Part shown: positions 1 through 64,000 of the stretch, piece after piece | Numbering within the stretch: the first letter of the stretch is position 1 | Layout: every line of letters begins with the position of its first letter | From: Ectopseudomonas composti | Lineage (GTDB): Bacteria > Pseudomonadota > Gammaproteobacteria > Pseudomonadales > Pseudomonadaceae | NCBI RefSeq assembly: GCF_001567565.1 | Contig: NZ_LSSW01000013.1 | Coordinates: 124,001 to 188,000, forward strand | DNA length: 64,000 bases | Direction: 5' to 3' | Notes under the pieces: model-generated | The model's database searches: none | The model's input: only the letters and a program-made list of their open reading frames with translations | Told to the model about the DNA's origin: nothing | Translations under genes and position numbers: made by a program

Positions 1-393
1 TTGCCAACTGGTGTCACTGAACAAGAGGCGGCGCAGCGCACTGCTGGGATGGGTCGACTTGAACAGAATATCCGGTTGCAGCGCTACGACGCGGGCAAGA
101 ATCTCTTCATGGCGGCGCTTGCCCCAGCGCACGTCCACTTCGATCCTGAACCCTTCATCGCTCAGTTGGGCGACACTGGTGCGCAGTTTCTCGCAGCTTT
201 GTCGCACGATGGCGTCACGGGCGCGGTCGAGCAACTGGCTGTCGAGCAGGCCGCCTTCCAGGCTGGGGTGGTATTCGATCTGCAGCAGGTGCAACTCGGC
301 ACCGACCTGGCGCGCTATTTCGACGGCGCGTTGCAGGGCGGGTTGTTGCTGGTGTTCGGCGTCGATCACGACCAGCAGTCGTTGCAGTTTCAT
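1..393 (-). CDS. Universal stress protein (UspA family), 3' part cut by window edge
   Basis: The reading frame stays open from an ATG at 393 to the first base of the window, giving 131 residues with no stop, so the C-terminus lies outside. It begins MKLQRLLVVIDAE, the usual first beta strand of the Usp alpha/beta fold, and continues with RAVEIARQVGAELHLLQIEY, which matches strand and helix 2. A later VDVRWGKRRHEEILA segment and a pair resembling the family's 'DLLVKSTHPSS' stretch (here DILFKSTHPSS) suggest a UspE-like tandem protein. Usp proteins are cytoplasmic, bind nucleotides in some cases and are induced by stress. It is on the same strand as the lipoprotein gene that precedes it, 69 bp away. 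Confidence 0.8.
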   Translation of the reverse strand, partial: MKLQRLLVVIDAEHQQQPALQRAVEIARQVGAELHLLQIEYHPSLEGGLLDSQLLDRARDAIVRQSCEKLRTSVAQLSDEGFRIEVDVRWGKRRHEEILARVVALQPDILFKSTHPSSALRRLLFSDTSWQ

Positions 394-462
394 GGCAGCG
401 TCCTCGCCTGGAGTCTGTCACTGCATTACAGACCATGCTGCGCTGAGCGGCATTGATATGGG

Positions 463-1269
463 TCAGCGCATGCCTGGATTGAGCGCCAGGTCCAGATGGC
501 GCGCGGCCTTGGCTGTCAGCTCGCCTTCGGGAAACTGCACCAGCAGGCGGCGCAGGTAGGCGATGGCCTTGTCGCGGTTGGCGTTGGGGTTGTCCGGCGC
601 CATGTGCATCAGCGCCAGTTGATACAGCGCCTTTTCCTTGATGTCCGCCGGCACGTGTGGATCGGCCAGGCCCAGCAGGTAAAGCTGCTCGGCTTCGTCG
701 ACGCGGCCCTTGAGCACGGCGCGGCGCGACAGCAGGGTCATGTCCGGGTCGAGGCTGGGTTTGTACAGATCGAGGTTCTGGCTCGGTTGCCAGTTTTCCA
801 GCAGCTCGCGCGAGGTCTTGTGGATCGGCTCGTCGGCGCGTTGGCGGATCGCCTCGATGCGCTGCTCGGCGCGGTTGGCTGCCTGGCTGGCGGGAAACTC
901 GTTGAGCACCTTGTAGAAGTAGTTGAGCGCCTTGGGGTCGTCGCGCTGCTCGTTGAAGCGGTTCATGTAGATCAGGCCGATCTGATACAGGGCGATGGCG
1001 CGCACCTCGCCACTCAGTTGCGGGTCGCGGTAACCGTCCAGGTACAGCGCTTCGGCCTTGTCGCTGTGGGCGTCGCGAATGGCCATGGCGCTGTAGGTCA
1101 GCAGATCGCCTTCCTCTTCGATGGCCGCGGTCATGCGCTTGGTTTTCAGGGCCTTGTATTCGACCACTTCGTTGGTGGTGACCTGGGCGATGAACAGCGG
1201 CGTGGTCGGTGCGCAGGCGCTCAGCAGGGTGGCGCCAATGATCAGGCAAAGCGGTCGGACGAGCGGCAT
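463..1269 (-). CDS. TPR-like lipoprotein
   Basis: The 268-residue product starts MPLVRPLCLIIGATLLSAC, a lipoprotein signal peptide with lipobox LSAC (Cys19). It should be processed by signal peptidase II and anchored in a membrane. The mature part is helical with repeated ALYQxxLxxM-type segments (ALYQIGLIYMNR, KALYQLALMHMAP), resembling Sel1/TPR repeats that scaffold protein contacts. A good ribosome site, AAGGAG, lies 5 nt before the ATG at 1269. The upstream gap of about 150 bp is shared with a divergently transcribed small lipoprotein gene. I do not recognise a specific function. Confidence 0.75.
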   Translation of the reverse strand: MPLVRPLCLIIGATLLSACAPTTPLFIAQVTTNEVVEYKALKTKRMTAAIEEEGDLLTYSAMAIRDAHSDKAEALYLDGYRDPQLSGEVRAIALYQIGLIYMNRFNEQRDDPKALNYFYKVLNEFPASQAANRAEQRIEAIRQRADEPIHKTSRELLENWQPSQNLDLYKPSLDPDMTLLSRRAVLKGRVDEAEQLYLLGLADPHVPADIKEKALYQLALMHMAPDNPNANRDKAIAYLRRLLVQFPEGELTAKAARHLDLALNPGMR

Positions 1270-1420
1270 GCGGGCTCCTTGGCCGAAACGGGCCGGTGCC
1301 GCGCAGTCTAGTCAGCACGCCATACAGCGCCAAGGCGTGGGCAGCAAAACCCATCGGAGGTTTGTCGCTGTTCAGTTTTTGCCGGCGCTGTCGATACACT
1401 GCCCATTGGAGGACTTGCCC

Positions 1421-1795
1421 ATGCGTACCCTGATCATTCTGGCCGTGGCCCTGGTTGCCACGGGTTGCACCCGCGTCTCGCTCGACCATCATCTGAACAA
1501 CGCTTATCGCGCCTATAACGAAGGTGACTGCGCCCAGGTCGCGCTGGAGCTGTCGCAGGCCGAGCGCAAGAGCCGCTCGCGCAGCTACCTGCAGCCGGAA
1601 ATTTCCCTGCTGCGTGGTCAATGCCTGGAGCGTGAGAGCCTGTTCGTCGATGCGGCGCAGACCTACCAGTTCATCATCGCGCGCTACCCGGCCAGCGAGT
1701 ATGCCTATCGCGCCCGCGCTCGCCTGCAGACCCTGGAGCAGCTGGGGCATCACAGCCCGGCACCGGCCGCCAAGATCAGCCCGGCTGCGCTCTGA
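1421..1795 (+). CDS. Small lipoprotein with TPR-like helices
   Basis: This encodes 124 residues beginning MRTLIILAVALVATGCTRVS, a lipoprotein signal peptide with lipobox ATGC (Cys16). The ATG at 1421 is preceded by GGAGGA at 1408-1413; a longer reading frame upstream lacks both signal peptide and ribosome site, so the short start is preferred. The mature region is helical with an AAQTYQFIIARYPASEYAYRARARL segment typical of a tetratricopeptide unit, as in BamD/YfgL-neighbour lipoproteins. It diverges from another TPR-like lipoprotein, so the two could act in one envelope complex, but that is only inference. Confidence 0.75.
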   Translation: MRTLIILAVALVATGCTRVSLDHHLNNAYRAYNEGDCAQVALELSQAERKSRSRSYLQPEISLLRGQCLERESLFVDAAQTYQFIIARYPASEYAYRARARLQTLEQLGHHSPAPAAKISPAAL

Positions 1796-1868
1796 ACCTT
1801 CGGTCGCAAGCATTTCTCGGCGATGCGGCGCAGTATAAGCTGACGCGTGTCTCTCATGGAGGATGAAC

Positions 1869-2291
1869 ATGCGTCACTGGTTGCTGATCGCCGCGCTGCT
1901 GCCCTCGCTGGCCGCGGCAGAAATCTATCGCTGGACGGACGAGCAGGGGCAGGTGCATTTCGGCCAGCGCCCCGTGGCCGGGGCTGAAACCGTGCAGGTG
2001 AAGCCTCAGGTGGTCGAACGTGACCAGCACACGCGCGAGCGCGAGGCGCGCAGCCAGCGCTTCTACGACGCCAGGCGCGAGGAGCAGCAAGAGGCCGCCG
2101 CTGCCGCGACTGCGCAGCGCGAAGAACGAGCCAACGAATGCCGTGACTTGCGCCGGCGCCTGGCGCAGATTCCCGAAGGCTTCAGCTATTACCGCACCGA
2201 CGCCAACGGTGAGCGCATCTACTACAGTGATGAAGAAACAGACACCGCTCGTCGCCAGTTGCGCGAACGGATAGCCCAACGCTGTTCTTGA
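1869..2291 (+). CDS. DUF4124 domain exported protein
   Basis: The product (140 residues) begins MRHWLLIAALLPSLAAAEIYRW, a short signal peptide followed directly by the DUF4124 signature: EIYRWTDEQGQVHFGQRP, where a Trp/Tyr-rich hairpin precedes a V-H/Y-F motif. The middle is a charged alanine/glutamate-rich coiled coil. An in-frame ATG at 1863 sits immediately after the GGAGG at 1858-1862, too close to use, so the ATG at 1869 with a 6-nt spacing is chosen. DUF4124 proteins are periplasmic and common in Pseudomonas; their role is not known. Confidence 0.75.
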   Translation: MRHWLLIAALLPSLAAAEIYRWTDEQGQVHFGQRPVAGAETVQVKPQVVERDQHTREREARSQRFYDARREEQQEAAAAATAQREERANECRDLRRRLAQIPEGFSYYRTDANGERIYYSDEETDTARRQLRERIAQRCS

Positions 2292-2350
2292 GGGTGGTTA
2301 AGTGGTCGTAGTAGGGCCATACTCAAGACCCTTTGTAGCGATTTGCCACT

Positions 2351-2707
2351 ATGCGTAGCCAGCGCCGAATCGAACGCCATCAGTTGCCCTACTACCTGAA
2401 GGTGTTCAATCGCATTACCGACAAGCCGATGGGATTCATCGGCAATGTCTCTCTCGACGGGTTGATGCTGATCAGCCAGTTGCCACTGCTGGTGGGCGCC
2501 CGTTTCGACATGCGCCTGAAAATTCCGGGTCAGCAGGGCATGCGCTTCATCGACTTCTCCGCCAACTGCCAGTGGTGTCGCGAAGACGTCAATCCCGGCG
2601 TCTACGACTCCGGTTTCGCATTGGTCGCGCCACCTGCCGACTACGTCGAGATGATCGATGCGTTGCGCTACTACTTCAGTTTCCACGGCCTGGCGGCTTC
2701 TGCCTGA
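2351..2707 (+). CDS. PilZ domain protein
   Basis: The 118-residue protein is a single PilZ domain. The N-terminus has the RRIERHQL (RxxxR) motif and the next strand carries NVSLDG, the (D/N)xSxxG motif; together these are the known c-di-GMP contact residues of the family. It therefore probably binds c-di-GMP in the cytoplasm and passes the signal to a partner. Several c-di-GMP turnover proteins lie elsewhere in this window (33.7-41 kb and 60-62.6 kb), though not next to it. The ribosome site before the ATG is weak. Confidence 0.85.
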   Translation: MRSQRRIERHQLPYYLKVFNRITDKPMGFIGNVSLDGLMLISQLPLLVGARFDMRLKIPGQQGMRFIDFSANCQWCREDVNPGVYDSGFALVAPPADYVEMIDALRYYFSFHGLAASA

Positions 2708-2737
2708 TAGTGCCTCGGGGCGCCGCGCTCCGTGCCC

Positions 2738-3541
2738 TCAATGCATCGCCGGCGCACGGGCCAGGTTGCGCAAGCGCTGACTCAGTTGCAGGCGCAGACC
2801 TTCTTCCTCGCAGAACAGCAGGGCTCGCTCCAGGTCGTAGCGCTCACCCTGTGGGCAATCGAGCTGGCGGTAGACATCCGCCCGGGCCAGGTGATCGACG
2901 AGATTCGGCGGGCCCAGTTGCAGGACGCGTTCGGCATCCCTGAGTGCTGCTTCCGGGGCATCGTGCTGCAGATGCAGCAGGCGCAGATTGCGTGACAGGC
3001 GGCGCAGCATGTCGCCGGCATCGGCCGTCTGCAGGTGCGCGGCGCTGAGTTCTACGCCAGGTCCGAGCTGGCGATAGAGCTGCTCACGACAGTCGCGCGT
3101 GTACAGGCGGCGCCCGCCGCACGGATCGAGCAGGTGGTCCGCTCCGGGTACGCGGAGCAGAAAATGCCCGGGGAAGTTCACCCCCTGCAGCGGAATCTCC
3201 AGCCGTCGTGCCAGCTCCAGGGCGATCAAGGCCAGGGTCAATGGCTGGCCGCGCCGCCTGCGCAGCACATGATGCACAAGCGCATGTTGCGGACGCGTCA
3301 CGCCTTCGTCGTCTTCCTGAAAGTCGAGTTCGGCCAGACGACGCAGCAGTGGTTGGGCCAGTTCGCGGACGGGCAGGGTGGGAAGCCCGGCGCTGACCTG
3401 CAGTTGCAGGCTGTGCAATTCACTCAGCACCTGTGCCGGCTGCAGCAAATCATCGTGTTCGGCGGCAATCCACAGAGCCGCCTCGAATAGGGCGGGAGGA
3501 TCGCGTTGCAGGCACTGCAGACAGGCTTGGCGTGGGCTCAT
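2738..3541 (-). CDS. SirB1-family protein (transglutaminase-like plus TPR)
   Basis: The 267-residue protein has the SirB1 (UPF0162) layout: a helical N-terminus, a transglutaminase-like core with the stretch RRRGQPLTLALIALELARRL followed by GVNFPGHFLLR, and a C-terminal helical-repeat tail (DAERVLQLGPPN). In this family the usual catalytic Cys of transglutaminases is not retained, and the activity is undefined. GGAG sits 8 nt before the ATG at 3541. It is divergent from leucine dehydrogenase across a 100-bp gap. Confidence 0.75.
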   Translation of the reverse strand: MSPRQACLQCLQRDPPALFEAALWIAAEHDDLLQPAQVLSELHSLQLQVSAGLPTLPVRELAQPLLRRLAELDFQEDDEGVTRPQHALVHHVLRRRRGQPLTLALIALELARRLEIPLQGVNFPGHFLLRVPGADHLLDPCGGRRLYTRDCREQLYRQLGPGVELSAAHLQTADAGDMLRRLSRNLRLLHLQHDAPEAALRDAERVLQLGPPNLVDHLARADVYRQLDCPQGERYDLERALLFCEEEGLRLQLSQRLRNLARAPAMH

Positions 3542-3641
3542 CGCATTCTCCGCTGACTTCTGCTGTTGTAGCCCCTGTCAGGGGCGTCGTCCAGTGGGGC
3601 TCTCCTATACTGGGGGCTGACGTCTGCTCGGGAGCTCGCCC

Positions 3642-4664
3642 ATGTTCAGCATGATGGAAGCCGCCCGCCTCGAGGCCCTGCACCTGGCCGAGGATCCGGC
3701 CAGCGGCCTCAAGGCCGTTATCGCCATTCACAACACCCGCTTCGGGGCGGCACTCGGCGGTTGCCGTTACCTGGCCTATGCCGATGAACGCGGCGCCATT
3801 GCCGATGCCATCCGTCTGGCCCAGGGCATGAGTTACAAGGCCGTGCTGGCCGGCATCGACCATGGCGGCGGCAAGGCGGTGATCATCCGCCCGGCCCATC
3901 TGCAGAGTCGGGCCGCGCTGTTCGAAGCCTTCGGGCGTTTCATCGAGACGCTCAACGGCCGCTACATCACGGCGGTCGACAGCGGTACTTCCAGCGCCGA
4001 CATGGACTGCATCGCCCAGTACACCCAGCATGTCACCAGCACTACCCAGGCGGGTGACCCCTCGCCGCACACGGCGCTGGGTGTGTTCGCGGGTATCCGC
4101 GCCACCGCTCAGGCGCGCCTGGGCAGTGATGACCTGGAAGGATTGCGGGTCGCCGTGCAGGGCCTGGGCAACGTCGGGTTCGCCCTGGCCGAGGCGCTGC
4201 ATGCTGCGGGAGCGGAACTGCTGGTCAGCGATATCGATGCCGGGCGTGTGCAACTGGCTGTCGAGCAGTTGGGCGCGCATCCGATTGCCAGCGATGCATT
4301 GCTCGCCACTCCCTGCGACATCCTCGCGCCTTGTGGTCTGGGTGGCGTACTGAACGTGCAGACGGTAGCCCATCTGCGCTGCGCGGCGGTGGCTGGAGCG
4401 GCCAACAATCAGCTGGCCAGCCCCGAAGTGGCCGACCAGTTGGAAGCGCGCGGCATTCTCTACGCACCGGATTACGTACTGAACGCCGGTGGGCTGATCT
4501 ATGTGGCGCTGCGTCATCGCGGCGAGGCGTTGCCGGCGATCACCGCGCACCTGGCGCAGATCAGTCGACGATTGACCGAAATCTACGCCCACGCCCAGGC
4601 GGAAAAACGCTCCCCGGCGCGCGTCGCCGACTATCTGGCCGAGCGCCTGCTATACGGCGCTTAG
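3642..4664 (+). CDS. Leucine dehydrogenase (Glu/Leu/Phe/Val dehydrogenase family)
   Basis: The 340-residue enzyme has the N-terminal substrate domain with GGCRYLAY and the catalytic-lysine region GMSYKAVLAGIDHGGGKAVI, then a Rossmann domain with VQGLGNVGFALAEAL (GxGxxG). This is the pattern of NAD-dependent Leu/Val/Phe dehydrogenases, which oxidatively deaminate branched-chain amino acids to 2-oxoacids plus ammonia in the cytoplasm. GGGAG precedes the ATG by 8 nt. Its stop codon TAG (4662-4664) overlaps the stop codon of the convergent exporter gene. Whether leucine, valine or phenylalanine is preferred cannot be read from the sequence. Confidence 0.85.
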   Translation: MFSMMEAARLEALHLAEDPASGLKAVIAIHNTRFGAALGGCRYLAYADERGAIADAIRLAQGMSYKAVLAGIDHGGGKAVIIRPAHLQSRAALFEAFGRFIETLNGRYITAVDSGTSSADMDCIAQYTQHVTSTTQAGDPSPHTALGVFAGIRATAQARLGSDDLEGLRVAVQGLGNVGFALAEALHAAGAELLVSDIDAGRVQLAVEQLGAHPIASDALLATPCDILAPCGLGGVLNVQTVAHLRCAAVAGAANNQLASPEVADQLEARGILYAPDYVLNAGGLIYVALRHRGEALPAITAHLAQISRRLTEIYAHAQAEKRSPARVADYLAERLLYGA

Positions 4665-5542
4665 CCGCTATTCGCGAGCTTCAGGCGAGGGGCGAAGCGA
4701 AAGACCAGGGCTAGCCCGATCAGGATCGCGGCCATCCCGGCCAGAGCGCTGGCCGAAAGGCGATTGCCCAGCAGCAGGTAATCGAGCAGCGCCGTCGTCA
4801 CCGGCACCAGATAGAACAGGCTGGTGACGTTGACCAGATTGCCGGTCTGAATCAGCCGATACAGCAGCAATTGTGCGCCCACCGAAACCACCAGCCCCAT
4901 CCACAACAGCGGCATGATCAACCCGACGTCAAAACTCACCTGCCACTTCTGGCTGGGTAGTAGCATCAGACTGCCCAGCAGGCAGAGACCGTACTGCAGC
5001 GGCAGGGCACGCATGGGCGTCTGTCGCAGGTTCTTCTGGGCGATGGTGCCGCCGGTTATGCAGAGCAGGGCGCCGAGAGCCAGGGCCACGCCGGACAGCG
5101 GCATCGCGCTGCTCATCAGGCTGTCCGCGACGATTATCGCCAGCCCGGCCAGGGCCAGCAGCAAGCCGAGCACGCGCAGCAGCGAAGTACGCCGCTCCAG
5201 CAGCATCAAGGTCAGTATGGGTTGTACACCGAGCACCGTTGCCAGCACGCCGGGTGTGACCCCTTCGGCCAGCGCCAGCATGTAGCAGATGCTGTAGCCG
5301 CCGATCAGCAGCAGGCCAGCCCTGGCGGTTGCCCAACGCAGGTCGCGCTCGGGCAGCCAGACTCCGGAATGACTGGCGATCAGCACCAGCGCGGCAAAGG
5401 CGAGGGCAAAGCGCAGCAGCAGGAAGGCGAAGGGCGAAGCATGGTCCAGGCCCAGGCGAGCGAAGATCGCACCACCGGACCAGAGCAGCACGAACAGAGC
5501 CGTCGCGCCATAGGTGCGCAGGGAAGTCGAATCGAAACACAT
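4661..5542 (-). CDS. EamA-family drug/metabolite exporter
   Basis: The product (293 residues) has about ten hydrophobic segments and two tandem EamA halves, the second ending LLGNRLSASALAGMAAILIGLALVF. Proteins of this family export amino acids or other small metabolites through the inner membrane. I place the start at the ATG at 5542 (MCFDSTSLRTYGATALF) because the sequence further upstream is arginine-rich and unlike a membrane protein. The neighbouring convergent leucine dehydrogenase gene may hint at an amino-acid substrate, but the opposite orientation makes that weak. Confidence 0.8.
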   Translation of the reverse strand: MCFDSTSLRTYGATALFVLLWSGGAIFARLGLDHASPFAFLLLRFALAFAALVLIASHSGVWLPERDLRWATARAGLLLIGGYSICYMLALAEGVTPGVLATVLGVQPILTLMLLERRTSLLRVLGLLLALAGLAIIVADSLMSSAMPLSGVALALGALLCITGGTIAQKNLRQTPMRALPLQYGLCLLGSLMLLPSQKWQVSFDVGLIMPLLWMGLVVSVGAQLLLYRLIQTGNLVNVTSLFYLVPVTTALLDYLLLGNRLSASALAGMAAILIGLALVFRFAPRLKLANSG

Positions 5543-5824
5543 GAGGGAACACCTGTCGAAAATCCACATGAGCTCCGTACGCGCGCAAGGGCACGCGTCG
5601 CTGAGGCGATGAAACGGAGCGCGGAAGAGCGGGATCAGCCCGCTTGGACGAGGGCCGGCGGTGGAGGGGTACCGGCGCGACAGGCAGGTGGTGGCGCGCA
5701 GCCGTCGACAGCGACGCGATAGGCGGCGCTGGCGGAGTCGTTGTGGCAAGGCGCGGTGAGGGGCATGAAAACAGCTTCGGATATGTCGCAGAAGTCTGGA
5801 GGCTAGCCTGCCGCTGCCGTACGG

Positions 5825-6229
5825 TCAATGACCGTCGAATTCGCCCTGATAGCAAACCGGTGAGCTGGGCGAGTCATGACGCTGCAGTTCATCTTCGAGG
5901 AACTCCGCCAGCACCCGAGCGTTGTTATGCGCTTCGTCGCGCGCCGCATAGAGCAGCGTCAGCGTGCCCCTCGCTGCCCAGTGCAGCAGGCGCTGCCAGT
6001 GCTCGGGGTGGGCGCTCAGTTCACGGCGGTAGGCGGTGCGAAAATCATCGAAGGCCTCGGCGCGGTGGGCGAAGGATTTGCGCAATGCGTTGCTGGGGGC
6101 GACGTCGGCTAGCCACTCATCGAGCACCAAGGCCTCTTTGGAGAGGCCGCGAGGCCACAAGCGGTCGACCAGCACGCGTTGGCCATCGCTGGTTTGTGCA
6201 TCGAGATAAACACGCTTGCACTGGATCAT
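5825..6229 (-). CDS. DUF488 family protein
   Basis: The 134-residue protein carries the typical DUF488 signature: RVLVDRLWPRGLSKEAL near residue 20, WLADVAPS, FAHR and a C-terminal GTLTLLYAARDEAHNNARVL segment. The family is widespread, small and cytoplasmic, with no settled function. The start is the ATG at 6229 (MIQCKRVYLD), which matches the usual family N-terminus; a longer upstream reading frame is unlike the family. A small membrane-protein gene is transcribed divergently from the other side of an 81-bp gap. Confidence 0.8.
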   Translation of the reverse strand: MIQCKRVYLDAQTSDGQRVLVDRLWPRGLSKEALVLDEWLADVAPSNALRKSFAHRAEAFDDFRTAYRRELSAHPEHWQRLLHWAARGTLTLLYAARDEAHNNARVLAEFLEDELQRHDSPSSPVCYQGEFDGH

Positions 6230-6310
6230 GGGCTTGCCTGACTGCCTGCGGCAATGCCGCACTTGGCGGCGTCTGCAGGCTCGATTAGCGTGGTGAAAGG
6301 AGGATTCACC

Positions 6311-6553
6311 ATGGACTATTTCATTATCGTCGTCACCACGGCAGCGGGGCTGTACTTTCACTGGTGGCTGTTTCGTCGCATTCGCCAGTGGAGTGATCGC
6401 GACCTGGCGCTGTCCCTTGCCGATGGCAATGAGCACAAGCGTCAGTACATGCTCGAGCAATTGGCCCGTGCGCGAGCGCAGGGCGTCAGGCGCAAGGAGT
6501 TGCCGGCCTGGCTGGAGCAGGCGGCGGGGCAATATCCCCGCGGCGATGCATAG
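6311..6553 (+). CDS. Small hypothetical membrane protein
   Basis: This 80-residue protein starts MDYFIIVVTTAAGLYFHWWLF, a single N-terminal transmembrane segment, followed by a charged cytoplasmic-type tail (RIRQWSDRDLAL, ML EQLARARAQGV). A strong GGAGG lies 8 nt before the ATG at 6311, which decides the start over a longer frame. No enzymatic motif is visible. A hairpin that can act as a terminator follows directly. I do not recognise the family. Confidence 0.65.
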   Translation: MDYFIIVVTTAAGLYFHWWLFRRIRQWSDRDLALSLADGNEHKRQYMLEQLARARAQGVRRKELPAWLEQAAGQYPRGDA

Positions 6554-6558
6554 CGCCT

Positions 6559-6584
6559 AAGCCCCTTGCGTGAACGAGGGGCTT
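6559..6584. terminator. Possible bidirectional terminator hairpin
   Basis: AAGCCCCT (6559-6566) and AGGGGCTT (6577-6584) form an 8-bp stem with a 10-nt loop between the stops of the small membrane-protein gene and yebG, which converge here. There is no clear T tract on either side, so efficiency is uncertain. Confidence 0.45.
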
Positions 6585-6594
6585 CGACCCTCGA

Positions 6595-6858
6595 TCATTC
6601 GCTGGCAGCTTCGATCTCGAGTTCGTCCAGCGCATCCGGTTGGCTCTTGAAGGCCTTGGCGAAGATGTCGCGGTTCTTGGCCATGAAGATTCCCAGTTCC
6701 TCGCCCTGTTCCTCGTTCAAGGACGGAACCGCCTTGTGCAGCACCTCGCTCAGGCGCTCTGCCAGTTCCAGCATCTTGTCGTAACGATCGGCTTCGGCCT
6801 TATCCATGAACAAGCGCTCCGGATCGCGACTGCTGCGATACACCACTTCGACGGCCAT
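6595..6858 (-). CDS. yebG: YebG, SOS-induced DNA damage protein
   Basis: The 87-residue product begins MAVEVVYRSSRD and contains KAEADRYDKMLELAERL, closely matching the layout of E. coli YebG (MAVEVKY..., KKEADAYDKML). YebG is a small cytoplasmic protein of unknown mechanism induced in the SOS response. GAGGTGATGA gives a good ribosome site before the ATG at 6858. A LexA box lies about 40 bp upstream, which supports both the identification and SOS control. The tail is acidic, as in the family. Confidence 0.9.
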   Translation of the reverse strand: MAVEVVYRSSRDPERLFMDKAEADRYDKMLELAERLSEVLHKAVPSLNEEQGEELGIFMAKNRDIFAKAFKSQPDALDELEIEAASE

Positions 6859-6896
6859 TCATCACCTCATCTGCCTTCATGCGTGTCTGTTGGTAA

Positions 6897-6912
6897 CTGT
6901 TTATTTATACAG
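6897..6912 (-). promoter_or_regulatory. LexA (SOS) box upstream of yebG
   Basis: The sequence CTGTTTATTTATACAG has the CTG-N10-CAG dyad with an AT-rich centre, matching the gammaproteobacterial LexA consensus CTGTATATATATACAG at most positions. It sits 39 bp before the yebG start, where repression of its promoter is expected. Confidence 0.88.
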
Positions 6913-6930
6913 TGTTCGAAGCATAAAGAA

Positions 6931-6956
6931 CTCGCTGCCATTTGGCCAGCAGCGAG
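6931..6956 (-). terminator. Rho-independent terminator of the metallo-hydrolase gene
   Basis: On the minus strand CTCGCTGC and GCAGCGAG form an 8-bp stem with a 10-nt loop, followed by TTCTTTAT. It lies 10 bp past the hydrolase stop and before the yebG control region. Confidence 0.6.
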
Positions 6957-6966
6957 TGTCGAGAAT

Positions 6967-7941
6967 TCAGCGGTCGCTGCGGATCGGGCTGAACTCGGCG
7001 GGTACCCAGGCGTAGCCTTGGGCTTCCTTGCGTACGTGGCCCAGGCCGGGGAAGGGCAGGTGCGCGCCGGCGACCCACAGCTTGTCCTTGGCCGCTTCGG
7101 CCAGGATGCGTTGGCGTGATTGCCTGGCCTTGTCGCTGTCGACATCGAACTCGATGACCACTTCAGGTTTGGCGAACTGCACGGCGTGGTTGTGCAGGAT
7201 GTCGCCCCATACCAGCAGGCTCTGTTCACCCGATTTGAACAGGTAGGAGGTATGTCCGGGCGTGTGTCCCGGGCTCGCTACCAGGCTGACGCCAGGCAAC
7301 AATTCGCCTTCTGTCTTGTAGGGCTTAAGCTTGTTCATCTTGGCATAGGGTGCGACTGCCTGTTGCGCCATCTTGAACATGCCCTGCATGCCTTCGGGGG
7401 CCTTGGCCATGGTCGCCTCGTCGAGCCAGAAGTCAGCCTCTGCCTGCGGCACTTCCACGGTCGCGTTGGGGTAGGCCGGGCTGCCGTCGGCATTGACCAG
7501 GCCGCAGGCGTGGTCTGGATGCAGGTGGGTGAGCAGCACGGTATCGACCTGCTCCGGCTGGTAGCCGGATGCCTTGAGGTTGGTCTGCACCACGCCGAGC
7601 GTCGGGCCGAAGCATTGGGCAGCGCCGGTATCGACCAGCACCAGGTTGTCGCCGGTGTTGATCAGGTAGGCGTTGACCGCAGTCTGCACGCCTTTCTCGG
7701 ACGCCACGAACATGCGCGCCAGCAGCGATTGCAGGTCCTTGTCATCGATGCCCTTGAGCAGGCTGGCAGGCAGGTCGACGTAGCCGTCATACAGAGCGGT
7801 GACTTCGAAGTCACCGAGTGCCATGCGGTAGTAGCCCGGTACCTGGGTCTTCTGTTGTGCTGGTGCGGCCGCCTGCAGCGGCAGGCTGACCAGGGCAATC
7901 ATGGCGGACGACAATGCGGTGCTCAGCGAGAAAAGACGCAT
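6967..7941 (-). CDS. Exported MBL-fold metallo-hydrolase
   Basis: The 324-residue protein starts with a signal peptide (MRLFSLSTALSSAMIALVSL, cleavage likely after LQAAA). The metallo-beta-lactamase motif THLHPDHACG supplies His139, His141, Asp143 and His144; a later SPGHTPGHTSY and the WGDILHNHAV segment give the remaining metal ligands. This resembles periplasmic MBL-fold hydrolases related to lactonases and AidC/AttM-like proteins; the substrate cannot be predicted. An upstream in-frame start at 7995 lacks a ribosome site and would hide the signal peptide. Confidence 0.8.
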   Translation of the reverse strand: MRLFSLSTALSSAMIALVSLPLQAAAPAQQKTQVPGYYRMALGDFEVTALYDGYVDLPASLLKGIDDKDLQSLLARMFVASEKGVQTAVNAYLINTGDNLVLVDTGAAQCFGPTLGVVQTNLKASGYQPEQVDTVLLTHLHPDHACGLVNADGSPAYPNATVEVPQAEADFWLDEATMAKAPEGMQGMFKMAQQAVAPYAKMNKLKPYKTEGELLPGVSLVASPGHTPGHTSYLFKSGEQSLLVWGDILHNHAVQFAKPEVVIEFDVDSDKARQSRQRILAEAAKDKLWVAGAHLPFPGLGHVRKEAQGYAWVPAEFSPIRSDR

Positions 7942-8168
7942 GGGGGATCCTTCATTGAGAGTGGCGATGGCGCAGTGTGCGACGCGTCGGGGCATCTTGG
8001 CGAGCCTGTGATGTCAGTTTCAGCCTCGTCGCGTCCGGCTGGGCCGTGCCAAATCGTCACATCGCGGCAGCATCCTCGAACTGGTCTTTTTCCTGCATGA
8101 TTGTTTCTTGCGAATGCCCGATGTGGGGATTCGGGGCGTTGTGCCAGGTCTCGTGGGGAGTTGTAAGG

Positions 8169-8663
8169 ATGAATTGGGCTGAGCGCTTGCGCGAAAACAT
8201 GCACGGTCTGGCGGAGTCGCTGGGCAATCTGTTGATGGAGGCTTTCCATTACCTGGCCTTGTTCGCCATTGGGGCGATTACGGCCTGGGCGGGGGTGATG
8301 GCCTTTATCGGCATGCTGGAGAAGGGCCACATCACGGTCGATGACATCCTGCTGCTGTTCATCTACCTGGAGCTGGCGGCGATGGTGGGGATCTATTTCA
8401 AGACCAACCACATGCCGATTCGCTTCATGATCTACGTGGCGATCACTGCGCTGACCCGCCTGCTGATTTCCGATATTTCCCACACCCACAAGCCGAGCTG
8501 GGGCGTGGTGATGGTGTCCGGGGCGATCCTGCTGCTGGCGTTGGCGATTCTGGTGGTGCGCTATGCCTCGTCGCGTTTCCCGGCCGTGGCTGGCCCGCAT
8601 CCGCGCAGCAAGGCGCGCAACCGTGCGGATGCGGAATCCGAGCGTGACGATATGTCTGACTGA
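8169..8663 (+). CDS. psiE: PsiE family inner-membrane protein
   Basis: The 164-residue protein has four hydrophobic segments and the PsiE hallmarks: DDILLLFIYLELAAMVGIYF, then HMPIRFMIYVAITALTRLL with a conserved HMPIRF turn. PsiE was named in E. coli as a phosphate-starvation-inducible membrane protein; its role is not established. I looked upstream for a Pho box and saw no convincing pair of CTGTCAT repeats. The ATG at 8169 follows GGGGAG by 8 nt. The C-terminal tail is charged and cytoplasmic. Confidence 0.8.
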   Translation: MNWAERLRENMHGLAESLGNLLMEAFHYLALFAIGAITAWAGVMAFIGMLEKGHITVDDILLLFIYLELAAMVGIYFKTNHMPIRFMIYVAITALTRLLISDISHTHKPSWGVVMVSGAILLLALAILVVRYASSRFPAVAGPHPRSKARNRADAESERDDMSD

Positions 8664-8714
8664 GATGTAGGGTGGATCGGGGCGCGTAGTCGACGCTGTT
8701 CTCATCTACCCGTG

Positions 8715-8750
8715 CGTGGGGTGGATCGATGAAGCGTGATCCACCCCACG
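8715..8750. terminator. Perfect 13-bp inverted repeat between convergent genes
   Basis: CGTGGGGTGGATC (8715-8727) and GATCCACCCCACG (8738-8750) are exact inverted copies around a 10-nt loop, between the stops of psiE and the SNF2 helicase. A related GTAGGGTGGATCGG occurs at 8668, so this may belong to a dispersed repeat family that also works as a two-way terminator. Confidence 0.6.
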
Positions 8751-8760
8751 AGGCGAGGCG

Positions 8761-11391
8761 TCAGCCGAGCGGCGCGAACAGCGCCGCCAGATCGGCCTCG
8801 TCCAGTTGCCACTGGCCCTGACTGCCACCGTCGAGCACGCCCTTGGCCAGGTTGGCCTTGGCGTGCTGCAGCTGCTGGATCTTTTCCTCGACGCTGCCAC
8901 GGGCGATCAGTTTGTAGACGAACACCGGCTTGTCCTGGCCGATGCGATAGGCGCGGTCGCTGGCCTGGGCTTCGGCAGCCGGATTCCACCAGGGGTCGAA
9001 GTGGATCACGGTGTCGGCGGCGGTCAGGTTGAGGCCGCTGCCGCCGGCCTTGAGACTGATCAGGAACACCGGGAATTCCCCGGCCTGGAAGCGCTCGACC
9101 GGTGTGCGCCGATCCTGGGTGCTGCCGGTCAGCTTGGTGTAGGCGATCTTGCGTGTCTGCAGTTCTGCCTCGATCAGCGCCAGCATCGAGGTGAACTGGG
9201 AGAACAGCAGCACGCGGCGGCCTTCGTCGACCAGCTCCTGAAGCATCTCCAGCAGGGCGCTGAGCTTGCCCGAGTCGCTGGCGCTCAAGGCGCTGCCGTC
9301 TTCGCCCAGCAGGCGCAGGTCACAGCAGCTCTGGCGTAGGCGCAGCAGGGCTTCGAGAATGACGATGTGGCTGCGTGCCAGGCCCTGGCGGGCGATCTCG
9401 TCGCGCACCTTCTTGTCCATGGCCAGGCGCAGGGTTTCATAGCGATCACGTTGCAGTTGGGTCATCTCGACCCACTGGGTGATCTCGGTCTTCGGCGGCA
9501 GCTCGCTGGCCACCTGTTCCTTGGTGCGGCGCAACAGGAAGGGGCGGATGCGCCCATTCAGGTGGGCCAGACGATGAGCGTCGCCGCGCTTTTCGATAGG
9601 CGTGCGGTAGTCACGTGTGAAGGCCTTGGCGTCGCCCAGCCAGCCGGGCATGAGGAAGTGGAACAGTGACCACAGCTCGCCCAGGTGGTTTTCCAGTGGT
9701 GTACCGGTCAGGCACAGACGCAGGTCGGCCTGCACCTGAGCGGCGGCCGTGGCGGCCTTGCTGCGCGGGTTCTTGATGTTCTGCGCTTCGTCGAGGATCA
9801 GCAGGCGATAGCGCTGCTGGTTGAGCGCCTTGAGATCGCGCGGCAGCAACGCGTAGGTGGTGAGGATGATGTCGTGCGCGGCAATCTCCTCGAACAGCGC
9901 CTTGCGTTTGCTGCCGTGCAGGGCCAGCACGCGTAACTCTGGGGTGAAGCGTTCGGCTTCGTCCTGCCAGTTGGGAATCAGGCTGGTGGGCATGACGATC
10001 AGCGCGGGCTGTTGCAGGCGTCCGGCCTGTTTCTCGCAGAGGATATGCGCCAGGGTCTGCAGGGTCTTGCCCAGGCCCATGTCATCGGCCAGCACGCCGC
10101 CGACGCGTAGCTCGGCCAGGGTCTGCATCCAGTTCAGCCCCTCCAGCTGATAGGTGCGCAACTCGGCGTTCAATCCACGGGGCGCAGCGACTTCACGGAC
10201 GAAAAGATGCTGCAGCCGCTCGGCGAAGCCACGCAGCTCATCGCCACCTTGCCAGCTCAGCGCCGGGCCGGTGGCCAGAGCAGCCAGGCGCGCCGCATCG
10301 GCGCGCCCGAGGCGCAGCGGCAGGTGGTCTTCACCCGGGTCGCGAAAGTACAGCTCGCCCAGCGTCGCCAGCAGCGGCTTGAGACGGGCGAAGGGCAGTG
10401 CGATGCGTTTGCCGCCTTGCGGCAGGTTGACCAGCAGACGGTCTTCATCCGAGCGTTGTGCCAGCGCTTCGGGCGCCAGCAGCCAGGGCGTGCGGCGAAT
10501 GGCCTGGAGCAGGATCGGCAGCAGGCTCAGGCGCTGGCCTTCGACTTCGATGCCCAGTTCGAGGTCGAACCAGTTCTGCTGCGGGTCCTCCTCGACTTCG
10601 GCGAACCAGTCGTCGACTTCGGCCAGGTTGTACTGGAAGTCCGGGCGCATCTGGATTTGCCAGCCTTCTGCACGCAATTGCGGCAAGCGCTGCTGGACGA
10701 AATCCAGCCAGTCGCGCTCACGCTCCAGTTCGAACGGCTCACCGGCCTCGGCGGGCAGTGCCTCGCTCTGGCGCAACGCCACTTGCAGACCGAGGCCTTC
10801 CAGGCGTTTGCGCAGTGTGGCTTCGGCCGTCGCGTCGCGGATCAGACGCAGGTTGGTGGCTTCATCCAGACGCTTGACCAGGTCCTTGGCCGGCTTGCCG
10901 AAGACGCGGTGTCCGGCGTAGTCGAAGGCCAGTGCAGCGCGGTGCTGAGTCTGTTCGTGCATGCGTCCCTTGCGCGCATCGAAGTGCACGCGCACCTGGC
11001 TGCCAAGGCTGAGGATGGGGGTAGGGGCGATGTTCTCGAGGCGTTTTTCCGCCAGCTCCTTGTTCGGCACGATGATGTCCGACAGGTCGCTGCCGGCACG
11101 CTGCCGGGTTTCCAGGGCGAGCAGTGCGGCGACCACGTGCTTGCAGTTGAAGCCGACCGGGCAGTTGCAGTGTCCGGTCACGCTCCACTTGCGCCCGTAG
11201 GGGTGCAGGGTGATGCGTTGCTGATAGGTCTGCCCGCCCGAGCCACGGCAATTGGCGAGCAGGCTGTTGTCCTTGAGGCTGAGCAGTCTGCTGCGCTTTT
11301 CTTCTGCGTAGGCGATACCACGACGCAGGTCGCCGGCGCCGAACTCCGAGCGCCAGTCTTCCTGTCGTAGCTGGTGGATATCCAGGGGCAT
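8761..11391 (-). CDS. SWIM zinc-finger SNF2-family helicase
   Basis: The 876-residue protein has a SWIM zinc finger near the N-terminus (CNCPVGFNCKH; Cys75, Cys77, Cys83, His85), a variable middle region, and a full SNF2 ATPase: motif I DDMGLGKT near residue 434, motif II DEAQ near 530, and the C-terminal SLKAGGSGLNLTAADTVIHF and QASDRAYRIGQ (motifs V and VI). Such proteins are DNA translocases of the RapA/HepA-like group; some sit in defence islands, but nothing nearby suggests that here. The ATG at 11391 (MPLDIHQL) fits the family start better than a TTG 51 bp upstream. Confidence 0.88.
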   Translation of the reverse strand: MPLDIHQLRQEDWRSEFGAGDLRRGIAYAEEKRSRLLSLKDNSLLANCRGSGGQTYQQRITLHPYGRKWSVTGHCNCPVGFNCKHVVAALLALETRQRAGSDLSDIIVPNKELAEKRLENIAPTPILSLGSQVRVHFDARKGRMHEQTQHRAALAFDYAGHRVFGKPAKDLVKRLDEATNLRLIRDATAEATLRKRLEGLGLQVALRQSEALPAEAGEPFELERERDWLDFVQQRLPQLRAEGWQIQMRPDFQYNLAEVDDWFAEVEEDPQQNWFDLELGIEVEGQRLSLLPILLQAIRRTPWLLAPEALAQRSDEDRLLVNLPQGGKRIALPFARLKPLLATLGELYFRDPGEDHLPLRLGRADAARLAALATGPALSWQGGDELRGFAERLQHLFVREVAAPRGLNAELRTYQLEGLNWMQTLAELRVGGVLADDMGLGKTLQTLAHILCEKQAGRLQQPALIVMPTSLIPNWQDEAERFTPELRVLALHGSKRKALFEEIAAHDIILTTYALLPRDLKALNQQRYRLLILDEAQNIKNPRSKAATAAAQVQADLRLCLTGTPLENHLGELWSLFHFLMPGWLGDAKAFTRDYRTPIEKRGDAHRLAHLNGRIRPFLLRRTKEQVASELPPKTEITQWVEMTQLQRDRYETLRLAMDKKVRDEIARQGLARSHIVILEALLRLRQSCCDLRLLGEDGSALSASDSGKLSALLEMLQELVDEGRRVLLFSQFTSMLALIEAELQTRKIAYTKLTGSTQDRRTPVERFQAGEFPVFLISLKAGGSGLNLTAADTVIHFDPWWNPAAEAQASDRAYRIGQDKPVFVYKLIARGSVEEKIQQLQHAKANLAKGVLDGGSQGQWQLDEADLAALFAPLG

Positions 11392-11531
11392 CAACGAAAC
11401 CCCGTGGTCAAGAGAGATGGGCGCATGAACGGGCCGTGGCAATGCAAAGCCGCAGATTTTCGCATAGCCGCGTGGGGATTAGCAGGCGTGCAGGGGCGAT
11501 TGCCGACGTGCAGTCGTGGCCAGGGACGATC

Positions 11532-12407
11532 TCAGGTCTCGAAGGCTGCCCGGTATTGCCTCGGCGTGGCGCCCAGTGCCTGGCGAAAGCGATTGCTGAA
11601 GTGGCTGGCGCTGGCGAATCCGCAGGCCAGCGCCACCTCGCTCAGTGCCGGGTGTGGCTGACGCAGCATCTGACAGGCGCGCGCCAGGCGCCGGGTCAGT
11701 ACGTAACGATGCGGCGGCAGGCCGAAGCTGGTCTGGAACATGCGCGCGAAGTGATATTCCGACAGGGCGCAGAGCGCCGCCAACTGGCTCAGTGGCAGCG
11801 GTGTGTCCAGGTGTTGTTCGATGAAGTCGCGTACGCGTTTGCGCTGCAACGGTGCCAGCCCACCTTTGAGGCGAAGGCCCTGGCGCAGGCCAACCTGGGT
11901 CAGCAGCGCATGGTCGAGCATGGTATGGGCCAGGCTGCTGGCCAGCAGGCGTTCGCCGGGCTCCTGCCAGTCGAGGACGCAGAGTTGACGAAAGCGCGCA
12001 GATTGCTCGGCGTCTTCGAGAAAGGTCGCTTCCTGCAGTTGCAGGCTGCGTGGCTCGCGGTCGAGCAGGGCCACGGCGCCGAGGGCGAAGCGTTCCTGCT
12101 CTATATAAAGATGGGCAAGTTGAATTTCGCCGTTGATGATCCAGGCTGATTGATGTTCGGCCGGCAGGATGCACAGCTTGTCCGGGGCTCCCTTGTTGCC
12201 GGGTTGCTCGCGCCGGAAGGTGCCGGTGCCGCCGGCCAGATAGCAGGACAGCGTGTGATGGCTGGGGGCAAGGTAGTCGCGTGCATCATGGGCGTTGCTC
12301 CAGCGCGCCACAGCCATGCCATTGCCCAGCTCGGCCATGGCATGCAGCCGCGCGTTAGCCGAGCGACTCATGCTCTGGAAAACCTGCAGATGCTCGAATT
12401 GCGCCAT
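11532..12407 (-). CDS. AraC-family transcriptional regulator
   Basis: The 291-residue protein has an N-terminal cupin-like sensing region and a C-terminal AraC DNA-binding domain with two helix-turn-helix units: PLSQLAALCALSEYHFARMF and LSEVALACGFASASHFSNRF, then ATPRQYR. AAGGAG precedes the ATG at 12407 (a GTG lies one codon upstream). It is divergent from the beta-glucosidase gene across about 200 bp, so it may control that gene in response to a sugar; this is a position-based guess. Confidence 0.82.
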   Translation of the reverse strand: MAQFEHLQVFQSMSRSANARLHAMAELGNGMAVARWSNAHDARDYLAPSHHTLSCYLAGGTGTFRREQPGNKGAPDKLCILPAEHQSAWIINGEIQLAHLYIEQERFALGAVALLDREPRSLQLQEATFLEDAEQSARFRQLCVLDWQEPGERLLASSLAHTMLDHALLTQVGLRQGLRLKGGLAPLQRKRVRDFIEQHLDTPLPLSQLAALCALSEYHFARMFQTSFGLPPHRYVLTRRLARACQMLRQPHPALSEVALACGFASASHFSNRFRQALGATPRQYRAAFET

Positions 12408-12623
12408 CACCTTCTCCTTGATGCCGTCATGCTACGCCAGCCGCCAGGCAAAACCAGTGGTGACGAAAAAAATGCGCAAGTTTGTGTAAGTCAGGGGTCG
12501 TACGTTCTGCAACGCCTGGCAATGGTGCCTGGAATTTTTGCGCCAACCTGCGGCGCGGTGAGTGGACTCGGAGTATCGTTGCGGCCACTCAAACAATGAT
12601 TTTCATCCCGGATGCCGCTATCG

Positions 12624-14918
12624 ATGAAATACCTGCGCCAGTTCGCTCTCGCCTCTGCCTTGATCACTCCCGGCCTGCTGGCTGCGGCTCCTTCGCTCGA
12701 TGACAAGTCGGCCTTCATCGCCGACCTGGTCAGCCGCATGACCCTGGAAGAAAAGGTCGGCCAGTTGCGCCTGATCAGCATCGGCGGCGACATGCCGCGC
12801 GAGCGCATCCGTGAGGAAATGGCCGCCGGGCGCATCGGAGCGACCTTCAACTCGGTGGTGCGCCCGGAAAACCGCCCGATGCAGGAGGCCGCACTGCGTA
12901 GCCGCCTGGGTATTCCGGTGTTCTTCGCCTACGACATCATTCACGGCCATCGCACCACGTTCCCCATCGGCCTGGGCTTGGCCTCGAGCTGGGACATCCC
13001 GGCCATCGAAAACAGCGCTCGGGTCGCCGCCTTCGAGGCCAGTGCCGATGGCCTGGACATGACCTTCGCGCCGACCGTCGACATTTCCCGCGATCCACGT
13101 TGGGGCCGCACCTCCGAAGGGTTCGGCGAAGATCCCTATCTGGTCTCGCGCATCGCCGCCGCCATGGTGCACGGTTACCAGGGCAAAACACCCAGTGATC
13201 CGCAGCGCATCATGGCCAGCGTCAAGCACTTCGCCCTGTACGGCGCCGTGGAGGGTGGCCGCGACTACAACGTGGTCGACATGAGCCCGATGCGCATGTA
13301 TCAGGACTACCTGCCGCCCTATCGCGCCGCCATCGATGCTGGCGCTGGTGGAGTGATGGTGGCGCTGAACGCGATCAATGGCGTGCCGGCGTCGGCCAAT
13401 ACCTGGCTGCTGCGCGACCTGCTTCGCCGCGACTGGGGCTTCAAGGGCGTGGCGCTGAGCGACCACGGTGCGATCACCGAGTTGCTGCGCCATGGCGTGG
13501 CCGCCGATGGTCGTGAGGCCGCGCGCCTGGCCATCACCGCAGGCGTCGGCATGAGCATGGCCGACACCCTTTACGATCAGGAGCTTCCGGGCCTGGTGCG
13601 CAGCGGCGCGGTGCCACAGAGCGTGCTGGATGAGGCCGTTACCCATGTGCTCAACACCAAGTACGACCTCGGGCTGTTCCATGACCCGTTCCGCCGCATC
13701 GGCCGCGCCGAGGACGACCCGGTCGACGTGAACGCCGAAAGCCGTCTGCACCGTGGCGATGCACGGGCCATGGCGCGCGACTCCCTGGTACTGCTGGAAA
13801 ACCATGGCGACACCCTGCCATTGAGCAAGAAGACCACCGTCGCCTTGATCGGCCCGCTGGCTGATTCACCGGTGGACATGCTCGGCAGCTGGTCGGCAGT
13901 TGGGGTGGCCGACCAGGCCGTGACCCTGCGCAAGGGCATGGAGGCGGCGCTCGCAGGGCAGGGCAAGCTGCTCTACGCCGTGGGCGCCAACGTCACCGAC
14001 GATGCCCATGTGATCAATTACCTCAACCAGCTCAACTGGGACCGCCCGGAGGTCGTGCTGGACAAGCGCACGCCGCAGCAGATGTTGGAGGAGGCTGTGC
14101 GCGTCGCCGCCCAGGCAGACGTCATCGTGGCTGCGGTGGGCGAGGCGCGGGGGATGTCCCACGAGTCGTCCAGCCGTACCCGCCTGGATCTGCCGGACAG
14201 CCAGCAGGCCCTGCTGCGCGCGCTCAAGGCCACCGGCAAGCCGCTGGTACTGGTGCTGATGAATGGCCGGCCGCTGGCGCTGAGCTGGGAGAAGGAAAAC
14301 GCCGATGCGATGCTGGAGACCTGGTACAGCGGCATCGAGGGTGGCCATGCCATCGCCGATGTGCTGTTCGGCGAGCACAACCCTTCCGGCAAGCTGCCGA
14401 TCACCTTCCCGCGCTCGGTCGGGCAGATTCCCACCTACTACAATCACCTGCGTCTGGGCCGCCCCTACACACCGGGCACGCCGGGCAACTACACGTCGCA
14501 GTATTTCGAGGAGCCCAATGGCCCGCTGTATCCATTCGGCTATGGTTTGAGCTATAGCGAGTTCCAGTTGTCGGCACCGAAGCTGTCGGCCGAGCGCATG
14601 GCGCCGAACGAGAAGATCCGCGTCAGTGTCACGCTTAAGAACGCCGGGACACGGGCAGGGGCGACCGTCGTGCAGCTCTATCTGCATGACGAGGCGGCTT
14701 CCGTGATCCGTCCGGTGAAGGAACTCAAGGATTTTCGCAGGGTCAAGCTTGAGGCAGGTGAGGCGCGCGAGCTGAGTTTCGAGATCGACGAAACCATGCT
14801 GCGTTTCTACAACGCCAGCCTGCAGCATGTCAGCGAGCCAGGTGCCTTCCGTGTCCAACTGGGGTTGGATTCGGAGAGCGTGCAGGAGGCGCGTTTCGAA
14901 TTGTTGCCACGCCAGTGA
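12624..14918 (+). CDS. bglX: Periplasmic beta-glucosidase, GH3 family (BglX)
   Basis: The 764-residue protein starts with a signal peptide (MKYLRQFALASALITPGLLAAA), then has the GH3 N-terminal barrel, the GH3 C-terminal domain (SGKLPITFPRSVGQIPTYYNH) and a fibronectin-III-like tail (VSVTLKNAGTRAGATVVQLY). The catalytic nucleophile is Asp280 in GFKGVALSDHGAI. It hydrolyses beta-glucosides in the periplasm. ATG at 12612 is an alternative start four codons upstream; neither has a strong ribosome site. Its position just before opgGH, which makes periplasmic beta-glucans, suggests that the substrate could be glucan-derived oligosaccharides. Confidence 0.9.
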   Translation: MKYLRQFALASALITPGLLAAAPSLDDKSAFIADLVSRMTLEEKVGQLRLISIGGDMPRERIREEMAAGRIGATFNSVVRPENRPMQEAALRSRLGIPVFFAYDIIHGHRTTFPIGLGLASSWDIPAIENSARVAAFEASADGLDMTFAPTVDISRDPRWGRTSEGFGEDPYLVSRIAAAMVHGYQGKTPSDPQRIMASVKHFALYGAVEGGRDYNVVDMSPMRMYQDYLPPYRAAIDAGAGGVMVALNAINGVPASANTWLLRDLLRRDWGFKGVALSDHGAITELLRHGVAADGREAARLAITAGVGMSMADTLYDQELPGLVRSGAVPQSVLDEAVTHVLNTKYDLGLFHDPFRRIGRAEDDPVDVNAESRLHRGDARAMARDSLVLLENHGDTLPLSKKTTVALIGPLADSPVDMLGSWSAVGVADQAVTLRKGMEAALAGQGKLLYAVGANVTDDAHVINYLNQLNWDRPEVVLDKRTPQQMLEEAVRVAAQADVIVAAVGEARGMSHESSSRTRLDLPDSQQALLRALKATGKPLVLVLMNGRPLALSWEKENADAMLETWYSGIEGGHAIADVLFGEHNPSGKLPITFPRSVGQIPTYYNHLRLGRPYTPGTPGNYTSQYFEEPNGPLYPFGYGLSYSEFQLSAPKLSAERMAPNEKIRVSVTLKNAGTRAGATVVQLYLHDEAASVIRPVKELKDFRRVKLEAGEARELSFEIDETMLRFYNASLQHVSEPGAFRVQLGLDSESVQEARFELLPRQ

Positions 14919-15089
14919 GGGCGTGGCCCTAGGAGGCGAAAATATACTCGCTCAAGCACCTGTGCCGGACTTCACGATCTGGTAATAATGCGCAGAAAGA
15001 ATCCGCGCATGCGGAGACGTCACCGTTCGGTTGGCTGTCTGCATCGTGCTCGCGCTGTCTTTATACCATTCGCCCGTTTTCAACTCCCT

Positions 15090-15118
15090 GCAGCGGCCGC
15101 CCTTGGGCTGGCCGCTGC
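15090..15118 (+). promoter_or_regulatory. Leader hairpin before opgG
   Basis: GCAGCGGCC (15090-15098) and GGCCGCTGC (15110-15118) form a perfect 9-bp stem with an 11-nt loop, about 36 nt before the opgG start. It lacks a T tract, so it is more likely an mRNA leader structure than a terminator. Confidence 0.4.
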
Positions 15119-15153
15119 CTGTCAGTACGTGTTGCCCTGGAGGCTTTGTGTCG

Positions 15154-16713
15154 ATGAGTCGTTGTTCTGGAGCCCGTATGGGCAAGGCCGGCAAGCTGGC
15201 CCTCTGTGTGCTCCCCATGCTGTTCGCTGCCCAGAGCTGGGCATTCGATCTGGATGATGTGGCGGTCAAGGCCAAGGCCCTGGCGGCCGAGAAGTACAGT
15301 GCACCGCAGAGCAATCTGCCGGCATCCCTGCGTGACCTGCCGTTCGCCGGCTATCAGAAGGTGCGCTTCCTCGAGGACAAGGCCTACTGGCGCGACGGCA
15401 AGACGCCGTTCCAGCTGTACTTCTTCCATCAGGGCATGCATTTCGATCTGCCAGTGAAGATCAACGAAGTGACCGCCGAGGGTACGCACGAAATCAAGTA
15501 CGACCCGTCGATGTTCGACTTCGGCGACCTCGACCTGAAGCCGGAGGATCTCAAGGATCTCGGTTTCGCTGGCTTCAAGGTGATCAACGAAATCAACGCC
15601 AAAGGCACGCACGACGAAGTGATGAGCGTGCTCGGTGCCAGCTACTTCCGCATCGTCGGCAAGGGTCAGGTATTCGGTCTGTCCGCCCGCGGTCTGGCCA
15701 TCGATACCGCGCTGCCGTCCGGCGAGGAGTTTCCGCGCTTCAGCGAGTTCTGGATCGAGAAGCCGCAACCGGATCGCCGCAGCCTGGTGATCTACGCACT
15801 GCTCGAGTCGCCGCGTGCCACCGGTGCCTATCGCATGGAAATCAAGCCGGGCCGCGACAGCGTGCTCGACGTGCAATCGAAGGTGTACCTGCGCGATAAC
15901 GTCGAGAAGCTCGGTATCGCACCGCTGACCAGCATGTACCTGTTCGGCGCGAACCAGCCCTGGCCGCGTCCCAACTACCGTCCGCAACTGCACGACTCCG
16001 ATGGCCTGGCCATCCATGCCGGCAACGGTGAATGGATCTGGCGCCCGCTGAACAACCCGCAGCGCCTCAACGTCAGCAGCTACCGCATCGACAATCCGCG
16101 TGGTTTCGGTCTGATGCAGCGTGGTCGCGATTTCGCGCAGTACCAGGACCTCGACGATCGCTACGAGCTGCGCCCGAGCGGTTGGGTGGAAACCGTCGGT
16201 GATTGGGGCGCCGGTCATGTCGAGCTGGTGGAGATTCCCACGCCGGATGAAACCAACGACAACATCGTCGCTCTGTGGCGCCCGGACCAGCTTCCGGCTC
16301 AGGGTGAGTCGCTGGATATCGCGTATCGCCTTCACTTCAGCCGTGATGATGCCAAGCTGCATGATTCAGAACTGGCCATGGTCAGCCAGACCCGTCTGTC
16401 CGAGGGTGACATCAAGCAGGCCAACCTGATCCGTCAGGCCGATGGCAGTACTGCGTTGGTGGTCGACTTCGTTGGCGAGGAACTGGCCAAGCGTTCTCCC
16501 GATGCGGCGCCTGGTGTGCAGGTCAGCGTCGATGGCAACGCCGAGTTGCTGGAAGACACTCTGCGTTACAACCCGGTGAGCAAGGGCTGGCGTATGACCT
16601 TGCGGATCAAGGTCAAGGACCCGGCGCAGCCGGTGGAGATGCGTGCCGCGCTGGTCGAGGATGGCAAGCCATTGTCGGAAACCTGGAGCTATCAGCTGCC
16701 TTCCCATGAATAA
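15154..16713 (+). CDS. opgG: OpgG, periplasmic glucan biosynthesis protein
   Basis: The 519-residue product matches MdoG/OpgG along its length: signal peptide ending LFAAQSWAF, then [61 protein letters not shown] and [12 protein letters not shown]. OpgG is periplasmic and adds or controls the branching of osmoregulated periplasmic glucans made by OpgH. The chosen ATG at 15154 follows GGAGG by 10 nt; a GTG at 15148 is possible. It overlaps the opgH start by 8 bp, so the two are translated as an operon. Confidence 0.93.
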
Positions 16714-19246
16714 CACCCTAGACACCACACAGATCCAGGAATATCTGGGTGAACTGCCGCTCGATCAGGAGCGGCAGCAGGCCTTGGCCAATCGCCTGGA
16801 AGAGGAGGGTGGGGATCTCGCGACCCTGCACCGTGCCCTGCACGAGGACGACCAGGCGGCTGCCGAGCCCCAGGAAGAAACCCGTGAGATGCTCGAATCG
16901 GTACCCGCTCGGCTGGCCCTGGGGTGGCCGGATGCATTCGAGCGCGGTTGCCGGATCGTGCCGGATCATCAGGGGCGTCCGACTATCGACTCGACGCCGC
17001 CGATCACCCGTACGCGCATGGTGCCCGAGCCCTGGCAGACCAACATCCTGCAACGCGGCTGGCGCCGTCTGAAGGGCGAGAAGCCGGCCCCGCGACCGCG
17101 TACGCGCGAGAGCGAGGACTTCGCCGAGGAGCGCTGGCGTCACGTTGCCGCGGTGCGCCGCACTGCGCTGCTTATCTTGATGATCTCGCAGACCGTGGTC
17201 GCCACCTGGTACATGAAGTCGGTGCTGCCCTACCAGGGCTGGTCGCTGGTCGATCTGGGCCTGGTGTTCGAGCAGCCCTGGCAGGAGTCGGCGCGGCAGA
17301 TCCTGCCATATGTGGTGCAGACCAGCATCCTGGCGCTTTTCGCCCTGCTGTTCTGCTGGGTGTCGATGGGCTTCTGGACGGCGCTGATGGGCTTCTTCCA
17401 GCTGCTCAAGGGGCGTGATCGTTACAGCATTTCCGCCAGCAGCTGTGGGGACGAGCCGATTTCGCCGCGTGCGCGTACCGCGCTGGTCATGCCGATTGCC
17501 AACGAGCACGTGCCGCGTGTATTCGCCGGCCTGCGCGCGACTTTCGAATCGCTCAAGGCCACCGGCCAGCTCGAACACTTCGATTTCTTCGTGCTCAGCG
17601 ACAGCAACGACCCGGACATCTGCGTGGCCGAACAGCAGGCCTGGATGGAGCTGTGCCGTGAGGTAGAAGGCTTCGGCCATATCTTCTACCGTCGCCGTCG
17701 GCGTCGGGTGAAGCGCAAGAGCGGCAACATCGACGACTTCTGCCGGCGCTGGGGCAGCAACTACCGCTACATGGTGGTGCTCGATGCCGACAGCGTGATG
17801 AGTGGCGAATGCCTGACTCGCCTGGTGCGCCTGATGGAAGCCAACCCGGGTGCCGGCATCATCCAGACCGCGCCCAAGGCGTCCGGCATGGATACCCTCT
17901 ATGCGCGTCTGCAACAGTTTGCCACCAGCGTGTACGGGCCGCTGTTCACCGCCGGCCTCAACTTCTGGCAGCTGGGGGAGTCGCACTACTGGGGGCATAA
18001 CGCGATAATTCGGGTCAAACCCTTCATCGAGCACTGCGCCCTGGCGCCGTTGCCCGGAACGGGCTCGTTCGCCGGCGCGATCCTCTCCCATGACTTCGTC
18101 GAAGCCGCGCTGATGCGCCGTGCCGGCTGGGGCGTATGGATCGCCTACGACCTGCCCGGCAGTTACGAAGAGCTGCCGCCGAACCTGCTCGACGAGCTCA
18201 AGCGCGACCGCCGCTGGTGTCATGGCAACCTGATGAACTTCCGCCTGTTCCTGGTGCGCGGGATGCATGCGGTGCACCGTGTGGTGTTCCTTACTGGCGT
18301 CATGTCCTACCTGTCCGCGCCGCTGTGGCTGCTGTTCCTGGTGCTGTCGACCTGCCTGCTGGCGATCCACACGCTGATGGTGCCGGAGTACTTCCTGCAG
18401 CCCAACCAGCTCTACCCCTTGTGGCCGCGCTGGCAGCCGCAGGAAGCGGTGGCGCTGTTCTCGGCGACCATGACACTGCTGTTCCTGCCCAAGCTGCTCA
18501 GTGTGTTGCTGATCTGGATCAAGGGCGCCGAAGCCTACGGTGGCCGCACGCGCGTGCTGTTGTCGATGCTCCTGGAGGCGTCCTGCTCGGTGCTGCTGGC
18601 GCCGGTGCGCATGCTGTTCCACAGCCTGTTCGTCACCGCCGCCTTCCTGGGTTGGTCGGTGCAGTGGAACTCGCCGCAGCGCGTGGATGATTCCACCCCC
18701 TGGAGCGAAGCGTTTCGCCGTCATGGCACCCAGGTCTTGATCGGTATCAGCTGGACCGCACTGGTCGCCTGGCTCAACCCGGACTTCCTCTGGTGGCTGG
18801 CGCCTATCGTGGTATCGCTGGTGCTGTCGCCGGCGGTCTCGGTACTGACCAGTCGCACCGCACCGGGCTTGGCTGCGCGGCGCAGCAAGCTGTTCCTGAT
18901 TCCCGAGGAGCACAAGGTGCCGGTGGAGCTGAGCAACACTTCCGAGTACGAGCAGCTGAACAGCTCGCGCGCACTGAGCAAGGGCTTTTTGCGAGCGGTG
19001 GTCGACCCGCTTTACAACGCCCTGGTCTGCGCCATGGCTCGTGCTCGCCACGCCAAGGTGGTGCCGGCGGCCGAAGCGCTGCGCGATGAGCGTATCGATG
19101 AAATCCTCGACGCCGGGCCGCAAGGCAAGGTCGAGGCGACTCGCTGGCGTCTGCTCAACGATCCTGACGGCATGGCGCGGCTGCATGCGCGTATCTGGCA
19201 GGAAGCGCAATACCATGCCTGGCGCGACGCCCTGCGCGATGCCTGA
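16706..19246 (+). CDS. opgH: OpgH, glucans biosynthesis glucosyltransferase
   Basis: The 846-residue inner-membrane protein has the OpgH family 2 glycosyltransferase core between membrane segments: [22 protein letters not shown] (DAD), [17 protein letters not shown] (the ED-like HDF) and the RRWCHGN (R/QxxRW-type) motif. It polymerises UDP-glucose into the beta-glucan backbone and passes it to the periplasm, where OpgG acts. It begins inside the opgG stop region (8-bp overlap). The C-terminal cytoplasmic tail is long, as in Pseudomonas OpgH. Confidence 0.94.
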
Positions 19247-19247
19247 T

Positions 19248-19290
19248 CATCACTGCCCGCTGCAGCCTCGGGTTGCAGCGGGCAGTGATG
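19248..19290 (+). terminator. Strong hairpin after opgGH
   Basis: A 17-bp stem (19248-19264 with 19274-19290) and a 9-nt loop starts right at the opgH stop codon and is followed by CCTTTG. The stem is long and GC-rich; the T tract is poor. Confidence 0.65.
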
Positions 19291-19440
19291 CCTTTGTGAC
19301 ATACCCGCTAACATTTGCATGTCCTCCGGCGCTCTGCCGGGCGGCACCATTGCGTCTGGATCGGGTCTTTCCCACGGATAGCGGCTTTCTGCCGCCTGGC
19401 CCGATTACCGTTTCGTTCATGACATTGGAGAGGAACCACC

Positions 19441-19974
19441 ATGTCGAATCTGCATGATTGCGCGCAGCGCTACGGCGCAGTTACGCGTTGGCTGCACTGG
19501 GGTATGGCCGTTTTGCTGGGTTGGCAATTTTTGACCGTACTGGCGCATACCCTGATGGAAGACAGCGCTCTGGATAAGTTTTTCTGGGGGACGCACAAGG
19601 CCACGGGGCTGGTGCTCATGGTGCTGGTGGTGGTGCGCCTGCTCTGGGCGCTGTACAACAGCGGCCGCCGACCTGCGCCAGTAAGCTCGCTCGCGCGCAT
19701 AGGCCATCTGGCGTTGTATGGTTTGCTGTTCGTGATTCCCTTTATCGCGCTGCTGCGCCAGTACGGCTCGGGGCGTGAGTTCATCGCTTTCGGCATGACC
19801 GTCATGCCCGGTTTCAGCGATGACAAGATCGAGTGGATGATCGCCCCGGCCAGCCTGTTGCATGGCAATCTCGGCTGGCTGCTGCTGTTCATGGTGATCG
19901 GCCATGCGGCCATGGCTTTCGTCCATCGCCGTCAGGGCGGCGAGGACGTGATGGCGCGCATTATCGGTCGGTGA
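19441..19974 (+). CDS. Cytochrome b561
   Basis: The 177-residue protein has four transmembrane segments and the b561 (CybB) histidine pattern: RWLHWGM near residue 18, GTHKATGLVL in helix 2, LLHGNLGW in helix 3-4 and VIGHAAMAFVHR in helix 4. These histidines bind two hemes, allowing electron transfer from quinol or superoxide across the inner membrane. GAGAGGAACCACC gives a good ribosome site. It stands alone, after the opgGH terminator and before a probable sRNA. Confidence 0.87.
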   Translation: MSNLHDCAQRYGAVTRWLHWGMAVLLGWQFLTVLAHTLMEDSALDKFFWGTHKATGLVLMVLVVVRLLWALYNSGRRPAPVSSLARIGHLALYGLLFVIPFIALLRQYGSGREFIAFGMTVMPGFSDDKIEWMIAPASLLHGNLGWLLLFMVIGHAAMAFVHRRQGGEDVMARIIGR

Positions 19975-19984
19975 TTCAGCCAGC

Positions 19985-20052
19985 TATAGCGAATGTCTTA
20001 CACGCCGTGGCGGTAAGCGCCGCTTTTGCCGAGACTGGCCAGTCATTAATCT
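19985..20052 (+). promoter_or_regulatory. Putative promoter with GacA-like upstream site for the sRNA
   Basis: TATAGC-N6-CTTACA at 19985-20002 has the spacing of the GacA upstream site TGTAAG-N6-CTTACA, with the right half exact and the left half matching only 3 of 6. A -35-like TTTTGC (20024-20029) and a -10-like TAATCT (20047-20052), 17 bp apart, would start transcription near 20059. The evidence is pattern matching by eye. Confidence 0.4.
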
Positions 20053-20058
20053 ACACAC

Positions 20059-20167
20059 ATCCCCTGCAGCGACGGAGCGCTGAGGATCAAGGAAGATGAC
20101 CAGGCCATGAATGGCCACCGACAGGATGTCGGATGGTTGGGAAGAAACCCGCTTAGGCGGGTTTTTT
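20059..20167 (+). ncRNA. Candidate Rsm/Csr-type regulatory sRNA
   Basis: No protein is encoded in the 280 bp between cytochrome b561 and the helicase gene, yet the segment has a promoter-like start and a strong intrinsic terminator, defining an RNA of about 110 nt. It contains six GGA motifs (20074, 20084, 20091, 20124, 20131, 20140). One is displayed in the loop of the perfect hairpin CGAC-AGGAT-GTCG (20120-20129 region), the standard RsmA/CsrA binding form, and GGATGT matches the known selected consensus. RsmX, RsmY and RsmZ have the same size, motif density and terminator. Family membership is inference; I do not recall any of the named Rsm RNAs at this location. Confidence 0.5.
20145..20167 (+). 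terminator. Rho-independent terminator
   Basis: AAACCCGC (20145-20152) and GCGGGTTT (20157-20164) pair over 8 bp with a TTAG loop and run into six T residues. It ends the candidate sRNA. Confidence 0.85.
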
Positions 20168-20254
20168 GTTGCCTGCAGAAAAGTGCTTACGCGTTCCTGC
20201 CGATGAAGGGCAGCAGAGCCAGCCGCTTGTTCATGGGAGCGCCTGAAGTGCCGA

Positions 20255-22171
20255 TCAGCCTGCAGCTTGCGCGATTGGCCGGCTCGCTGCCAAGCATTGC
20301 GTGGCGCCCTGGGCCTTGCGCGTGTACCACAGCACCCGGCTCACGCCGCGGGTGATGGCTACGTAGGCCAGGCGCCGGGCTTCGTCCTGCATGGCCTGGT
20401 CGTAGTTGCCGGCGAAGAAGCCGCACTGGGCGTAGAGCGCATTGCGCAGCGGGTGTTTGTCCACGGGCAGGCAGTCGTCGAGGATGATTGCCACCTCGGC
20501 CTGCAGGCCCTTGGCGCGGTGGATGGTCATGGTTCTGACCGGCAGTTGTTTGTCGAGCTGTGCGCGCACCTGCTGCAGCGGCTCGTTGCGCCGGCTGAGC
20601 AGCAGCACGGCGGTGCGGTCGGCATTGGGGCGCTGGCTGACGTGCTGGCACTGCGCGGTGATTTCCTTGAGCAGCGCCGGCAGGCCGCTGGCCAGGTCGA
20701 AGCGCTGGACCAGCCTGACGCCATGGTCGCCCGGTTGCATGGCCTTGGCCGCGACGCAGGTCTTCGCCTGCTTGCTGTGCACCTCGGCCAGCACCTTCTC
20801 GCCATCGCGGATCACTGCTTCGATGCTGCGGTAGTTGGTGCTCAGCAGCAGGGTGGCGCTCTTGCCGCGTCCACGGCTGGGGAAGTGCCGGTCGAAATCG
20901 ATGAACAGTTCCGGCGAGCTGCCGCGCCAGCCGTAGATCGACTGCCAGTCATCGCCGATGGCCATCAGGCTGATGCGCTCACCTGCAGCGTGCAGGCGGC
21001 GATGCACGGCCTGCAGCCAGAGCACGATCTGTGGCGAGATGTCCTGAAACTCGTCGATCAGCAGGTGGCTCAGGGCGAGCAGGGCAGGCCCGGGTTTGCC
21101 GGCATCGGCACTTTGCAGGCGCTCGCTCAGTTGCGCGAAGGCACCGTTGAAGCTGACCAGGCCCTGACTGTGCAGCAGGGCGGTGAAATGTTCCTGGAAA
21201 CGCTGCATGGCCTCGATGAAGTCACGCTCGCGGGGCGCGCAGCCGAGCGCCTTCACATCCAGGCGGTCGAGGCGAATGCCCAAGCTCTCGGCGAAATCGA
21301 TCTGCCCGTGCAGCAACTCAAACAATGGCAGGGCAGTGAACTCGCCGGGCAGCTTGCAGGCATCCAGCGGCGCCCGGGGTTTGCCCTTTGGTGGCTCTTC
21401 CGGGGCCGGTGAGCCAAGCAGGCGGTGAGTCAGGGCGCGAAAGCGCGCATCGGCAGCGTAGGCGTTCTGGTAGGCCTGCTTGAGCAGGCGTTGTTGCGCG
21501 GGGCGCAGGCGAGCGCCAGCGAGCGGGTTGTCCGGCTCGTCGCTGGGGTCGTCCAGTTGTTCGAACCAGCGCGGGTTGCCCAGGCGCTCCTTGGCCAGTG
21601 CGGCCATCGCAGCGTGGAAGGTGCGTACGCACTGGCGCGCATCGTGCGGGTAGTGCCAGAAGCCCAGCAGGTGTTGCAGGCGTTCGCGCAGCTCGCTGCA
21701 CGAGGCGTTGGTAAAGGAGATCACCGTCAGCCGCTTTGGGTCGACGTCCAGGTGACAAAGCAGGAACACCACGCGCAGCACCAGGGTGCTCGACTTGCCC
21801 GAGCCGGCGCCGGCGAAGATGCGCGCCAGCGGGGCGCGGCAGAGGATCATCGCCCACTGTTCGTCCGACGGTGCGCCGATCAGACCGGCGCTCACCGCCT
21901 GGGCCACGCGTTCGCGCATGGCCTGCACCTGGGCGTCTTCGATCTTCAGTCGGGTCGCGGGGTAGATACCAGCAGGGCCAGGTTTGCTCTTGGCCGATTT
22001 GCTGGCGGTCGCTTTCTTGCTGCCGGTGGATTTCTTCTTGCTCTGCTTGCGTGCGGGTTTGCGCGGCTGCGCGGCTTCGCGCTCGGCGCGCAGGTAGGCG
22101 GTGGTGCGGGGGAAGTAACGGGCGAGGGTGCTGGACAGCAGTTGTTTGTAGTGCGCGACGGCAGAAAGCAT
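20255..22171 (-). CDS. UvrD/Rep-family DNA helicase, helicase IV-like
   Basis: The 638-residue protein has the superfamily 1 helicase motifs: Walker A GAGSGKSST near residue 119, Ia VISFTNASCSELRERL, motif II LLIDEFQDI near 370, motif III GDDWQSIYGWRG, motif V TIHRAKGLQAEVAIIL and motif VI YVAITRGVSRVLWY. GDDWQSIY resembles E. coli HelD. An unusual lysine/serine-rich linker (around residues 35-65) precedes the core. It probably unwinds DNA during repair. The start is taken as MLSAVAHYKQ at 22171; the ribosome site is weak and an upstream start at 22234 cannot be excluded. Confidence 0.85.
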   Translation of the reverse strand: MLSAVAHYKQLLSSTLARYFPRTTAYLRAEREAAQPRKPARKQSKKKSTGSKKATASKSAKSKPGPAGIYPATRLKIEDAQVQAMRERVAQAVSAGLIGAPSDEQWAMILCRAPLARIFAGAGSGKSSTLVLRVVFLLCHLDVDPKRLTVISFTNASCSELRERLQHLLGFWHYPHDARQCVRTFHAAMAALAKERLGNPRWFEQLDDPSDEPDNPLAGARLRPAQQRLLKQAYQNAYAADARFRALTHRLLGSPAPEEPPKGKPRAPLDACKLPGEFTALPLFELLHGQIDFAESLGIRLDRLDVKALGCAPRERDFIEAMQRFQEHFTALLHSQGLVSFNGAFAQLSERLQSADAGKPGPALLALSHLLIDEFQDISPQIVLWLQAVHRRLHAAGERISLMAIGDDWQSIYGWRGSSPELFIDFDRHFPSRGRGKSATLLLSTNYRSIEAVIRDGEKVLAEVHSKQAKTCVAAKAMQPGDHGVRLVQRFDLASGLPALLKEITAQCQHVSQRPNADRTAVLLLSRRNEPLQQVRAQLDKQLPVRTMTIHRAKGLQAEVAIILDDCLPVDKHPLRNALYAQCGFFAGNYDQAMQDEARRLAYVAITRGVSRVLWYTRKAQGATQCLAASRPIAQAAG

Positions 22172-22320
22172 GCGGTGATGATGACCTGGCTGGCAAAGCC
22201 GGAATGATAAGCCCTGGGGCGCGATGGCAGGCAACGGTGGCGCTTCGATAAATGCGCAACTTTGTGCAAGCGCGAGATGTGCGCGGGTTCCAGACTGTGA
22301 TCAGTCTTGGGAGATAGCCG

Positions 22321-23214
22321 ATGAACCTGTCGCTTTACCTGCTTACCGTACTGATCTGGGGCACCACCTGGATCGCCATCAAACTGCAAATGGGCGAGGT
22401 GGCCGTCGCCGCCTCCATCGCCTATCGCTTCGCGCTGGCCTCACTGGTGCTGTTCGCCATGCTCTGGTTCAGCGGCCGCCTGCAGCCGCTGGATCGCCGT
22501 GGCCAGGGCATCTGCCTGATACAGGGGCTCTGTCTGTTCTGCCTCAACTTCCTGTGTTTTTACACCGCCAGCCAGTGGATCCCCAGTGGCCTGATCGCGG
22601 TGATCTTCTCCACGGCTACCCTGTGGAATGCGATCAATGCGCGGCTGTTCTTCAAGCAGCGCATTGCCGCCAATGTGCTGCTCGGTGGCGCACTGGGGCT
22701 GGGCGGTCTGGGCCTGCTGTTCTGGCCGGAACTGGCCGGCCACGAGGCCAGCCGTGAAAGCCTGCTGGGCATCGGTCTGGCGCTGTGCGGCACGTTGTTC
22801 TTCTCGGCCGGCAACATGCTCTCCAGCCTGCAACAGAAGGCCGGGCTCAAGCCGTTGACCACCAACGCCTGGGGCATGCTCTATGGTGCGCTGGTGCTGG
22901 TGGGCATCTGCCTGGTCAGTGGCACGCCGTTCGCCTTCGAGTGGAATGTGCGCTATGTCGGCTCGCTGCTGTACCTGGCGATTCCCGGCTCGGTGATCGG
23001 CTTCACCGCCTACCTGACCCTGGTCGGGCGCATGGGCCCGGAGCGCGCCGCCTACTGCACGGTGCTGTTCCCGGTGGTGGCGTTGAACATCTCGGTGTTC
23101 GCCGAGGGCTATCAGTGGACGGCCCCGGCACTGCTCGGCCTGGGGCTGGTGATGCTGGGCAACGTGCTGGTGTTTCGCAAGCCCAAGCCGGTGCTTACTG
23201 AGGCCAGGGCTTGA
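22321..23214 (+). CDS. EamA-family exporter
   Basis: The 297-residue protein has ten transmembrane segments in two EamA halves, starting MNLSLYLLTVLIWGTTWIAI, the family's common WG(T/S)xxxxxK opening. It includes LIAVIFSTATLWNAI and the second-half IPGSVIGFTAYLTLVGRMGPERAAY. It should export a small metabolite by an unknown coupling. GGAGA sits 8 nt before the ATG. It is distinct from the other EamA gene at 4.7 kb, with little visible similarity beyond the family pattern. Confidence 0.82.
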   Translation: MNLSLYLLTVLIWGTTWIAIKLQMGEVAVAASIAYRFALASLVLFAMLWFSGRLQPLDRRGQGICLIQGLCLFCLNFLCFYTASQWIPSGLIAVIFSTATLWNAINARLFFKQRIAANVLLGGALGLGGLGLLFWPELAGHEASRESLLGIGLALCGTLFFSAGNMLSSLQQKAGLKPLTTNAWGMLYGALVLVGICLVSGTPFAFEWNVRYVGSLLYLAIPGSVIGFTAYLTLVGRMGPERAAYCTVLFPVVALNISVFAEGYQWTAPALLGLGLVMLGNVLVFRKPKPVLTEARA

Positions 23215-23251
23215 TGGCTGGGTCGGTTCGGTGCGCACGGCGCACCGTCGA

Positions 23252-25213
23252 TCAACTCCCGCGAATCAGCGTGCGCAGCATAAAGCGATTGGGGTGGCTG
23301 GCTTCGGCTACGTCACGCGGCACTGGCAGCGGTTCTTCATCCAGCCAGGCGGCGATCAGTTCGCCTGACAGTGGCGCGGTGATCAAACCGCGTGAGCCGT
23401 GGCCGCTGTTGATATACAGACCGTTCAGCCAGGGGCAGGGCGTTTCTGGCACCTGGCGGGCGTCCTTGGCCAGCACGGCATAGGCTTCGTTGAAGGCCTG
23501 GTCAGCGGCCAGCGGGCCTACCAATGGCAGGTAGTCGGGGCTGGTGCAGCGAAAGGCGGCGCGGCCTTGCAGTGTTGCTGGATCGAGCGTCTGGGCATCC
23601 AGTCGCTTGGCCAGATCGAGGGAAATCTCCCGCAGCAGTTCCAGATTGCCGGCATGCTCGGCCACGCTCGGCGTCAGATCATCGCTGTGGAAGTCGAAGC
23701 TGGCGCCCAGGGTGTGCTCCTCATCCCGTGCTGGGGCGACGTAACCTTCGGCGCAGACCACGGTGCGCAGACCACGGCTCGCTTCGCTGGCCGGCAGGCG
23801 GCTGATCTGCCCGCGAATGCGCTTGAGCGGCAGGTTCGCCTCCGGCAGCAGGCAGCTGATCTCGGCGGCGCAGGCCAGCACCAGCACGGGCGCCTCTGCC
23901 AGCACGCCGCGCTCTCCTTCGACGCACCAGCGATCATTCTGCCGGCTCAGACTCAGCGCCTCCTGATAGGGCCGCAGCTCGATCAACGGGTGTTGCAGCA
24001 GTTGCCGGCATAGCGCCGGTGGATGCACCCAGCCGGCATCCGGGTAGAACAGGCCGCCGGCCGCCAGGCCGATGCCGGCGCGATCCTCGGCCTCACCCTT
24101 TGTCAGCGTATGCAGCAGATCATTGGGGAAGGCAGCGGCCAGCTTGCTTTGGCGCTCGGCTTCCTTGGTATCGAAGGCCAGTTGCAGCACACCGCAGGCA
24201 TCCCAGTCCTGGCCACGTTGCAGGCGTTCGAGCTGGCGACGGGTATGGCCGAAGCCGGCGACGATCAGTCGCGACAGTGCCGTGCCGTGGGCCGAGAGTT
24301 TCAGGTAGAGCACGCCCTGCGGATTGCCCGATGCCTCGCGGGCGATGTCGTCGTGACGCTCCAGCAGGGTCACCCGCCAGCCGCGTGCGGCCAGGCTGGC
24401 GGCGCTGGCGCAACCGGCCAGGCCGGCGCCGATGACCACGGCATGGCGTTCGCCAGGCGGCAATACCGGGCGGGCGAACCAGGGCGCCGGGCGCTGCACC
24501 TGCTGCGCCTGGAACGGGCCGGCGAGCATCTCGCGCTTGTGGCCGAAGCCCTTGACCCGTACCACGGCAAAGCCTGCGGCAATCAGGCCACGGCGGACGA
24601 AACCGGCACTGGTAAAGGTGGCCAGCGTGGCGCCTTGAGCCGATAGGCGCGCCAGCTCGGTGAACAGGGCGTCCGTCCACATTTCCGGGTTCTTCGATGG
24701 GGCGAAGCCATCGAGAAACCAGGCGTCGACCTTGGCATCCAGTTGCGGCAGGCATTCGAGCACATCGCCGATCATCAGCGTCAGCACCACGCGGCCGCCG
24801 TCGAGCAGCAGGCGCTGGAAGCCGGGATGCATGGCGCGATACTGCGCCAGCAGTTGCTCGGCGTAAGGCGCCAGCTCCGACCACAGGGCCAGGGCGCGCT
24901 GCAGATCGGCCTGGGTCAGGGGGAATTTCTCCACGCTGACGAAGTGCAGTCGCGCGTCACTCGGGGCGTGCTCGGCGAAGGCCTGCCAGGCGCAGAGAAA
25001 GTTGAGCCCGGTGCCGAAACCGGTTTCGCCGATCACCAGTCGTCCGCCCGCTGGCAGGGCCTGGCAGCGCTCGATGATGTGGTTGTGGGCGAGGAACACG
25101 TGACGGGTTTCCTCCAGGCCGTTGGCGCGGGAGAAGTACACGTCGCCATAGCTGCGCGACAGTGGCTGGCCGTGTTCGTCCCAGTCGAGCTGGGCATTGT
25201 GCAGATCGGGCAT
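23252..25213 (-). CDS. mnmC: MnmC, bifunctional tRNA 5-methylaminomethyl-2-thiouridine synthase
   Basis: The 653-residue protein has both MnmC halves. The N-terminal MnmC2 methyltransferase has GETGFGTGLNFL and DAWFLDGFAPSKNPEMW; the C-terminal MnmC1 oxidoreductase has the FAD-binding AVVIGAGLAGCASAASLAARG and ends with YINSGHGSRGLITAPL. MnmC converts cmnm5s2U34 to nm5s2U and then mnm5s2U in tRNAs for Lys, Glu and Gln. The window also holds MnmH, which acts on the same wobble base by swapping sulfur for selenium. Confidence 0.93.
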   Translation of the reverse strand: MPDLHNAQLDWDEHGQPLSRSYGDVYFSRANGLEETRHVFLAHNHIIERCQALPAGGRLVIGETGFGTGLNFLCAWQAFAEHAPSDARLHFVSVEKFPLTQADLQRALALWSELAPYAEQLLAQYRAMHPGFQRLLLDGGRVVLTLMIGDVLECLPQLDAKVDAWFLDGFAPSKNPEMWTDALFTELARLSAQGATLATFTSAGFVRRGLIAAGFAVVRVKGFGHKREMLAGPFQAQQVQRPAPWFARPVLPPGERHAVVIGAGLAGCASAASLAARGWRVTLLERHDDIAREASGNPQGVLYLKLSAHGTALSRLIVAGFGHTRRQLERLQRGQDWDACGVLQLAFDTKEAERQSKLAAAFPNDLLHTLTKGEAEDRAGIGLAAGGLFYPDAGWVHPPALCRQLLQHPLIELRPYQEALSLSRQNDRWCVEGERGVLAEAPVLVLACAAEISCLLPEANLPLKRIRGQISRLPASEASRGLRTVVCAEGYVAPARDEEHTLGASFDFHSDDLTPSVAEHAGNLELLREISLDLAKRLDAQTLDPATLQGRAAFRCTSPDYLPLVGPLAADQAFNEAYAVLAKDARQVPETPCPWLNGLYINSGHGSRGLITAPLSGELIAAWLDEEPLPVPRDVAEASHPNRFMLRTLIRGS

Positions 25214-25358
25214 GACGGAGTTCCGGGCAGAGCAGGCGGCGATTCTAACCGCTGCGCACGCCGTTTACCCGGCGCAGGTCAATCGGCATGGCGTGTCCCT
25301 AGGGCAAAGTCGCAGCTGATCCGTTACGCTCTAGCGATCATTCCAGGGAGGTCACTGC

Positions 25359-26846
25359 ATGTTCGAATCCGCCGAAATCGGCCGCACCATCGACAAGGCC
25401 ACGTTCGAGGCCGAGGAACCGGCGCTACGCGAGGCGTTGCTGGAGGCGCAGTACGAGCTCAAGCAGCAGGCACGCTTTCCGGTGATCGTGCTGATCAACG
25501 GCGTCGAGGGGGCTGGCAAGGGCGAGACGGTGAAGCTGCTCAACGAGTGGATGGATCCGCGGCTGATCCAGGTCAGCACCTTCGATATACAGACCGATGA
25601 AGAGCTGGCGCGGCCGCCGGCCTGGCGCTACTGGCGACAGTTGCCGCCGAAAGGGCGCATGGGCGTGTTCTTCGGCAACTGGTACAGCCAGATGCTGCAG
25701 GGCCGGGTGCATGGCGAGTTCAAGGACGCGGTGCTGGATCAGTCCATCGACGGTGCCGAACGCCTGGAACGCATGCTCTGCGACGAGGGCGCGCTGATCT
25801 TCAAGTTCTGGTTTCACCTGTCCAAGAAGCACATGAAGGCGCGCCTGGAGGCGCTCAAGGAAGACCCGCTGCACAGCTGGCGCATCAGCCCGCTGGACTG
25901 GCAGCAATCGAAGACCTACGACAAGTTCGTGCGCCACGGCGAGCGCATCCTGCGCCGCACCAGCCGCGACTACGCGCCCTGGTACGTGGTCGAGGGCGTC
26001 GATCACTACTACCGCAGCCTTACCGTCGGGCGCATCCTGCTCGAAGGTCTGCAGGCGGCGCTGGCCAATCCGCAGCGATCGAAGCTGCAGCCACATTCGG
26101 CGCCACTGGTCTCGAGCCTGGACAATCGCGGCCTGCTGGCCAGTCTGGACATGACCCAGACCCTGGACAAGGACGACTACAAGGAGCAACTGGCCACCGA
26201 GCAGGCGCGCCTGTCCGGCCTGATGCGTGACAAGCGCATGCGCAAGCACGCGCTGATCGCGGCGTTCGAAGGCAACGATGCCGCCGGCAAGGGCGGCGCC
26301 ATCCGCCGCGTCACTGGCGCGCTGGATCCGCGTCAGTACCGCATCGTGCCAGTGGCGGCGCCGACCGAGGAGGAACGCGCCCAGCCCTATCTGTGGCGTT
26401 TCTGGCGGCATATCCCGGCGCGTGGGCACTTCACCATCTTCGACCGCAGCTGGTACGGCCGTGTGCTGGTGGAGCGGGTCGAGGGCTTCTGCAGCCAGGC
26501 CGACTGGCTACGCGCCTATGGCGAGATCAACGACTTCGAGGAAGAGCTGACCAACGCCGGGGTGATCCTGGTGAAGTTCTGGCTGGCCATCGATCAGCAG
26601 ACGCAACTGGAGCGCTTCAAGGAGCGCGAGCAGATCCCGTTCAAGCGCTTCAAGATCACCGAAGAGGACTGGCGCAACCGCGACAAGTGGGACGACTACG
26701 CCGATGCGGTGGGCGACATGGTCGACCGCACCAGCACCGAGATCGCGCCCTGGACGCTGATCGAGGCCAACGACAAGCGCTTCGCCCGGGTCAAGGTGTT
26801 GCGCACCATCAACGAGGCCATCGAGGCGGCGTTCGCCAGGGATTGA
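25359..26846 (+). CDS. pap: Polyphosphate:AMP phosphotransferase (class II PPK2)
   Basis: The 495-residue protein is a tandem fusion of two PPK2 domains. Each has a Walker A: NGVEGAGKGETVKLL in the first half and EGNDAAGKGGAIRRV in the second. The lid and Walker B segments (IFDRSWYGRVLVERVEGF) are complete only in the second half; the first has the shorter FFGNWYSQML. This two-domain layout is the class II PPK2 type, which phosphorylates AMP to ADP with polyphosphate; catalysis is by the C-terminal domain in studied cases. GGGAGG precedes the ATG. It is followed by a REP-type repeat. Confidence 0.9.
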   Translation: MFESAEIGRTIDKATFEAEEPALREALLEAQYELKQQARFPVIVLINGVEGAGKGETVKLLNEWMDPRLIQVSTFDIQTDEELARPPAWRYWRQLPPKGRMGVFFGNWYSQMLQGRVHGEFKDAVLDQSIDGAERLERMLCDEGALIFKFWFHLSKKHMKARLEALKEDPLHSWRISPLDWQQSKTYDKFVRHGERILRRTSRDYAPWYVVEGVDHYYRSLTVGRILLEGLQAALANPQRSKLQPHSAPLVSSLDNRGLLASLDMTQTLDKDDYKEQLATEQARLSGLMRDKRMRKHALIAAFEGNDAAGKGGAIRRVTGALDPRQYRIVPVAAPTEEERAQPYLWRFWRHIPARGHFTIFDRSWYGRVLVERVEGFCSQADWLRAYGEINDFEEELTNAGVILVKFWLAIDQQTQLERFKEREQIPFKRFKITEEDWRNRDKWDDYADAVGDMVDRTSTEIAPWTLIEANDKRFARVKVLRTINEAIEAAFARD

Positions 26847-26853
26847 AGCGTTA

Positions 26854-26929
26854 ATCGCGGCTGAAGCGGAATGCCGCCCAGCCGCTCCTACGGTATTTAC
26901 TGCAATGTAGGAGCGGCTTCAGCCGCGAT
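26854..26929. repeat. REP-type inverted repeat pair
   Basis: The right copy, GTAGGAGCGGCTTCAGCC (26907-26924) plus GCGAT, faces an interrupted inverted copy (ATCGCGGCTGAAG at 26854-26866 and CCGCTCCTAC at 26881-26890). This is the shape of Pseudomonas REP pairs. A second pair with the same core is at 60364-60415. Confidence 0.7.
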
Positions 26930-27077
26930 GCTTTTGTGTCCTTCCCGAGGGTCACGGGTTGCATCCGGGCTACGCGCTGGCATCGACCCGTATACGCCTG
27001 ATCAATGATGGTCGCGCTCAGGGATCGGCTGGATTTATCTTCACGTCATTCGCCATCCAATAACAACGAGGTGCGTC

Positions 27078-28265
27078 ATGCGTGAAGTGGTGATCGTCGA
27101 CAGCGTACGGACTGGCCTGGCCAAGTCCTTCCGCGGCAAGTTCAATATGACCCGGCCGGATGACATGGCCGCCCATTGCGTCGATGCGCTGCTGGTGCGC
27201 AACGGTATCGACCCGAAGCTGGTCGATGACTGCATCGTCGGTGCCGGCTCCAACGAGGGCGCGCAGGGCATGAACATCGGCCGCAACGTCGCCGTGCTCT
27301 CGCGCCTGGGCAACCCGGTGGCGGGCATGACCCTCAACCGCTTCTGCTCCTCGGGCCTGCAGGCCATCGCCATCGCTGCCAACCAGGTGGCCTCCGGCTG
27401 CAGCGAGATCATCGTCGCCGGCGGCGTCGAGTCCATCACCATGACCCTGAAAAGCATGAACATGGACAACCTGTTCAACCCGCTGCTGCAGCAGGAAAAC
27501 CCCGGCATCTACTACCCCATGGGCAAGACCGCCGAGATCGTCGCCAACCGCTATGGCATCAGCCGCGAGGCGCAGGACGCCTATGCCCTGCAGAGCCAGC
27601 AGCGCACCGCGCGGGCTCAGGCCGAAGGTCTGTTCGCTGACGAAATCGTGCCGATGACGGTGAAGTATCAGGTCGAAGACAAGGCCACTGGCGAGAAGAA
27701 GATCGTCGACGGCGTGGTCGAGGCCGATGACTGCAACCGCCCGGACACCACCCTGGAGTCCCTGGCCAAACTGCAACCGGCGTTCGACCCGGCCGGTAGC
27801 GTGACGGCCGGCAACGCCTCGCAGCTGTCCGATGGTGCTTCCATGACCCTGGTGATGAGCCTGGAAAAAGCGCTGGAACTGGGCCTGACACCCAAGGCCT
27901 ATTTCCGTGGCTTCACCGTGGCCGGTTGCGAGCCGGACGAAATGGGCATCGGCCCGGTGTTCTCGGTGCCCAAGCTACTCAAGGCCAAGGGCCTGAACGT
28001 GGCCGACATCGACCTGTGGGAGCTCAACGAGGCCTTTGCCTCGCAGTGCCTGTACTGCCGCGACACGCTCGGGATCGACAACGAGAAATACAACCTCAAC
28101 GGCGGCTCGATCTCCATCGGCCATCCCTTCGGCATGACCGGTTCGCGTCAGGTTGGCCACCTGGTGCGTGAGCTGCAGCGTCGTGAAATGCGCTACGGCA
28201 TCGTCACCATGTGCGTGGGTGGCGGCATGGGCGCCAGCGGCCTGTTCGAGGCCTATCGCGGCTAA
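27078..28265 (+). CDS. Acetyl-CoA C-acyltransferase (thiolase)
   Basis: The 395-residue enzyme has all three thiolase active-site blocks: acyl-accepting Cys90 in TLNRFCSSGLQAI, His349 in SIGHPFGMTGSR, and Cys379 in MCVGGGMGASG. It cleaves 3-ketoacyl-CoA in beta-oxidation or condenses acetyl-CoA; the direction and chain length are not visible. The length is normal for FadA/FadI-type enzymes. No hydratase/dehydrogenase partner is adjacent, so it is not part of a fadBA operon here. GAGG lies before the ATG. Confidence 0.88.
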   Translation: MREVVIVDSVRTGLAKSFRGKFNMTRPDDMAAHCVDALLVRNGIDPKLVDDCIVGAGSNEGAQGMNIGRNVAVLSRLGNPVAGMTLNRFCSSGLQAIAIAANQVASGCSEIIVAGGVESITMTLKSMNMDNLFNPLLQQENPGIYYPMGKTAEIVANRYGISREAQDAYALQSQQRTARAQAEGLFADEIVPMTVKYQVEDKATGEKKIVDGVVEADDCNRPDTTLESLAKLQPAFDPAGSVTAGNASQLSDGASMTLVMSLEKALELGLTPKAYFRGFTVAGCEPDEMGIGPVFSVPKLLKAKGLNVADIDLWELNEAFASQCLYCRDTLGIDNEKYNLNGGSISIGHPFGMTGSRQVGHLVRELQRREMRYGIVTMCVGGGMGASGLFEAYRG

Positions 28266-28349
28266 ACGACGTAGGCATCGCTGGCCCCACCACGGCCAGC
28301 GATGCGCTGTTTATACTCGCGCTCTGCCCAACGCACGGAGCGCCCGCCG

Positions 28350-28970
28350 ATGCCCTTTGCCGAACACCTGATCGCCTTCACTCTGGCGGCCACCTTGCTG
28401 ACCCTGACGCCCGGGATCGACACGGCGCTGGTGCTGCGTACCGCTGCGGTGGAGGGCAGGCAGCAGGCGCTGCGCGCCGCCCTCGGCATCAACGCTGGCT
28501 GCCTGCTCTGGGGCGCGGCGGTGGCCTTCGGCCTCGGCGCGCTGCTGGCGGTTTCCGAATTCGGCTACAACCTCCTCAAGTATTGCGGCGCGGCTTACCT
28601 GGCCTGGCTCGGGCTGAACATGTTGCTGCGCCCGCGTAGATCACTGGCGCCTGTGCAAGCGGGCGGCACGCCCGGCGCCAACTGGTTTCTGCGTGGTCTG
28701 CTGGGCAATGTGCTCAACCCCAAGGTGGGGATCTTCTACGTTTCCTTCCTGCCCCAGTTCATTCCGCAGGGGCAACCGCTGGTGCTCTGGACATTCGCCC
28801 TGGTGGGCATTCACGTGGCGCTCAGCCTGGTCTGGGCACTGCTGCTGATTGGTGCGACCCGACCGCTCGGCCGCTGGTTGCGGCGCGAGAAGGTGGTCAG
28901 CTGGATGGATCGCAGCACCGGGCTGATCTTCGTCCTGTTCGCTGCGCGCCTGGCACTCAGCCGGCGCTGA
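28350..28970 (+). CDS. LysE/RhtB family amino-acid exporter
   Basis: The 206-residue protein has five or six transmembrane segments and the RhtB signature near the N-terminus: LTLTPGIDTALVLRTAAVEGRQQALRAALGINAG, followed by YCGAAYLAWLGLNML and GNVLNPKVGIFYVSFLPQF. These proteins export amino acids or homoserine lactones. GGAG lies 9 nt before the ATG at 28350; a longer frame reaches 28302 but lacks family similarity. Two LysR genes follow on the same strand after 63 bp. Confidence 0.85.
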   Translation: MPFAEHLIAFTLAATLLTLTPGIDTALVLRTAAVEGRQQALRAALGINAGCLLWGAAVAFGLGALLAVSEFGYNLLKYCGAAYLAWLGLNMLLRPRRSLAPVQAGGTPGANWFLRGLLGNVLNPKVGIFYVSFLPQFIPQGQPLVLWTFALVGIHVALSLVWALLLIGATRPLGRWLRREKVVSWMDRSTGLIFVLFAARLALSRR

Positions 28971-29033
28971 AGCCTGGCGTCGTTTCGGCTTGGGTTACTC
29001 TGTGCCGATGCAACGGGCTAACAGGCGGTGACG

Positions 29034-29957
29034 ATGGATCGGTTTCAGGAAATGAGGGTGCTGCTGGCGGTGACCGAAGCCGAGAGCTTTGCTGGCGGCG
29101 CCAAGCTGCTGGGCATTTCGCCGCCCAGCGTGACCCGCGCCGTCGCCGCGCTGGAGGCGCGTCTCGGCACGCTGTTGCTGGCGCGCAATACCCGCAGCCT
29201 GCGTCTGACCGAGGCCGGCCAGCGCTATGTCGAGGACTGCCGGCGCATCCTGCTGGAGCTGGAAGAGGCCGAAGAGCTGGCTGCCGGTGGCAGCGTACGC
29301 CCACGTGGCCGGCTGACGGTGACGGCGCCGCTGATGTTCGGCGAGCTGTTCCTGATCCCGCGCATCGCCCAGTACCTCGATGCCCACCCCGACGTGGAGA
29401 TCAATGCGCTGCTGGTCGACCGCGTGGTGAACATGATGGAGGAGGGCATCGACGTTGCCGTGCGCATCGGCTCGTTGCCCGAGGGCGATCACCCGGCCTT
29501 GCAGGTCGGCCAGGTCCGCCAGGTGCTGTGTGCTGCTCCGGCGTATCTCGATCGCGTCGGCCGGCCGAGTCACCCGGATGAGCTGCGTGACGCACCGATC
29601 GTCCTGTCCAACGCCAGCAGCCTGCTTTCGCACTGGCAATTCATCGGTACGGACGGCCCGTTCGGTTTCGTGCCGCAGCCGCGCTTCACCGTCAGCTCCA
29701 ACCAGGCGGCGATCAGCGTTGCGCGCCTGGGCTGGGGCTATACCCGCGTACTGTCCTACCAGGTGGCCGCGGCGGTGGCGCGCGGCGAGATCGAGCTGGT
29801 ACTGGAGGCGTTCGAGCCGCCGGCCCTGCCGGTGCACATCATCCATCAGGGCGGCCGCCAGGTTTCGGCCAAGGTGCGCACCTTCGTCGACCACTGTGCT
29901 GCCAGCTTTCGCGCCGATCCGGCGCTGCGTGCAGCTGGCGCAGCGCCCGCCGCATGA
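29034..29957 (+). CDS. LysR-family transcriptional regulator (first of a tandem pair)
   Basis: The 307-residue protein has an N-terminal winged helix (MDRFQEMRVLLAVTEAESFAGGAKLLGISPPSVTRAVAALE) and a periplasmic-binding-protein-like effector domain starting about residue 90 (RGRLTVTAPLMFGELFLIP). Its last four bases overlap the start of the next LysR gene, so they are co-translated. The ATG at 29034 is two codons inside a GTG start at 29028. The downstream glutathione transferase and oxidoreductase are the likely targets. Confidence 0.85.
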   Translation: MDRFQEMRVLLAVTEAESFAGGAKLLGISPPSVTRAVAALEARLGTLLLARNTRSLRLTEAGQRYVEDCRRILLELEEAEELAAGGSVRPRGRLTVTAPLMFGELFLIPRIAQYLDAHPDVEINALLVDRVVNMMEEGIDVAVRIGSLPEGDHPALQVGQVRQVLCAAPAYLDRVGRPSHPDELRDAPIVLSNASSLLSHWQFIGTDGPFGFVPQPRFTVSSNQAAISVARLGWGYTRVLSYQVAAAVARGEIELVLEAFEPPALPVHIIHQGGRQVSAKVRTFVDHCAASFRADPALRAAGAAPAA

Positions 29958-30844
29958 GCCCCTATCGCGAAATGCAGGTGCTGCTTGCCGTGGCTCAGGC
30001 GGGCAGCCTGGCAGCCGCCGCCAGGGCGCTGCAACTGTCACAAGCCACGGTGATGCGTACCGTCGCTGCGCTGGAGCAGCGTCTGGACTGTACCCTGCTG
30101 CTACGCGGGCCGCGTGGCGTGAGTTTGAGCGGCGCGGGTGCGACTTTCGCCGAAAGCTGCGAGCGCATTCTGCAGCGGGTCGAGCAGGCCGAGCAGTCGG
30201 TAATGGGCTTGCACGCCAGCCCTGTCGGCCAGCTCAACCTGGCCCTGCCGTTGTTGATGACGCATCAGGTGCTGACCCCCATCGCCGTCGACTACCTGGC
30301 GGCGTTTCCCGAGGTGAGCCTGGCTACCCTGGCGCGAGACGAGTCGCCCAGGTTGCTGGAGGAGGGCATCGACCTGGCTGTGGTAGTCGGCCACCTGCCC
30401 AGTTCATCCGGTTTCGCCGTGCCGCTGGGATGGGCGCGGCCGCTGGTGTGTGCGGCACCGGTCTACCTGGAGCGCTGGGGTTGGCCCACCACCCCGCAGG
30501 CCTTGCAGGTGCACCGCACCATCGGCTGCTCGTCGACCGGTCATGCCGGGGAATGGCGTTTTGCGGACACTGTGGTGAAGCTCACGCCGCGATTGACCTG
30601 CAGCACGCCGCAGGCCGCGATCCGCGCGGCACTCGCCGGTTTTGGCGTGACCCGCTGTCTGAGCTACGAGGCCTATCAGGAGTTGCAGAGTGGGCAGTTG
30701 CTGGCGGTATTGGAGAACTTCGCCGCAGCTCCCGTGCCGGTACAGTTGTACTACCGCGAAGGGCGCCGGGCGGCGGCACGGATACGCAGCTTTCTCGACT
30801 TTGCCGTGCCACGACTGCGTGCCCATCCGGCGTTTCAGGCTTGA
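29954..30844 (+). CDS. LysR-family transcriptional regulator (second of a tandem pair)
   Basis: The 296-residue protein overlaps the preceding LysR gene by the sequence ATGA. The winged helix (MSPYREMQVLLAVAQAGSLAAAARALQLSQATVMRTVAALE) and effector domain (VGQLNLALPLLMTHQVLTP) parallel those of its neighbour, pointing to a tandem duplication that has since diverged. Overlapping paralogous LysR genes are uncommon and could form heteromers. The following gap of 142 bp precedes the glutathione transferase gene. Confidence 0.85.
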   Translation: MSPYREMQVLLAVAQAGSLAAAARALQLSQATVMRTVAALEQRLDCTLLLRGPRGVSLSGAGATFAESCERILQRVEQAEQSVMGLHASPVGQLNLALPLLMTHQVLTPIAVDYLAAFPEVSLATLARDESPRLLEEGIDLAVVVGHLPSSSGFAVPLGWARPLVCAAPVYLERWGWPTTPQALQVHRTIGCSSTGHAGEWRFADTVVKLTPRLTCSTPQAAIRAALAGFGVTRCLSYEAYQELQSGQLLAVLENFAAAPVPVQLYYREGRRAAARIRSFLDFAVPRLRAHPAFQA

Positions 30845-30986
30845 AGTTAGAGAGTTGCAGAAAGTGAAATAGTGGATTGTTATTTGTGGTGATTCTTATC
30901 GAGAGTGGATGGGTTGAACATGGCCCCATCGTCGCGAAGACCAGCCGTCTCGCGGTGACCAACCCCACTTTCAAGGAGTCATCGCC

Positions 30987-31613
30987 ATGTCCCGTCCCGC
31001 CATCAAGCTGTACAACTTTCCCCGTTCCGGCCACGCCCACCGTGCCGAGCTGATGCTCTCGCTGCTGCAGTTGCCCGCCGAGCTGATCTTCGTCGATCTG
31101 GCCAAGGGCGAGCACAAGACGCCGGAGTTCCTGGCCCTCAACCCCTTCGGTCAGGTGCCGGTGATCGATGATGGCGGCATCATCGTCAGCGACTCCAACG
31201 CCATCCTCGTCTATCTGGCCAAGCGCTACGGCAATGACGAATGGCTGCCGCAGGAGCCGGCCGCGGCGGCGCGCGTACAGCGCTGGTTGTCGGTGGCCGC
31301 CGGTCCAGTGGCTTTCGGCCCTGCCGCCGCGCGTCTGGTCACCGTGTTCGGCGCCTCGTTCAACACCGAGGAAGTGATCAACCGCGCCCATACGCTGTTC
31401 ACCGTGATGGAAGGTGAGTTGAGCGACACCCCGTTCCTCACCGGCGCCAAGCCAAGCATCGCCGACGTCGCCAACTACTCCTACATCGCCCATGCGCCGG
31501 AGGGCAATGTCGCGCTGGAACCCTATCCGAACATCCGCGCCTGGCTGGCGCGCATCGAAGCCCTGCCGGGTTTCGTGCCGATGCCGCGTACTGCAGCCGG
31601 TCTGCAGGCCTGA
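30987..31613 (+). CDS. Glutathione S-transferase
   Basis: The 208-residue protein has a thioredoxin-like N-terminal domain, with [19 protein letters not shown] and the glutathione-binding [13 protein letters not shown] followed by [15 protein letters not shown], and a helical C-terminal domain ([15 protein letters not shown], the GST N-capping box). The catalytic residue is probably Ser14 of the PRSGH turn. It conjugates or reduces with glutathione in the cytoplasm. AAGGAG is 8 nt from the ATG. A PNPOx/ferredoxin-reductase fusion gene follows after 63 bp with its own strong ribosome site, so the two are probably co-transcribed. Confidence 0.87.
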
Positions 31614-31676
31614 TCCCACAGGTGTCCTACAGCCGCTGCCGGGTACACCGGCCACACCTCGGAAGGAGGGCGCAGC

Positions 31677-33710
31677 ATGCAACAGCTTCCCAGCCATCGG
31701 CAGTCGCCCTGGCACGCCGGTGAGAAACAACTGCAGGCAAAGGTCGGTGTCGCCGAACGCATGGACGTGCTTGGGCAGAAGGTGATCCGCGACTACATGC
31801 CGGATCAGCATCGCGCGTTCTATCAGCAACTGCCGTTCATGATCGCCGGCGCCGTGGATGCTGCCGGCCAGCCCTGGGCCACCCTGATCGAGGGCGAGGA
31901 AGGTTTCGTCACCTCGCCCGATCCGCGCCTGCTGTCGTTCGACCTCGCTGCCATGGCGCTCGATCCGCTCGACCCGGCGTCGTCCGGCCTGGGCGCTGGC
32001 GAGGCCATCGGCCTGCTCGGCATCGAGTTGCATACGCGGCGGCGCAATCGCATCAACGGGCAGATCCGCCAGGCGTCGGCGCAGCGCCTGGACATCGCCG
32101 TGGAGCACTCCTTCGGCAACTGCCCGCAATATATCCAGCTGCGCCAGTACCGCCGCGTGAAGGAACGTGGTGCCGAGCGCATCGAGGCGGCCGAGCTGGA
32201 TGCACGCAGCGCCGAGATGATCCGCGGCGTCGACACCTTCTTCGTCGCCAGTTACGTCGAGCACGACGATGGCCTGCGCTCAGTGGACGTTTCCCACCGC
32301 GGCGGGCGCGCCGGCTTCGTGCGGGTGGAGGGCAACCGCCTGACCATTCCCGATTACGCCGGCAACCTGTTCTTCAACACCCTGGGTAATCTCAGCGTCA
32401 ACCCGCGCGCGGGCCTGCTGTTCGTCGACTTCACCTCGGGTGACGTGCTGCAACTGGCCGGGCGCGCCGAAATCATCCTCGACAGCCCGCTGATCAAGGC
32501 CTTCGAAGGCGCCGAGCGGCTGTGGACCTTCGACGTCGAGCAGGTGGTGCTGCGCCCGGCGGCCGCCTCGCTACGCTGGACTTTCGAGGAATATGCGCCG
32601 ACCAGCCTGATGACCGGCACCTGGGCGCAAACCGAAGCGCGCCTGCGCGAACGCGAGCAGCGCAATCAGTGGCAGCGCTGGCGCGTGCAGAGCCTGCAGC
32701 AGGAAAGCGCCGATATCCGCTCGTTGGTGCTGGCGCCGGAGCAGGGCGCCGCGCCACTTTTCGCTGCTGGTCAGCACCTGCCCATTCGCATCACCACCGC
32801 CACCGGCGACACCCTGCTGCGTACCTACAGCCTGTCCAGCGCGCCGTCGGACGGTCACCTGCGCATCAGCGTCAAAGCCCAGGGCGTGGTCTCGCGGCAC
32901 CTGCACGAACAGCTTCAGGTCGGCGCAGTGCTGGAGGTCCGCGCGCCGCTGGGCAGCTTCACCCTGAACAGCGACTCCCTCCGGCCGTTGGTGCTGATCG
33001 GTGCCGGTGTCGGTATCACACCGTTGCTGTCGATGCTGCGTGAACAGGTGGCGCTGGGGCGGGGCAGGCGAATCCATTTCTTTCAGGGCGCGCGGACGCT
33101 GCGTGACCTGCCATTCCAGGCCGAATTGCGCGAGCTGGTGCAACGTGCCGGTGGCCTGTTGCAGGTTCACCGTGCTCTCAGTGCACCGGAGCAGGACGCG
33201 CTACTCGGGCGTGACTACGAGCAGCACGGGCGCATCGATCTGGTGCAGATCAAGGCGGCGCTGGCGTTCGATGATTACGATTTCTACCTGTGCGGCCCGG
33301 CCGCCTTTACCCAGGCGCTCTACGATGGCCTGCGCGATCTGAACGTCGCCGATGCGCGCATTCATGCCGAGGCGTTCGGCCCCTCGACACTGACGCGTCG
33401 CACCGATGGCCAGAGCGTGCCCCTGGTGCAGCCGCCGGCGGCGAGCGAGCCGGTGCCGGTGTACTTCACCGCCTCGGCCAAGGAGGCGTGCTGGACGCCG
33501 GATGCTGGCAGCCTGCTGGAGCTGGCCGAGCGTCGCGGGCTGACGCCTGAGTTCAGTTGTCGTGGCGGTTCCTGCGGGACTTGCAAGACGCGTCTGGTCA
33601 GTGGCCAGGTGCACTACCCCAATCCGCCCGCCGAGCTGCCGGACGATGGTGGTGTGCTGATCTGCTGCGCGGTGCCGGCAGCGGGTGAGCCCTTGCAGCT
33701 GGATCTATAG
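31677..33710 (+). CDS. PNPOx-like / ferredoxin reductase / 2Fe-2S fusion oxidoreductase
   Basis: The 677-residue protein fuses three parts. The N-terminal half (to about residue 310) is a flavin-binding pyridoxamine-phosphate-oxidase-like split barrel (MIAGAVDAAGQPWATLIEG, DYAGNLFFNTLGNLSVNPRA). Then come an FAD domain with RTYSLSSAPSD and an NAD domain with GAGVGITPLLSML. The end is a plant-type 2Fe-2S ferredoxin with Cys628, Cys633, Cys636 and Cys663 or 664. It should move electrons from NAD(P)H through FAD and iron-sulfur to a flavin site. The substrate is not known. AAGGAGG precedes the ATG. Confidence 0.83.
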   Translation: MQQLPSHRQSPWHAGEKQLQAKVGVAERMDVLGQKVIRDYMPDQHRAFYQQLPFMIAGAVDAAGQPWATLIEGEEGFVTSPDPRLLSFDLAAMALDPLDPASSGLGAGEAIGLLGIELHTRRRNRINGQIRQASAQRLDIAVEHSFGNCPQYIQLRQYRRVKERGAERIEAAELDARSAEMIRGVDTFFVASYVEHDDGLRSVDVSHRGGRAGFVRVEGNRLTIPDYAGNLFFNTLGNLSVNPRAGLLFVDFTSGDVLQLAGRAEIILDSPLIKAFEGAERLWTFDVEQVVLRPAAASLRWTFEEYAPTSLMTGTWAQTEARLREREQRNQWQRWRVQSLQQESADIRSLVLAPEQGAAPLFAAGQHLPIRITTATGDTLLRTYSLSSAPSDGHLRISVKAQGVVSRHLHEQLQVGAVLEVRAPLGSFTLNSDSLRPLVLIGAGVGITPLLSMLREQVALGRGRRIHFFQGARTLRDLPFQAELRELVQRAGGLLQVHRALSAPEQDALLGRDYEQHGRIDLVQIKAALAFDDYDFYLCGPAAFTQALYDGLRDLNVADARIHAEAFGPSTLTRRTDGQSVPLVQPPAASEPVPVYFTASAKEACWTPDAGSLLELAERRGLTPEFSCRGGSCGTCKTRLVSGQVHYPNPPAELPDDGGVLICCAVPAAGEPLQLDL

Positions 33711-33717
33711 TCTGGCT

Positions 33718-34650
33718 TCAGGTCGCGTAGGTCTCGATGCAAGTACGGTTACGCCCTTCGCTCTTGGCCCGGTAGAGCTGTTCATCGGCCCAGTGCAGAT
33801 GCTGCTCCAGGCTCGCCGTCGAGGACGGTAGTCGGGTCGCGGCGCCGATGGACAGGCTGACCCTGTTCGATACGTCGGAGGCGTTGTGTTCGATATCGAG
33901 TTGCGCGATCAAGTCCTGCAACTGCTCGGCTACCTTCAAGGCGCCGGCTTCGTCGGCATCCGGCAGCAGGACGGCGAACTCCTCGCCGCCAAAGCGTGCC
34001 ACCAGGTCATGAGGGCGGCGCACGTTGGCATGCAGGGTCTGGGCGACCTCGCGCAGACACTGGTCGCCACGCAGGTGGCCGTAGAGGTCGTTGTACTTCT
34101 TGAAATAGTCGACATCGATCATCAAGAGCGACAGCGGGCGCTGCTCGCGCAGGGCATGTGCCCGGCTCGACTGGAAACGTTCGTCGAAGCTGCGGCGATT
34201 GGGAATGCCGGTCAGGCCATCGAGCATGGCCATTTCACGCAGCACATCGCTCTGCAGTTTCAGTTTGAGGTGATTTATCACCCGGGCACGCACCACTACT
34301 GCGCTGAAGGGTTTGCGGATGTAGTCCACTGCGCCCAGCTCGAAGCCGGCCGTTTCGTCATCGTCATGGCTTTTGCCGGTGACGAATATCACCGGAATCT
34401 CGCGGGTCTCGGGATCGGCCTTGAGGCGTCGGCAGACTTCGTGACCATCGATGTCCGACATTATCACGTCGAGCAGTATCAGGTCCGGCTGCAGCTCGCG
34501 GCTCATCGACAGAGCCTGTTCGCCATGGGTTGCCATGAAGACGTCGCATTCCGCGCGAAAGAGCTCGTGCAGAATGCGGATATTCAGCGGTTGGTCATCG
34601 ACGATCAGCAGTTTTGGGCGTCCGTGCAGGTAGGGTCTAAGGCGCTCCAA
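33718..34650 (-). CDS. Response regulator with diguanylate cyclase domain (REC-GGDEF)
   Basis: The 310-residue protein has a receiver domain (KLLIVDDQPLNIRIL, phospho-acceptor in LILLDVIMSDIDG, signal Lys in YIRKPF) and a GGDEF domain with an intact GGEEF active site near residue 220 (ARFGGEEFAVLL). It should make c-di-GMP when phosphorylated. The GGEEF fold begins DGLTGIPNRRSFDERF. No RxxD inhibitory site is visible just before GGEEF. The start is a TTG at 34650, right behind the hybrid-kinase stop, with AGGGGA inside that stop region as ribosome site, so translation is probably coupled. Confidence 0.87.
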   Translation of the reverse strand: MERLRPYLHGRPKLLIVDDQPLNIRILHELFRAECDVFMATHGEQALSMSRELQPDLILLDVIMSDIDGHEVCRRLKADPETREIPVIFVTGKSHDDDETAGFELGAVDYIRKPFSAVVVRARVINHLKLKLQSDVLREMAMLDGLTGIPNRRSFDERFQSSRAHALREQRPLSLLMIDVDYFKKYNDLYGHLRGDQCLREVAQTLHANVRRPHDLVARFGGEEFAVLLPDADEAGALKVAEQLQDLIAQLDIEHNASDVSNRVSLSIGAATRLPSSTASLEQHLHWADEQLYRAKSEGRNRTCIETYAT

Positions 34651-34651
34651 A

Positions 34652-37600
34652 TCAATCCCCTGTTACAGAGTGTCGTAATGCATGGAGCAACTCTCTGGCA
34701 CGTTCGAAATCCAGCGCATTGACCGCCGAACTCAGTTCCTCGAACGCCGCATGCTGCTGCTCCGGCACCAGTGCAAGGATCTGCTCCATCGATGCCAGAG
34801 CCTCCAGATTGCCCTGTTCCAGTTGCACGGTAAGCGCTTCGAGCCTATCAGTCCATATTCCGTCGGATGAAGTGGGGGCAATCGTCACGTTATCCGTGTC
34901 GAGTGTGAACATGGTCATAACGGCGTTACAACTTTCATCGAGTTTTTGCCGCAGGTCATCAAGCCAGCGGCTGTCCTCGAAGGCGGCAGCGGGATTCAGG
35001 GTGAACTGCTCTTCCAGTTGCGCAAGCCGCGCCGCAAGCTGCGTAGCCCCCATGGTGCCCGAGCTGCCTTTGAGCGTATGCAGACTCCTCAGCATCGCAA
35101 CCGTGTCGCCTTGGTTTACCTGGGTTTGCAGTTGACCGAGTTGCCGGCGCAGTTCATCGGGAAACATCTCCAGCATCGAGCGCAGCAGCGTCAGGTTGTC
35201 GCCAAAGCGCCTGAGAATGGCTGCACGGTCTTCCACCGCCGCTTCAACTTCAGCGTCAGTGGCGCCGCGCGTGGCTCCGAGACCGCACCAGTGACGAATA
35301 ATGGCAACCAGCTTGTCGATATCGATGGGTTTGCCGGCATGGTCGTTCATACCGGCTGCCAGGCACTGCTCGCGGTCGGCGTGGGAGGCGTTGGCAGTCA
35401 TGGCGATAATCGGTTGCGCCTGGTGCGCCGGGTCCAGGCGAATGCGCCGTGTCGCCTCCAGGCCATCGATATCAGGCATCTGGATATCCATGAGGATGGC
35501 GTCGAACGCAGGCGTTGCGCCGAGCGCCATCCGCACCCCTTCAATACCTCCTTCGGCCAGCATGACCTGTGCTCCTTCGCCTGCCAGCAGCTCTCTGGCG
35601 ACCTGGCGATTGAGCGAGTTGTCTTCCACCACCAGCAGTTTCAGGCCCGCGAGTCGCTGGCCTGGTTTGTAGCCTTGAACAGCTGCCACTTCACTGCCGC
35701 CATGACGTGCATTGTGAACAGCCTGCATCAGCTGCCTGGGCGTAATCGGCTTGGTGAGGAACCCGGCAAATGGCGCATCGGTGTCAGCGTAACGATCGGC
35801 CAGTATCTCTCGGCCATGAGCAGTGATCATGATGACGGTAGGCAACGCTTCACTGTCCGCCACTTGCTCGCGCAAGCGCTGGGCAGCCTCCAGGCCATCC
35901 ATGCCGGGCATGCGCCAGTCCATCAGCACCAGGTCATAGGTATCCTCGGCTTGTCCGATGCACGCCAGCGCCTGCTCGCCACTGCTGGCCAGGTCAGCCT
36001 GCCAGCCCAGGCTGTGTACGGTCTGTTGCAGTAACTGCCGCGCCACCGGGTTGTCGTCGACGATCAGCAGGTGCAGCGCTGGCGAAGGCTCACCGGCTTT
36101 GGGCAGCAGGCTGCTGTCGCTGGCAGCCCCCAACTCTACCTCGAACCAGAAACAGCTACCGGCGCCTAATGTGCTGGTGACCTTCAGCTCTGCGCCCATG
36201 AGTTCGACCAGGCGCTTACAGATCACCAGGCCCAACCCTGTTCCGCCGTATCGCCTGGTGGTCGAAGCCTCCGCCTGGGTGAAGCCGTCGAAGATGCGCT
36301 GCAACTGGTTTTCGCTGATGCCTATCCCGGTATCGCTGACGCTGATGCGCAAGCGAACCTGGCTTGGGCCACGCTGCAGTTGCTGCAGGGCAACCACCAC
36401 CTGGCCCGACTCGGTGAACTTGAGGGCATTGCCGGCGAGGTTGATCAGGATCTGCTGCAGCCGCAGGCTGTCGCCATGCAGTACGGCAGGCAGGGCTGTG
36501 TCGATGTCGAACAACACCTCGATGTCCTTGTCGCCCTGGTTGCCGGCCAGTACCACGGCCAGGTCGCCGAGTAGGGGTTCCAATTCGAAATCGTGCAGGT
36601 CCAGCTGCAGTTTTCCGGCCTCGATCTTCGAATAGTCGAGTATATCGTTGAGCAACCCGAGCAGTGAGTGGGCCGCACCCTGGGCCTTGAGCACGTAGTC
36701 GAGTTGGCGAGGATTGAGCGCGGTGGCCTGAACCAGTTGCAGCATGCCGAGCACGGCATTCATCGGCGTGCGGATTTCATGGCTCATGTTGGCCAGGAAT
36801 GCACTCTTCGCCGCGCTGGCCGCATCCGCCTGCTCCTTGGCATGGCGCAGACGCGATTCCAATTGCAGCTGCGCGGTGATATCGCGGTTGATACCGGTCA
36901 TTTTCAACGGCTGACCTTCACTGTCGTGCTCGGTATAGGCGGCTGCCTGTATATGCAGGATCTGGCCATCGGGTCGGATGATGCGAAACACCGTGTCGAA
37001 GCTGGCCACGCGCGACAGTGCATCGCGCAGGTTGACCTCCAGCGCGTCGTGATCTTCAGGATGGACGCGTGTAAACCAGTGTTGGTAGTTCAAGCCCTGC
37101 TCGCCCAGCTCGGCTGGGTAGTCGTACAGCTCGAACATGCGCTCGTTCCAGCGCAGCTGATTGTCGGCTGGGGTCCATGACCAGATGCCCAGTTCGGCGA
37201 CTTCCGCCGCCATCGCCAACTGGTCCCGCGCTGCCAGCGCCTCGCGCCGCAGCCGCACTTCCTCGGACAGGTCCAGGGCGATACCAAGGTAGCCGACCAG
37301 TTCCCCGGAGGCATCGCGCATGGCGGTGACCAGCAAGGTCACCGTCAGTCGCGAGCCGTCCTTGCGCACGTAGGTCCACTCATGGCTATCGGCGCCGTGG
37401 TGCTCCGGCTTGTGGACGAATACGCGGAAACCTTCGATCGCCTCGCCATATTCACGACTGAGGTCGTGGCCACGTGCTTCGACTTCTTCGCGCAGGTGAA
37501 AGATCTCCGGTGTGCTCACACCGACCACCTCTTCAGCGCTGTAGCCCAGCAAGCGTTCGGCGCCGCGATTGAACACGCGAATCATGCCTTCGAGGTCGGT

Positions 37601-39094
37601 GGCGATGATCGAGACCTCCGAAGCCGACTGCAGCACATTGTTCAGCAGGACATTGAGCTCACGCAGTTCCCGGGTGCGTTCGCTGACCTGCTCTTCGAGG
37701 CTCGCATTGAGCTCCAGGATGCGGGCTTGCACTTCCTTCTGAATGGAAATGTCGCGAACCGTCTTTGACAGGCCAACCAGCGTGCCCTGGGCGTTGAACA
37801 GCGGCGACACGGAAATCGAAACATCGACGATACGGCCGTCCTTGCAGCAGCGCCGGGTGTCGAAGTTGAGCACCGGCTTGCGCGCTGCGACTTTTTGCAG
37901 CGTGTTCTGCTCTTCCTGCACCAGTTCCGCCGGCACGGTCAGGTTGATCAGCGGTTTACCAAGCGCTTCTATCGCAGTGAAACCGAAGATCTGCTCGGCG
38001 CCCTGATTCCAGCTCACCACCGTGCCATCCAGGCTCAGGCCGATGATGCCGTCGCTGGAACTGTCGACGATTGCAGCAGAGCGCGCCTGTTCGGCAAGGA
38101 TCTGGCGATGACGTTGCCGGCTCACCAGAACCACCCCCAGCAGGGTCGCGACCAGCAGGCTGAGCAAGGTGCCGGCCAGGGCTACCAGGCGCGGTGGAGT
38201 CTGGCGCAGGTTTTCAAGAAACAGGGGGGTTGCGTCGAGTTGGACCTGCCAGTGGCGGCCATAGAGCTGCCGCGAGACGGAGTACCGCGCCACGCTTGTC
38301 ACTGCGTCTTGCTCCGGCTCGTTGCCGTAGAAGGTCACTGGGGCATCGACGTCGGTGACGTCGTTCAGCTGCAGATGCAGGCCGTCCTTTTCCAGGCGCA
38401 GGCCCTGCAACACCTCGCCGGTCAGCAGCGGCGCATAGCTCCAGCCGATGCCTTTGCGCATGCGCTCGTCGATGCTGTCGGGCGTCACTGCGCCGCGATA
38501 GATCGGCAGCAAGATGAGGAACGATTGCTGTGGGCTGCCGGTGGCTTGCACCAGCGTGATGGGGCCGGTTATGCGCACCTCGCCACTGGCCAGGGCGGCC
38601 AGGGCGGCGTTTCGGCGATTGCTCTCCGATGCGATGTCCAGGCCCACGGCCTGGCGGTTCTGCTCCACCGGCTCGATGTACTGAATGACGAAGCGTTCGC
38701 CGTCGTGAGGCTGCAACTGGCGGATGCCGAAGTCAGGCATGCCATCTGCTCGCGCCTGCGAGAGGAACTGCGTCTGATGCTCCATCGGCACACGCCGGAT
38801 GAAGCCGAAGCCTCGAGCACCGGGAAATTCATGGGGTACGTCGCGGGTTTTGCTGTAGCTGAGGAAGTGTTCACGGGTGATGCCGTTGGCGCCGCCAGCC
38901 AGCACGGCGCCCCGAGCGCCACGCAATCCGTACTGATAGAGTTCAACGCGTTTGGTCACCACGTCGGCGACGCGTTCGGTGGCGTTTATCAGCGCCTCCT
39001 GCGCCTGTTTCTCGTTGCTGTGCTGTACCCACCCGGTCAGCAGTGTGGTGATCGCAATGCCCGTCACGAACGTCAGCGGAACGATGAGTTTCAA
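34652..39094 (-). CDS. CHASE-PAS hybrid sensor histidine kinase with two REC domains and HPt
   Basis: The 1480-residue protein has an N-terminal membrane segment, a periplasmic CHASE domain (GARGFGFIRRVP), a second membrane segment near residue 300, three PAS domains, a histidine kinase core (ANMSHEIRTPMNAVLG, phospho-His near 771; ATP lid GTGLGLVICKRLVELMG), receiver 1 (DLVLMDWRMPG, near 1057), receiver 2 (DAILMDIQMPD, near 1202) and a C-terminal HPt domain (LHTLKGSSGTMG, His near 1339). It is a full phosphorelay in one chain, likely feeding the flanking REC-GGDEF and REC-GGDEF-EAL proteins. Its only in-frame start is a TTG at 39094. Confidence 0.9.
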   Translation of the reverse strand: MKLIVPLTFVTGIAITTLLTGWVQHSNEKQAQEALINATERVADVVTKRVELYQYGLRGARGAVLAGGANGITREHFLSYSKTRDVPHEFPGARGFGFIRRVPMEHQTQFLSQARADGMPDFGIRQLQPHDGERFVIQYIEPVEQNRQAVGLDIASESNRRNAALAALASGEVRITGPITLVQATGSPQQSFLILLPIYRGAVTPDSIDERMRKGIGWSYAPLLTGEVLQGLRLEKDGLHLQLNDVTDVDAPVTFYGNEPEQDAVTSVARYSVSRQLYGRHWQVQLDATPLFLENLRQTPPRLVALAGTLLSLLVATLLGVVLVSRQRHRQILAEQARSAAIVDSSSDGIIGLSLDGTVVSWNQGAEQIFGFTAIEALGKPLINLTVPAELVQEEQNTLQKVAARKPVLNFDTRRCCKDGRIVDVSISVSPLFNAQGTLVGLSKTVRDISIQKEVQARILELNASLEEQVSERTRELRELNVLLNNVLQSASEVSIIATDLEGMIRVFNRGAERLLGYSAEEVVGVSTPEIFHLREEVEARGHDLSREYGEAIEGFRVFVHKPEHHGADSHEWTYVRKDGSRLTVTLLVTAMRDASGELVGYLGIALDLSEEVRLRREALAARDQLAMAAEVAELGIWSWTPADNQLRWNERMFELYDYPAELGEQGLNYQHWFTRVHPEDHDALEVNLRDALSRVASFDTVFRIIRPDGQILHIQAAAYTEHDSEGQPLKMTGINRDITAQLQLESRLRHAKEQADAASAAKSAFLANMSHEIRTPMNAVLGMLQLVQATALNPRQLDYVLKAQGAAHSLLGLLNDILDYSKIEAGKLQLDLHDFELEPLLGDLAVVLAGNQGDKDIEVLFDIDTALPAVLHGDSLRLQQILINLAGNALKFTESGQVVVALQQLQRGPSQVRLRISVSDTGIGISENQLQRIFDGFTQAEASTTRRYGGTGLGLVICKRLVELMGAELKVTSTLGAGSCFWFEVELGAASDSSLLPKAGEPSPALHLLIVDDNPVARQLLQQTVHSLGWQADLASSGEQALACIGQAEDTYDLVLMDWRMPGMDGLEAAQRLREQVADSEALPTVIMITAHGREILADRYADTDAPFAGFLTKPITPRQLMQAVHNARHGGSEVAAVQGYKPGQRLAGLKLLVVEDNSLNRQVARELLAGEGAQVMLAEGGIEGVRMALGATPAFDAILMDIQMPDIDGLEATRRIRLDPAHQAQPIIAMTANASHADREQCLAAGMNDHAGKPIDIDKLVAIIRHWCGLGATRGATDAEVEAAVEDRAAILRRFGDNLTLLRSMLEMFPDELRRQLGQLQTQVNQGDTVAMLRSLHTLKGSSGTMGATQLAARLAQLEEQFTLNPAAAFEDSRWLDDLRQKLDESCNAVMTMFTLDTDNVTIAPTSSDGIWTDRLEALTVQLEQGNLEALASMEQILALVPEQQHAAFEELSSAVNALDFERARELLHALRHSVTGD

Positions 39095-39119
39095 TGCTGT
39101 CTCTTCTTTGATCCGTCAA

Positions 39120-40820
39120 TCAGTTGAGTTTACGCGCGACTACCAGGCCCAGTTCGTTGCACAGTTGTTCGAAGGGCATCGGCCGGCAGTAGAAATAGCC
39201 CTGCATCAACTTGCAGCCCAGGGCAAGCAGTTGCTGTGACTGTTCCTGGCTTTCCACCCCTTCGGCGACCAGTTCCAGTTCCAGTGCCTGGCCCATGCGT
39301 ACGATGGCTTCGATGATCGCAGCATCACTGCGATCGGTCAGCATGTCGCGCACGAAGCTTTGATCTATTTTCAATACGTCGATCGGCAAGCGCTTGAGGT
39401 AGGACAGGCTCGAATAGCCGGTGCCGAAGTCGTCGATGGCGATACGTACGCCCATGCGTTGAAGTTCGTCGAGCAGGCTGCGGGTCTGATTCATGTCGCG
39501 GGCCAGCACGCCTTCGGTTATCTCCAGCTCGAGTAGCTGTGCCGGCAGGGCCGTTTCCTCTAGCACGTTCCTGATCATCTCGAGAAACGACTCTTCGCGA
39601 AACTGCACGACGGAAATATTGACCCCCACGCACAGTGGCTTGCCTTGGTCGAGCAGTGTCTTGGCATCGCTGCACGCCTGATGCAGCACCTGTTTGCCAA
39701 TCGGAACGATCAGGCCGGTTTCTTCGGCAAGGGGAATGAATTCGGCGGGAGAAATCAGCTCTCCATCCGAGCGTCGCCAGCGAATCAGCGCCTCCATGCC
39801 ACAGCTCTGCTGTGTGCTGACGTCAAAGCGCAGTTGGTAGAACACCTCGAAAACGCCTGACTCGAGGGCGCTGCGCATGTGCCGTTCGAGCAGGTGGCGG
39901 GCGCGGGCATTGCTTTCGATGCTCTGCGAGAAGAAACGGTAGCGATTGCGCCCCTCCTGTTTGGCCTGGTACATCGCGGCGTCGGCCTGGCGGTAGAGGG
40001 CCTCAAGATCGTCACCGTCATCGGGGAACACCGTTACACCGACGCAGGCGGAGAGGTCGTAGCGGATCCCGCCGATGATCATCGGCAGGGTGATGACGTC
40101 CAGCAGGCGTTCCACGTAATCGCTGATCACTTCCGAGCGCTGGATGTCGGCCAGCAGAATCACGAACTCATCCCCACCCTGGCGGCTGACGGTGTCCACG
40201 TTGCGTGAGGTTTCGCTCAGGCGTCGGCCGACTTCCTTGAGAATCAGGTCGCCGGTGGAATGCCCCAGGGAGTCGTTGATGCCTTTGAAATTATCCAGAT
40301 CGAGCAGCAGCAGGGCGAGGCGGGCGCCACTGCGCCGCGCTTTCTGCAGCATCTGTTCGGCGCGGTCCCGCAGTAGCATGCGGTTGGGCAGGCCTGTCAG
40401 CGCATCGAAGTAGGCCAGGCGTTTGGCTTCGGCGCGCAGATTGAGGTGTGCCCGCACATGGGCGCGGGCCACCGGGATGCTCAGTGGCTTCTGGATGAAA
40501 TCGATGCCGCCATGTTCCAGCGCCTGGATTTCGTTTTCCGTCCGGGTATGGGCGGTTACGAAGAGAATCGCGGCATCGCAAAGCTTGGCGTCGGCCTTTA
40601 TCAGGCGGCACAGCTCGAAGCCGCTCATGCCAGGCATTTCGATATCCAGCAGGATCACGTCGGGCCTGCAGAAAAGCGCCACTTCGAGCGCCATGCTGCC
40701 GTCATTGGCGATATGGACCTGTGCCAGTTCGCCAACGGCTTCCTGCAGAATTCGCACGTCAGTGGCTTGATCGTCGACGATCAGAATCACGGGCTTGGGA
40801 TCGAATCGGTTTACAGCCAT
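39120..40820 (-). CDS. Response regulator with GGDEF and EAL domains
   Basis: The 566-residue protein has a receiver domain (DVILLDIEMPG, Asp near residue 58), a GGDEF domain with intact GGDEF near 214 (SRQGGDEFVILL) and an EAL domain with EALIRWR near 341, NIS, LELEITE, IDDFGTGYSS, LKIDQSFV and VAEGVES all present. Both cyclase and phosphodiesterase sites look competent, so net activity depends on regulation by the receiver. GGAG lies 9 nt from the ATG. It is the first gene of the operon with the hybrid kinase and the REC-GGDEF protein. Confidence 0.89.
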   Translation of the reverse strand: MAVNRFDPKPVILIVDDQATDVRILQEAVGELAQVHIANDGSMALEVALFCRPDVILLDIEMPGMSGFELCRLIKADAKLCDAAILFVTAHTRTENEIQALEHGGIDFIQKPLSIPVARAHVRAHLNLRAEAKRLAYFDALTGLPNRMLLRDRAEQMLQKARRSGARLALLLLDLDNFKGINDSLGHSTGDLILKEVGRRLSETSRNVDTVSRQGGDEFVILLADIQRSEVISDYVERLLDVITLPMIIGGIRYDLSACVGVTVFPDDGDDLEALYRQADAAMYQAKQEGRNRYRFFSQSIESNARARHLLERHMRSALESGVFEVFYQLRFDVSTQQSCGMEALIRWRRSDGELISPAEFIPLAEETGLIVPIGKQVLHQACSDAKTLLDQGKPLCVGVNISVVQFREESFLEMIRNVLEETALPAQLLELEITEGVLARDMNQTRSLLDELQRMGVRIAIDDFGTGYSSLSYLKRLPIDVLKIDQSFVRDMLTDRSDAAIIEAIVRMGQALELELVAEGVESQEQSQQLLALGCKLMQGYFYCRPMPFEQLCNELGLVVARKLN

Positions 40821-40992
40821 TTAGGTACTCCGGAAATCCTATTTCCTCGGTGGGGAGACTAGCCCAGCTTCGCCAATGCGGCTGCCGCCTCGAGTACCTT
40901 TGTGTCGAAACATTGATAGATGGTTGTGGGGCCGACTATTCAGCCCCTCCGATGCCGGCCTGGGCGCAGCACGTCTTTGCGGTTTGGCTAAA

Positions 40993-41024
40993 GCTGTTGC
41001 CGTTTCATCGAAAACGGCAACAGC
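40993..41024 (-). terminator. Long perfect inverted repeat after a small gene
   Basis: GCTGTTGCCGTTT (40993-41005) and AAACGGCAACAGC (41012-41024) make a 13-bp perfect stem with a 6-nt loop, 7 bp past the stop of the small gene that reads toward it. On the minus strand it is followed by TTTAG, so it probably ends that transcript. Confidence 0.65.
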
Positions 41025-41030
41025 CTCCTT

Positions 41031-41204
41031 TCATCCTTGTGGTTGCGCTTCTTCCAGCGCCTGGCGGTAGGCATTGGCTTCATCCTGGCTCGGGAAGATG
41101 CCCACCAGCTCGCCATTTTGAATCACGTCCCAGACCACGACTCCCATGGCACGGGCTTCACGGGAAAGATGTTCGTTGTCACGCTCATGCACGATCACGT
41201 TCAT
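41031..41204 (-). CDS. Small hypothetical protein, 57 residues
   Basis: A frame from the ATG at 41204 to the TGA at 41031-41033 gives MNVIVHERDNEHLSREARA, then GVVVWDVIQNGELVGIFPS and an acidic alpha-helical tail ending QPQG. GAGGAG lies 6 nt before the ATG and a strong terminator follows, which supports it as a real gene. The middle segment looks like a compact beta hairpin followed by a helix (DEANAYRQALEEA), similar in style to small DUF proteins seen in Pseudomonas. The function is unknown. Confidence 0.65.
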   Translation of the reverse strand: MNVIVHERDNEHLSREARAMGVVVWDVIQNGELVGIFPSQDEANAYRQALEEAQPQG

Positions 41205-41416
41205 GCTTGTCTCCTCGAAATGCGGATGCGGCGATATGTCGCACTTCGTTTATACGCCTCGTTAGCAAGCTAATTAAACCGTGGTTTGGGCAAAGGACTG
41301 TTGCATCAGCGCAACGAGCGAAACGCCGTTTCGGTTGTCTCCGGGCCAGGCTGCGGGTGCCATTGGCGGCGAGGCCGCCGCCTGCAGATTGGCGAACCCT
41401 GAGAACGAAGGGACGC

Positions 41417-42652
41417 TTAACGTGCTGCGCGTTGCGCCATCCAGCGCCGGTACTGACGAGTGCGCAAGAGGTCTTTCACCTGCTGCTTCACCAGCGCCCA
41501 CAAGGGGGATACGCCGGGCTGGCTATCTCGACCTTGGCTGAGCTTGTGCAGCTGATACTTCACCACCGCCATGTTCGCCAACGAAGCCAGCACCTTGTTG
41601 TTCCAGGTGATCGGCGGCAGCTGAGGGGCGCTGCCGAGGCCGAGCTGCCAGTCGCGCGGCAGGTTCGGGTCGATGGCCAGGGCCGTGCCGATGCCGACCA
41701 TCTCGATGCCGCTGGCCAGCACCTCTTGTGCCACCGGTGCACGGCGGATGCCGCCGGTGACCATGATCGGCATGCTCGCCACGGCGCGGATCTCGCGGGC
41801 AAATTCCAGAAAATAGGCTTCGCGCGCCAACGTGCGGCCGTCGCGGGCCTGGCCTTGCATGGCCGGCGCTTCGTAGCTGCCGCCGGACAACTCGACCAGA
41901 TCCACACCTTGCCCGTCGAGCAGGCGCACTACCTGCTGGGCATCCTCGGCGCTGAAGCCGCCGCGCTGGAAGTCCGCCGAGTTGAGCTTGACCGCCACGG
42001 CGAAGCCCGGCGAGACCACGGCGCGCACCGCCTTGACGATCTCCAGCAGCAGGCGTGCACGGTTCTCCAGCGAGCCGCCCCACTGATCGCTGCGCTGATT
42101 GCTCAACGGTGAGAGGAACTGGCTGAGCAGGTAGCCATGCGCGGCATGGATTTCCACTCCGGTGAAGCCGGCCTGCTCGCCCAGGCGCGCGGTGCGGGCG
42201 AAGCGCTCGATCACCTCCTGAATCACCGCCGGGGTCATTTCCTGCGGCGTGGCGAAACGCTTGGACAGGTTGCCCAGCTCCAGCGCTACGGCCGAAGGTG
42301 CCCAGGTCGGTTGGCCCAGGTTGGACTGCATCTGCCGGCCCGGATGATTGATCTGCAGCCAGAACTGCGCACCCTTGGCGCGGCCGATACGCGCCCAGCG
42401 CTCGAACCTGGCCAGCTGCGCGTCATCTTCCAGCACCACGCCACCGGGCCCGGTCATGGCGCGGCTATCGACCATCACGTTGCCGCTGATCAGCAGACCC
42501 GCACCACCTTCAGCCCAGGCCTGGTAGAGCCGTATCAGCTGCTCGGAAGGGGCGTGGTCGGCATCGGCCATGTTCTCTTCCATCGCCGCCTTGGCGATGC
42601 GATTGGGAACGGTCGAGCCGTTGGGCAGGGCAAGGGGATCGAACAGGGTCAT
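41417..42652 (-). CDS. NADH:flavin oxidoreductase, Old Yellow Enzyme family
   Basis: The 411-residue TIM-barrel protein has the family landmarks: PNRIAKAAMEENMAD near residue 14, QINHPGRQ near 105, VEIHAAHGYLLSQFLSPLSNQRSDQWGGS and the phosphate-binding MVTGGIR. These bind FMN and position a catalytic His/Tyr pair for reduction of activated C=C bonds, with NAD(P)H. The start is the ATG at 42652 with GAGGAAG 7 nt away. A promoter with a 19-bp spacer sits 29-60 bp upstream, so it is probably activated by a MerR regulator. Confidence 0.87.
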   Translation of the reverse strand: MTLFDPLALPNGSTVPNRIAKAAMEENMADADHAPSEQLIRLYQAWAEGGAGLLISGNVMVDSRAMTGPGGVVLEDDAQLARFERWARIGRAKGAQFWLQINHPGRQMQSNLGQPTWAPSAVALELGNLSKRFATPQEMTPAVIQEVIERFARTARLGEQAGFTGVEIHAAHGYLLSQFLSPLSNQRSDQWGGSLENRARLLLEIVKAVRAVVSPGFAVAVKLNSADFQRGGFSAEDAQQVVRLLDGQGVDLVELSGGSYEAPAMQGQARDGRTLAREAYFLEFAREIRAVASMPIMVTGGIRRAPVAQEVLASGIEMVGIGTALAIDPNLPRDWQLGLGSAPQLPPITWNNKVLASLANMAVVKYQLHKLSQGRDSQPGVSPLWALVKQQVKDLLRTRQYRRWMAQRAAR

Positions 42653-42681
42653 GGGCGCTTCCTCGGCTTGGGGTGTGGCGA

Positions 42682-42713
42682 CCTTAACTTTAAAGTTCAC
42701 TTTAATGTCAAGG
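42682..42713 (-). promoter_or_regulatory. MerR-type promoter/operator for the flavin oxidoreductase
   Basis: A 32-bp imperfect palindrome reads on the minus strand CCTTGACATTAAAGT then GAACTTTAAAGTTAAGG. It contains a -35 TTGACA (42706-42711), an unusually long 19-bp spacer (42687-42705) and a -10 TAAGGT (42681-42686). A dyad in a 19-bp spacer is the standard MerR-activated promoter. Confidence 0.75.
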
Positions 42714-42782
42714 GTCGTTTTCGTCGTATACGCCCTCGCACGTCGCGCCTTTTCGCCTCGGGCGGGGCGCCGATTCTGCTGC

Positions 42783-42813
42783 TTGACCTTTAAGTTATAT
42801 TTAACCTTAGGGT
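42783..42813 (+). promoter_or_regulatory. MerR-type promoter/operator for the secreted ADC-like gene
   Basis: Facing the other way is TTGACC (42783-42788), a 19-bp spacer (42789-42807) and -10 TAGGGT (42808-42813). The half-site CTTGACCTTTAAGT matches the CTTGACATTAAAGT of the first operator at 12 of 14 positions, so one regulator probably binds both. Confidence 0.7.
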
Positions 42814-42880
42814 TGCCGCGTCTGCCCCTCGGAGAGCGTTTCGATGGGCATAGGTGAATTTCTCAACGCGGATGACAACG

Positions 42881-43906
42881 ATGAAACAGCTGGTCGAACT
42901 TACCAAACGCCTGAAACGCCAACGTACTGCACTTCTGGTCGGTGTGATTCTCAACGCCGCCGCAATGCCGCTATGGGCACAGGACGCTGAAGCGCCCACT
43001 GCAATGATCGATATTGCCGGCCATTCCGTGCCTGTGGTGGCGGGTGGGCTTTATGATCGCTATCACTCCAATCCACCGCTGGCGGTCATCGCTGCCGAGG
43101 CGCCGGACATCGACCTCAGCTGGTTTCGCGGCCTGCAGAAAACCAGGGTAGACATGGGCTTCGAGTCTTACTCACCCAACTTCTACTACCGCAACACGCG
43201 CGTCACGGCGGTGTTCACCGCCGATCTGGACAGGTTGCGCGAGCTGATGCCCGCAGCGGTGCTGGAGCAGGTGCAGCCACTGCAAATCTGGCCGGGCAGG
43301 GGGCTGGTTGCCTTCACCGCCTACGCCTATCACTACTGCGATAACGACAGCTACAACGAGATCGCGCTGTCCATCGTCACCAACAAGCCTGGCAATGCCA
43401 ACCTGGGGCCCATCAGTCTGCTTGGCCAATCGCTGTCCAAGGACTTCTGGGGGTACGTGCTCAAGTTGCCGGTCAACACCGAACTGGCGCGAGTGCGTGG
43501 TGTGGTTGGTTACAACCTGCCGAAGTGGCTGGCGCCCATTGATTACCGCGAGACCGACGAGCGTCTCGTCTTCGAAATCGCCGACAGCGAAACCGGCAAG
43601 CCCGACGTTACCTTCGAGGTGGAGAAGCTCGCTGAGGTCTCCAGCGAACCGGAGTTGGTGACCAACAGCTTCACCAATATTGGTCACGATGGTGAGCTTG
43701 CCTACGGCTATGCCGTTTCCCGGCAGATGAGCCATGCCTCCAGCTCGAACGCGGAAGCGGTGAATCTCAAGCTCGGTGCTGGCAGCCTCTCGACCTATAT
43801 CGAGTCGCTGAAGCTGGGCAAGATGATGAGGTACGAATACGTGCCGGACTTCCAGAGCGCGCTCTATGCGCCAGAACCACTGGCGCAACTGACGAGTCCG
43901 GAGTGA
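42881..43906 (+). CDS. Secreted acetoacetate decarboxylase-like protein
   Basis: The 341-residue protein has an Arg/Lys-rich n-region and a hydrophobic core ending NAAAMPLWAQ, so it is exported. The mature part resembles the acetoacetate decarboxylase superfamily: a beta-rich fold with the stretch RGVVGYNLPKWLAPIDYRET and WFRGLQKTRVD. I could not identify the Schiff-base lysine with confidence, so it may be a binding protein or a different enzyme of this fold. The start could be the ATG at 42872 or the GTG at 42854; 42881 has GCGGA nearby. It diverges from an Old Yellow Enzyme gene and shares the same operator half-site. Confidence 0.55.
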   Translation: MKQLVELTKRLKRQRTALLVGVILNAAAMPLWAQDAEAPTAMIDIAGHSVPVVAGGLYDRYHSNPPLAVIAAEAPDIDLSWFRGLQKTRVDMGFESYSPNFYYRNTRVTAVFTADLDRLRELMPAAVLEQVQPLQIWPGRGLVAFTAYAYHYCDNDSYNEIALSIVTNKPGNANLGPISLLGQSLSKDFWGYVLKLPVNTELARVRGVVGYNLPKWLAPIDYRETDERLVFEIADSETGKPDVTFEVEKLAEVSSEPELVTNSFTNIGHDGELAYGYAVSRQMSHASSSNAEAVNLKLGAGSLSTYIESLKLGKMMRYEYVPDFQSALYAPEPLAQLTSPE

Positions 43907-44011
43907 CGAAGGGCCGAGCCGAGGAGGGCAAGGCCTGTATTGGCTGCACCGTGCAGGCGTTTCGCGAGAGTCCGCTCGCTGGGCGCTGATGCCGGTATGG
44001 CGAGCGGTCGC

Positions 44012-44449
44012 TCATTTCTTCGCGCGTTTGGGTCGCCCGCTCGGTTCGCCCAGGTTCATCTTTGCTAGCACCCGCTTGGCATTGGCGGCGCAGTCGAGGT
44101 CGTCCGGCTTGCTTTCGATCTCGTCGATCAGTGCCAGCAGGTGCGTCTTGCTCTGGGCCAGGCGCTGCTCCAGCGCTTCGATGTCTTTCACCTTTGCCTG
44201 CAAGGTGTCGAGCAGTTTGCCGTGTTGCCACTGCGACAGATCCTGCGGCAGCAGGGTACGCAGCTCATCCAGGCTGAAGCCGGCTTGCTGGGCGGTGGTG
44301 ATCAGGTTGAGCACCATCACGGCCTGTTCCGGGTAACTGCGATAGCCGTTGGCCTGACGCTCCACCAGTTTGAGCAGGCCAATGCTTTCATAGAAACGAA
44401 TGCGCGAGGCCGCCAGGCCGGTGCGTTGCGCCAGTTCGCCGATCTTCAT
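44012..44449 (-). CDS. MerR-family transcriptional regulator
   Basis: The 145-residue protein starts MKIGELAQRTGLAASRIRFYESIGLL, the MerR winged helix, followed by NGYRSYPEQAVMVLNLITTAQ and a coiled-coil dimerisation helix (QAKVKDIEALEQRLAQSKTHLLALI). The C-terminus has a single Cys (DLDCAANAK) and no metal-binding pair, so it probably senses an organic ligand or redox state. It is the only MerR in the window, 105 bp past the end of the ADC-like gene (convergent), and has a related dyad before its own start. Confidence 0.88.
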   Translation of the reverse strand: MKIGELAQRTGLAASRIRFYESIGLLKLVERQANGYRSYPEQAVMVLNLITTAQQAGFSLDELRTLLPQDLSQWQHGKLLDTLQAKVKDIEALEQRLAQSKTHLLALIDEIESKPDDLDCAANAKRVLAKMNLGEPSGRPKRAKK

Positions 44450-44484
44450 GCCAATTGCGCCTTTTATGGTGCTGCTCTAGTCAT

Positions 44485-44507
44485 AGGTTGAAGCAGAACT
44501 TTAACCT
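44485..44507 (-). promoter_or_regulatory. Dyad upstream of the MerR gene (possible autoregulation site)
   Basis: AGGTTGAAG (44485-44493) and CTTTAACCT (44499-44507) pair 8 of 9 positions across 5 bp. The AAGGTTAAA half resembles the CTAAGGTTAAA half of the promoter at 42783-42813. Confidence 0.45.
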
Positions 44508-44613
44508 TCGCCTCGGCCTGTGCAACGATTTTTTTGCTCTCAGCCGATCAACAATGCGATGCAGACGACAGCGGCTATGATTGCCTGAACCTCCGAATCG
44601 CCAGGCACGATGC

Positions 44614-45363
44614 GTGAAGCCTTCGATCCTCTTTCTAGTGCTGCTGTGCTCGTTGTCTGGCGCCTTGGCCAGGGCAGGGACCTATCAGATCGTCACGGAA
44701 GAATGGGCGCCCTACAACTATGAGGAAAACGGCCACCTCACCGGTATGTCGACGGAGGTCGTGCGGGCCATCATGGCGCTTACCGGGGATGACTTCGAAA
44801 CCACCCTGTTGCCCACCATGCGCGCCACCTATGCGCTGCAGAATCACCCCGGAACCATCATGTACTCGATGTTCCGCACACCCGAGCGCGAGCCGCTGTA
44901 CAAATGGGTCGGGCCAATCGTGGAGGAGTCTATCTACCCCTATCAGTTGGCCGGCTCGACTGCGCCGATCACGTCCCTGGAGCAGTTGATGCGCGCGCCG
45001 CAGATCACCACGCGCCACGCAGGCCTGGTGCCGAGAACGCTCGATTCACTGGGGTTCAAGAACCTCGACAAGAGCGCGGCCGAGAGTTACCAGCTCTATC
45101 GCATGCTCCTGGCCGGGCGTACCGAGGTGATCGTCGGCGATACCGATGCAGGTGTGGCCTACTACAGCCGCCAGTTGGACATCGCCCCGGACACCCTCCG
45201 GCGGGTGCCCATCGAGCTTTACCGTTCTTCGTTGTACATCGCCTTCAGCCGCGACTGTGACGATGAGCTGGTCGCGGCCTGGGCCGCTGCCCTGAGTCAG
45301 CTGCGCCGTTCGGGTGAGCTGGCGCGCATCCAGCATCGCTACGAACGGCGGGGCGATCAGTGA
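44614..45363 (+). CDS. Periplasmic solute-binding protein (family 3)
   Basis: The 249-residue protein has a signal peptide (MKPSILFLVLLCSLSGALARA) starting from a GTG at 44614 with AGG 8 nt upstream; a longer frame from TTG at 44581 lacks this arrangement. The mature part has EEWAPYNYEENGHLTGMSTEVVRAI and VGDTDAGVAYYSRQ, typical of the bacterial extracellular solute-binding family 3 (amino acid) fold. No transporter permease is nearby, so it may be a free sensor or scavenger as seen in Pseudomonas. It overlaps the next, convergent SDR gene by 7 bp. Confidence 0.75.
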   Translation: MKPSILFLVLLCSLSGALARAGTYQIVTEEWAPYNYEENGHLTGMSTEVVRAIMALTGDDFETTLLPTMRATYALQNHPGTIMYSMFRTPEREPLYKWVGPIVEESIYPYQLAGSTAPITSLEQLMRAPQITTRHAGLVPRTLDSLGFKNLDKSAAESYQLYRMLLAGRTEVIVGDTDAGVAYYSRQLDIAPDTLRRVPIELYRSSLYIAFSRDCDDELVAAWAAALSQLRRSGELARIQHRYERRGDQ

Positions 45364-46130
45364 CCGGCTGAAACGCCCTGGTCGATGGCCATGTCGGCAC
45401 CGGTGATCGAGCGGGCGCCGGGCTGGCAGAGGAAAAACGCCAGCTCGGCCACTTCCTCCGGCTGGATGAAGCGCGCCTGTTCACCTTGCGGATATTTCTC
45501 CAGCAACTCGCGGTAGTAGGCTGCCGGGTCGCCATTGCCATAGCGCTCGGCCTGGAACTTGAGCATCGGCGTCTCGATGTCGCCGGGCGAGACGGCGTTG
45601 CAGCGCACTCCGTAGGGCGCCAGGTCCAGTGCCAGCGCCTTGGTGAAGAGGGTGAGGCCACCCTTGCTGGCGCAGTAGGCGGCCGCATTCGGATTACCCT
45701 GGCGCCCGGCATCGCTGGAGATATTGACGATGGCGCCGTGCGTTTCACGCAAGTGTGGGATAGCGGCGGCGCAGATGAAGAAGCTGGCCTTGAGGTTGAC
45801 GTCCAGGACCAGGTCGAAATCCTCCTCGCTTAAGTCTTCCACTGGCCCTTCGCGCCATACCCCGGCCGCGTTGATCACTGCATCGAGCCGCGAGCATGTC
45901 CTGACTGCCGCGCTCACCACGGCATTGCAGGCCGCCGCTGTGCGGATGTCCGCCGGCAAACTGCCGGCCACTGCGTGGCGTTGGGCCAGATCGTCCAGGC
46001 CGCTGGCGTTGGCATCGGTGGCGAACACCAGCCAGCCACCGGCCAGAAAGCGTGCGACCAGCGCACTGCCCACGCCCCCTGCGGCGCCGGTGATCAGGAC
46101 GACGGGGCGAACCTCGCTTGTGGCGCTCAT
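45357..46130 (-). CDS. Short-chain dehydrogenase/reductase (SDR)
   Basis: The 257-residue SDR has the NAD(P)-binding [15 protein letters not shown], the NAAG motif and the active-site Ser/Tyr/Lys in NISSDAGRQ and YCASKGG. It ends [13 protein letters not shown]. It is a classical reversible oxidoreductase of hydroxyl groups; the substrate is unknown. Its start overlaps the stop of the upstream SDR gene by 4 bp (ATGA), so both are one operon, opposed to a divergent LysR gene. Confidence 0.85.
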
Positions 46131-46903
46131 GGTGCTTTGTCCTCGATCAGGCAGTTGCCGCCATCCACCACCAGCACTTCACCGGTGATGTAGCTGGCTT
46201 CTGGGGAGGCGAGGAAGGCCACGGCTGACGCCACCTCCTCGGGGCGGCCTGCGCGGCCGATCGGTACGTAGGCGGCGGCGCGCTGTTCATGTGGCGTGCT
46301 CGAGCCCGTCGCGATCCAGCCCGGTGCCACGGAGTTGACCGTAATGCCCTGGCGGGCCACTTCCAGCGCCAGGCCCATGTTCATTCCCACCATGCCGGCC
46401 TTGGCAGCGCTGTAGGCCGCTTCGCCGGGGTGGCCGGCCTTGGTGCCGGTGGTGGAGCTGATATGGATGATGCGCCCGTAGCCGCGCATGCGCATGCCCG
46501 GCAGCACGGCGCGGGTGAGCAGGAAGGCCGTGGTCAGGTTGCGTGCGATCGTCTGGTTCCAGTTCTCCAGGCTCATGCTGGACACCTCCTCGAGCTTCTC
46601 GGGGCTGCCCTGCATGGTCATGCCGGCGTTGTTCACCAGGATGTCGACGTGCCCCCACAACCCTTCGGCCCAGGTGGCGAACGCCTGCACGCCGGCTTCG
46701 TCGGTGAGATCGACTGCCCGGCCCTCGGCCTCGAAGCCCTCGGCACGCAACTCGGCTACACGCTCGGTGATGCGCGCGCTGCTGGCGGTGACGATCAGCT
46801 TCGCCCCGGCCGCGCCCAGACGCCTGGCGATGGCCATGCCGATACCCTGTTCGCTACCCGCGCCGCTGACCAGTGCGACCTGATCTTTCCAGTTGTGAGC
46901 CAT
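46127..46903 (-). CDS. Short-chain dehydrogenase/reductase (SDR), FabG-like
   Basis: The 258-residue SDR carries [36 protein letters not shown] and [10 protein letters not shown], with the GWIATG loop ([11 protein letters not shown]) near residue 187. It resembles FabG-type 3-oxoacyl reductases and glucose-dehydrogenase-like SDRs. It is the first gene of a two-SDR operon, and its promoter region abuts the divergent LysR gene. The 94-bp gap between them carries an operator-like inverted repeat. Confidence 0.86.
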
Positions 46904-46948
46904 GACGTTGTTCCTCTTGCTGTTGCAGATAAGTGGAACCTAAGTTGG

Positions 46949-46980
46949 TTTATCTGATAAACAAAGACGATAGTTATCAG
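46949..46980. promoter_or_regulatory. Inverted repeat between SDR operon and LysR
   Basis: CTGATAA (46954-46960) and TTATCAG (46974-46980) are exact inverted copies 13 bp apart; the palindrome TTTATCTGATAAA covers 46949-46961. The AT-rich site between divergent genes is where a LysR regulator normally binds. Confidence 0.6.
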
Positions 46981-46997
46981 GAAAACTGACAGCAACC

Positions 46998-47885
46998 ATG
47001 GCATTCAACAGCGAAACCCTGCGCGTTTTTCTCGCCGTGCTCGATGCGGGCTCGTTTTCCGCCGCAGCTCGACGGCTGGGGCGCGTGCCTTCGGCCGTGA
47101 GCATGGCAATTGCCCAGCTCGAAGCCGAACTGGATCTGGAACTCTTCGACCGCAGCACGCGCAAGGCGCTACCGACCGAGGCGGCGCTGGCGCTGGAGCC
47201 CCAGGCGCGCCAGGTGGCCAGCCAGCTCAACCGCCTGGATGCCCAGGCGCTGCAACTGCATCAGGGGCTGGAACGGCGCCTGATCATCGCCATGGCGCCG
47301 GAGCTGCAGACCGGCATGTGGAGCCGGCCACTGATCGGCCTGGCGCAGGAATTTCCCATGCTGGAGATAGAGGTGCGTTCCGCCTCGCAGGCCGAGGCCG
47401 TGCGCCTGATACACGAGGGCAGCGCCCATCTGGCGCTGGTGTTCGAGCGTCCCGGCATCGATGAGCGCGAACACTTTCTTGAAGCCGGTAGCCAGTTGCT
47501 GGTGGCGGTGGCCGTGCCGGAGTACCTGAAGGAAATGGATGAGCGGAGCATGAGCGATGCACGGCAGATCGTCGTCGCCGCAGGTTCGCCTTCGGCGACG
47601 GATCCGCAGGTGATCCTCTCGCACCGGGTGTGGCTCACCGATAGCCACCTGGCCACGCTGAACCTGGTGCAGGCAGGGCTGGGTTGGGCGTACCTGCCGG
47701 TGCCCCTGGTCGCTGCGCTGATTGCCTCGGGCAGCTTGCAGGAGGTGCAGTTCGGCAACATGGCCAGCCAGTTGCGGCTCTGGGTCGACATCGTCTGGAA
47801 CAGCGGCCGGCCGCTTGGTCTGGGGGCTCGGCGCTATCTTGAGCTGATACGGGAGGGGATCAAGGCGCAGCCGCCTCGGAGCTAG
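46998..47885 (+). CDS. LysR-family transcriptional regulator
   Basis: The 295-residue protein has the LysR winged helix (SETLRVFLAVLDAGSFSAAARRLGRVPSAVSMAIAQLE) and an effector domain (LIIAMAPELQTGMWSRPLIGL). It is divergent from the two-SDR operon and separated by an operator-like dyad, so it probably controls those genes and itself. The downstream neighbour, another SDR, is convergent. Confidence 0.85.
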   Translation: MAFNSETLRVFLAVLDAGSFSAAARRLGRVPSAVSMAIAQLEAELDLELFDRSTRKALPTEAALALEPQARQVASQLNRLDAQALQLHQGLERRLIIAMAPELQTGMWSRPLIGLAQEFPMLEIEVRSASQAEAVRLIHEGSAHLALVFERPGIDEREHFLEAGSQLLVAVAVPEYLKEMDERSMSDARQIVVAAGSPSATDPQVILSHRVWLTDSHLATLNLVQAGLGWAYLPVPLVAALIASGSLQEVQFGNMASQLRLWVDIVWNSGRPLGLGARRYLELIREGIKAQPPRS

Positions 47886-47951
47886 AACTGGCCGGCAAGT
47901 GATCGTAGCGATACGAACACTTTCCGGGGCGTATGAGGTGTCGCCTGGAGG

Positions 47952-48707
47952 TCAGATCGTCTGCCCGCCAGATACTTCGATGCGCTGAGCATTGATCCAG
48001 CGATTCTGCTCACCGAGCAGGCTGGCGATCATTGGGCCGATATCGTCTGGCACGCCAACGCGACCCAGTGCCGTCATATTTGCGAATACCGTATTCAGAT
48101 CCGGCATGTCGCGTACGGCACCGCCTAGAAAGTCCGTCTCGATCGCGCCGGGCGCCACGGTATTGACCGCGATACCGCGGCTACCCAGCTCCTTGGCCAG
48201 GTAGATGCTCAGCACTTCCACCGCTCCTTTGACTGCCGAGTAGGCCGCAAAGCCCGGGTAGGCGATACGTGTCAGCCCGGAGGAGATATTGACGATACGA
48301 CCGCCCTCGGCCATGAGCGGCAGCAGCGCCTGGGTGAGGAAGAACACCCCTTTGAAGTGCACGTTCACCAGTGCATCGAACTGCGCCTCGTTGGTTTCGG
48401 CAATCGAGGCCATGTCCCCGTGTCCGGCGTTATTGACCAGATGATCGAAGCTGTCGCGCTGCCAGGTGTCGCGTAGCGCCTGGCGCAGGCGCTCCACGAA
48501 AGCGGGGAATGTGCTGACATTGCCTGCATCGAGTTGCAGTGCAACAGCCTTTCGCCCCAGCGCCTCGATTTCGGCTGTCACGGCCAGCGCTGCATCGGCC
48601 TGACTGTGATACGTGACGATGACATCGTTACCCTGACGAGCGATATTCAGGGCGGTATTACGGCCTAGGCCACGGCTGGAGCCAGTTACGATGGCGATCT
48701 TGGTCAT
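47952..48707 (-). CDS. Short-chain dehydrogenase/reductase (SDR)
   Basis: The 251-residue SDR has TGSSRGLGRNTALNIARQGNDV, NNAGHGDM, NISSGLTRI and YSAVKGAVEVL, and ends IEVSGGQTI. It is most like 3-oxoacyl-ACP reductase-type SDRs. It is transcribed away from an AraC gene that starts 138 bp away, with a long inverted repeat in the gap, so AraC control is plausible. Confidence 0.85.
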   Translation of the reverse strand: MTKIAIVTGSSRGLGRNTALNIARQGNDVIVTYHSQADAALAVTAEIEALGRKAVALQLDAGNVSTFPAFVERLRQALRDTWQRDSFDHLVNNAGHGDMASIAETNEAQFDALVNVHFKGVFFLTQALLPLMAEGGRIVNISSGLTRIAYPGFAAYSAVKGAVEVLSIYLAKELGSRGIAVNTVAPGAIETDFLGGAVRDMPDLNTVFANMTALGRVGVPDDIGPMIASLLGEQNRWINAQRIEVSGGQTI

Positions 48708-48724
48708 GGTAAAAACCTCTGGTT

Positions 48725-48773
48725 GGTAAGGAGGATTTCATTGTGTGATCCGTGGGGTAACCCCGTCCTTACC
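48725..48773. promoter_or_regulatory. Nested inverted repeats between SDR and AraC genes
   Basis: GGTAAGGA (48725-48732) and TCCTTACC (48766-48773) are exact inverted copies 33 bp apart, with a second palindrome GGGGTAACCCC (48754-48764) inside. They lie between the divergent SDR and AraC starts and look like an operator or mRNA leader structure. Confidence 0.5.
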
Positions 48774-48845
48774 GAAACCTCGACGCTTTTTGCCTATTTC
48801 TCCAAGGGTGAACAACGTGCCCATGACCAGCCTCAGGAAGCCACG

Positions 48846-49718
48846 ATGAGCAAGACGTTGTTGGCGGTCGTTCGCGACTATCTGGATCAACATGCCGATC
48901 CCGATGGGCTTGCCCAAACACCCATTCCAGGCTTGACCATCATCCGCACGCAGCAGCCCAGTGGGCTGGACTACGCGATCACCCGGCCTCTTGCCTGCCT
49001 TGTGCTACAGGGCGGCAAGCAGGTCATGACGGGTGCGCGCACGTTCACCTTCAGAGCGGGCGATTCCTTGTTGATCAGCGCCGATGTACCGACGGTCAGT
49101 CAGATCATCGAAGCGAGTCCCGCAGAGCCTTACATCTCGCTGGTGATCGACCTGAATCCAGCCTTGCTGACCGAGTTGATGGAGCAAATGAAGTCAGCTC
49201 CGGTTGCGGACGAGGCGCCGATCAGGATCGAGCCTACCGATAGCGAGGTGGCCGAGGCTGCGCTGCGCCTGATGCGCTTGCTGGATCGACCGGCTTCGGC
49301 AGCGGTGTTGCATGCTTCGCTGGTGCGTGAGCTGCACTACTGGTTGTTGGCTGGGCGTCACGGCTCGGCAATCAGCCGTCTGGGCTGGCCGGACGGCCAT
49401 GCGCAACGGATCGCGCGGGCGGTGAAGGTGCTGCGCACCGAGTTCAACCGATCCCTGCCAGTGGAATATCTGGCTTCTGTGGCCGGCATGAGCACCTCGT
49501 CTTTCCATCAGCACTTTCGTAACCAGACGTCGCTGACGCCGTTGCAATTTCAAAAGCAGCTGCGTTTGATCGAAGCGCGTCGGCTGATGCTGGGGGAGGG
49601 GGTAACTGCCAGCAGTGCGGCATTCGCCGTTGGGTACGAAAGCGTCTCGCAGTTCAGTCGAGAATACCGCCGCCTGTTTGGCCTGCCCCCGGCCAGGGAT
49701 GCGAGTGTCGCGTGTTAA
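48846..49718 (+). CDS. AraC-family transcriptional regulator
   Basis: The 290-residue protein has an N-terminal AraC_N-type sensing domain (ITRPLACLVLQGGKQVMTGARTFTFRAGDSLLIS) and a C-terminal AraC helix-turn-helix pair (VEYLASVAGMSTSSFHQHFR, GVTASSAAFAVGYESVSQFSREYRRLFG). This is the type often found beside oxidoreductase genes, as with E. coli YqhC. AGGAAG precedes the ATG at 48846; a longer frame from 48723 would run through the nested repeats. It is divergent from an SDR gene. Confidence 0.87.
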   Translation: MSKTLLAVVRDYLDQHADPDGLAQTPIPGLTIIRTQQPSGLDYAITRPLACLVLQGGKQVMTGARTFTFRAGDSLLISADVPTVSQIIEASPAEPYISLVIDLNPALLTELMEQMKSAPVADEAPIRIEPTDSEVAEAALRLMRLLDRPASAAVLHASLVRELHYWLLAGRHGSAISRLGWPDGHAQRIARAVKVLRTEFNRSLPVEYLASVAGMSTSSFHQHFRNQTSLTPLQFQKQLRLIEARRLMLGEGVTASSAAFAVGYESVSQFSREYRRLFGLPPARDASVAC

Positions 49719-49726
49719 TCACTCGG

Positions 49727-50443
49727 TTACGCCCCGCTGGTCAACGAGTCGCTACCGTCCATGGGTTCGAAGCGCTCGCTGGCATCCATGCGAATGCCCC
49801 GCAGGTTCCGCGTCTGCAGGTGTGACTCGTACAGCGCCTCGGCGAAATAACTGATCAGGATCGAACGGCGACGTCGGCCGGTTAGGTTTCGGCTACCGGC
49901 GTGTACCAGGTCGACGTCGAATACCAGGATGTCGCCCGCGGCACCGGCAAGTTGCACGGAGCGCGACTCGTCGTTGAAGTCGAATGGTGGCTCGCCCGGT
50001 TTTGGGCGGTGGCTGCCGGGGACGATGCGGGTGGCGCCATTGTCCGGGCCGTAGTCGTCGAAGTAGACCATGACGTTGGCGATATCGCCTGGGCGCTGCA
50101 TCGAGAGATCACGGTGCAGTTGCTGGTGGCCGCCATCTGCCAGGGGTTCACGGCCTTCCACCTGGGCGAGGAAGAAGCGCTCGCCGATCAGTTCACCGAC
50201 CACCGCCAGCAGCTGTGGCAAGCGGCACACGGCTTGAATCCTGGGCTCATGATCAAGCAGCGCGTGGCGCCAACCGGGGCCGCGCGGCACGGGCCATTGC
50301 TCCGAGGCTTTGACGCCGGCATCGAATGCGCTACGCAGCTCATCCAGCCAGCCCGAAGGAACCGCCTGGCGCAGCAGGGCGTAGCCTTCTCGATGAAGAT
50401 GTTGGCGGTTGGTCATGGCACTGTCGAGGTCCTTGTCATCCAT
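49727..50443 (-). CDS. Phytanoyl-CoA dioxygenase family protein
   Basis: The 238-residue protein has the iron-binding facial triad of this Fe(II)/2-oxoglutarate family: His110 and Asp112 in HQQLHRDLS and His181 in DVDLVHAGSRN, with an Arg-rich 2-oxoglutarate site just after it (GRRRRSILISY). Enzymes of this fold hydroxylate small molecules or fatty acyl groups. The substrate is unknown. The start is the ATG at 50443; MTNRQHLHREG at 50416 is an alternative. The stop lies 8 bp past that of the convergent AraC gene. Confidence 0.82.
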   Translation of the reverse strand: MDDKDLDSAMTNRQHLHREGYALLRQAVPSGWLDELRSAFDAGVKASEQWPVPRGPGWRHALLDHEPRIQAVCRLPQLLAVVGELIGERFFLAQVEGREPLADGGHQQLHRDLSMQRPGDIANVMVYFDDYGPDNGATRIVPGSHRPKPGEPPFDFNDESRSVQLAGAAGDILVFDVDLVHAGSRNLTGRRRRSILISYFAEALYESHLQTRNLRGIRMDASERFEPMDGSDSLTSGA

Positions 50444-50596
50444 TCATCCTGACGGCAGCAGCGGTCAATCCCCTCGTTAAGGTCGCGGCTCTCGGCCAGA
50501 AAATTCAACCGCAGGCCCTGGCCAAGACTGCATACAATAGGCGCCTGATCATTCCGGGCCATGAACATGGCTGCAGCCAACGAGGAATTCGCCCCC

Positions 50597-51082
50597 ATGG
50601 CCTCTCCAGACAAACAGAAGAAGCGCGCCCAGCGGGCCAAGACCAAGGCCAAGCAGAACCGCATGGGCAAGCCCAAGCCACAGGCCAACGTCGTCCACCC
50701 GATTCTGGCCAATCCCTTTATCAACGAACCTTTCGATGATGTCGAGATCGACCTCGCCACCTTCGACTTCAAGGACATCGAGGAAAACGGCTTCGACCCC
50801 GCGCATTTCGACGACCTGTTCCAGGCCATGAAGGCCGGCGAAGGCATCAGCCTGCTTGCCCTGTGCCTGGTATTCTTGCAATACCCGGTGCTGGAACTGG
50901 TGGTCGCAGAAGAATCGCAGGAGGCCGCGACCGATTTCATGATGGGCCTGCTGATCGTCTATCGCGCCATCTTCCATGACGAGGACGAAGAGACCGCGCT
51001 GGCCTGGATCGGCAGCGAAGCCTTCCAGAGCGCCTACAACGAAGCCTCGGACATCCTGCAGAAAAAGAACGCCCGCGCTTGA
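50597..51082 (+). CDS. Hypothetical protein with lysine-rich N-terminus
   Basis: The 161-residue protein begins with a very basic stretch (DKQKKRAQRAKTKAKQNRMG), then an acidic segment (NEPFDDVEIDLATFDFKDIE), and helical segments rich in Ala/Leu. The ATG at 50597 has GAGG 10 nt upstream; an ATG at 50561 is poorer. The basic head could contact nucleic acid or ribosomes, but there is no known domain I recognise. It is divergent from the dioxygenase gene. Confidence 0.7.
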   Translation: MASPDKQKKRAQRAKTKAKQNRMGKPKPQANVVHPILANPFINEPFDDVEIDLATFDFKDIEENGFDPAHFDDLFQAMKAGEGISLLALCLVFLQYPVLELVVAEESQEAATDFMMGLLIVYRAIFHDEDEETALAWIGSEAFQSAYNEASDILQKKNARA

Positions 51083-51092
51083 ATATCACGGA

Positions 51093-51240
51093 TCAACCAT
51101 TCAGCGCCGCCTCGATCGTCGCGATGTCGATCCTGCTCATGGTCATCATCGCCTCGAAGGCGCGCTTGGCTGCTGCGCGGTCAGGGCTGGCGATGGCGGC
51201 GCTGAGGATGCGCGGGGTGATCTGCCAGGAGATGCCCCCA
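51093..51240 (-). pseudogene. Truncated VOC/PhnB-family (3-demethylubiquinone methyltransferase-like) remnant
   Basis: On the minus strand the frame ends at TGA 51093-51095 and reads GISWQITPRILSAAIASPDR, then a KRAFEAMMTMSRIDIATIEAAL tail. This matches the last 50 residues of PF06983-type VOC proteins (GVSWQIVP..., MMxMxKIDIAALExA). Upstream of about 51240 the similarity stops and the frame no longer looks coding, so only the 3' end remains. It marks the left edge of a scar region. Confidence 0.75.
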
Positions 51241-51413
51241 TTTGCCAGCGCGTAGATGTGGGACAGACCACGATTAATTTCGCTTCTGCTTGATCATTCA
51301 AGCCATAACCGTGGCCTGTTCGCCATTGTCTCATCAATGAGAGGCGGCTATCGGCCAGAAGCAGACTGTGATCCAAATAAATCTGCCTGCTTTTTTGTCT
51401 ATGGAGTGTCTGG

Positions 51414-51836
51414 ATGCACCCATCTCTCCAACACGCGCTCGATATTATTGCTATTGAGCGCAACGCTGCCGAGTACACACTAGCGTTTGACGCAGCGTAT
51501 GACGTAGTCAGCGTATTTGGCGAACTTGATCTGGCTAATCGCCTGTTCGCGGAAATTCCCAGGACGGTGCCTGAAGGGCTGGTTGCCGACCTGTTCAATC
51601 TGTTGGTTTGGCAAACGAACGACAACGGCTCAGCCATGATGCGGGAGGTCGAAACGTGGCTTAGAGACGGGCAGGACACGCGCAAGCTGACGATTGCCAT
51701 AAGCCTGGATGCATACCCGTTTCCAGACGCTCAGGAGATGTATCAGGTGCTGTCCACCCTAGCCGCGGCTACCCCGGAAGTGGCAGCGAGGTGCCAAACG
51801 CTTATCACATTGCGAAAGGCGAGTGCACATCGTTGA
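51414..51836 (+). CDS. Hypothetical protein (orphan, accessory)
   Basis: The 140-residue protein (MHPSLQHALDIIAIERNAAEYTLAF) is mainly helical, acidic, with few motifs; I do not recognise its family. GGAG is 8 nt before the ATG. Its GC content is visibly lower than the flanking genes, and it lies right after a truncated gene, signs of acquisition. The size and acidity would fit an immunity protein of a polymorphic toxin or contact-dependent system, but no toxin gene is visible nearby, so this is only a guess. The segment upstream carries a small perfect palindrome, TCTCAT-CA-ATGAGA (51329-51342). Confidence 0.6.
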   Translation: MHPSLQHALDIIAIERNAAEYTLAFDAAYDVVSVFGELDLANRLFAEIPRTVPEGLVADLFNLLVWQTNDNGSAMMREVETWLRDGQDTRKLTIAISLDAYPFPDAQEMYQVLSTLAAATPEVAARCQTLITLRKASAHR

Positions 51837-51964
51837 ACATGACGCAGGAAGAAAGAGGCGCTGCGAATCTACTGATAAACTCTGCCAGATAACTCACTCT
51901 CAAAATTTAATCCCAGCCACCACCATGATCATCGACGGCCTAATTCAACATCGGGGGTAAACGT

Positions 51965-52681
51965 GTGAACATCTATGCCCCAACTTTTTGGCCTAACGGA
52001 TCGGAAATTGATCATGGCGCTCCTTCGCTGCGGCTGAAGGATATTCTACCGGCCCTGGGCAGCACCACGTCCGCCTGCTTCGACAAAGACCACTTGCCGC
52101 ATACAGGAGAAACAGTGCATGTGCTCTGGATACCACCTGTTTCGGATATCAATGGCTGGAGTGAACAACCCTCGGAGATCGCTCTGAGCTATTTGCTGAC
52201 GGCGAAAGTCATCAGCGAGGCGACGTTAATGGCTCCATCAGAGCGCGACCCAAATTTCATTCTTCGAGGCAAATGCAGGTACACGCTCAATGTTCTCGCC
52301 CGTGAACGCCTGTTGGATGTGCTGAAAACTTTGACGGTTGAGGGAGACTCTTGGAGCCTGCCGACAGTCGCTACTGATCAAGGTATTACCCAGCTTTGGG
52401 ATGAGGTGTATTGGTGCGGCGTGGCATCCGTCGAAGGGCTGATCTACCTGGTGGCTAACACAAGAAATGAGGGATTTATGGAGCTGTTGCTGAGCAAGGA
52501 AGGGGAACATCTCACTGGCCTGTTCTCCCTAGAGCTCAACCCCTCGGGAATCCAATGCAATCTGGGCAAGCACCGCCTGACGGCCATGGAGCAGCATTCT
52601 ATCCAGCGCGCCATGCACAACGCTCAACCACTCTTGGATTCTCAGGCGCCCTATATCGTATTTTGTGATGCTCTGGATTGA
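51965..52681 (+). CDS. Hypothetical protein (orphan, accessory)
   Basis: The 238-residue protein (MNIYAPTFWPNGSEIDHGAP) starts at GTG 51965 with GGGGG 8 nt upstream. It has no signal peptide and no recognised domain. The first 100 residues have alternating beta-like segments; the middle (VYWCGVASVEGLIYLVANTRNEGF) is the most hydrophobic part. It lies 128 bp after another orphan on the same strand, with the same lower GC. The pair may be a small defence or immunity unit; this is inference from context only. Confidence 0.6.
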   Translation: MNIYAPTFWPNGSEIDHGAPSLRLKDILPALGSTTSACFDKDHLPHTGETVHVLWIPPVSDINGWSEQPSEIALSYLLTAKVISEATLMAPSERDPNFILRGKCRYTLNVLARERLLDVLKTLTVEGDSWSLPTVATDQGITQLWDEVYWCGVASVEGLIYLVANTRNEGFMELLLSKEGEHLTGLFSLELNPSGIQCNLGKHRLTAMEQHSIQRAMHNAQPLLDSQAPYIVFCDALD

Positions 52682-53120
52682 AGTGGGATGAATGTCTGCT
52701 TCTGGCCGTTTGCCGCCTGTCAGCTCCGCTTCACCCAAACCTGAAACCATCCGCTGGCAGTACGAGCAGCAAGGCCAAGGCCTTTTGAAACAGGCTGAGC
52801 GATCCTGGAGCTTCTAGGCGAACAGAACCGGCGGTTTGGCGACGTAGAAACCCGCCTCCCGACAGGTTTCCGCATGGAGCCTGTTTGCTACTTGTCCGCC
52901 GTTTCCTTCGCAGAGTCGGTGCTGTACGCGCCAGATGGTTGGTAATGCATATATCCATCACCTCGAGCAGGAACAGGTGGGGCTTGCCTTTGCTCGGCGG
53001 CTGGCCACGTGTTGGCCGAATATCTCCGCGTCGATGAGGACGCAGAATACCGATATCGCGATGCCGCTCCGGCGCGGATCAGCGGGCGGCCACTCATCAA
53101 TGCGCTGCGGTCTTGGCCAC
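52682..53120. other. Non-coding scar region of about 440 bp
   Basis: No convincing gene is visible. A 41-codon frame (52692-52817) begins MSASGRLPPVSSA and ends KQAERSWSF; it has a poor ribosome site and may be a decayed fragment. A 14-bp direct repeat, TGAAACAGGCTGAG, occurs at 52786-52799 and again at 53218-53231 in the ABC permease gene, with partial similarity around it. The rest has scattered stops in all frames. The region looks like the residue of an insertion or deletion. Confidence 0.55.
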
Positions 53121-53882
53121 TCAGCTCACCCAGCGCTGCCGCGCCCAGCCACTCAAACCATCGACCATCAGCACCAGCAGCAACATGGCCAGGATTACCG
53201 TGGCGGCCTGGGCTTCCTGAAACAGGCTGAGGCTCATGTAGAGCATCTGCCCCAGGCCGCCGGCGCCGACGAAGCCGAGCACGCTGGCCATGCGGATGTT
53301 GTTCTCCCAGCGGTAGAGCGTGTAAGCCACCAGTTGCGGCCAGACGCCGGGTAGGGTGCCGTAGCAGAAGGCGGCCACGCGCCCGCCGCCGTTTTCGCGG
53401 ATGGCATCAGCGGGTTCGCGCGGGGTGTTTTCCAGCGCTTCGGCGAACAGGCGGCCGAGCACGCCGGCTGTGTGCAGGGCCAGGGCCAGGGTGCCGGCGT
53501 TGGGGCCGAGGCCGGCGGCCAGCACCATGAGCGCGGCCCACACCAGTTCGGGGATGGCGCGCAGGGCATTGAGCAGCAGGCGTGTGGCGTGCAGGGCGAC
53601 GCCGCCGAAACGGCCGGCGGCCGGCAAGGCCAGGGCCAGGCCGAGCAGGGCGGCGAGCAGGGTGCCGAGGGCGGACATGGCCAGGGTTTCGAGCGCACCC
53701 TGGCCGATGGCCTGCAGGTGCGTGGTAGAGAAGTCCGGCCGCAGGAAACCGCTGGCGTACTGGCCCATCTGCGCCAGGCTGTCGCCGGCGACCAGGGCGG
53801 CGAGGTCGATGCCCAGGTAGAGGAACGAGGCGATCACCGCGCCGAGGATGGCAGCGAGCAGAATCAGGTTGCCGGCTCTCAT
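53121..53882 (-). CDS. Phosphonate-type ABC transporter permease (PhnE-like), putative selenium uptake
   Basis: The 253-residue protein has six membrane segments and the PhnE-family signature [25 protein letters not shown] near the C-terminus (the coupling EAA-type loop). It is the distal of two permeases in a four-gene ABC operon; its start overlaps the upstream permease by 4 bp (ATGA). The long frame running further upstream in the same phase is not coding. The stop lies at the edge of a scar region, but the protein looks complete. Confidence 0.85.
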   Translation of the reverse strand: MRAGNLILLAAILGAVIASFLYLGIDLAALVAGDSLAQMGQYASGFLRPDFSTTHLQAIGQGALETLAMSALGTLLAALLGLALALPAAGRFGGVALHATRLLLNALRAIPELVWAALMVLAAGLGPNAGTLALALHTAGVLGRLFAEALENTPREPADAIRENGGGRVAAFCYGTLPGVWPQLVAYTLYRWENNIRMASVLGFVGAGGLGQMLYMSLSLFQEAQAATVILAMLLLVLMVDGLSGWARQRWVS

Positions 53883-54706
53883 GTCAGCCTCGCGCGCAGC
53901 AGGCGGCTGAACTGGTCGGCCAGCAGCACCAGCAGCAGGAAGGTGAGCAGCATGCTGGCCACTTCGCCGCCAGAGAACATGCGCAGTGACAGGTCGATCT
54001 GCTGGCCCAGGCCACCGGCGCCGACGAAGCCCATCACCACCGAAGCGCGAATGGCGCATTCCCAGCGGTAGACGGTGTAGGACAGCATCTCGCCGGCGGC
54101 ATTGGGTAGCACGCCGTAAGCGAAGGCGCTCAGGCGGCTGCTGCCGGCACCCAGCAGTGCGCGTGCCGGGCGGGCGTCCACCGACTCGAAAATTTCCGCA
54201 TAGACCTTGCCGAGCATGCCGGCGTAGGTGATGGCGATGGCCAGCACCCCGGCGGTGGGGCCGAGGCCGACGGCGCGCACGAACAGCAGTGCCCAGACGA
54301 TCTCCGGCACGCTGCGCAGGAAGATCAGCAGGCCGCGCACCGGCCAGCGCGCCAGGTTCGCCCACCAGGCCGGGCGGCCGCCACGGTGTACGGCCGACAA
54401 CGACAGCGCACGGCTGGCCAGCAGCGCGGCGGGAATGGCGATCAGCAGCGCCAGGCTCATGCCGGCGGTGGCGATGGCCAGGGTTTCCAGGGTGGCGCGG
54501 CCGAGCAGGGCGAGGAACTCGGCATCGTGCGCAGGAGGCCAGAAACCAGCGAGAAAATTGCCCATGGCGCGACTGTTGTCGCCATCGACCAGCACACTCA
54601 GGTCCAGCTCGCTCAGGTGGATGCCCGGCCACAACAACAGCAGTGCCAGCGCGGTGATCAGCAGACGCGGCAGGGCAGCGGGGTCGCGTGGAGCGGTGCT
54701 CAGCAT
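53879..54706 (-). CDS. Phosphonate-type ABC transporter permease (PhnE-like), putative selenium uptake
   Basis: The 275-residue membrane protein resembles the downstream permease: [22 protein letters not shown] in the middle and [25 protein letters not shown] at the coupling loop. The two permeases probably form a heterodimer with the ATPase. It overlaps the ATPase gene by 7 bp and the second permease by 4 bp. Confidence 0.86.
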
Positions 54707-55500
54707 CGTGGGATATGCGCCGGTTGCGCCTGCACGGACGGGCTGGGCGCGGCCTGCAACTGCTCGTTGGCGTACAGCGCCTGCAGTTGCGCGGGCTGCA
54801 CCTCAGCTGCCGGCAGGTCGAAAGCGATGCGCCCGTCGCGAATGCCGACCACCCGGGGAAAGTGCGCCAGTGCCAGGTCGACGGCGTGCAGGCTGGCCAG
54901 CAGGGTCATGCCACGCTCGGCGGCCTCGCGGTTGAGCACGGCCAGGGTATGGCCGGCCAACACCGGGTCCATGGCCGAGACTGGCTCGTCGGCGAGGATC
55001 AGCTCGGGCGCCTGATACAGCACGCGGGCGATGCCGACGCGCTGCAGCTGGCCACCGGAGAGCTGGTCGCAGCGCTGGTAGAGTTGTTCGCTGATGTCCA
55101 GGCGTGCCAGGGCTGCCTGGGCGCCGCTGGCATCCAGCGGATGCAGCAGGTTGATCAGGCCCTTGGCCAGCGACCACTGACCAAGTTTGCCGGCCAGCAC
55201 GGCGGTGACCACGCGCTGGCGCGGTGGCAGCGGCGGAGACTGGTGGATCAGGCCGATACGCGCGCGCAGCCGTTGGCGCTGGCGGGCAGCCAGGCGCCAG
55301 GGGTTGCTCTGCAACAGTTCGATCTCGCCGTGCGTGGGTTGCAGGCTGGTGGCCAGCAGGCGCAGCAGGGTGGTCTTGCCGGCGCCGGAGGGGCCGATGA
55401 TGGCGACCCGTTCGCCGGGGCTTACCCGCAGATCGATGTTGTCGAGCGCGACCTTGCCGTTGGCGTGGGCCAGGCCCACGCCACGCAGGGCGATGCTCAC
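54700..55500 (-). CDS. ABC transporter ATP-binding protein (PhnC-like), putative selenium uptake
   Basis: The 266-residue ATPase has Walker [15 protein letters not shown], the ABC signature [16 protein letters not shown] and Walker [15 protein letters not shown]. It belongs to the phosphonate importer (PhnC) type. It overlaps the binding-protein gene by 4 bp and the permease gene by 7 bp. The substrate is inferred from context. Confidence 0.88.
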
Positions 55501-56339
55501 TTCAACAGGCCGGCAGCGCGAGCGGCTTCCTCGATGCCTGCGTAGTTCTCAGGCTTGGTTTCGATGAAGCGGCTGGCGGCCTGCAGGTCGAGAATCGCCT
55601 TCTGCTCCGGCTTGGCCGGGTCGAGGGCGAGGAAGGCCGTCTTGATCTTCTCCTGCAGCGCCGGGTCGAGGTTGCCGCGTACCGTCCAGTTGTAGTCGTA
55701 GTAGGTGGGGGTGGTGGCGAAGACCTTGACCTTGTCGGTGTCGACCTTCTTGGCGTCCACCAGCTTCTGCCACACCGAGGCGTTGAGCACGCCGGCGTCG
55801 GCCTTGCCGGCCTGGACCCAGGCTGCAGTGGCGTCGTGCGCACCGGAGTAAGCCACGCGGCTGAAGAAGTCTTCCGGCTTGATGCCGTCCTGCAGCATGA
55901 AGTAGCGCGGCATCAGGCTGCCGGAGGTGGAGGACACAGAGCCGAAGGCGAAGGTCTTGCCCTTGAGATCCTGCAGGGATTTGACCGCCGGATCGGCAGT
56001 GATGAACTTGCTGGTGAACTCGGCATCCTGCTCGCGCTGTACCAGCGGCACGGCGTTGCCGGTCTTCAGGCGCGCCTGGACGAAGGTGAAGCCGCCCAGC
56101 CAGGCCATGTCGATACGGTCGGCGGCCAGCGCCTCGACCACGGCGGCGTAGTCGGCCACCGGCACGAACTCCACCTTCATGCCCAGCTCCTGTTCCAGGT
56201 AGGCGCCCAGCGGTTTGAACTTGCGCAGCAGCTCGGTGGGAGCCTCGTCAGGGATGGCCGAAACCTTGAGAACGTCGGCGGCGACAACGGAAAAGGACAG
56301 GGTCAAGCCGGCGGCCAGGGCCAGGATATGTTTGAACAT
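55497..56339 (-). CDS. ABC transporter substrate-binding protein, putative selenate/selenite
   Basis: The 280-residue protein has a signal peptide ([22 protein letters not shown]) and PhnD-type features: [35 protein letters not shown] and [16 protein letters not shown] sits 8 nt before the ATG at 56339. In Pseudomonas and others a PhnD-like family next to selD/mnmH is annotated as a putative selenate ABC transporter protein, and here it is divergent from selD-mnmH. It is not proved that the ligand is selenate; phosphite or phosphonate remain possible. Confidence 0.82.
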
Positions 56340-56417
56340 GAAGATTCTCCGGTTCAATGGCGGAAAAGGTTCGCAGTGGCGCAGGTGCGCCTGCTGAGGG
56401 TAGTCGAGACGCGGGCG

Positions 56418-56458
56418 ATTATAGGGGCGAGCTGGTTAAAGAACAGCTTTGCTAGAAT
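56418..56458. promoter_or_regulatory. Divergent promoters between the ABC operon and selD
   Basis: A perfect -10 TATAAT on the minus strand (56418-56423) faces the ABC operon, and TAGAAT on the plus strand (56453-56458) faces selD, 29 bp apart. Neither has a good -35. The closeness suggests the two units are controlled together. Confidence 0.5.
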
Positions 56459-56493
56459 CCGCGCCTTGTTTCCGATTTGCCGAGAGCGATGCC

Positions 56494-57528
56494 ATGAGCG
56501 AGCCGATCCGATTGACCCAGTACAGCCACGGTGCGGGTTGTGGCTGCAAGATTTCTCCCAAGGTGCTGGATGTGATCCTGGCGGGCAGCGGCGCGCAGAA
56601 CCTCGATCCACGGCTGTGGGTCGGCAATGCCTCGCGCGACGACGCTGCGGTCTATGCGCTCGATGAAGAGCGCGGCGTGGTTTCCACGACTGATTTCTTC
56701 ATGCCCATCGTCGATGACCCCTTCGACTTCGGCCGCATCGCCGCCACCAACGCCATCAGCGACATCTACGCCATGGGCGGCGAGCCGCTGATGGCCATCG
56801 CCATTCTCGGCTGGCCGGTCAACGTGCTTACACCGGAGGTCGCCCGAGAGGTGATCCGTGGCGGCCGCGCGGTGTGCGATGCCGCGGGCATACCGCTGGC
56901 CGGTGGACACTCGATCGATGCACCGGAGCCGATCTTCGGCCTGGCCGTGACCGGCGTGGTGGACAAGCGAGACATGAAGCGCAACGACACTGCCACGGTC
57001 GGCTGCAAGCTGTACCTGACCAAACCGCTGGGCATCGGCATCCTCACTACCGCCGAGAAGAAGGCCAAGCTGCGCGAGCAGGACGTCGGGCTGGCACGAG
57101 ACTGGATGTGCACCCTGAACAAACCGGGCAGCCGCTTCGGCAAGCTCGCCGGTGTGCAGGCGATGACCGACGTGACCGGGTTTGGCTTGCTCGGCCACCT
57201 GGTGGAGATGGCCGAGGGCGCCGGGCTGACCGCGCAACTGGACTACGCGGCCGTGCCATGCCTACCGGGTGTCGAGCACTACCTGGCCGAGGGCTGCGTG
57301 CCGGGCGGTACGCTGCGCAATTTCGACAGCTATGGCGAGAAGATTGCGCCGATCAGCGAGGCGCAGCGTAACCTGCTGTGTGATCCACAGACCAGCGGCG
57401 GCTTGCTGGTGGCGGTAGCCGCCGAAGGCGAGGCAGAGTTTTTGGCCGTGGCGGCCGAGCTGGGCCTGAATCTTGCGCCCATCGGCCAGATGATCGAACG
57501 ACAGCGTTACGCGGTAGAGGTGGCCTGA
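56494..57528 (+). CDS. selD: SelD, selenide, water dikinase
   Basis: The 344-residue enzyme has the catalytic [11 protein letters not shown] loop with Cys16, Cys18 and Lys19, corresponding to Cys17 and Lys20 of E. coli SelD; the active site is Cys, not selenocysteine. Later come the metal/ATP-binding DDAAVY and [15 protein letters not shown]. It makes selenophosphate from selenide and ATP for selenocysteine and 2-selenouridine. The ATG at 56494 has a weak GAGAG. Its stop overlaps the next start (TGATG), so it forms an operon with mnmH. Confidence 0.95.
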
Positions 57529-58628
57529 TGCGTGACAACACCGCCGGCTATCGCGAACTTTTTCTCAACGACGTGCCGATGATGGATATGCGCGCCCCGG
57601 TGGAATTCACCAAGGGCGCCTTTCTCACTAGCACCAGCCTGCCGCTGATGACCGACATCGAGCGGCAGAAGGTCGGCACCTGCTACAAGCAGAAGGGCCA
57701 GCAAGCCGCCATCGAACTGGGCCACCAACTGGTTTCCGGCAAGGTCAAGGCGCAGCGCGTCGAGGCCTGGGCGGCCTTCGCCAATGCCCATCCCGATGGC
57801 TACCTGTACTGTTTTCGCGGCGGCCTGCGTTCGCAGATCGTCCAGCAGTGGCTGAAGGATGCCGGCATCGACTACCCCCGGGTGGTTGGCGGCTACAAGG
57901 CGATGCGTACCTTCCTCATCGAAACCCTCGAGCAGGCGGTGGCCGAGTGCGATTTTGTCATCGTCGGTGGCATGACCGGCACCGGCAAGACCGAAGTGGT
58001 GGCGCGCCTGGCCAACAGCATCGACCTGGAAGGGCACGCCAATCATCGGGGGTCGAGCTTCGGCAAGCGCGCCACCAGCCAGCCCTCGCAGATCGATTTC
58101 GAGAACCGCCTGGCGGTGGAACTGCTCAAGCGCCGCGCCCGCGGCCAGCAGCAGTTCGTACTGGAGGATGAGAGCCGCCTGATTGGCACCTGCTCGTTGC
58201 CCCTGCCGCTGCACCTGGGGATGCAGCAGTACCCGATGGTCTGGCTCGAAGACAGCTTCGAGGGGCGCGTGGAGCGTATCCTCGGTGATTACGTGATCGA
58301 CCTGGCGGCCGAGTTTCTTGCCGTGCATGGCCAGGAGCAGGGCTTCGAGCGCTTCGCCGGACGCCTGCTGCAGAGTCTGGACAACATCCAGCGGCGCTTG
58401 GGCGGCGAGCGTCATGCACGCCTGCGCGGCCTGATGCAGGAAGCGCTGGACGTGCAGCGCAGCACCGGCTTGGTGGAACTGCATCGGGGCTGGATCGAAG
58501 GTCTGCTGCGCGAGTATTACGACCCGATGTATGCCTACCAGCGCGACAGCAAGGCTTCGCGAGTGGAGTTCAGTGGCGATGCCGAGGCGCTCGTCGCCTA
58601 TCTGACCGAGCGCTCATCGAGCCGCTGA
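57528..58628 (+). CDS. mnmH: MnmH (SelU), tRNA 2-selenouridine synthase
   Basis: The 366-residue protein has a rhodanese domain with Cys95 in [12 protein letters not shown] and a P-loop [15 protein letters not shown] (near residues 147-161). It uses selenophosphate to replace the 2-thio group of wobble uridine in tRNAs for Lys, Glu and Gln, through a geranylated intermediate. It overlaps selD by one base. Together with MnmC at 23-25 kb the window encodes two steps acting on the same tRNA base. Confidence 0.94.
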
Positions 58629-58676
58629 AGCGGTACGCCGATTACCTTCAACCGCGTTTTGACAACGGAGTTTGAG

Positions 58677-59567
58677 ATGAGCACTTCACTGCCCGCCCTG
58701 GCCTTCGCCGGCATCGGCCTGATGGGGCTGCCGATGACCCGCCGCCTGCTCGCTGCCGGTTACCCGCTGACCCTCTGGAACCGCACGCCGGATAAATGCG
58801 CACCGTTGCTGGAGCTGGGCGCGCACCGGGTGGAGAACCCCGCCGAGCTGTGTCGCGATGCCAATGTGGTGATGCTCTGCCTGGCCAATACCGAGGTGGT
58901 GCGTGAGGTGGTGTTCGGCCCGGGCGGGATCGTCGAAGGCGCACGGCCGGGGCAACTGTTGGTGGACTTCTCCAGCCTGGAGCCGGCTGCCACGCGTGAG
59001 ATGGCCGCTGAGCTGGAGGCGCGCAGCGGCATGCGCTGGGTGGATGCACCGGTGTCCGGAGGCACGCCCGGCGCCGAGGCCGGTACGCTGGCTATCATGG
59101 CCGGTGGCCGTGAAGAGGATGTGGAGCGCGTGCGCCCGATTCTCGCGCACCTGGGCCAGCGCCTGACGCGCATGGGCGAGGTGGGTGCGGGGCAGGTGAC
59201 CAAGGTGTGCAACCAGATGATCGTTGCCTGCAACGCCCTGGTGATCGCCGAAGTGGTGGCGCTGGCCGAGCGCGCCGGGGTCGATGCCAGCCTGATCGCC
59301 CCGGCCCTGGCCGGTGGTTTCGCCGATTCCAAGCCGCTGCAAATTCTGGCGCCGCAGATGGCGGCCAGCCAGTTCGAGCCGATCAAATGGCATGTGCGCA
59401 CGCTGCTCAAGGACCTCGATACGGCGGTGAAGCTGTCGCATCAGCAGGGCAGTGCTACACCCATGAGCGGGCTGGCTGCGCAGTTGATGCGTCTGCACGG
59501 CAGCCAGGGCAACCTGCAGCGCGACCCGGCCACGCTGGTGGAAATGCTGCGGGAGCAATGCCCATGA
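58677..59567 (+). CDS. Beta-hydroxyacid dehydrogenase (GarR/GlxR-like)
   Basis: The 296-residue protein has the NAD(P)-binding FAGIGLMGLPMTRRLLAAG, the WNRTPDK turn that indicates NADPH preference, a substrate-binding VDAPVSGGTPGAEAGTL and the catalytic Lys in GAGQVTKVCNQMIV. It is of the tartronate semialdehyde reductase / 3-hydroxyisobutyrate dehydrogenase type. GGAG is 8 nt upstream of the ATG at 58677. It overlaps the next gene, hydroxypyruvate isomerase, by 4 bp, matching the hyi-glxR order of glyoxylate pathways, although no gcl is present here. Confidence 0.85.
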   Translation: MSTSLPALAFAGIGLMGLPMTRRLLAAGYPLTLWNRTPDKCAPLLELGAHRVENPAELCRDANVVMLCLANTEVVREVVFGPGGIVEGARPGQLLVDFSSLEPAATREMAAELEARSGMRWVDAPVSGGTPGAEAGTLAIMAGGREEDVERVRPILAHLGQRLTRMGEVGAGQVTKVCNQMIVACNALVIAEVVALAERAGVDASLIAPALAGGFADSKPLQILAPQMAASQFEPIKWHVRTLLKDLDTAVKLSHQQGSATPMSGLAAQLMRLHGSQGNLQRDPATLVEMLREQCP

Positions 59568-60343
59568 AGATTGCCGCCAATCTGTCCATGTTGTTCACCG
59601 AGTTGCCCCTGCGCGAGCGCGTGCTGGCGGCGATGAGCGCGGGTTTCGATGGCGTGGAAATTCAGTTCCCTTACGAGTTGCCAGCGCTCGCCCTGAAGGA
59701 AGTGCTGGAGTTGACCGCGCTGCCGCTGGTGTTGATCAACGTACCGGCGGGCGATCTGATGACCGGCGGCCCCGGCCTGGCCAGCGTGCCGGCACGACAG
59801 GCAGCGTTCGACGCTGCATTGCAGGAGGCGCTGACCTACGCCGCCATGGTCCGCCCGGCGTGCGTCAACGTGCTGCCCGGCCGCCTGGCCGAAGGCGTGA
59901 GCCGCGAGCAGGCGCTGGATTGTCTGGCCGCCAACCTGCGCAAGAGTGCCGAAGCCTTCGCCACGTTGGGCATTGGTGTGCTGGTGGAGGCGATCAACCC
60001 CATTGACATGCCGGGTTTCCTGATCAATACGCCACAGGATCTGGATGCGCTGCTGCGCGCCGTGGATCACCCGAATCTGGCCGCGCAGTACGACCTCTAC
60101 CATATGGCGCGTCAGGGGCTGGACGTGGCGGCCGGCATGCGCCTACTGGCCGGGCGCATCGGCCATGTGCAGTTCGCCGATGTGCCGGGGCGTGGTGCGC
60201 CGGGTACGGGGGAACTGGCGTTTCCGGCGCTGCTCGGCGCGTTGCGTGACTGCGGTTACAGCGGCTGGCTGGGCGCCGAGTACAAGCCAGGTGAGATGGG
60301 CACGCAGGCGAGTCTGGGCTGGTTGCAGGCGTTCAGGGCTTGA
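59564..60343 (+). CDS. hyi: Hydroxypyruvate isomerase (Hyi-like)
   Basis: The 259-residue TIM-barrel protein resembles Hyi: MKIAANLSMLFTELP, GFDGVEIQFPYE, LVEAINPIDMPGFLI (metal ligand Glu), QYDLYHMARQG and VQFADVPGRGAPGTGELAF with the last conserved Glu. It interconverts hydroxypyruvate and tartronate semialdehyde. The ATG at 59564 overlaps the preceding gene by ATGA, with GGGAG 8 nt upstream. A REP-like repeat follows. Confidence 0.85.
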   Translation: MKIAANLSMLFTELPLRERVLAAMSAGFDGVEIQFPYELPALALKEVLELTALPLVLINVPAGDLMTGGPGLASVPARQAAFDAALQEALTYAAMVRPACVNVLPGRLAEGVSREQALDCLAANLRKSAEAFATLGIGVLVEAINPIDMPGFLINTPQDLDALLRAVDHPNLAAQYDLYHMARQGLDVAAGMRLLAGRIGHVQFADVPGRGAPGTGELAFPALLGALRDCGYSGWLGAEYKPGEMGTQASLGWLQAFRA

Positions 60344-60363
60344 GTGCGAGGTGCCTGGGTCGT

Positions 60364-60415
60364 GGCTGAAGCCGCTCCTACAGGGCTGCATGGCTGCTGT
60401 GGGAGGCGCTTCAGC
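60364..60415. repeat. REP-type inverted repeat pair
   Basis: GGCTGAAGCCGCTCCTACAG (60364-60383) faces an imperfect inverted copy CTGTGGGAGGCGCTTCAGC (60397-60415). It shares the core with the pair at 26854-26929 and lies between convergent genes. Confidence 0.65.
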
Positions 60416-60429
60416 GGCGAGGCGAAGGC

Positions 60430-62610
60430 TCAGAACCTGGCCGCCACCCGTTCCAGCGGCCGGTAATGCGGAGGGAAGCGGGCCAGGATTTCTTCCAGCG
60501 GTACCGGCTTGCTGAACAGATAGCCCTGGACCTGATCGCAGTCGCGCTGCTGCAGAAAGGCCAACTGCTCGACCGTTTCCACGCCTTCGGCGACGACCTT
60601 CAGATGCAGGGCATGGGCCATGGCGATGATGGCGTGGACGATCTCGCGGTCCTGGCTGGAGTGGGCTACGTCCTGGATAAAGGAGCGGTCGACCTTCAGC
60701 GTGTCCAGCGGTAAGCGGCGCAGGTAGGCGAGCGAGGAATAGCCGGTGCCAAAGTCATCGATGGACAGGCTGACGCCCAGCGCGCGGATATTCTCCAGCA
60801 GGCCGATGGCGCGGTTGATATTGCTCAGCAGTGCGCTCTCGGTCACCTCCAGCTCCAGGCAATGAGCCGGGCAACGGGTTGAGCTCAACAACTGTTCGAT
60901 ACGCCCGGGCAACTGGTCGTTGGCCAGGTTCAGCGCCGAGCAGTTGACCGCGATCTTCAGCCCCGGGTAGCCCATGTGATCCAGTCTGTTGAGGTCGAGG
61001 CAGGCACGGCGCAGCACCCAGTTGTCGAGCAGATCGATGAAACCGTTGGCTTCGGCGATGGCGATGAAGCGTTCGGGGGTGAGCAGGCCGTGCTGCGGGT
61101 GAGACCAGCGCACCAGGGCCTCGAGCTTGCTCAGGGCACCGCTGCGCAGATCGATGATCGGCTGGTAGTAGAGGATCAGGCCATTGTCCTGCTGCAGGGC
61201 CTGGCGCAAGTCTTCTTCCAGCTGCAGCTCGAGCGAGGCTTTCTGCTTCAGGTGCGGGTTGAAGAAATGCACCACGTTGCGCCCGCTGCCCTTGGACTGG
61301 TACAGCGCCAGATCGGCGTGCTTGAGCAGTTCGTCGGCGCTGCTGCCGTCCTGCGGAAACAGGCTGATGCCGACGCTGGTGGTCATCACGATCTTGCGGC
61401 CGGCCAGGCCAATCGGCTCCTTCATGTGCTCCAGCATGCGTGCGGCCAGGGCGCGCGGGTCGGCATTGGCGTCGAGGCTGGCGACCACGCAGAACTCGTC
61501 GCCCCCGAAGCGCGCGATGATGTCGCGTTCGCGCAGTGCGCTGCGGATGCGCTGCGCCACCACGCGCAGCAACTCGTCGCCGGCATCGTGGCCGAGGCTG
61601 TCGTTGATGCGCTTGAAGTGATCGATATCGAGAAACATCACCGCCAGGCTGCGGCCGGTGATCGCGTGTTCCTCCAGGGCGGCGGCGAATACCCGGTTGA
61701 AGCCGCGGCGGTTGAGCAACTCGGTCAGTGGGTCGAAATGCGCCACTTGTTCCAGCGACGCCTTGGCTTGATCGAGCTGCACCAGCAACGTGTTGACCCG
61801 CTGCAGGTCGCGCTCCTGGTCGTCCAGTTTGCGTCCGATCCAGGCCGCCGCCAGGCTCAGGCTGAGAATCAGCAAGGTGATGGAAGCGACGATCAGCACC
61901 AGTTGCACGCTGTTGTCGGCGCTACGCAGCTGCAGCGGCGTCCCTGGCGCCACCACCAGGTGGAGCGCAGCCATGCCGGTGTAGTGCATCGAGGCGATGG
62001 CAGCGCCCATCACCAGCGCCGCGGAATATTTCATCCAGCGCTGGCGCTGCAGTGATCCGTGGCGCACGTAGCGATTGAGCAGCAGGGCGGCGAAGCTGGC
62101 GCTGATGGCGATGACGATGGACAGGGTGAACAGGCCGCCGTGGTAGTAGGCCTGGGCATCGGAGCGGATCGCCGCCATGCCGCTGTAATGCATGGCGCTG
62201 ATGCCCAGGCCGATGATGATCGCCGCCAGTAGCTGGCGGCTCAGGCCGGGACGCGGCATGGCCATGTAGTAAAGGGCGAGCAGGGCGGCTGCCAGGGCCA
62301 CCAGTAACGACAGCACTGTGGTGGCGAGGTCGTAACGGATGGCGACCGGCGCCTGGAATGCCAGCATGCCGATGAAGTGCATGGACCAGATGGCGCCGGC
62401 CAGACACAAGCCCCCGAGCAGGCCCCAGACCAGGCGCATGCCGCGTCTTTGCACCTGATCGAGGTGTCTGGCGATGGTCAGGGTACTGAGGCTGCCGACG
62501 CTGGCGAGGACGTATGACAGCGCCACGAGCCAGGGGTCGTGTTCGCAATTGAGCAGCATCTGGCCGTGCTCGGGCAGGTCTGCGAGAAAGCGGATCGATA
62601 GTCCGTCCAT
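60430..62610 (-). CDS. MHYT-GGDEF-EAL c-di-GMP turnover protein
   Basis: The 726-residue protein has a seven-helix MHYT domain with MHFIGM, MHYSGM and MHYTGM repeats, which may bind copper and sense oxygen, CO or NO. A GGDEF domain follows with intact FGGDEF near residue 367, then an EAL domain near 496 (LEALVRWSHP) with NCSALNL, LELEVTE, SIDDFGTGYSS, LKVDRSF and VAEGVET. Both activities look intact. The architecture is that of P. aeruginosa MucR, where it links c-di-GMP to alginate. The ATG at 62610 is chosen; a GTG at 62616 is possible. Confidence 0.88.
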   Translation of the reverse strand: MDGLSIRFLADLPEHGQMLLNCEHDPWLVALSYVLASVGSLSTLTIARHLDQVQRRGMRLVWGLLGGLCLAGAIWSMHFIGMLAFQAPVAIRYDLATTVLSLLVALAAALLALYYMAMPRPGLSRQLLAAIIIGLGISAMHYSGMAAIRSDAQAYYHGGLFTLSIVIAISASFAALLLNRYVRHGSLQRQRWMKYSAALVMGAAIASMHYTGMAALHLVVAPGTPLQLRSADNSVQLVLIVASITLLILSLSLAAAWIGRKLDDQERDLQRVNTLLVQLDQAKASLEQVAHFDPLTELLNRRGFNRVFAAALEEHAITGRSLAVMFLDIDHFKRINDSLGHDAGDELLRVVAQRIRSALRERDIIARFGGDEFCVVASLDANADPRALAARMLEHMKEPIGLAGRKIVMTTSVGISLFPQDGSSADELLKHADLALYQSKGSGRNVVHFFNPHLKQKASLELQLEEDLRQALQQDNGLILYYQPIIDLRSGALSKLEALVRWSHPQHGLLTPERFIAIAEANGFIDLLDNWVLRRACLDLNRLDHMGYPGLKIAVNCSALNLANDQLPGRIEQLLSSTRCPAHCLELEVTESALLSNINRAIGLLENIRALGVSLSIDDFGTGYSSLAYLRRLPLDTLKVDRSFIQDVAHSSQDREIVHAIIAMAHALHLKVVAEGVETVEQLAFLQQRDCDQVQGYLFSKPVPLEEILARFPPHYRPLERVAARF

Positions 62611-62674
62611 AGTCACCCCGCTTGGTGGCAGCTGGCGTGCTCTGTTCAGTCAAGCACAGGCACTTTTGTTCCAC

Positions 62675-64000
62675 CTATTTTCCGTAGTCGTTGAGTGAGA
62701 TCACCCGGGTCTTGCCGATGCGATGGCGGTAGATCTCGCGCAGGTACTTGATCGCCTGCTTGACGCTTTCGCGCGACAGGCGGATGTCGTTGATCGAGAC
62801 GAACTTCTCGGCGTCGTGAATCAGCTCGCGGTACTTCTTCTCATACATGGGTTTGATCGCGTACCAGTTGGTATCGAGGATCTTCGCCGGGTCTTCGTAC
62901 TCGTTGAGCATGGCGTCGAGCTGCGCCTCGTTGAACCGCTCGGAGACGATGAAGTCGAGCATGGCGTCGTCCAGGCTGTCGTCGAAACGGTACTGGTCGC
63001 GCGCGAAGCAACGCTTGATGTAGGCGACGATCAGGGTCAGGAAGTCGTCCGACAGGCACGGGCTCTTGACGATCAGCGTAGTCAGCGACAGGTTCGCCGA
63101 GGCGCCGATCACCAGTGCATAGCGCTTGAGCGTGGTGTTGGGGAAGAGGTTGTTGAGGTGGGTCTTGAGGCGGTTCAGGTCCATGTAGGACAGCTTGTAG
63201 TCCTTGGGCAGCGAGACGATCGACACCACCGAGGAGCAGTTCTTGAAGAAGTGCAGGTCGCTCAGCTGGGAGGCGTCGTAGCCGCTGGCCTTGTACTGCT
63301 CCAGCGCCTGGCGATAGCGCTTGGATTCGATCGGCAGCAGGCTGATGCCTTCGATGGCCTGGGTCACCTTGTTGAAATGCGGCAGGTCTATGGAGCGGAA
63401 GAACAGATCGTCGATGTTCAGCCGTGGCGGGTGTTGCTCCTTGTCCAGCACGCGGAATTTTTCCGACAGTTGGGCCGCCTGCTCGGGCACCACGGATTCG
63501 GCGTAGGCCACGGCCACCGGGCCGGCCAGGCTCATGAACAGGTCGTTGGCATCCAGGCGGATGGTCTCGCCGATGTCGATGCCGGCGCGGCGGAAGTAGT
63601 TCTGGTCGTAGTCGCTGGTTACCGCCTGGGCGGTGAGGATGTTGAAGATCTGCTGCGAGATGTACTGGTTGGCGTGGCGCTCCATGGCGGTCACGTCGAT
63701 GTGGTGGATGCTGCCGTCACCGCTTTCCTCGGCGTAGCGCATGATGTCGTTGGAAATCAGCATCATGGCGTTCCACGGGCGGATACGGCGCATCACGCTG
63801 TCGGCGCTGCTTTGCTCGTTGTCGAAGTTGTAGGAGAAATCCCATTCCTCGGCCAGGTACTTGCACAGCAGGCGCCCGGCGTTGATGTGCAGGGCTTCGG
63901 ACATCTCGCTGCGCTGGTCGGAGATGTTCGGCAGGATGCAGATGCCGCTGGTGAAGATCGGCTCGAAGACGAAGCCACGATCACGTTCGGCGTCGTCTTC
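62675..64000 (-). CDS. Conserved protein of unknown function, 5' end cut by window edge
   Basis: The frame is open from the stop at 62675 to the end of the window, so at least 441 residues are visible and the N-terminus is missing. An ATG at 63904 (MSEALHINAG) is in frame, but 32 more codons upstream look coding (e.g. DDAERDRGFVFEPIF). The protein is helical and soluble, with an acidic ESGDGSIHHIDVT segment and a Lys/Arg-rich C-terminus ending VISLNDYGK. I do not recognise a domain. It lies 64 bp upstream of the MHYT-GGDEF-EAL gene on the same strand and may be co-transcribed with it. Confidence 0.7.
   Translation of the reverse strand, partial: EDDAERDRGFVFEPIFTSGICILPNISDQRSEMSEALHINAGRLLCKYLAEEWDFSYNFDNEQSSADSVMRRIRPWNAMMLISNDIMRYAEESGDGSIHHIDVTAMERHANQYISQQIFNILTAQAVTSDYDQNYFRRAGIDIGETIRLDANDLFMSLAGPVAVAYAESVVPEQAAQLSEKFRVLDKEQHPPRLNIDDLFFRSIDLPHFNKVTQAIEGISLLPIESKRYRQALEQYKASGYDASQLSDLHFFKNCSSVVSIVSLPKDYKLSYMDLNRLKTHLNNLFPNTTLKRYALVIGASANLSLTTLIVKSPCLSDDFLTLIVAYIKRCFARDQYRFDDSLDDAMLDFIVSERFNEAQLDAMLNEYEDPAKILDTNWYAIKPMYEKKYRELIHDAEKFVSINDIRLSRESVKQAIKYLREIYRHRIGKTRVISLNDYGK

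Follow-up and report, generated by a model that had tools for sequence, protein, structure and literature searches.

A copy of the small RNA gene rsmX between cytochrome b561 and helicase genes

Positions 20059 to 20167 on the plus strand of the window (the whole 64-kb stretch of DNA that was analysed) are, with a probability of about 0.96, an rsmX gene that possesses its own terminator and probably encodes a GacA-driven sponge RNA for RsmA. The Rfam covariance model of this family (RF02144) matched here with 76.2 bits (gathering cut-off 56; E 3.1e-12), and the alignment covered the model in full length (positions 1–114 of 114). This was the only match above gathering when the window was compared to Rfam 15, and a search with RF02144 in 14 control genomes yielded no match over the cut-off. 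The families isrB, isrK, istR and P9 scored below gathering at this place and were rejected.

The RNA rsmX is well known from Pseudomonas and is thought to titrate RsmA while GacS/GacA is on. In a preliminary description of this DNA, an Rsm/Csr-sequestering small RNA of the RsmX/Y/Z design was proposed, with a size of about 110 nt and located between the genes for cytochrome b561 and a helicase, and a covariance model search was recommended. The RF02144 match bears out the design, with sequestration itself being probable by analogy; the coordinates given there were accurate, the neighbours were named correctly and the match spans about 109 nt. The description had also taken the RNA to be unlisted and an extra member, which does not hold if a new RNA is meant: the gene is rsmX itself, an ordinary copy of a known family and not an unlisted kind of RNA, and extra rsmX copies are known in Pseudomonas. 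Excerpts of two papers (PMC4950607, PMC7911923) report more than one copy in P. syringae, in P. mendocina ymp and in P. stutzeri. The cytochrome b561 gene (19441–19974, plus strand; Pfam PF01292, E 2e-22) is a neighbour that does not belong to the RNA; on the other side, a gene for a UvrD-type helicase lies on the minus strand (20255–22234).

Six GGA motifs are present in the RNA, starting at positions 20074, 20084, 20091, 20124, 20131 and 20140. All six motifs of the previously noticed cluster were thus located, and 20073–20143 is the sole place on either strand of the window with six GGA per 70 nt; a chance cluster was considered as an explanation and rejected. According to the fold prediction, hairpin loops fully contain three of these motifs (CAGCG-ACGGAG-CGCUG, AUC-AAGGAA-GAU and CCGACA-GGA-UGUCGG), and the remaining three are at least partly paired. 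The last of these hairpins had been described as a perfect 4-bp hairpin with GGA in its loop; the loop GGA is there, but the stem CCGACA/UGUCGG comprises 6 bp. The RNA as a whole folds with −46.8 kcal/mol (z = −4.12), and none of 200 shuffled sequences folded as well. Covariation was weak among the close relatives, with a double change in 1 of 29 pairs, and was too low in this alignment to carry the structural argument, which therefore depends on the Rfam model. Between 5 and 8 GGA motifs occur in each of the 23 aligned rsmX copies.

The RNA ends in an intrinsic terminator (20145–20167, plus strand), composed of the hairpin AAACCCGC-TTAG-GCGGGTTT and a T run whose last base is 20167. The hairpin leading into the T run, as the preliminary description had proposed, is evident from the sequence, the Rfam alignment and the fold. 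A simple consensus scan of positions 19900–20260 on both strands reported no terminator, not even that of rsmX; by our own reading, it missed the latter because the stem rule extends into the T run.

Upstream of the RNA, an upstream activating sequence (UAS) for GacA was recognized by sequence comparison at 19985–20002 (plus strand). It is of the rsmX type (TATAGC-GAATGT-CTTACA) and starts 74 nt before the RNA, whose start at about 20059 was derived from the covariance model. Compared to the palindrome TGTAAG-N6-CTTACA, the element scores 9 of 12. Among the 127,966 18-mers on both strands of the window, 12 reach this score and none a higher one; since the score is equal on both strands, these represent six places. 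The imperfect left half had led to the site being called partial. Comparison with other rsmX loci of the genus speaks against this wording: in 30 loci (L016–L045, represented by the top match per genome in 30 of the 40 rsmX-bearing genomes, and not by all 73 matches), the left half is TATRGC in 26 and the full TGTAAG in one (L037), and the right half is exactly CTTACA in 28 and CCTACA in the other two. The 18-bp element begins 72–75 nt upstream of the RNA in these 30 loci; for L040 and L043, where a contig end truncates the flank, the start was adjusted before the UAS were counted. A similar GacA site, TATAGCGAAACGCTTACA, is given for P. brassicacearum in an excerpt of PMC7911923. Because TATRGC and CTTACA are typical of rsmX loci of the genus and resemble the P. 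brassicacearum site, TATAGCGAATGTCTTACA of the window can be regarded as the usual rsmX-type site; judged from these sequences, TATRGC-N6-CTTACA is the usual rsmX form of the GacA site and not a degraded one. This is useful when genomes are scanned for Gac-controlled RNAs by the palindrome alone, as neither rsmX gene of this genome was found with the pattern TGTNNG-N6-CTTACA.

The −10 hexamer TAATCT was located at 20047–20052 (plus strand), and all six columns are invariant in 17 b561-linked orthologues. A simple consensus scan with a −35 box detected no sigma-70 promoter on either strand of 19900–20260. Activator-dependent promoters may do without a −35 box.

When genome contigs were scanned with the b561 protein, 26 loci were obtained (L073 coincides with L059, and the two were counted once). 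rsmX was found above gathering in all 16 closest loci, which show 69–92% identity and are all labelled Pseudomonas, and it is located 84–87 nt downstream of the last b561 sense codon. In the stretches fetched for the 10 more distant loci (47–60% identity), no rsmX was present. Near one distant b561 homologue, in Pseudomonas paralactis, a TwoAYGGAY RNA (RF01731), a family of the Rfam clan of rsmX, was observed (L068, 1249–1375). In the 17 aligned orthologues (the window included; L062, which is without rsmX, was left out and L072, a G012 locus, is not in the alignment), the mean majority fraction was 0.955 for the RNA, 0.905 for the UAS (13 of 18 columns invariant) and 1.0 for the −10 box. Outside these elements it amounted to 0.679 between the stop codon and the UAS, 0.799 from the UAS to the −10 box and 0.588 at 20175–20250. 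Conservation with drifting flanks, which had been named as a check on the gene, was thus observed.

The genus was represented by 59 genomes sampled from a larger group. rsmX was detected at E ≤ 1e-5 in 40 of them (the genome under study included) with 1–5 copies each, and 36 genomes from elsewhere in the order gave no such match. The window copy ranks 57th by score among the 73 rsmX matches listed for the 59 genomes, the best of which reached 125.7 bits. A b561 homologue (E ≤ 1e-20) occurs in 4 of the 59 genomes, and in 3 of them, our own included, rsmX lies beside it. A search of one open-access paper collection found no paper naming rsmX together with cytochrome b561.

The genome contains a second rsmX gene (G000:C21:265897-266002, 71.1 bits) after a Band_7/SPFH gene. 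Its UAS, TATGGC-AAAAGG-CTTACA, is located at the same distance as that of the window copy, and the first hairpin of this second RNA is unlike that of the b561-linked copy. All further rsmX matches in the genome were sub-threshold (29.3 bits or lower). Furthermore, rsmY (C32, 107.5 bits) and rsmZ (C17, 126.5 bits) were detected, both preceded by perfect TGTAAG-N6-CTTACA sites, and these two are the only sites of the strict pattern TGTNNG-N6-CTTACA in the whole genome. Sub-threshold matches at the E limit of this search were also obtained in the control genomes (rsmX in 7, rsmY in 10 and rsmZ in 8 of 14), none of them over the cut-off. The protein partners are present as well: a single CsrA/RsmA was found at E ≤ 0.001 (NCBIfam NF002469, 118.8 bits, cut-off 73), and the gene for GacA (NF007018, 317.9 bits, cut-off 280) adjoins uvrC. 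The window copy therefore adds to a set of two rsmX, one rsmY and one rsmZ above cut-off, as opposed to one detected CsrA/RsmA.

Alternatively, the RNA could be no more than a 3' UTR that is freed from the cytochrome b561 mRNA by processing, as proposed for RsmW of P. aeruginosa, which is described as processed in an excerpt of PMC4950607. It lies on the b561 strand and starts 84 nt past the b561 stop codon, and the simple scan detected neither a terminator between the two (the rsmX terminator was missed, too) nor a sigma-70 promoter. However, the invariant −10 box and the conserved UAS are located in this interval, the second rsmX of the genome follows a Band_7 gene and has the same type of UAS at the same distance, and rsmX is present in 40 of the 59 genomes of the genus, whereas the b561 homologue occurs in only 4 of the 59 (in 3 of them with rsmX beside it). 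Hence, we consider a mere 3' UTR very improbable. Assignment to rsmY, rsmZ or a new Rsm family has practically no probability: the match to rsmY (RF00195) at this place is weak (29.6 bits, cut-off 57), PrrB_RsmZ (RF00166) gave no match there at E ≤ 1, and clear rsmY and rsmZ genes exist elsewhere in the genome.

A decaying, non-functional rsmX copy would be compatible with the presence of the second rsmX and with the absence of one loop motif, as the window copy has UGA in place of a loop GGA that 9 of the 17 orthologues possess (GCCAUGAAUGGC; alignment position 50). This GGA is equally absent from 7 of the 16 relatives, though, and six GGA motifs are left. The fold is strong, and throughout the species group the UAS, the −10 box, the RNA and the terminator show conservation between drifting flanks, so that decay seems about as improbable as the 3' UTR. 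The evidence is best explained by an rsmX gene with its own promoter and terminator.

Past the rsmX terminator, the DNA forms a mosaic that differs between species. In 7 of the 16 loci, the next tested gene is the helicase gene, as in the window, and in another 5 it is an MFS transporter gene. Three loci (L046, L047 and L050) show the order rsmX, GGDEF gene, second rsmX with its own UAS, and MFS gene. Here, a near-identical pair of rsmX copies, each with a UAS of its own, surrounds a GGDEF diguanylate cyclase gene on the opposite strand (L046 4619-6244, L047 4619-6244, L050 4619-6292). The remaining locus, L059, has the GGDEF and MFS genes with a single rsmX; a hidden second rsmX was sought between these two genes and not found. 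In the window, a possible remnant of the 3' end of an MFS transporter gene, 15 codons in length, is located at 20187–20234 (minus strand). It is short and suggestive: its end, LALLPFIGRNA*, shares 7 of 11 residues with the MFS tail LALLAFIGKER*. This MFS-like tail suggests that a deletion may have occurred between rsmX and the helicase gene. The downstream DNA flank of the window is most similar to those of L049 and L048.

The flank after the single rsmX of L057, L048, L049 and L060 resembles that after the second rsmX of L046, L047 and L050, a likeness partly due to both flanks reaching into the MFS gene. The b561-linked rsmX might be a point of recombination and insertion in this species group, for which we use our own label 'oleovorans/mendocina', and the gene arrangement in the window might have arisen by collapse of an rsmX pair and a further deletion; we put this forward tentatively and hold it to be rather unlikely. 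If it were true, recombination between the two rsmX copies would excise the GGDEF gene, and therefore the dosage of the sponge RNA and a c-di-GMP gene would be gained or lost together. Two loci do not fit the simple form of this recombination: L059, which has the GGDEF gene and lacks a second rsmX, and L053, in which the MFS gene follows a flank that resembles the first-copy flank of L050 instead. At L072 (2374-4248, G012), the apparent start (GTGCG) of a group II intron lies four bases past the T run of rsmX. Insertion beside terminators is typical of group IIC introns.

By analogy with its studied relatives, it is likely that the window copy is transcribed, depends on GacA and titrates RsmA. 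Phosphorylated GacA would act on the 18-bp element at 19985–20002, which together with the −10 box would give rise to an RNA of about 109 nt ending at its own terminator. This RNA would display GGA motifs in hairpin loops and linkers and bind RsmA/CsrA dimers, and the titration of RsmA would release the mRNAs repressed by it. rsmX would then act in trans on the RsmA regulon and not specifically on the adjacent cytochrome b561 or helicase genes. A specific tie to cytochrome b561 is not assumed because most of the rsmX-bearing genomes sampled are without a close b561 homologue. For P. brassicacearum, an excerpt of PMC7911923 describes rsmX-2 as GacA-dependent, 110 nt long and preceded by a similar UAS.

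In its size, its GGA hairpins and its terminator, the RNA resembles the members of RF02144 (RsmX of P. protegens CHA0, RsmX-1 and RsmX-2 of P. brassicacearum, RsmX1–5 of P. syringae), and it shares with this family the full-length match to the model and the rsmX-type UAS at equal distance. Unlike these members, the window copy follows a cytochrome b561 gene, scores below most matches of the genus and lacks one loop GGA. Multiple rsmX copies are known from P. mendocina ymp, which by our reading belongs to the same species group (Moll et al. 2010, cited through excerpts of PMC4950607 and PMC7911923), and three records with the label P. mendocina (L053, L054 and L056) also carry the b561-linked rsmX. 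With RsmY (RF00195) and RsmZ (RF00166), the RNA has the proposed mode of action and the control by GacA in common. Unlike rsmX, RsmY and RsmZ are encoded here by separate genes with matches to their own models and with perfect palindromic UAS upstream.
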